This document shows, piece after piece, positions 1-20,682 of a DNA stretch of 20,682 nt. The notes beneath the pieces were generated by a model, which worked only from the letters and a program-made list of their open reading frames with translations, did no database searches and was not told the origin of the DNA. Made by a program: the position numbers and the translations under genes. Within the stretch, counting starts at the first letter, position 1, and every line of letters begins with the position of its first letter. Where the stretch lies: positions 1 to 20,682 of IMG/VR virus record IMGVR_UViG_3300044949_002300, one strand, 5' to 3'. The DNA is from a virus.

Positions 1-54
1 GTTATTAATTCAAGTACTATTGCTTATCGTTTAGTACAAGATATTAAGGCATAA
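1..54 (+). CDS. C-terminal end of an upstream gene (partial)
   Basis: Seventeen codons are open from the first base of the window and end in TAA at 52-54. One base separates this stop from the ATG of the large adhesin gene, which suggests translational coupling. The visible tail (ends YRLVQDIKA) is too short to name. Its position, directly before tail adhesin genes, makes a virion or tail protein the likeliest identity, by context only. Confidence 0.6.
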   Translation, partial: VINSSTIAYRLVQDIKA

Positions 55-55
55 A

Positions 56-3000
56 ATGAGCAATATTTCTAATAATTTATTAGGTTTTTTGGGTTCTTCA
101 GCCCAAACCGGCTATCAAATTTCGCGTAGCTTGAGGTTTAACTCAGCGGACTCTGCTTATTTATCAAGGACACCTGCATCGGCTGGTAACCGCAAGACGT
201 GGACCTGGGCGGGCTGGGTAAAAAGAAGCGGAACTTATCCGCACATGCTTGGTGTTGACGGAACGACGGAGGCAAACTTCTTTCAATTCACCTTTGAGAT
301 TGATGACAAGATCTACGTTCGCACAGCTAATAACACAAACACCTTAATTACCACACAGGTATTTAGAGATTATTCAGCGTGGTATCACGTCGTGCTGGCT
401 GTTGATACAACGCAGGCGACAAGCAGTAACAGGCTCAAGCTGTACGTTAATGGAGTGCAAGTAACTGCATTTGATACAGCGTCGTATCCAAGTCAAAACA
501 CAGATCTAACTGTTAATACAACCAATGCCCATTGGATCGGCTCGGTTAGATTCAACGGGTTTTCGCAGTTGTATTCCAACGGCTACCTCGCCGACATACA
601 CTTCATAGACGGCCAAGCATTAACTCCCACCAGCTTCGGTGAGTTTGACACGAACGGCATCTGGCAACCCAAGCGCTACAGCGGCACCTACGGCACCAAC
701 GGGTTCAAGCTTGATTTTGCGGACAACAGCAGCAACACCGCAACCACTCTTGGAAAAGACACGAGTGGTAACGGCAACAACTGGACGCCTTTCAACCTGA
801 GCGCCAGCAGTGGCGGCCCTACTTCCGTTGCTGCAGCCTCTGGTGCGCTGCCCATCTTCAATACAACCGACACCTACGGCAACACCAAGGGCACTGGGAC
901 CCGTACGGACAGCAACAGCAGCTCCATTGTGCTGGCCGTGCCAATGGATGGCGCCAATAATGGCACGACGTTCACGGATGAAAGCGCAACGATTAAAGGA
1001 AGTGGTAGCGCCAAGACGATTACTCGGTTCAACACAACTACCGTCACTGCGCAAAGCAAGTTCTATGGGAGCAGCGGATCTTTTAACGGAAGCACGACCT
1101 ATCTCAGGCTTGACTCTTCTACAGACTTTGATTTTGGCTCTGGCGCTTTTACTGTTGAGTCTTGGGTCTACCTGAACGCCTTACCAACGACTGATTCTTG
1201 GCCAGGTTCCTTTGCATCATGGATGAACATTGTCGCCTATGGCACAGTAAATTTAGCAGACGGCTGGCAGTTCCGTATAGGTCAAACTTTATTAGCCTTT
1301 GGTACAAATAATGATACTACGGCAGTTTCTGCCACGCACGGCCTAAGCATTAACCGCTGGAACCATCTAGCCTGTACTCGTAGCGGCAATGTTTATACTC
1401 TGTATGTAAACGGTGCAGTGATTGGGTCTGCCACATACACAGCAAATAACCCTGGCACAGGAAGCAACCTTTGGATTGGAACCGAGACCGCTCAAGGCGC
1501 ATGGCTAAACGGCTACATCCAAGACCTCCGTATTTATAAAGGCGTTGCTAAGTACACCGGCAACTTCAACCCGCCCAGCTCCACGCAAAATGCCACTGTT
1601 GGTGCTGGCAATGATTCGCTAGTAGACGTTCCCACTAATGGCGTACAACCTGACACCGGCGTGGGCGGTGAAGTCAGGGGGAATTATGCAACCTGGAACC
1701 CTCTAAGCTCTGGATCTACAGCCTTAGCAAACGGAAATCTTCAAACATCATCTCCATCTGGCGAGCCAAAAGCACTGTCTACAATTGCGTTTCCTACAAG
1801 CGGGAAATGGTATTATGAGGTGACGATTACTCAACTTGTTGCTGGTGGTGGCAGTAATTACGGTGGCTACATAGGAATTGAAAGTCTTACGTCACCGACT
1901 ACAAATGCAATTGCAGCTTTGAGCGCAGCTAGTGGGGTTGGTGGTGTTTACAAGAACGACGTTCGTCTAGAGGCAATCACAAGTCTTGCAGTCAATGATG
2001 TCATAGGTATTGCCTTCGATGCTGACAACTTAACTTGTCAGTTTTACCGTAATGGATCAACCTATGGGTCCCAAGTTACTGGTTTAACCTCTGCTACCTA
2101 CATTGCTCGCCTTGTGAGCAATAACGCTAGCGGCGCAACAAATATACAACAAACCAACTTCGGCCAACGCCCGTTTGCCTACACCGCCCCCAGTGGCTTC
2201 AAGGCGCTCTGCACGGCCAACCTGCCAGCTCCAACAATCACGAAGCCTAGTAGCGTCTTTGATGTGAAGCTCTACACGGGCAATGGCAGCACGCAGACAA
2301 TCTCGGGGTTGGGGTTTAGCCCTGATTTGGTGTGGCAAAAATCAAGAACACTAAGCGGCAATGATGGATGGCATTCTCTAGTAGATAGTGTCCGTGGTGT
2401 ACGCATAAATCTTGCATCAAACGCTACCGATAGCGAATACACTTACGCATCTGAAACACTTACAGCTTTTAATTCTGACGGTTTTGATGTTGCTTATGGC
2501 ACAAGTTGGAAGCTGAACGCTAGCAGCCAAACCTACGTAGCCTGGACCTGGGACGCAGGCAGCAGCACCGTCACCAATACCGCAGGCTCCATCACGAGTA
2601 GCGTCAGGGCCAATGCAAGTGCAGGGTTCTCGATTGTTACTTATACAGGAACGGGGGTGACTGGAACTGTGGGCCATGGGCTTGGAGTATCTCCGAGTTT
2701 AGTAATTATTAAAAAACGATCTTCAAGCACAAACTCTAATTGGATTGTTTGGAGCAAAATGATTTACGACGCTTATGGCGCAAACTCATATCAAGTCTTA
2801 GATGTTACAAACGGATACTTCACGTTTAGTGGTGTTTTTGGTTCGAATGTTTCTTCGACAACTTTCCCGGTTGGAACTAATAGTGCTGTTAACGGTTCAA
2901 GCGATACCTATGTCGCCTACTGCTTTGCCCCAGTAGCCGGGTACTCTAGTTTCGGTTCATTTGTTGGCACAACATCTCAACCATTTGTTTACCTCGGCTT

Positions 3001-3316
3001 TAGGCCAAAACTTGTCTGGATTAAGTTCGCTTCAGGTGGCGCAAATACTAGTTACACGTCCTGGTACATGAGTGACTCAGTTCGTGACACTGATAACCCG
3101 CAAAGCGGAACTGGAGTTCTTTGGGCCAATCGCAGCGATGCTGAAGGTAAACGCGGTGACGGCACAACTGGCGGATCATTTCTTAACGTGGATTTCCTGT
3201 CAAACGGATTTAGGGTGTTAGATCAGACCAATGTTGCGGAGCTTAACTACTCTGGCGCCACATACATTTACTGTGCTTGGGCCGAATCGCCCTTCCAATA
3301 CGCCCGCGCACGATGA
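56..3316 (+). CDS. LamG/SPRY multidomain tail adhesin (tail fibre-like)
   Basis: This is a 1086-residue repeat-rich beta protein, probably a virion receptor-binding or decoration protein. A LamG/concanavalin-like domain lies at about residues 26-196 (TWTWAGWVKRSG, then GYLADIHFIDGQAL). A second lies at about 342-505 (FTVESWVYL, then GYIQDLRIYKG). A SPRY-like domain spans about 562-720 (GKWYYEVTI, DVIGIAFD, FGQRPF). From about 733 to the end, three related modules repeat the pattern of a glycine-rich strand, LGFSPDLVWxK, and TYVAWxW or TYIYCAW. LamG and SPRY folds commonly bind glycans or proteins, and such chains are common in cyanophage tail proteins; the precise ligand is unknown. There is no signal peptide or membrane segment. 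The ATG follows the previous stop by one base. The domain calls rest on motifs; the virion role is inferred. Confidence 0.85.
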   Translation: MSNISNNLLGFLGSSAQTGYQISRSLRFNSADSAYLSRTPASAGNRKTWTWAGWVKRSGTYPHMLGVDGTTEANFFQFTFEIDDKIYVRTANNTNTLITTQVFRDYSAWYHVVLAVDTTQATSSNRLKLYVNGVQVTAFDTASYPSQNTDLTVNTTNAHWIGSVRFNGFSQLYSNGYLADIHFIDGQALTPTSFGEFDTNGIWQPKRYSGTYGTNGFKLDFADNSSNTATTLGKDTSGNGNNWTPFNLSASSGGPTSVAAASGALPIFNTTDTYGNTKGTGTRTDSNSSSIVLAVPMDGANNGTTFTDESATIKGSGSAKTITRFNTTTVTAQSKFYGSSGSFNGSTTYLRLDSSTDFDFGSGAFTVESWVYLNALPTTDSWPGSFASWMNIVAYGTVNLADGWQFRIGQTLLAFGTNNDTTAVSATHGLSINRWNHLACTRSGNVYTLYVNGAVIGSATYTANNPGTGSNLWIGTETAQGAWLNGYIQDLRIYKGVAKYTGNFNPPSSTQNATVGAGNDSLVDVPTNGVQPDTGVGGEVRGNYATWNPLSSGSTALANGNLQTSSPSGEPKALSTIAFPTSGKWYYEVTITQLVAGGGSNYGGYIGIESLTSPTTNAIAALSAASGVGGVYKNDVRLEAITSLAVNDVIGIAFDADNLTCQFYRNGSTYGSQVTGLTSATYIARLVSNNASGATNIQQTNFGQRPFAYTAPSGFKALCTANLPAPTITKPSSVFDVKLYTGNGSTQTISGLGFSPDLVWQKSRTLSGNDGWHSLVDSVRGVRINLASNATDSEYTYASETLTAFNSDGFDVAYGTSWKLNASSQTYVAWTWDAGSSTVTNTAGSITSSVRANASAGFSIVTYTGTGVTGTVGHGLGVSPSLVIIKKRSSSTNSNWIVWSKMIYDAYGANSYQVLDVTNGYFTFSGVFGSNVSSTTFPVGTNSAVNGSSDTYVAYCFAPVAGYSSFGSFVGTTSQPFVYLGFRPKLVWIKFASGGANTSYTSWYMSDSVRDTDNPQSGTGVLWANRSDAEGKRGDGTTGGSFLNVDFLSNGFRVLDQTNVAELNYSGATYIYCAWAESPFQYARAR

Positions 3317-3367
3317 CAATTACCTACTCCCTGGCTCGTGCCAGGTAAACACAACAACTAACGAGCC

Positions 3368-3829
3368 ATGTTCATCCTCGGCGGCAAACCCCTAAGCCCA
3401 GACGTTGCATTTACAACGCCTGATGGAACACAATATCCAGCAAATTGGTTGCGTCTTTCTAGCCTAGAAGAACGTGAAGCCATTGGTATTACGGAAGTTC
3501 CAGACCCGATACCTTATGACCAGCGTTTCTACTGGGGCTACGATTCAGAAGGTAATTTAATTCCTAAAGATCACACAGATTTAGTTAAATTGTGGAGCGA
3601 TCAAACACGCACTACAGCAAACACACTGCTTCAGCCAAGCGACTGGATGGTCATCCGCGAAGCAGACAACGGCATTGCTGTACCCCTGGATGTAAAAGAA
3701 CATCGTCAGTTGGTACGCGAGAAATGCGGTGAAAAAATCACGGCCATTGAAGCCACTAATACCACGGATGAATTAGCCGCATATATTACCAGTAGCGCCT
3801 ATAGTGATTGGTCTGCTACAGAAATTTAA
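3368..3829 (+). CDS. Tail fibre assembly/chaperone-like protein
   Basis: This 153-residue protein opens with a beta-rich part (residues 1-60, including WLRLSSLEEREAIGI and YDQRFYWGYD). A helical C-terminal half follows, with TANTLLQPSDWMVIREADNG and then a helix after KEHRQLVREK. The second half has the layout of phage tail-assembly chaperone-like proteins, where a helix is followed by a short DW motif and another helix; the gene at 6552 has the more standard form. Such small genes normally sit beside the fibre gene they help fold or attach, and here a fibre-like gene follows at 3894. It has no catalytic motif. The family assignment is tentative and the function comes mainly from position. 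Confidence 0.6.
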   Translation: MFILGGKPLSPDVAFTTPDGTQYPANWLRLSSLEEREAIGITEVPDPIPYDQRFYWGYDSEGNLIPKDHTDLVKLWSDQTRTTANTLLQPSDWMVIREADNGIAVPLDVKEHRQLVREKCGEKITAIEATNTTDELAAYITSSAYSDWSATEI

Positions 3830-3842
3830 AATACTGTGTTTT

Positions 3843-3854
3843 GAATCATTGGTT
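3843..3854 (+). promoter_or_regulatory. Shared 12-base motif upstream of fibre gene
   Basis: GAATCATTGGTT lies 39 bases before the ATG at 3894. Nearly the same 12-mer (one difference) occurs 32 bases before the ATG at 6301. Two intergenic regions in front of similar tail cassettes share it, so it may be part of a late promoter or operator. Two copies are weak evidence. Confidence 0.3.
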
Positions 3855-3893
3855 AGAATTGTTTTAACTAGAAACCATGGCATAAATTAAGAA

Positions 3894-4562
3894 ATGGCTT
3901 ACGGAACTTTAGCGGTTGACTATATTCTCTATACTTCAAATAGCACGGATACGACTGCAACAGTCAGTAGTGTTTTTAATGGTCAGTTTCCAGGTGTAAC
4001 AACGACTGGTACCTTGAGTGGCAATCGAATTCTTGCTGCCAGTGGAACGATCACTGGAACTTTGAGTGGCGGTCATCTGGTTGGTACCAGCGGAACGATT
4101 GCAAATTTTGTTGTCGCATCCGGTGTAACTGTTACAGGTACAGGAATCCCTCAAAACGGTTTATATTCTCCAGCAACAAACCAAGTCGCATTAAGCTCAA
4201 GTGGCGTTAACCGTTTTACGATTAGTGAATCTGGTCGCTTTAATCTCAGTGCCGCTTATCAATCAGATGCGCGAACTGTTTCTGCATTAAACGTTGATTG
4301 CACCTCCGGTAATTACTACATTAAAACAATTACCGGCAGCAGTACATTTACAGTATCCAATGCGCCAGCCTCTGGCTCTGCGTATTCCTTTACTTTAGAA
4401 GTTATTCATACCAGTGGTACGATTACCTGGTTCAGTGGTTTAGAGTGGCCTGGTGGTACAGCGCCAACACTCACAACAGGCAAGACACACCTCTTCATGT
4501 TTTTAACAGATGATGGTGGGAGCCGTTGGCGTGGGTCTTCCTTGATTAACTACACGACATAA
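3894..4562 (+). CDS. Short tail fibre-like protein with MxYG N-terminus
   Basis: This 222-residue protein has the N-terminus MAYGTLAVDYILYTS, which matches MPYGIIKLDTLVYTS of the gene at 7074. The shared start is probably a virion-anchoring module. Two 16-residue repeats of the type GTLSG...SGTI follow at about 39-70. The C-terminal half (about 115-222) is a small beta domain (FTVSNAPASGSAYSFTLEV, then TGKTHLFMFLTDDG). The Gly/Ser/Thr/Val repeats resemble the fibrous shaft of trimeric phage fibres. Three bases separate its stop from the ATG of the beta-propeller gene at 4566, so the two are probably translated together and may form one appendage. No enzyme motif is seen. Confidence 0.7.
   Translation: MAYGTLAVDYILYTSNSTDTTATVSSVFNGQFPGVTTTGTLSGNRILAASGTITGTLSGGHLVGTSGTIANFVVASGVTVTGTGIPQNGLYSPATNQVALSSSGVNRFTISESGRFNLSAAYQSDARTVSALNVDCTSGNYYIKTITGSSTFTVSNAPASGSAYSFTLEVIHTSGTITWFSGLEWPGGTAPTLTTGKTHLFMFLTDDGGSRWRGSSLINYTT
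4008..4103 (+). repeat. Two tandem 48-base units in fibre shaft
   Basis: Units at 4008-4055 and 4056-4103 encode 16-residue repeats that begin GTLSG and end SGTI plus one residue. They are diverged at DNA level, so the repeat is best seen as a protein shaft repeat and not a recent duplication. Confidence 0.55.
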
Positions 4563-4565
4563 AAC

Positions 4566-6212
4566 ATGGATCCTATTTCCAGAAATGTTGCGATGGGAGC
4601 GGCGGGTGCTGGAGCAGTACGCCCCATCGCGTTAGCTAACTACTTGCCTGCAGCTGATCTGGGCCTCTATACATGGAGCATGGGTAACGGATCCATATTC
4701 TTCAAACCAGATGACCCCACTCTGGTGACATACAAGTCTGGCGCCGCCCTTTATCAGTTTAGAACAAAGATTGCACACAACTTATCTGGAGCAGTCCCAA
4801 CTGGCAGCTTCACGTTGGCAGCCGATTATGACTGTCACATATCGCCAGACGGAACAAGGTTGTATGAGCTTATCTTTGGAGCTAATGGTAACTTTGCGGT
4901 TAAAGCAAGTACCCTGTCAACTCCTTGGAACCTGTCTACCGTAACCGCCAGCTATACGCATACGCCCTCATACGGTCTTGTCTATAACACTCCGAGACGG
5001 GGTATTGCTTTTAGCACAGACGGCACAAAGATGTTCATTTGTGACCAAAGTACTTACTTTTTCTATTGGACTTTGACTACTCCGTGGGATGTAAGGACGG
5101 CTGGTACTGCTAATAACTTTACTTTCTCTAGTACATACTTGGAGGTTAGAAACTTAACTGTTAGCTCAGAAGGCACGAAGATATATATGAGTGGGTCGAA
5201 CCAACAGGCCTACCCATTAGTTGCTCAGATCTCTCTATCCACAGCCTGGAACCCTGGCTCTACACGCACTTTCACTTATCATACCGTAGGTGGCGTGAGC
5301 AGTCAAAACTACCCAGAAGGGGCATTTGGCATAAGTCCAGATGGACGAACCGTCTACCATTCTCTTACTGTAGGAAACAGGAATACCGGCACCAACGAGG
5401 CTATTACGACAGTTTCAAATAACCTTGCTACTGCATGGAACCTGACTGGATGGAGCTGTAGGGGCACTACAGGGAATACGTATCTTGGGTTGTCTTCGTT
5501 CTGGCCGAGCGTTAACTTTGCCTATGACATCAGGGGCTGGGCCATTAGGCCTAATGGTACAGAGTTCTATTTCACTAAAGGGAATGGCTCCGGTAAAGAG
5601 CTGTATAAGAGCACGCTGAGCACCCCATTTAACTTTGGAACAATGTCAACCCCTTCAGCCATCTACGGCAGCGAGTCAATCCTAACTGGTTACGGGATGT
5701 ACTTTAGGCCTGATGGATTGGGGTTCTATCTAGGCAATGAGTATTACACAACACCAACACCCTGGGTTTTTACTAACCCCACTCGTGCCCACACATACGC
5801 AACAGCGGGATCCAACCCAGTGCTTGACCCAACGGGCACAAAGTACTATCTATCTACCGCTTCAGGAATAGTCCAGTCAACCCTTACCACTCCCTGGAAT
5901 ATCGCAACTGGAACCGTTGCTGGCACGCTGTCTGGTGTATCAGGCGCCTTCCGTATAGCGAGTAATGGTGGAAGTTTTGTATTAGCTTCTGGCGCTACCG
6001 TAAAAGTATATGCCTTAAGTACTCCCTGGAACATTACTTCTGCAACCCTGGAGGCAGAGGAAACCTATGTGGGTCAGTGGTCGGGAAATCTTGAGTTATG
6101 CAATGACGACACCCTGCTAGTACTTGGCTTGTATCAGGATCAGAATCCGTCCTACACCGTCATCAGGCCCTATCGATATAACAGCCCTATTGGATTTCAG
6201 GCAGTACCATAA
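4566..6212 (+). CDS. Beta-propeller-like tail protein (TPWN repeats)
   Basis: This 548-residue protein has a recurring strand pattern. Each unit holds an (S/T)(T/A)(P/A)W(N/D) motif (TPWNLST, TPWDVRT, TAWNPGS, TAWNLTG, TPWNIAT, TPWNITS, plus weaker TPFNFGT and TPWVFTN) and a strand of the type F(S/R)xDGTK(M/L)(F/Y). About eight such units are visible from residue 120 on, which fits a seven- or eight-bladed propeller. The first 40 residues (SRNVAMGAAGAGA) are Gly/Ala-rich and may be an attachment segment. Phage proteins of this type are usually virion-associated and are thought to bind host surface glycans or proteins. It follows the MxYG fibre gene by three bases and has no recognised catalytic motif. 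The fold is inferred from the repeats only. Confidence 0.7.
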   Translation: MDPISRNVAMGAAGAGAVRPIALANYLPAADLGLYTWSMGNGSIFFKPDDPTLVTYKSGAALYQFRTKIAHNLSGAVPTGSFTLAADYDCHISPDGTRLYELIFGANGNFAVKASTLSTPWNLSTVTASYTHTPSYGLVYNTPRRGIAFSTDGTKMFICDQSTYFFYWTLTTPWDVRTAGTANNFTFSSTYLEVRNLTVSSEGTKIYMSGSNQQAYPLVAQISLSTAWNPGSTRTFTYHTVGGVSSQNYPEGAFGISPDGRTVYHSLTVGNRNTGTNEAITTVSNNLATAWNLTGWSCRGTTGNTYLGLSSFWPSVNFAYDIRGWAIRPNGTEFYFTKGNGSGKELYKSTLSTPFNFGTMSTPSAIYGSESILTGYGMYFRPDGLGFYLGNEYYTTPTPWVFTNPTRAHTYATAGSNPVLDPTGTKYYLSTASGIVQSTLTTPWNIATGTVAGTLSGVSGAFRIASNGGSFVLASGATVKVYALSTPWNITSATLEAEETYVGQWSGNLELCNDDTLLVLGLYQDQNPSYTVIRPYRYNSPIGFQAVP

Positions 6213-6256
6213 AAAAAACTGGCAGCTACATAATAATCCAAAAGAATAATAATTTG

Positions 6257-6268
6257 GAATCATTGATT
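6257..6268 (+). promoter_or_regulatory. Second copy of shared 12-base motif
   Basis: GAATCATTGATT lies in the 88-base AT-rich gap between the propeller gene and the gene at 6301. It differs at one position from the copy at 3843-3854. A promoter or regulatory role is a guess from its repeated position ahead of tail genes. Confidence 0.3.
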
Positions 6269-6300
6269 GTTAATATATCTAACAAGACTCACAAATTCTT

Positions 6301-6552
6301 ATGGACAGACTTGAAACCCTCAAAGGTGCTGTAGAAGCCCGCAACGATGAGATCCTCGGTTATCAGATCAATATTGATAACTACGAGCGTGCTATTGCTA
6401 AAATCAATAAAGAATACTCTGACAAACCTGAGATCTTGAAGTTTCGAGATCAGTTGATTGATATGCTTGAGTCTCATAAAACTGAGCAGCTCAAGACCAT
6501 CATCATCCGTGATGTCATCGTTGATCAGCTCAAAGAAATAGAGGAAGCCTGA
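6301..6552 (+). CDS. Small charged coiled-coil protein
   Basis: This 83-residue protein is almost wholly predicted helix and rich in Glu, Lys, Ile and Leu. Heptad-like spacing of hydrophobic residues runs from about residue 5 to 80, so a coiled-coil dimer or trimer is likely. It has no Cys, no membrane segment and no known motif. Its stop overlaps the ATG of the next gene by one base (TGATG), a strong sign that it is translated with the chaperone-like gene at 6552. By position it could be a small tail-assembly or scaffold factor for the second fibre cassette. I do not recognise the family. Confidence 0.7.
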   Translation: MDRLETLKGAVEARNDEILGYQINIDNYERAIAKINKEYSDKPEILKFRDQLIDMLESHKTEQLKTIIIRDVIVDQLKEIEEA

Positions 6553-7022
6553 TGTTTTACGCCTTACTCAATCCCGATGGCACCCTTAAGCGTTATCCAT
6601 ATACGCTCACGGATCTGCGCCTGGACAACCCAAATACCAGCTTCACGCAAACCATTAGCGATCAAATTGCAGAAGAATTTGGTGCTTACCCCGTACAGTC
6701 CACCCGTCAACCGGATTACGACTACACAGTCAACCTGAGTTCCACTGCCATTAAGCAAGGCGACCAGTGGGTAGAGGAATGGATCAGTACTCCTGCAACT
6801 CCAGAAGAGATCGCAGAACGCACGGACAACAAAGCAGCTGAAGTACGTTCAATCCGCAACCAGAAGCTCGCTGCTTGCGACTGGACTCAACTCGCTGACA
6901 GTCCCCTGGATCCAGACGGTAAAGCAGCCTGGGCTTTGTATCGGGAAACTTTGCGGATGATCCCCCAGCAAGCTGGCTTCCCCTGGAACGTACAGTGGCC
7001 ACCTGAGCCTGGGTCAAATTGA
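6552..7022 (+). CDS. Phage tail assembly chaperone-like protein
   Basis: This 156-residue protein has the layout of the phage tail-assembly chaperone family (Pfam Phage_tail_APC type). The N-terminal beta part begins MFYALLNPDGTLKRYPY. The C-terminal helical part contains RSIRNQKLAACDWTQLADSP and AWALYRETLRMIPQQ and ends GFPWNVQWP. The series of RN, CDWTQL, AW.YR and FPWNV-WP is characteristic. These proteins are encoded beside tail fibre genes and assist fibre folding or attachment. The ATG overlaps the previous stop (TGATG), and the next fibre gene begins 51 bases on. It matches the role of the gene at 3368 in the first cassette, so the layout is repeated. Confidence 0.8.
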   Translation: MFYALLNPDGTLKRYPYTLTDLRLDNPNTSFTQTISDQIAEEFGAYPVQSTRQPDYDYTVNLSSTAIKQGDQWVEEWISTPATPEEIAERTDNKAAEVRSIRNQKLAACDWTQLADSPLDPDGKAAWALYRETLRMIPQQAGFPWNVQWPPEPGSN

Positions 7023-7073
7023 TAATAAATGTGCATCCTGAATTAAACTAATTAATAGGAAAGCACAAAAGAA

Positions 7074-7670
7074 ATGCCATACGGGATTATAAAATTAGAT
7101 ACCCTTGTTTACACGTCTGGTGGATTGGATGCCAGTACATCTGTAAGTGGTCTTGTTGGTGGGAGTTTTAATAATATTTCTGTAAGCGGTACAGTCAGTG
7201 GCGTCAGCGGTATCTTCACTGTCGTCAGTGGTACCAGTGGTGTATTTACTTCCGTAAGTGGCACTAGCGGTGTATTTACAGGTACTGTAAGTGGTGCCAC
7301 AGGGGTCTTTGCTTCCTCCACACTCACAAATCCAGGAATCGTTGGAACCGTAGTAGAAGATATTTACACTATTGTTGATGGTGCTGCCTTTGAAATTAAT
7401 CCTGATAATGGAAGCATTCAACTGATTACTCTTGGTGCAAGTCGTACACCAAAAGCAACTAGCTTTATTGACGGAGAAGCAATTACATTAATGGTTGACG
7501 ATGGTACCGCTAGGACGTTGACGTGGACTGATGCAACCTTTGGTAGTGGTGGTGTTGCTTGGAAGACGGATGCTGGTGTTGCTCCGACCTTAAATACCAG
7601 TGGTTATACAGCAATAGTTCTTTGGAAAGTTAGCGGGCAAGTATATGGTGCGCGTGTTGGAGATGCGTGA
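7074..7670 (+). CDS. Short tail fibre-like protein with SGTSGVFT repeats
   Basis: This 198-residue protein begins MPYGIIKLDTLVYTSGG, like the protein at 3894 in the first cassette. Residues about 40-80 hold four 10-residue repeats of the type (S/V)VSGTSGVFT, typical of a fibrous trimeric shaft. The C-terminal domain, about 95-198, is beta-rich and resembles that of the first copy (ITLMVDDGTARTLTW). An AGGAAAG Shine-Dalgarno-like sequence sits about a dozen bases upstream. Its TGA overlaps the ATG of the propeller gene (TGATG), so the two are probably co-translated and may form one receptor-binding unit. No catalytic motif is seen; function is inferred from repeats and context. Confidence 0.7.
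   Translation: MPYGIIKLDTLVYTSGGLDASTSVSGLVGGSFNNISVSGTVSGVSGIFTVVSGTSGVFTSVSGTSGVFTGTVSGATGVFASSTLTNPGIVGTVVEDIYTIVDGAAFEINPDNGSIQLITLGASRTPKATSFIDGEAITLMVDDGTARTLTWTDATFGSGGVAWKTDAGVAPTLNTSGYTAIVLWKVSGQVYGARVGDA
7194..7316 (+). repeat. 30-base tandem repeats in fibre shaft
   Basis: Units at 7194-7223, 7224-7253, 7254-7283 and 7287-7316 (after three extra bases) encode 10-residue repeats. The two middle units are most alike. Their length is a multiple of three, so gain or loss of a unit would lengthen or shorten the shaft without a frameshift. Confidence 0.7.
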
Positions 7671-8722
7671 TGCTTGCAAAGAAATTATTGGGGAGTAAAG
7701 GGGTTAGTGCATATAGCGGTAATATTGCTGTAGCTCATGCTACAACACCTTTTATTAGTGTTTATCCCTGGGTTTCTGGAAGCGGCTTCGGTGCTAAATA
7801 TGCCAATCCTGCTACTTTACCTACCAACATTGGTTTTGGTGTTGCATTTAGTCCTAACGGTGCATCGATTGCAGTTGTACACGCTTCAAGCCCATTCATT
7901 TCTGCTTATCCATGGTCAGGATCAGGATTTGGCACTAAGTATGCTAATCCAAGTATTTTACCTGGAGGCACTGGCATCTCTGTTGCATTTAGTCCCAATG
8001 GGGCATCAATTGCAGTTGGGCATACTACAAATACTCCATTTGTAATAGCTTATCCATGGAACCCTGGCTTTGGTCTTAAATATAGCGATCCAAGTTCTGG
8101 CGCACTTGGAGAAGTTAATGGAATCGCATTTAGTCCAAATGGAGCATCAATCGCATTTGCACATTCAAACTCACCATACATTAACGTTTATCCTTGGTCT
8201 TCAGTTACTGGTTTTGGAACTAAATTTGCAGATCCAGCTACTATACCAACTGGTATTGGATACGGTGTTGCATTTAGTCCTAACGGTGCATCGATTGCAG
8301 TTGTACACGCTTCAAGCCCATTCATTTCTGCTTATCCATGGTCAGGATCAGGATTTGGCACTAAGTATGCTAATCCAAGTACTTTACCTACAAGCGCAGG
8401 AGCTTTTTCAACCAGAAAAGTTACATTTAGTTCAAATAATGATGCAATTGTTTTAACAAATGAAGGAGGCAGTCCTTATATGGATGCTTACCAATGGAGC
8501 CCAGGATTTGGAGCAAGATATTCCAATCCTTCAACATTACCAGCAGGCAATTCTTACGGCGTTAAGTTTACTCCTGACGGTGCTGATGTTGCTGTAGCTC
8601 ACCAAAATAGCCCCTTCATTAGTGTATACCCCTGGAACTCTGCATCTGGATTCGGTACTAAGTATGCAAATCCTGCCGTTTTGACAGGTGGCAATGGAAA
8701 TGATGTTGCTTTTAGTCCTTAA
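7670..8722 (+). CDS. Seven-bladed beta-propeller tail protein
   Basis: This protein has seven near-identical repeats of about 45 residues. Each holds VAFSPNGASIAV, then SPFISAYPW, then GFGTKYANP. The seven YPW-type motifs (one is YQW) are spaced through the whole protein. The chain starts inside a blade (NIAVAHATTPF) and ends with the strand that begins a blade (NDVAFSP), so the ends can close the ring, the usual propeller 'Velcro'. ATG at 7670 overlaps the fibre gene's stop (TGATG). A GTG one codon earlier is also possible, but the ATG matches the arrangement at 6552. Length without the GTG is 350 residues. Blades 2 and 5 are encoded by a 118-base identical stretch. It is probably a receptor-binding virion protein; its ligand is unknown. 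Confidence 0.8.
   Translation: MLAKKLLGSKGVSAYSGNIAVAHATTPFISVYPWVSGSGFGAKYANPATLPTNIGFGVAFSPNGASIAVVHASSPFISAYPWSGSGFGTKYANPSILPGGTGISVAFSPNGASIAVGHTTNTPFVIAYPWNPGFGLKYSDPSSGALGEVNGIAFSPNGASIAFAHSNSPYINVYPWSSVTGFGTKFADPATIPTGIGYGVAFSPNGASIAVVHASSPFISAYPWSGSGFGTKYANPSTLPTSAGAFSTRKVTFSSNNDAIVLTNEGGSPYMDAYQWSPGFGARYSNPSTLPAGNSYGVKFTPDGADVAVAHQNSPFISVYPWNSASGFGTKYANPAVLTGGNGNDVAFSP
7838..7955 (+). repeat. 118-base exact repeat, copy 1 (blade 2)
   Basis: This stretch is identical by hand comparison to 8264-8381, 426 bases downstream. The other blades are well diverged in DNA, so this pair points to recent blade duplication or gene conversion. The first difference after the repeat changes Ile to Thr. 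Confidence 0.9.
8264..8381 (+). repeat. 118-base exact repeat, copy 2 (blade 5)
   Basis: Second copy of the repeat at 7838-7955. Both copies are in the same reading frame, so recombination between them would remove or add exactly three blades. Confidence 0.9.
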
Positions 8723-8894
8723 TAATTAACCGTTAAATAAAACATAAATTAAACTAAGGCGGGGCTAGATAGAGAAGATGTTATTGTTTTTAGGAAGTAC
8801 GGCAGCCGCCCCAAATCCAGAAACTTAATTAAACAAAACAACGCTGTTTAATTAATTGACTTGAAATAGAGTTATAGAAAAGCTCTATCTAAAG
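8723..8894 (+). promoter_or_regulatory. Endolysin leader with two hairpins and a 16-codon frame
   Basis: The 172 bases ahead of the endolysin carry three elements. A short open frame at 8778-8828 (MLLFLGSTAAAPNPET) resembles the start of the adhesin gene (LLGFLGSSA) and may be a remnant or a leader peptide. An 11-base perfect inverted repeat at 8825-8835/8845-8855 (loop 9) begins at its stop codon. A second hairpin of 8 pairs, one of them G-T, lies at 8866-8873/8881-8888 and reaches to within six bases of the ATG at 8895. That hairpin could hide the ribosome-binding region. Neither hairpin has a T-run, so they are not standard terminators. Confidence 0.5.
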
Positions 8895-9911
8895 ATGTCA
8901 ATAAAACTAAAGGATGCAGCAGAGTTTTTTAAGAAAGAACAGCATCAAATTGATGCATGGAATTGGCTTGAAGCTCAGCTGAAACCCGAGACCCTGGAAG
9001 AATTTGCAAGTAAATATCGAAATAAACCAAAGCCCAAAGAAGAAATATCTAATACGTGGGACGGTATATACGCGGCTGCTAAAAAAGCAGGTGCAAAATT
9101 CCCGGAATGCGTTTGTGCTCAGTGGGGACTCGAATCAGGATGGGGCAAGCATTTCTCTGGCACCTTCAACGCATTTGGTCTGAAGGGATCTGGTAGTGCT
9201 GTCAGCACCCAGGAGTTCATCAACGGTAAATGGATCACCATTACAGATAGCTTTATTGATTTTCCAGATCTTGAAACTTGCGTCTTCTATTTAGTGGACC
9301 GGTGGTACAAAGATTTTGGTCGCTTTAAAGGTGTCAACCGCGCCAAGACACGTAATGAGTGCGCTCAACTTTTAGTTGTTGAAAAATACGCTACAGATCC
9401 TGATTACAGCACCAAGCTCATCCAGATCATGGATCGTCAGCTTGGCACACCAGGAAACACTGAACAACCAAAAGAACCAGATAAGAAAACAGGTTTCAAT
9501 CCCTGGAGCCCCTTCACATTTAAAGTGACGCCAAACATTACGTATGGTGAGTTGACTCTTAACCAGGAAGCACGACGTTTTACCAAGCAATATCAATGTG
9601 ATACAGCATTAGAGATCTGTCAGTTCCTTGAAAAAGTACGCAGTGCATTCGGTAATAGACCTCTAATTATTACTAGTGCATCAAGACCAGAACCAATTAA
9701 TAAACGAGTTGGTGGTGCTAAGAACAGTGAGCATACCTACGATGCACCATCGAAAGGCGCAATTGACTTCTATATTGAGGGTGCCAGCGTTTACGCTGTG
9801 CAAGAATGGTGTGATAAATCTTGGCCATACTCAATTGGTTATGGAGCACCAAAAGGATTTATCCACTGCGGAATTCGTCAAGGAAGGCCAAAAGCAAGGT
9901 GGACATACTAA
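8895..9911 (+). CDS. Bifunctional endolysin: glucosaminidase plus M15 peptidase
   Basis: This 338-residue protein is a lysis enzyme acting on peptidoglycan. Residues about 55-187 form a FlgJ/LytD-type glucosaminidase domain (CAQWGLESGWGKHFSGTFN, with the likely catalytic Glu near 79). It would cut the glycan backbone. A linker rich in Gln, Pro and Lys leads to an M15A-type zinc peptidase domain at about 209-338, which would cut stem peptides. Candidate zinc ligands are His280 (SEHTYD), Asp291 (GAIDF) and His324 (GFIHCG). Their spacing is wider than in the shortest M15 motifs. No signal peptide or SAR segment is seen, so export would need a holin. Its 3' end overlaps an HNH gene by 71 bases. 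Domain calls are confident; specificity is inferred. Confidence 0.9.
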   Translation: MSIKLKDAAEFFKKEQHQIDAWNWLEAQLKPETLEEFASKYRNKPKPKEEISNTWDGIYAAAKKAGAKFPECVCAQWGLESGWGKHFSGTFNAFGLKGSGSAVSTQEFINGKWITITDSFIDFPDLETCVFYLVDRWYKDFGRFKGVNRAKTRNECAQLLVVEKYATDPDYSTKLIQIMDRQLGTPGNTEQPKEPDKKTGFNPWSPFTFKVTPNITYGELTLNQEARRFTKQYQCDTALEICQFLEKVRSAFGNRPLIITSASRPEPINKRVGGAKNSEHTYDAPSKGAIDFYIEGASVYAVQEWCDKSWPYSIGYGAPKGFIHCGIRQGRPKARWTY

Positions 9912-10425
9912 AAAACACAAGCCGCTTCCCCCGCTTAGTTTATTAAAGGATTTTTTTGAAGTTTCAAAAACTTCTGAAAGTGGATTGGTTTGGAGAATAA
10001 AAAGAAAGGGTAGAAATCCAGGAGACACTGCCGGCACAAAGAGACCGAGCGGCCACTGGCAGGTAAAAATAAATAATCAACTTTATGGTGTACATAGGAT
10101 TATTTTTTACTTAGAAACCGGTTGCAATCCAGGTAATTATATTGTCGATCATATCAAGGGCACAGATTATCCTTTAGAATTAAGAATGGCAACAAGCAGC
10201 CAAAACCGTTGTAACAGTAAATCTTCTCAAACAAAAAATAGAACTAGCAGATACAAAGGGGTCTATTGGTCAAGCAAAGACAAAAGATGGGGAACCTCCA
10301 TAATGATTAATGGAAAAAGAATTTATAAAACTTATTTAAAAACAGAAACAGAAGCAGCTTTAAAATACAACGAATTAGCCATTAAACATCACGGGGAATT
10401 TGCTGTTTTAAACATTATTGAATAA
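9841..10425 (+). CDS. HNH homing endonuclease with AP2-like DNA-binding domain
   Basis: This 194-residue protein has an HNH core (about 40-120: SGLVWRIKRKGRNPGDTAG, YGVHRIIFYLETG, IVDHIKGTD) followed by an AP2-like domain (about 133-190: SRYKGVYWSSKDKRWG and ALKYNELAIKHHGEFAVLN). These are free-standing phage homing endonucleases. The canonical DNR stretch after DHI is shortened (DHIKGTDYPLELRMAT), so the second catalytic residue is unclear. ATG at 9841 is the only plausible start: no ATG, GTG or TTG lies between it and the core domain. It puts the first 71 bases inside the endolysin gene in the +1 frame, with no Shine-Dalgarno sequence. Expression may be weak or coupled to endolysin translation. 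Confidence 0.85.
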   Translation: MEHQKDLSTAEFVKEGQKQGGHTKKHKPLPPLSLLKDFFEVSKTSESGLVWRIKRKGRNPGDTAGTKRPSGHWQVKINNQLYGVHRIIFYLETGCNPGNYIVDHIKGTDYPLELRMATSSQNRCNSKSSQTKNRTSRYKGVYWSSKDKRWGTSIMINGKRIYKTYLKTETEAALKYNELAIKHHGEFAVLNIIE

Positions 10426-10433
10426 AACAAAAA

Positions 10434-10595
10434 ATGAAAGTAAATAAAGAGTACAAACATAAAATAAACATGTGCTGGCAAGTTGGAGACGAAAAAAAAT
10501 GCGCAACCCTGTCAAAAGAACAGGCTTACGCAACTAGAGATTGGGTAGAAAAGGAAAACGGTGTTTGCTTCTGGTTCCAGGCTTTGCCTGATTGA
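10434..10595 (+). CDS. 53-residue hypothetical protein
   Basis: An ATG at 10434 opens 53 codons ending in TGA at 10593-10595. The product begins MKVNKEYKHKINMCWQV and ends CFWFQALPD. It is charged, with three Cys and three Trp, and has no membrane segment or known motif. It starts eight bases after the HNH stop and ends directly against the stop of the convergent gene at 10596, so the DNA is fully used, which favours a real gene. Function unknown. Confidence 0.6.
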   Translation: MKVNKEYKHKINMCWQVGDEKKCATLSKEQAYATRDWVEKENGVCFWFQALPD

Positions 10596-10760
10596 TCAGC
10601 GCTGCTTGGCACGCCCGATCACAAGGCCAGCAATTTCGATGAGCTTGTACACCTTACCGACAAGTTTGTCGTCAGAAGGAGTTGGGGTCAGTGCGCAGAT
10701 TGCAGAAGCAGCGGCGTGAACAGCCAGTGCAACTTCTAGGTAACGATTAAGATCGTGCAT
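10596..10760 (-). CDS. 54-residue conserved-type small phage protein
   Basis: The frame begins at ATG 10758-10760 with a clear GGAG Shine-Dalgarno about nine bases upstream. It ends in TGA exactly where the convergent + gene ends. The product has a helix of Ala, Val and Leu (YLEVALAVHAAASAICAL), then TPTPSDDKLVGKVYKLIEIAGL and a basic tail GRAKQR. The pattern of AVHAAAS, LTPTP and DDxLVGK looks like a small phage family I have a sense of but cannot name. The hydrophobic stretch is short and holds a His, so a holin role beside the endolysin is possible but not shown. Confidence 0.65.
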   Translation of the reverse strand: MHDLNRYLEVALAVHAAASAICALTPTPSDDKLVGKVYKLIEIAGLVIGRAKQR

Positions 10761-10812
10761 AATTAATCTCCAGATCTTTTTGTATTCTAATAGTTGATGC
10801 GAAGTATTTTAT

Positions 10813-10950
10813 TTAATCTTCATAAATACGGCAGCTTCTTTCCCAGGGGTTTTTATCGCAATAAGTTTTGAACCGCTGTTGCGTTGGCACTGGTTTGCCC
10901 AGGTGAAAACGTTTGGACAATTTACAAACTAACCAGTTGTATATATTCAT
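10813..10950 (-). CDS. 45-residue hypothetical protein, CxxNPW...CRxYED tail
   Basis: The ATG at 10948-10950 overlaps the stop of the preceding gene by one base (TAATG), which indicates translational coupling. The 45-residue product ends TYCDKNPWERSCRIYED. The two Cys on either side of NPWE are a pattern typical of small cyanophage proteins of unknown role. It has no membrane segment. The coupling and the Cys/Trp motif support a real gene despite its length. Confidence 0.6.
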   Translation of the reverse strand: MNIYNWLVCKLSKRFHLGKPVPTQQRFKTYCDKNPWERSCRIYED

Positions 10951-11690
10951 TACGGCACTGTAGTTAATGGTACAAAGATAGCAGGAAAACGATCATCAGC
11001 CTGGTGATCACGTTCCCAAGCTGCTTGCCATTCACTTAAAGAATGCTGATGCGCATCTTGACCATCATAAATGTCTGAACGATCATTCAAAATAAAGTCA
11101 TCGTTTTCCAATAAAAGCAACTCATAGTTTTCTAAAGCGATATTGAAATTAGGATCTGGAAACTCAATGACAACACCAACCTGATAGTTGATTGGTTCAT
11201 TGCGTGTAGCAAAGATACAAAGAAGATATGTCCCGCGTTCCAGGGGGAAGTAACGCTCATCACCTTTGTCCAAACGGTTTGGATTGAAGGTGTTGTAAAG
11301 GTCTGACTCTGCACCCATCACTTGACCAACATATGGGTTGTAAACTTTGCCGTCGTTGGTTACTTGAATACTGTCTGCCTGAAACACCGAACGACCGTTG
11401 ATCGGGTTGATGTTTAAGTCGTATACAGAAAAATCAATATCCCTTGGCTTGGGGCCACCTTTGGTGACGATGATCCAAGCACTTGAATTCAGGGTAAAGC
11501 TAAACCAGTTGTTATATGTACCACCGCCAAAACCACCGTTTGAATTTTGATTTGTATCAGCACGCCCAATGAGTTGGTATTTAGGCCCAAGACTTCCCTT
11601 TAAGTTGCGCAAAGAAAGTTGACTGAAAGTACCCATGTTTAGTGGGTTGTTCTGACTCCTTTGCCGCTGAGAAGGATTATCAGATGCCAT
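10950..11690 (-). CDS. Beta-sandwich protein, PPC-like, function unknown
   Basis: This 246-residue protein has a disordered polar N-terminus (MASDNPSQRQRSQNNPLNMG) and a beta-rich centre at about 55-185. The series YNNWFSFTLNSSAWIIVT, RDIDFSVYDLN, and YFPLERGTYLLCIFAT resembles prepeptidase C-terminal (PPC) type jelly-roll domains: FxFTL strand, D-x-D-x-x-x-Y strand, then a GTY strand. An acidic C-terminal tail (about 185-246) follows. PPC-like domains are usually extracellular binding modules, so a virion protein is possible, although the gene lies on the replication strand. It has no signal peptide. It is the first gene of a coupled pair with the 45-residue protein. The domain match is tentative. 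Confidence 0.6.
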   Translation of the reverse strand: MASDNPSQRQRSQNNPLNMGTFSQLSLRNLKGSLGPKYQLIGRADTNQNSNGGFGGGTYNNWFSFTLNSSAWIIVTKGGPKPRDIDFSVYDLNINPINGRSVFQADSIQVTNDGKVYNPYVGQVMGAESDLYNTFNPNRLDKGDERYFPLERGTYLLCIFATRNEPINYQVGVVIEFPDPNFNIALENYELLLLENDDFILNDRSDIYDGQDAHQHSLSEWQAAWERDHQADDRFPAIFVPLTTVP

Positions 11691-11718
11691 CTATAAACTT
11701 TAAACCTTTCAAACCATT

Positions 11719-12381
11719 CTACTCTTTGGGTATTTCTATATTTTCTGGGAATGTTATCGACTGTTTAAAGATACTATTGAATGCAGAAGGGTTCTCTTTA
11801 TTTCTTCCGTAGGCCATCAGCTTTTCTGCCTTGAACTCCAATTCAAAAGGATTTATTGTTTCAGGATAATACAATTTATTCCAGCTTGAAATCAGGTGGA
11901 GAGGGTTGCCGCATCTTGGATTACCACACAGATGCGTCACTACCATGCTGCCGATATCACCCCAAGCACAATTGTAAATTGCTTTATGAAAGCTCATGTT
12001 CTCTGCCTTTTGGTGGCTATAGGAAGAGCGATAGGACGGCATGCAGATGCGCTTAGGCGTGTAAGGGCCAGGTGATTCGATTGTCCAGCATGAATCCATA
12101 TCCCCCCTGGTGACACGCGACCACAGCTTTTGATATCTCGCTTTGTATTCAATGTTTAAATAATTGATATCAAATCCACAAAGATTTGATTGGATCTTAT
12201 GGACACAGTGGTAGCACCAGTGTTTTTCTTTATCGCGGATGTGATGGTTATGAGGACAGACAAAGCCACGGTAGTAGCCACTGTCATCAAGCTGCTCGTC
12301 GGAAAGTTCATCGATACCAGCAACAAACCGGAAGTCTGTTGCCTTGGCAAGCTTGCGTTCTGAACGGTGAATATTTGCCAT
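11719..12381 (-). CDS. HNH endonuclease with N-terminal zinc-binding motif
   Basis: This 220-residue protein carries a Cys/His cluster at about residues 42-61 (FVCPHNHHIRDKEKHWCYHC), probably a zinc finger. At about 148-165 lies an HNH_3-type core: VTHLCGNPRCGNPLHLISS, the usual HxCxNPxCxNPxHL signature. Between them, CWTIESPGPYTPKR is like the strand that precedes HNH cores in phage endonucleases. A DNA-nicking or homing role is likely; a packaging-associated HNH nuclease is an alternative, but no terminase is in view. It starts four bases after the stop of another HNH-type gene, so the two probably share a transcript. Catalytic His and Asn positions look intact. Confidence 0.75.
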   Translation of the reverse strand: MANIHRSERKLAKATDFRFVAGIDELSDEQLDDSGYYRGFVCPHNHHIRDKEKHWCYHCVHKIQSNLCGFDINYLNIEYKARYQKLWSRVTRGDMDSCWTIESPGPYTPKRICMPSYRSSYSHQKAENMSFHKAIYNCAWGDIGSMVVTHLCGNPRCGNPLHLISSWNKLYYPETINPFELEFKAEKLMAYGRNKENPSAFNSIFKQSITFPENIEIPKE

Positions 12382-12385
12382 TTTA

Positions 12386-12751
12386 CTAACAGGAATAAGA
12401 AATAACTTTCTTTTCCGCAGGGAATGCCACCGGTTTTTTGTTCGTACGTTTTGTCGGTACCAGCTTCATTCGGTTGTCTTTATTGACATTATTTTTTTCA
12501 TGAATGATGTCGATGTGCAAAGGATCCTCTTCGTTTTGCAAGAAATAAACCAGGCGGTGCGCCAGGTAAACACTGTTGTCGATGCAGACCATATAGAAGC
12601 CAGTCACCTTGTTCATGCGTCCAGCCTGAGTCCCAGCTTTGTTACAGGCCTTGTCGACCACCCACTCCAATCCGCTGGGGTAGCGGTCCGACAGTTTGAT
12701 CAGTTCTTGGACGCGCCAGAGGGGCGGCATTTCCTTTCGCTTGCTTGGCAT
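12386..12751 (-). CDS. HNH-type endonuclease with altered catalytic motif
   Basis: This 121-residue protein has the strand layout of phage HNH homing endonucleases: YPSGLEWVVDKACNKAGTQAG, then VYLAHRLVYFLQNEEDP, then DIIHEKNNVNKDNRMKLV. Where the family normally has DHI(N/D)G, this protein has D-I-I-H, so the general-base His is replaced by Ile with a His two residues later. It may be a decayed or altered nuclease, or a DNA-binding protein. It lacks an AP2 or other C-terminal DNA-binding domain, ending soon after the core, so it is short. It heads a run of two HNH-like genes. The start is the first ATG; no strong Shine-Dalgarno is seen. Confidence 0.65.
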   Translation of the reverse strand: MPSKRKEMPPLWRVQELIKLSDRYPSGLEWVVDKACNKAGTQAGRMNKVTGFYMVCIDNSVYLAHRLVYFLQNEEDPLHIDIIHEKNNVNKDNRMKLVPTKRTNKKPVAFPAEKKVISYSC

Positions 12752-13028
12752 AGCTGGTCACAGGGCCATTCCGAGATTTTATCAGCTTTTCTCCAGGTGT
12801 CTAGTGCAGCAAAAAACTAAGAATGAAATAGGAGAATTCTATATATAGATTAAATGACGCCGCTTGACCAAAGTGTACGTACTTTATTTCTCTTCACCTT
12901 CTTCGGCAACCTTCAAAACTTACAGTACTTTTCTAAAGTGTCATTTATCCATAGGGGGGATATACGCGGTACTCATTCTTAGTTCTTATGCACCGCATTC
13001 AAGTCCAACCTTGAGACCAAATACCCAC
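12752..13028. other. Gap without a convincing gene
   Basis: Together with the terminator and the bases to 13089 this is about 340 bases without a supported gene. The longest + frame here (12864-13124) runs through the terminator into the cupin gene on the other strand and shows no protein-like features. On the - strand only 11- to 17-codon frames are seen. The region is AT-rich near 12830-12860 and may hold the promoter for the HNH pair at 12751-11719. Confidence 0.5.
12842..12871 (-). promoter_or_regulatory. Candidate sigma70-type promoter for HNH genes
   Basis: On the - strand a TTGGTC hexamer (12866-12871) is followed after 18 bases by TATATA (12842-12847). This lies about 90 bases before the ATG at 12751 and downstream of the cupin terminator, where a new transcript would be expected. 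The match is modest and the region is AT-rich. Confidence 0.3.
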
Positions 13029-13056
13029 AAAAAAGGAGCTGCGTCCAACAGCTCCT
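13029..13056 (-). terminator. Rho-independent terminator after cupin gene
   Basis: An 8-base perfect stem (AGGAGCTG/CAGCTCCT, 13034-13041 and 13049-13056) with a 7-base loop is followed on the - strand by six T (complement of A 13029-13034). It lies about 34 bases after the cupin stop codon and would end the leftward transcript carrying the primase, speD, glycosyltransferase and cupin genes. Confidence 0.85.
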
Positions 13057-13089
13057 CAAACCGGATCGTCTCCTGGGGTACTTTACGCC

Positions 13090-13431
13090 CTATTTCCGGC
13101 CGTAGTCGTCGCTCAACCGAGTGATGTCCTCTTCGTACAGGTGGGTACCCCGCTGGACCTCAATCAGCACGAGTTCCGAATCACCGGCCTCCAGGCGATG
13201 GATGGCGCCAACGGGAATAAAGGCAGTGGTACCGGGGGACGCAAGGATTTCTGCATCTTCCACGGTGACCACACCCGTACCCGCCACCACTACCCAATGC
13301 TCAGAGCGGTGCTCATGCTTCTGGAGACTCAGTCTCGCTTGAGGCTTAACTGAGATTCGTTTGACTTTGTACGTCGGCCCCGAACAGATCGTTTCAAACG
13401 ATCCCCAGGGCCTTTCTTCCGCATAGGTCAT
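13090..13431 (-). CDS. Cupin, type II mannose-6-phosphate isomerase-like (ManC C-terminal domain)
   Basis: This 113-residue single-domain cupin matches the C-terminal isomerase domain of ManC/AlgA-type enzymes. It reads ERPWGSFETI, YKVKRISVKP, RLSLQKHEHRSEHWVVV, then FIPVGAIHRLE and LIEVQRGTHLYEEDI. The metal site is expected at Gln, the His pair of QKHEH, and the His of IHRLE. Such enzymes interconvert fructose-6-phosphate and mannose-6-phosphate, feeding GDP-mannose sugar synthesis; stand-alone copies may instead act on another sugar phosphate. The start overlaps the glycosyltransferase stop by four bases (ATGA), so the two are coupled and probably act together on a surface or DNA sugar. 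A strong terminator follows. The family is confident; the substrate is inferred. Confidence 0.85.
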   Translation of the reverse strand: MTYAEERPWGSFETICSGPTYKVKRISVKPQARLSLQKHEHRSEHWVVVAGTGVVTVEDAEILASPGTTAFIPVGAIHRLEAGDSELVLIEVQRGTHLYEEDITRLSDDYGRK

Positions 13432-14696
13432 GCTTTGGCCCCTGCCAGTTCCTTGGTTTCAGCTTTCTTTTGCTTTTTGCGCTTGCTGGTACGGATCTGA
13501 GGCTCTTCCTTGGCGGCGAGCACTTCCTTGAATACGTCGTCAAAATCAGAAGCGACGGTGTCCCAGTTGAAGCAAGGATCCGTGACACGGTCATAGCAAG
13601 CCTGGGCCGCTTGATCGAGCTTGCCACGATCTTCGTAAAGCTCATTCAGGATGTCGGCCAGATGATTGTCATCCGGGCAGGGCATGATGCGACCGAAGTT
13701 GGTGTCGACATCAGCGTGGAGGTTACGAATCAAAGGGCCATAGCCTTCAAAGATTTCCTTACACGAGGTGTGATCAGGTACAACCTGTGCGACGCGGCAG
13801 GCTGCATGCTCGAAGTTCACAAGGCCCCAACCTTCACCTTTACAGGTGTTGACGCCAACATCTGCAACGTTATAGATCGTGTTTAGCAGTTCGACACCAA
13901 CGGAAGGACCGTTGGCGCCTGGCGTCGTCATGATGATGCGATTGTTCGGATCTAGTCCTTGACGCCGCATTTCACGATCAAATAGGGGCATGACATCCCA
14001 GCCCTGGTCCTTTTGACCCATGTGCAAGTACAGCTTGGCGTTTGGTTTGCCGACTGCAAACTTTGCAAATGCCGAGATCGTGATATCGATTCGTTTGCGG
14101 AATTGATTGCGGTTACCGTTGAAAACAATGAAGTCATCAGGGCTTAAGTTCAGCTCCTTACGGCATTCATCCCGATCCCGTGGAAAGAACTGACCTTCGG
14201 TAACACCATGGGGGATGACCCAGATTGGCTTCTCTACCCCGGCTTTAATCGTTTCTTCTGCACCGAATTTGGTGTAGCAGATCGCTGCATCCCATTCGTT
14301 CATGGTATCGGTGAGGCAACCGTACCACCCATAGGAATCCATGGGGTAGTAGCCCACGAATTTAAAACCGATCTGATCACGCAGATCTTTAATCTGAGCC
14401 CACTGGTTATTGATGATCCAACAATCGTTGATCGTAAAGATCACATCGGGACGTACCCGTTCGGTGATTTCACGAATCCGAGCCTCACCAAAGGGTTGGT
14501 TCTGGTACATGTTGGAGGCAGGGTACATGAAGTACTCCTGCTGCAACGGTGTGTAGTCACCGTGCCAGTTGCAACCCAACACATGGATTTCATATTTCTC
14601 TTTCAGTCGGCTCAGCACATTTTCGGTAACACGCGCAAAGCCAGTGGTTGCAACAATGTCACCTACCCACAAAAGTTTGGGTTTATTTTCAGTCAT
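13428..14696 (-). CDS. GT-B fold glycosyltransferase (GT4-like)
   Basis: This 422-residue protein has a GT-B layout. The N-terminal Rossmann half starts KLLWVGDIVATTGFARVTENVL, the usual strand plus Gly-rich loop. The C-terminal half begins near residue 200 (FIVFNGNRNQFRKRID, the GR.-x-x-K(R) strand for the donor phosphate). The E-x7-E donor motif appears as GEGWGLVNFE near 285-294. The last 35 residues are a basic, Lys-rich tail, probably disordered. It would move a sugar from a nucleotide donor to an unknown acceptor: host surface glycan, phage DNA base or virion protein. It is coupled to the cupin gene by ATGA and lies downstream of a speD remnant. Confidence 0.85.
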   Translation of the reverse strand: MTENKPKLLWVGDIVATTGFARVTENVLSRLKEKYEIHVLGCNWHGDYTPLQQEYFMYPASNMYQNQPFGEARIREITERVRPDVIFTINDCWIINNQWAQIKDLRDQIGFKFVGYYPMDSYGWYGCLTDTMNEWDAAICYTKFGAEETIKAGVEKPIWVIPHGVTEGQFFPRDRDECRKELNLSPDDFIVFNGNRNQFRKRIDITISAFAKFAVGKPNAKLYLHMGQKDQGWDVMPLFDREMRRQGLDPNNRIIMTTPGANGPSVGVELLNTIYNVADVGVNTCKGEGWGLVNFEHAACRVAQVVPDHTSCKEIFEGYGPLIRNLHADVDTNFGRIMPCPDDNHLADILNELYEDRGKLDQAAQACYDRVTDPCFNWDTVASDFDDVFKEVLAAKEEPQIRTSKRKKQKKAETKELAGAKA

Positions 14697-14729
14697 TTAT
14701 TTGTTGATTGACTGAAAACAGTATACAAA

Positions 14730-14873
14730 TTATTGAGGAGTTATAGAACGCACCAGTTCTTTTTCCTCAGATTGTTTTGACTTGAGTTTGTTTTTCAAGA
14801 ATTCGGCAGCCTTATGCGTATTCGTTGTATCTCCACAGGTATATAGATCGATGGCGGCATAGCCAATCTCAGG
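14730..14873 (-). pseudogene. speD: C-terminal remnant of a second speD copy
   Basis: Read leftward from 14873, 47 codons to TAA at 14730-14732 give PEIGYAAIDLYTCG, then THKAAEFLKNKLK and a Lys/Glu tail. This aligns with residues 70-117 of the intact SpeD encoded at 15438-15791. The first 31 positions show 25 identities by hand count, while many codons differ silently, so the copies have long diverged. Homology stops at the codon for Trp69. In-frame TAA lies two codons upstream, so the piece cannot be translated on its own. It lacks the self-cleavage Ser and catalytic His but keeps the Cys of the YTCG motif. The HNH gene at 14909 sits between it and the intact gene. Confidence 0.85.
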
Positions 14874-14908
14874 CCTTTATGTATTAAACTTTAAAAAAAT
14901 GTATTAAC

Positions 14909-15451
14909 ATGGCCAAGCCAAAACTATCTGCCGTTTCTTTAGATGAGATCAAAACAAGAAAGGGTAGAATGTCCAATCATCCTTTGTATGACACATGGCG
15001 TGGAATCATAGAACGCTGCTGTAAGCCAAATGCGCCTGCATATTTACGTTACGGAGCAAAAGGCATAAAAGTATACGCCCTTTGGCTAGACAAATCAAGA
15101 CATCCAGATCACAAAAGATGGAGCAAAGGGTTTTGTTTATTCCTTGAATATGTAGAAGAATTTTTAATAGATCGACCAGAAGGCTGCTCCTTGGATCGAA
15201 TTAATTCAAGCCTTGGCTATGAACCTGGAAATTTAAGGTGGGCAAATGCATCGCTACAAAAAAAGAATCAAAAAATCAAAAACAAAACGGGTTACAAGTA
15301 TGTGTACTCAATTTCCGGTTCTTCCAAGTGGCAGGCAGAATACAAGTTTCAGGATAAGCGGGTTTATGTAGGTTCTTTTTCTACAAAAGAAGAAGCTTAC
15401 CTCAATGTTCTCGCCCATAGGCTTGAAACAATTTGGCCTAGGAATCTCTAA
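14909..15451 (+). CDS. HNH homing endonuclease with AP2-like domain, inserted at speD
   Basis: This 180-residue protein has the phage HNH layout LYDTWRGIIERCC (residues 26-38), YGAKGIKVYALW (48-59), then RPEGCSLDRINSSLGYEPGN (89-108) with DR in place of DH, as is normal in this subfamily. An AP2-like DNA-binding domain follows at about 126-172 (TGYKYVYSISGSSKWQAEYK and VGSFSTKEEAYLNVLAH). It is on + among - genes. Its last 14 bases overlap the 3' end of speD in convergent orientation. The AT-rich stretch before its ATG (direct repeat ATGTATTAA) may hold its own promoter, and no Shine-Dalgarno is clear. With the speD remnant on its other side, it looks like the mobile part of an insertion into speD. 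Confidence 0.85.
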   Translation: MAKPKLSAVSLDEIKTRKGRMSNHPLYDTWRGIIERCCKPNAPAYLRYGAKGIKVYALWLDKSRHPDHKRWSKGFCLFLEYVEEFLIDRPEGCSLDRINSSLGYEPGNLRWANASLQKKNQKIKNKTGYKYVYSISGSSKWQAEYKFQDKRVYVGSFSTKEEAYLNVLAHRLETIWPRNL

Positions 15452-15791
15452 AAACCTTTCTTTGGATTTCTTTTTGTTCGTGGATTTCAGCTTTTAGCTT
15501 GCTTTTTAAAAACTCAGCCGCTTTGTGTGTCTGTGTTTTTTCACCGCACGTATAGAGATCAATAGCTGCGTAACCCTCGCAGGGCCATGTGTGGATAGAT
15601 GCGTGCGATTCCGCAAGCAATGCCAGTAATGTCACGCCTTGCGGCTGAAATTTCTCACCAAAAATCCGCAGGATCTTAGCGCCCGCCATATTGAGCGCCA
15701 CCTCAAGCAACCGCTGCAGCTCTTCGTAATCATCAAGAAGAGCTTGATCGCAGTCATAGAGATCAAGGATGAGGTGACGCCCGTTGCTCAC
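15438..15791 (-). CDS. speD: S-adenosylmethionine decarboxylase proenzyme
   Basis: This 117-residue class 1 AdoMet decarboxylase proenzyme starts GRHLILDLYDCD. It has the active-site stretch AESHASIHTWP: self-cleavage is expected between Glu61 and Ser62, making the pyruvoyl cofactor. His67 and Cys82 (YTCG) match the catalytic His and Cys of the bacterial enzyme. The product makes decarboxylated AdoMet for spermidine synthesis; in cyanophages speD is a known auxiliary metabolic gene. Start is GTG, overlapping the primase stop by four bases (GTGA). The stop lies inside the convergent HNH gene. Residues 71-72 are Cys-Glu, whereas the remnant copy has the more usual Pro-Glu at that place. No spermidine synthase is in the window. 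Confidence 0.92.
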   Translation of the reverse strand: MSNGRHLILDLYDCDQALLDDYEELQRLLEVALNMAGAKILRIFGEKFQPQGVTLLALLAESHASIHTWPCEGYAAIDLYTCGEKTQTHKAAEFLKSKLKAEIHEQKEIQRKVFRDS

Positions 15792-18415
15792 AGTTCGTTT
15801 GCTACCTCTTCCATTGTCGCACTAGAAGTTTTGTCTAGCACGTCACCATAGAACGTACGCCATTCTTCTTTATTTAAACCGACTTCGACCAGTGACGGAT
15901 ACTGCTCGTACTTGGGGCTTGATGCCCGGAGTGCGATGTTGACAACCCGCATGCCACGACTGTTCTTGAATTGATAGACATTCAATTTCAGCTGGTGAAC
16001 GCATACGTCCATTAGGAGGGATTCAAACCGGCTGCGACCAAGGATGTTGCTGTTTGAACCACGTGAGAATTCGCAGTAGCTGGCATACAACCACTTATCC
16101 CAGTTGATGTACAGGTTGGAGACACCACCCGGCGCATGTTTTGCGAGGCCAACAGGACTAGAAATACCTGGGTCAAAAACCACACAATGCTGCATCCAAT
16201 CAAGGATCTGGTTGGATTTAAGGATTTGTTCACGGTGATGTTTAGCAAAGAAGTCGACTTTGTCATTGGTCTCCATCAGGTATTCACGCATCTCAGCTTC
16301 TGACATATCCAAGACCCAGTTCACAAGCCCTGGCAGCAGAGCAGCAAATTCACCGAAGGGATGACCGTGATCATCCATATCAATTAAGGTGCGTTGCTCA
16401 GCGGAACTACCCGTGAATGGTTGATCGAATGGAATGGTGAGACGACGACGTGCCAAACCAGATGTTGGGTCTGTGGTTTGGATTGGTTCGTTGGCCGTGA
16501 TCATGACCAGGCCATTGAATTTAAATGGTTTCTGGCTACCAGCTTGGAACTTGCGCTCATTACGAATCAGGTCACGACCAGTGATTGCTTTCAATACGGA
16601 AACAGATCCGCCGTAACGCTCAACATCATTGAAGAGCAATAGCTTTTTCTTGTAGAGGTTTGCGGTTTCAAAACGGTTCTTCTCGAGGTGCTCTAGCGAG
16701 GAGATCATGGCGTTGTCATCACCGACCAATGCATGCGCGAGGTTTGAGTAGGTGGACTTACCAGATTTACCGGGGCCGACAATCTCAACAAACTTCTGGA
16801 TGTCCGAGTGACTGAGAAGGACTGCCCGCAGCCAAGCCCGTAGCACCTGGACCCGACCCCAGCTGTTGTTTTGTGTGGACTTCAGCCACTTAATGATTGG
16901 TTCACATCCGGCATAAGGGTCGTATTCGTACGGCAGCTGTTGCGTAATGTGTAGCTCCCGATCAAAAGGAATGAGCTCCCGAGTTTCAACCTTCAAGATG
17001 CCATTGGTAAAGAGCAGATATTCATTACCTTCATACCAATCATCAAAAATAGTTGAAATCCTCAATTGCTCCATAAGATCTGAGATCAGATTCATGGAGT
17101 AACCGCTGTGCAGCAGACCTTCTTTAATTGAATCAAGCCGGCTCTTGATATCACCTTTTACTTCGTACTCAGATAGCTGAGACCAAAGACCCTTGCGGTG
17201 ATATTGATAGATGAAAAATGCGCCATGCGATTGGCTGTAACGCAGATTGCCCTGGTAATCCTGCAGAAGGATTGTGGCAATGACATCAGACGAGGGATTG
17301 CGAGTCTTCTGATTTTTACCTTGCTTTTCACCAAAGGATGAACGTTTCTTCCAGTTGTTTCCACCCAACTGTTCAACAATATCTTGCTTCTCTTCTTTTG
17401 TTATCCCGAGATCCTCTTCTAATTCAGTCAACAGTTTGGCTACGTGATCAAGCATGGCATCATCTACATTCATTGCTTTGTGATTTTCTGATGGCTTCCA
17501 GCCGTTCTCTTTGGCAACGTGCACAAGCGAGCCGATACCACGACCACCACCTTTCGAGAAGGAACGCCACCGCCTGTGGCATTCACCTTCCCTGTATTTA
17601 TCGGATTGACGAGACCATTCATCCCATTGATCAAGCAGCGATTCATCCAGTGAATGAAGCGACTGACCGACCATGATCCAGATGTCATAGTCATCTGTTG
17701 CTTCCGGCGGCATGCCCCACATGGCTTCCAATGCCAGTTGCATGTCACGTTCAATGTCAACCTCTGCGTTGATTGCAAAGGAAGGACCAACGATACGAGT
17801 TGTTTCTTTTGCAGGAACACCCTGCTTGACATTCTTTTGAACGATGCAGTTTAGTAACCACTCCGGAAATTCAGGCAGCTCCTGGATCCACTCAAACCCT
17901 TGATCTGGAGCAGTGAAATAGCCTTCAGTTTCAGGGTGCAGACCCATTAGAACGCCCTGATGACGTTTCCAAAGGATCTCAAGTTTTTCTTTTGTTCCTT
18001 CTGCGTGCCAGGTGTATTTGTTCCTTACAAATTGCTTGTGCTGATCCCTAGAGAGGCGGTATAGTTTCCGCTCACGACCCTCTTTACCACTGAGAATAGT
18101 CAGTGTTGACGGCAGAGCTTCTGCAAAAGGCAGTTCCGATAGATCTTCAATCAGTTTGTAGACGGTGGGACCATCGACATCAACCCATACCAAGCCATAG
18201 GGATGGTTGTAGACAGGGCCGCCGAGCAGACCAACAGCTTTGCAGCGTCCGTTCAGTATTTCATTTTCGATTTCATGCGGGCTGAACGGTTTGTTTTGCC
18301 AGCCTGCGACGTAAGGATCTTTGTTTGGACCGAGTGGCGTCAATGGCCAGTCGATTGGGATGTAATCAAGCTTGATTTCACCGGGCTTGAGCGCTTGCTG
18401 ATTGGTATTAGTCAT
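15788..18415 (-). CDS. Prim-pol/SF3 helicase replication protein
   Basis: This 875-residue fusion begins with an archaeo-eukaryotic-type primase-polymerase domain (about 10-200) with VDVDG at 78-82 (catalytic Asp79/Asp81) and LSGKEGRERKLYRL near 108-121. A PriCT-2-like helical part spans about 224-308 (IWIMVGQSL, DQWDEWSRQSDKY, GIGSLVHVAKENGW). A charged linker follows. The C-terminal D5/P4-type superfamily 3 helicase has Walker A GPGKSGKST at 547-555, Walker B LLLFNDVE at 592-599, sensor MITANEP at 638-644 and an Arg cluster SGLARRR at 652-657. It would prime and unwind phage DNA at the fork. Its ATG overlaps the upstream small gene by eight bases, and its stop overlaps speD. All key motifs look intact. 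Confidence 0.92.
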   Translation of the reverse strand: MTNTNQQALKPGEIKLDYIPIDWPLTPLGPNKDPYVAGWQNKPFSPHEIENEILNGRCKAVGLLGGPVYNHPYGLVWVDVDGPTVYKLIEDLSELPFAEALPSTLTILSGKEGRERKLYRLSRDQHKQFVRNKYTWHAEGTKEKLEILWKRHQGVLMGLHPETEGYFTAPDQGFEWIQELPEFPEWLLNCIVQKNVKQGVPAKETTRIVGPSFAINAEVDIERDMQLALEAMWGMPPEATDDYDIWIMVGQSLHSLDESLLDQWDEWSRQSDKYREGECHRRWRSFSKGGGRGIGSLVHVAKENGWKPSENHKAMNVDDAMLDHVAKLLTELEEDLGITKEEKQDIVEQLGGNNWKKRSSFGEKQGKNQKTRNPSSDVIATILLQDYQGNLRYSQSHGAFFIYQYHRKGLWSQLSEYEVKGDIKSRLDSIKEGLLHSGYSMNLISDLMEQLRISTIFDDWYEGNEYLLFTNGILKVETRELIPFDRELHITQQLPYEYDPYAGCEPIIKWLKSTQNNSWGRVQVLRAWLRAVLLSHSDIQKFVEIVGPGKSGKSTYSNLAHALVGDDNAMISSLEHLEKNRFETANLYKKKLLLFNDVERYGGSVSVLKAITGRDLIRNERKFQAGSQKPFKFNGLVMITANEPIQTTDPTSGLARRRLTIPFDQPFTGSSAEQRTLIDMDDHGHPFGEFAALLPGLVNWVLDMSEAEMREYLMETNDKVDFFAKHHREQILKSNQILDWMQHCVVFDPGISSPVGLAKHAPGGVSNLYINWDKWLYASYCEFSRGSNSNILGRSRFESLLMDVCVHQLKLNVYQFKNSRGMRVVNIALRASSPKYEQYPSLVEVGLNKEEWRTFYGDVLDKTSSATMEEVANEL

Positions 18416-18596
18416 TCCCGGTTTGCTGTCGAACTTCTACTTTAAAGTTTTTATCTGCAAAAGCTGCTTCTTTTAATAGGTAAAAAGCATGAAGATGCAT
18501 GTCAGTGGGCAGATAAAAACAATCCCCATCCGCCGCATTCATCATGCGACTCATGAGACTATTCATCCACTCACCCATTGCGACATTGATGTCCAT
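18408..18596 (-). CDS. 62-residue hypothetical protein upstream of primase
   Basis: The product begins MDINVAMGEWMNSLMSRMMN and has a Met-rich first helix, then GDCFYLPTDMHLHAFYLLKEAAF and a short basic tail. Its last eight bases overlap the primase ATG (AATGACTAA), so the two are probably translated together. An AAGGAG sequence lies about 21 bases before the ATG, further than usual, and no closer in-frame start is seen. It has no membrane segment or known motif. The overlap and the protein-like composition support a real gene; its role is unknown, perhaps in replication. Confidence 0.65.
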   Translation of the reverse strand: MDINVAMGEWMNSLMSRMMNAADGDCFYLPTDMHLHAFYLLKEAAFADKNFKVEVRQQTGND

Positions 18597-18664
18597 GGTG
18601 AGGGCTTGATTTGATGTCTCCTTATCCTACGGTGACCAATCCAGGCGATCTATTATGAGTTTCT

Positions 18665-18691
18665 AAAAATCATTGAGTCTTATCAGACTCA
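18665..18691 (-). terminator. Candidate terminator after the 53-residue gene
   Basis: A 7-base perfect stem (TGAGTCT/AGACTCA at 18674-18680 and 18685-18691) with a 4-base loop is followed on the - strand by ATGA and five T. It overlaps the end of the small gene at 18670-18831. The stem is short and the T-run weak, so partial termination or attenuation before the primase is as likely. Confidence 0.45.
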
Positions 18692-18831
18692 TCAATGGGA
18701 TCAATAGTTTCAAACTGTTTCATTAACCTGTTATAAACCTGCAGGACATCTTCTTTTGTAACGACGACCGTCTGGCAGGCCACGTCCCAGGCATGGCGTT
18801 TACGGTTTTTGATCTTGCTGGGTACTGTCAT
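18670..18831 (-). CDS. 53-residue hypothetical protein
   Basis: ATG at 18829-18831 opens 53 codons to TGA at 18670-18672. The product has a basic start (MTVPSKIKNRKRHAWDVA), a central VVVTKEDVLQVYNRLMKQFE helix and an acidic end. It has a mixed, protein-like composition. Its first 32 bases overlap the 3' end of the 92-residue gene in another frame. It may be a small DNA-binding or regulatory protein, given the basic N-terminus, but no motif is recognised. It is supported by spacing and codon content only. Confidence 0.5.
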   Translation of the reverse strand: MTVPSKIKNRKRHAWDVACQTVVVTKEDVLQVYNRLMKQFETIDPIDESDKTQ

Positions 18832-19078
18832 CTTCCGTTTTATACCAAGGCGCAGTTAGTTGAATTGCTCCACCAAGCTTTTGAGATTCACCCGTCTGGA
18901 GCACTGGATCAATTGGATGCTCTCTGTAGATTGGCTTGTTTTCTTTTTCAAGTTCAATCTCAGCCTGAATCCTATTCTCCAATTCGATCATATCAAATCT
19001 TGCCTTTAACTTTGCCTCGAACCAAATCTGTTTCCACCATTTGATTAGCGCATCAAACAACAAATGCAGTAACTTCAT
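18800..19078 (-). CDS. 92-residue protein with hydrophobic N-terminal helix
   Basis: The product begins MKLLHLLFDALIKWWKQIWF, a helix rich in Leu, Trp and Phe that is amphipathic or membrane-associated. A charged coiled-coil stretch (about 22-48, KLKARFDMIELENRIQAEIE) and a polar, Gln/Asp-rich tail follow. A membrane-anchored phage protein such as an i-spanin-like or membrane-tethered factor would fit this outline, but no lipobox or o-spanin partner is seen nearby. It is divergent from the basic gene at 19132, with 53 AT-rich bases between them that must hold both start signals. Function unknown. Confidence 0.6.
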   Translation of the reverse strand: MKLLHLLFDALIKWWKQIWFEAKLKARFDMIELENRIQAEIELEKENKPIYREHPIDPVLQTGESQKLGGAIQLTAPWYKTEDDSTQQDQKP

Positions 19079-19131
19079 TTTTACTTAGTTAGTGTATTTA
19101 ATTTAAAATAGCAATAGAAATTAAAAATTCT
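19079..19131. promoter_or_regulatory. Divergent AT-rich intergenic region
   Basis: Fifty-three bases separate the starts of two divergent genes (19078 on - and 19132 on +). The sequence is almost entirely A and T (TTTAATTTAAAATAGC and AATTAAAAATTC). Any promoter for the + gene must lie here or further upstream inside the - gene. No good -35/-10 pair or Shine-Dalgarno is evident. Confidence 0.4.
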
Positions 19132-19569
19132 ATGGCGCTTATTTTTCCTGATGGTAGCTATACCAACAACAATTATCCACGTCCTTCCGTACCCGGCGGA
19201 CAAAAGCCAACTGGTTCAACGCCACGGAAACCAACTGGCGAAGGCCGTAAGCCAGTGCCTCCCCGCCAGCGCCCTGTTGGCCCAAGCACCAAAGGTCAGG
19301 TTCCTGCTAGCACCAAGGGTCAAGCACCTGGTACTCGCGCTGCAGCACCCAAGCGTCCTGCAACTCCCGCTGCAAAACGAGAAGTTGCTCGCAAAAATGA
19401 AACCCGTCCTGTTGCACCTCGCGGTGTAAATAAGGGTCGCCCAGATGAGCGGGTTGTCTCAAAAGGTGCTGTCAAAAAAGGTCCAGAGGTTCGCAAGAAA
19501 CCAAACCGTCCAGAAGCACCAATTGCCCGTGGTACCAAAGCTCCTGGCAAAGGTCTTCGCAAGGGTTGA
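19132..19569 (+). CDS. Very basic Pro/Lys/Arg-rich disordered protein
   Basis: This 145-residue protein has 17 Lys and 17 Arg against 8 acidic residues by count, with many Pro, Gly and Ala and almost no hydrophobic core. Only the first 15 residues (MALIFPDGSYTNNNY) look structured. The STKGQ motif occurs twice. The composition is like histone H1 tails and other nucleic-acid-compacting proteins, so DNA binding or condensation, in the virion or in the infected cell, is a fair guess. A ribosome- or membrane-binding role cannot be excluded. It is a lone + gene in a leftward block and is followed by its own terminator. No enzyme motif is seen. Confidence 0.65.
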   Translation: MALIFPDGSYTNNNYPRPSVPGGQKPTGSTPRKPTGEGRKPVPPRQRPVGPSTKGQVPASTKGQAPGTRAAAPKRPATPAAKREVARKNETRPVAPRGVNKGRPDERVVSKGAVKKGPEVRKKPNRPEAPIARGTKAPGKGLRKG

Positions 19570-19570
19570 T

Positions 19571-19585
19571 CTAAATTAGATCTGG
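19571..19585 (-). repeat. Copy A of duplicated 3' end (endonuclease gene)
   Basis: CTAAATTAGATCTGG (+ strand) encodes PDLI-stop at the end of the endonuclease VII-like gene. It matches 19968-19982 at 13 of 15 positions, and that copy encodes PDLI-stop at the end of the exonuclease gene. The two copies flank the inserted gene. Confidence 0.75.
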
Positions 19586-19987
19586 ATTAGGGTCTAATTT
19601 TTTTAAATAAACAATTAGACCCTCTAATTTTTTTATATCATCAGATACGTGGCCTAATGCTAAGTTGCATTGATGACAAAGCAAGCCACGTATTTTGTTT
19701 GTTTTATGGCAATGATCGATATAGAATCTTGTCCTACCCGGAGCCCCCGGTTTATTTGCTAAACAACCCGGATTAGCACAACAATTATTTTGCTTAGTTA
19801 ACATTCTTTTATATTCCTCATAATCCACCCCATATTTTCTTTTTACTCTTAGTTCATTTTGGCAAGTTTTACAGTAAGAACACAAGCTTTTTAAACCATT
19901 CTTTTTAATATATCCAGACCATCCAAAGCAGCTTGCATTTTTATTTTCTTCGCACCTCAAGCAAGTCTTAAATAAGATCTGGGTCAT
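19571..19987 (-). CDS. Endonuclease VII-like HNH endonuclease
   Basis: This 138-residue protein is of the recombination endonuclease VII type. It has a zinc-binding Cys cluster (CLRCEE near residue 9 and a second pair, CSYCKTC), then KYGVDYEEYKRMLTKQNNCC and the core FYIDHCHKTNKIRGLLCHQC followed by NLALGHVSDD. In phages this fold serves Holliday-junction cleavage or, in free-standing genes, homing. The ATG at 19985-19987 (MTQILFK) is chosen over an earlier in-frame ATG at 20026, because it starts the conserved part. It overlaps the exonuclease stop by 20 bases. Its own end repeats the exonuclease's last codons, a sign of insertion. Confidence 0.85.
   Translation of the reverse strand: MTQILFKTCLRCEENKNASCFGWSGYIKKNGLKSLCSYCKTCQNELRVKRKYGVDYEEYKRMLTKQNNCCANPGCLANKPGAPGRTRFYIDHCHKTNKIRGLLCHQCNLALGHVSDDIKKLEGLIVYLKKLDPNPDLI
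19589..19634 (+). terminator. Terminator for the basic-protein gene, inside the convergent gene
   Basis: An 11-base perfect inverted repeat (AGGGTCTAATT/AATTAGACCCT at 19589-19599 and 19613-19623, loop 13) is followed on + by CTAA and seven T (19628-19634). It lies 20 bases after the stop of the + gene. The same bases encode the last part (EGLIVYLKKLDP) of the endonuclease VII gene on the - strand. Confidence 0.7.
19968..19982 (-). repeat. Copy B of duplicated 3' end (exonuclease gene)
   Basis: TTAAATAAGATCTGG (+ strand) holds the exonuclease stop codon and the codons for PDLI. It is the partner of 19571-19585. The eight bases AGATCTGG are identical in both, and the matching codons are in the same frame. 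Confidence 0.75.
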
Positions 19988-20682
19988 AAACGCCACAGTT
20001 TTCGATTTGAGTATAATACTCAGCAACTATACAAAGCCAGTCTTCCCGTAAAGAATCGAGAAATCTGCGAGATATCTTAAATACCTGAGTACGAACAGGT
20101 GTTGATACAAGAATTGCAGCCTGTTGTACTTTCATGCCAAGTGTTTGTTCAATTGCTATGTCATAAGCAGCTAGTTGTTTACAAGTTTTTTTGAATTTGA
20201 GATGACCCCCGAGAAGATCACGCCATTCAGGCGAACCCTTCTCCAGGTCTTTAGGCCACTTGCGGCTATAGGGTTTGACGCTGGTCTTTAAGTCTGCGAG
20301 CGTCAGTTTGTTATTGGCAACAGCAATAATGTCAGGAGCGCCAGCCCAAGCACGACCTTCATCGTCGCAACCCCAGACACGAGCAACGTCGTCAGAACCA
20401 ATAGTGAAATCAAATTTGTCCAGAACGGGGGATTCTGCCCAAAGCACTTCTTGGAACTGATCCAAAATTGCTGGCATACCGGCCCAAAAGTCCGCATAGT
20501 CTTCTTTAATTTCTGGCTCTTTATTTCCTTTGAGATACTGCTCCATGCCGTAGTGGATGGCAGTTCCCCTTTCGGCGGCAGCTTCTTTGACACCTGGATT
20601 TGCTTTCGACCACATTTCAAGCTTCCGTTTATTTGCTTCGGAAGCTGTTTCGCTGATGATTGTGGTTACGGACGGCGCAGGT
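19968..20682 (-). CDS. RecB/Cas4-like PD-(D/E)XK exonuclease (5' end beyond window)
   Basis: The frame is open from the right edge of the window, so the start is missing; a Met at 20615 is internal. The visible 237 residues begin PAPSVTTIISETASEANK, the usual N-terminal motif of this family. Then come RGTAIHYGMEQYL, GAPDIIAV and LTLADLKTSVKP (the catalytic D...DxK), and KQLAAYDIAIEQ (the QxxxY motif). Phage proteins of this type are 5'-3' exonucleases used in DNA replication, recombination or breakdown of host DNA. It ends GVYDPDLI-stop, and the endonuclease VII gene begins within its last 20 bases. Family assignment is firm; the exact role is inferred. Confidence 0.88.
   Translation of the reverse strand, partial: PAPSVTTIISETASEANKRKLEMWSKANPGVKEAAAERGTAIHYGMEQYLKGNKEPEIKEDYADFWAGMPAILDQFQEVLWAESPVLDKFDFTIGSDDVARVWGCDDEGRAWAGAPDIIAVANNKLTLADLKTSVKPYSRKWPKDLEKGSPEWRDLLGGHLKFKKTCKQLAAYDIAIEQTLGMKVQQAAILVSTPVRTQVFKISRRFLDSLREDWLCIVAEYYTQIENCGVYDPDLI

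Follow-up and report, generated by a model that had tools for sequence, protein, structure and literature searches.

Introns, inteins, or split proteins are the usual explanation where a homing endonuclease strikes the coding core of an important gene. The phage enzymes treated in reviews lie between genes or divide a gene into two polypeptides, as mobE does in nrdA of Aeh1 and mobA in gene 60 of T4 (PMC2988022). In cyanophage S-PM2, the endonuclease F-CphI takes part in collaborative homing, its own allele being protected by a neighbouring intron (PMC6083498). In fungal mitochondria, mobile ORFs replace the C-terminus of the gene that they enter, as in atp6 of Allomyces and atp6, atp9, cox2, and nad3 of Glomus; there the native end is 91-98% identical in nucleotides to that of close relatives and the inserted end 64-81% (PMC3630166). 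A search of the open literature, with subscription papers outside its range, returned no description of a phage endonuclease that carries a replacement 3' end.

This article describes a unit of that kind in speD of the window, as the whole stretch of DNA analysed is called here, which is a complete viral contig record of 20,682 bases from a metagenome (IMG/VR). Like the fungal mobile ORFs, the unit joins an endonuclease ORF to a foreign in-frame C-terminus, with the native C-terminus lying downstream and matching close relatives; the fungal elements encode LAGLIDADG or GIY-YIG enzymes and are mitochondrial, whereas those considered here encode HNH and EndoVII enzymes and belong to phages, and the speD unit differs further in its convergent orientation, its altered target codons, and its spread over six phage lineages (PMC3630166). 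Since its HNH enzyme lies in a phage contig, the speD unit is taken to work like a mitochondrial mobile ORF and is not classed as one. The initial annotation of the window had likened it to integrative elements that restore tRNA ends; the fungal mobile ORF is the closer analogue (PMC3630166). The anatomy is known from these mitochondrial elements, and what is new here is its occurrence with other enzymes and in phages.

With the Seg and Mob genes of T4, the speD unit shares an intron-independent endonuclease gene beside an important gene and an optional presence in relatives, but it keeps one intact polypeptide by means of the new 3' end (PMC2988022). It resembles F-CphI, an EndoVII-type enzyme, in being a free-standing cyanophage endonuclease whose own allele is protected from cutting, although in the speD unit this protection would come from altered target codons and from the insertion itself (PMC6083498). 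The endonucleases of ICP1-like phages that combine HNH with a C-terminal AP2 domain are likely of the same broad enzyme class, the HNH match being strong and the AP2 match weak, and the accessible part of the account of them mentions no rescue 3' end (PMC10448857). Engineered home-and-rescue and Cleave-and-Rescue drives share only the logic of a nuclease coupled to a recoded, function-restoring target; they are synthetic CRISPR constructs in insects and have no kinship with the speD unit (PMC7968924, PMC7951863).

Organization of the speD Locus

The gene order primase, speD, glycosyltransferase in the window is that of freshwater phages related to Synechococcus phage S-EIVl, and the window phage is a freshwater cyanophage. 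The layout given in the initial annotation, with an intact speD, a convergent HNH gene, and a speD C-terminal piece that has no start of its own, was confirmed by profile matches (PF02675, PHROG 374) and by a self-tblastn search that recovered the C-terminal duplication at E=8e-16 (Table 1). The inserted unit occupies positions 14876-15584 and consists of the foreign speD 3' end and the convergent HNH-type endonuclease gene, placed after Trp69; the break had been located correctly, between the codons for Ser62/His67 and Cys82. The claimed count of 25 identical residues in 31 from Pro70 between the leftover piece and SpeD was also right, and an independent repeat search returned the same 711-nt spacing of the two C-terminal copies that had been reported between equivalent points.

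Within the unit, the 3' ends of the HNH gene and of speD overlap by 14 nt, and the foreign speD end has its target codons recoded to PCEG and finishes in the tail EIQRKVFRDS. The leftover speD end begins with the GG of the target and then runs from Pro70 to the stop (47 codons at 14873-14733, stop at 14732-14730), with the translation PEIGYAAIDLYTCGDTTNTHKAAEFLKNKLKSKQSEEKELVRSITPQ before the stop. It is separated from the glycosyltransferase gene by 33 nt, equal to the spacing in close empty-site relatives. Further HNH or HNH-like ORFs are present in the window at 9676-10425, 11719-12381, and 12386-12751, the first of which overlaps the 3' end of an endolysin-like gene.

Table 1. Features of the window that bear on the speD unit and on the second endonuclease gene near its end.
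Feature	Position	Strand	Match or comparison
Primase, marks left flank	15788..18415	-	upstream of speD in loci compared; ~90% aa identity in close relatives
Intact speD	15791-15438	-	PF02675 AdoMet_dc, E=1e-35
5' part of the resident speD, from GTG start through Trp69 (codons 1-69)	15585..15791	-	closest: HNH-less alleles L011/L005/L016, 87% nt
Foreign speD 3' end brought by the unit, from codon 70 through the stop	15438..15584	-	closest C-parts are HNH-linked alleles
HNH-type endonuclease gene, 180 aa, convergent to speD	14909..15451	+	PHROG 374 HNH endonuclease, E=1.3e-35
Unit right end, AGTTTA..CACA-like motif adjoining right half of target	14876..14908	.	kept in 6/6 occupied loci
Old resident speD 3' end, no start codon	14730..14875	-	90% nt to L005 C-part
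Glycosyltransferase, marks right flank	13428..14696	-	next gene after speD in most empty-site relatives
EndoVII-type endonuclease overlapping exonuclease 3' end	19571..20026	-	PF02945, E=5e-20
Exonuclease-like gene, 5' end off contig	19968..20681	-	PHROG 298; EndoVII target in relatives

The HNH protein of the window is 60-68% identical in amino acids to its five same-site homologues. Among the carriers, pN of the HNH genes is 0.19-0.28 with synonymous sites near saturation, and as judged from the sequences these genes are old and under purifying selection. The gene had been labelled HNH/AP2; the HNH half of the label stands on the PHROG 374 match, and the AP2 half on a weak Pfam match in 5 of the 6 homologues (best E=0.001). 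Pfam and NCBIfam did not place the HNH domain in these endonucleases, a PDB sequence search with the protein gave no match, and AlphaFold on the six sequences gave a poor model (pLDDT 52), so that the catalytic residues are not placed. The product is predicted to be a nuclease with a specific site in speD.

Occupied and Empty Alleles

A protein scan of IMG/VR yielded 58 related loci, and later scans brought the number of speD loci to 144, of which 93 are distinct. These comprise 6 distinct occupied and 87 distinct empty alleles at one fixed site. Carriers of this HNH protein are confined to six distinct contigs, namely the window, L002/L060, L010/L064, L061/L069, L062, and L063, and scanning viral contigs a second time for HNH proteins added no close carriers. 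In all six, the unit lies at the same codon and in the same orientation, with a length of 702-712 nt and a SpeD tail like KEIxRKV; at its right end, each has the motif AGTTTA..CACA followed by a GGCCTGA-like right half of the target. The unit had been predicted to recur in unrelated speD genes, and the five other carriers have N-terminal parts that are mutually unrelated.

Empty sites, likewise predicted, are present in close relatives of the window phage. In those with a primase about 90% identical, speD is followed by the glycosyltransferase gene, in nearly all after 33 nt, and neither an HNH gene nor a second speD C-terminus lies between the two in the close empty-site relatives. The protein sequence of the leftover piece in the window matches the C-terminus encoded by the single intact speD of these relatives at 85-95% identity, and the piece is therefore the old resident end. 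A comparable occupied and empty pair, L002 and L072, has 95% identity in the 300 nt upstream, 96.5% in the 2.4 kb downstream, and 70% in the speD C-part. Other genes occupy the gap between speD and the glycosyltransferase in L007, L021, L023, L025, L047, and L051, and this gap is an insertion hot spot.

Separate Histories of the Two Parts of speD

The three HNH-less alleles closest to the window by N-part have C-parts that are 80-90% identical in nucleotides to the leftover piece and only 58-61% to the intact C-part. The intact C-part is nearest to L002/L069, and the leftover to L005 (90%). When alleles are ranked by similarity to the intact C-part, the other five carriers stand at 1, 2, 3, 4, and 6 of 85; by N-part they stand at 24-60. 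The N-parts of other carriers are likewise closest to HNH-less alleles (L002 to L072, 96%; L010 to L043, 86%; L062 to L037, 86%; L063 to L110, 85%), L069 having no close empty relative, and for most carriers the closest C-parts are those of other carriers.

As the initial annotation had predicted, the intact C-part falls among HNH-linked alleles and the leftover among the relatives of the N-part. The N-part tree scatters the carriers over six places with six state changes and rejects a single clade (AU p=2e-7), whereas in the C-part tree they form one clade (SH-aLRT 97); without the first five codons, the C-part tree no longer has them as one clade and needs two changes, with one clade not rejected (p 0.44). 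Single branches are weak because the alignments are short, and the result is the contrast between the two trees. Empty sites, this contrast, and the same junction in six lineages support the annotated reading that an endonuclease unit would have entered speD and supplied a new 3' end, and confidence is high in the architecture, in its mobility, and in a foreign source for the speD 3' end. A one-off imprecise recombination, which had been offered as the alternative, is less likely, given that six lineages share the identical junction and that other genes have the same layout.

Leftover Ends and Target Codons

The old 3' end survives to different extents in the six carriers. L062 keeps its first 8 nt and last ~30 nt, the middle being deleted; L063 keeps the PEIG start together with the end; and in L002, L010, and L069, a few target bases remain. 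The old end thus seems to have been left behind in every carrier lineage and then lost, the window being a fresh case. Comparison of the aligned loci demonstrates, at the level of sequence, insertion at a fixed codon, in-frame replacement, an old end first kept and then decaying, and transfer from lineage to lineage.

Trp-Pro-Glu is found at the site in 82 of the 87 HNH-less alleles and in none of the six carriers. The PE of the target is changed in 6/6 carriers and 5/87 non-carriers (Fisher p 6e-7, a value that is overstated because the C-parts of the carriers share descent, so that six altered targets are not six independent events). In the carriers, PE[L/I/M/V]G is replaced by PCEG three times and by PCER, PCEK, and PQVG. 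An unaltered carried end would rebuild the cut site because that end starts where the right half of the target starts, and the altered codons appear to protect the carrier allele from recutting. Among HNH-less alleles, L003, L004, and L057 have PCEG and may be resistant or wholly or partly converted alleles, and two further ones have PQLG. In S-EIVl, a cultured relative, speD (L148, 3001-3335) is frameshifted at a point 5' of, and away from, the endonuclease target.

The Same Layout at Other Genes

The arrangement recurs with EndoVII-type enzymes. In the window, the EndoVII gene and the exonuclease-like gene that it overlaps both end in PDLI and a stop, and the exonuclease leftover is gone, except possibly for DPNPDLI at the EndoVII C-terminus. 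In L157 and L197, the exonuclease 3' end is present a second time, as 20 codons after EndoVII, and L189, with a different EndoVII, has a leftover of 62 codons; the exonuclease N-part of L189 is 92% identical to those of L167-L169, whose C-parts are 85-87% identical to the leftover and 67-68% to the new end.

When 80 stretches from 20 related phages were scanned for duplications, thyX was found with EndoVII, its leftover being 88-90% identical to relatives and its new end 66-68%; a fourth gene, in which 20 leftover codons are fused to EndoVII, is a less firm case. The many tail-gene repeats and paralogues among the hits were discarded. Contig 3300045740_000123 (L294, 4863-6880; L295, 4916-6122) contains an EndoVII unit at thyX, where the leftover spans 40 codons, and a second one at another gene, its leftover fused to the endonuclease C-terminus.

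Cultured phages provide near-identical occupied and empty genomes. Synechococcus phage S-B28 (L318, 1789-2970) has an EndoVII unit and 7B11-B (L328) an empty site; their nrdB genes are identical over 600 nt, after which S-B28 diverges in the final 75 nt of the gene. EndoVII comes next, then a leftover of 27 nt that agrees fully with the native end in 7B11-B (NVNLPQYA), and then 100% identity over ~800 nt, the flanks being ~99-100% identical. The same replaced-end layout is found at a cytosine methylase, with an EndoVII enzyme, when KpV2811/BUCT541 are compared with RSU-F4K5/VLCpiS13e; in the Klebsiella phages BUCT541 (L323) and KpV2811 (L332), the 45-nt methylase leftover is read in another frame as the EndoVII C-terminus. 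In a shuffle test, S-B28 scored 38 against a shuffle maximum of 38 and BUCT541 39 against 38, and since these scores lie only at the shuffle maximum, both cases rest on comparison with their empty relatives. No leftover above shuffled scores was found beside the EndoVII or HNH genes of phiYeO3-12, KLB7, S-RIP1, S-H68, PKM.Hi.22.6, the 7B11-B terminase region, S-CBS2, and IMM-002; given these eight cultured cases, the layout, though common, is not universal. At the nrdB 3' end of L335 (DSL-LC07) and L336 (S-SRP01) are endonucleases whose C-termini, KYA and a stop, resemble the QYA and stop of nrdB and are possibly fused leftovers.

Proposed Mechanism and Alternatives

The alleles are very probably explained by a free-standing homing endonuclease unit that enters the middle of a conserved gene at the site that it cuts, bringing with it a substitute for the downstream end. 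The speD unit appears to combine three traits of free-standing homing endonucleases, namely an enzyme of an endonuclease family, optional presence at a fixed site, and an own allele without an intact target. The HNH enzyme would cut an empty speD at the sequence encoding WPE[L/I/M/V]GY, and a genome with the unit would serve as template for repair of the break, resident speD providing the left homology and the old 3' end the right, the right-hand repair step being a proposal. As comparison of the loci shows, the product consists of the resident 5' part joined in frame to the foreign 3' end, the convergent HNH gene, and the old 3' end. The altered codons with which the carried end opens would keep the cut site from being recreated, and the old end, by then useless, decays or is deleted, as the other carriers show. 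Cleavage and repair from a carrier are proposed with moderate confidence.

Ordinary intronless homing with co-conversion, in which a diverged donor speD end merely travelled along and the leftover is one repair accident, is improbable. Free-standing homing is ordinarily described as involving co-transfer of flanking DNA and resistance conferred by the donor sequence (PMC12724721), and a few L002 codons 5' of Trp69 look co-converted; replacement homing would, however, remove the old end, whereas the right junction lies at the target in 6/6 carriers with traces of the leftover, and the exonuclease gene, thyX, nrdB, and the methylase have leftovers as well.

Tandem duplication of the speD 3' end, with the HNH gene inserted later between the copies, would account for two C-terminal copies flanking that gene and is very unlikely: the copies in the window are 58% identical and have different closest relatives, and two speD ends occur in 0/87 distinct HNH-less alleles. 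A duplication that preceded the HNH gene, which the initial annotation had named as the observation that would count against its reading, is contradicted, no HNH-less locus having two speD ends.

Joining codon 69 to the leftover in the window would give a full native SpeD, as expected if the leftover were exon 2 of a gene restored by a self-splicing intron. The leftovers of the other five carriers are deleted or degenerate, and splicing could therefore not yield SpeD there; the HNH gene is on the opposite strand, and no Rfam intron was matched, a weak test, since it also missed a phage in which the annotation joins a gene across an endonuclease. Splicing at speD is unlikely, to the point of deserving little weight. 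An assembly chimera, conceivable in that the window and most of its relatives are metagenomic contigs, is rejected as next to impossible, since six distinct contigs have the same junction and cultured phages that have near-identical empty relatives show this architecture in their genomes too.

Significance for Phage Biology

The homing unit in speD would solve without splicing the problem that introns and inteins solve, in that the host gene works after insertion into its core. It probably belongs to a widespread, nuclease-independent class of spliceless phage homing elements, with insertion in the core or 3' part of a gene, a recoded replacement downstream, and the old end left behind, and on the same reading this class arose with at least two enzyme families (HNH and EndoVII) and at least five targets (speD, the exonuclease gene, thyX, nrdB, and a cytosine methylase). 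The near-identical cultured pair S-B28 and 7B11-B, one occupied and one empty, makes homing directly testable. A further route by which a phage endonuclease brings its own gene end predicts self-protection by recoding, and it would explain mosaic 3' ends and orphan C-terminal fragments beside phage endonuclease genes. If true, it would be a natural counterpart of engineered home-and-rescue drives and a third way, beside introns and inteins, of harmlessly invading essential genes.
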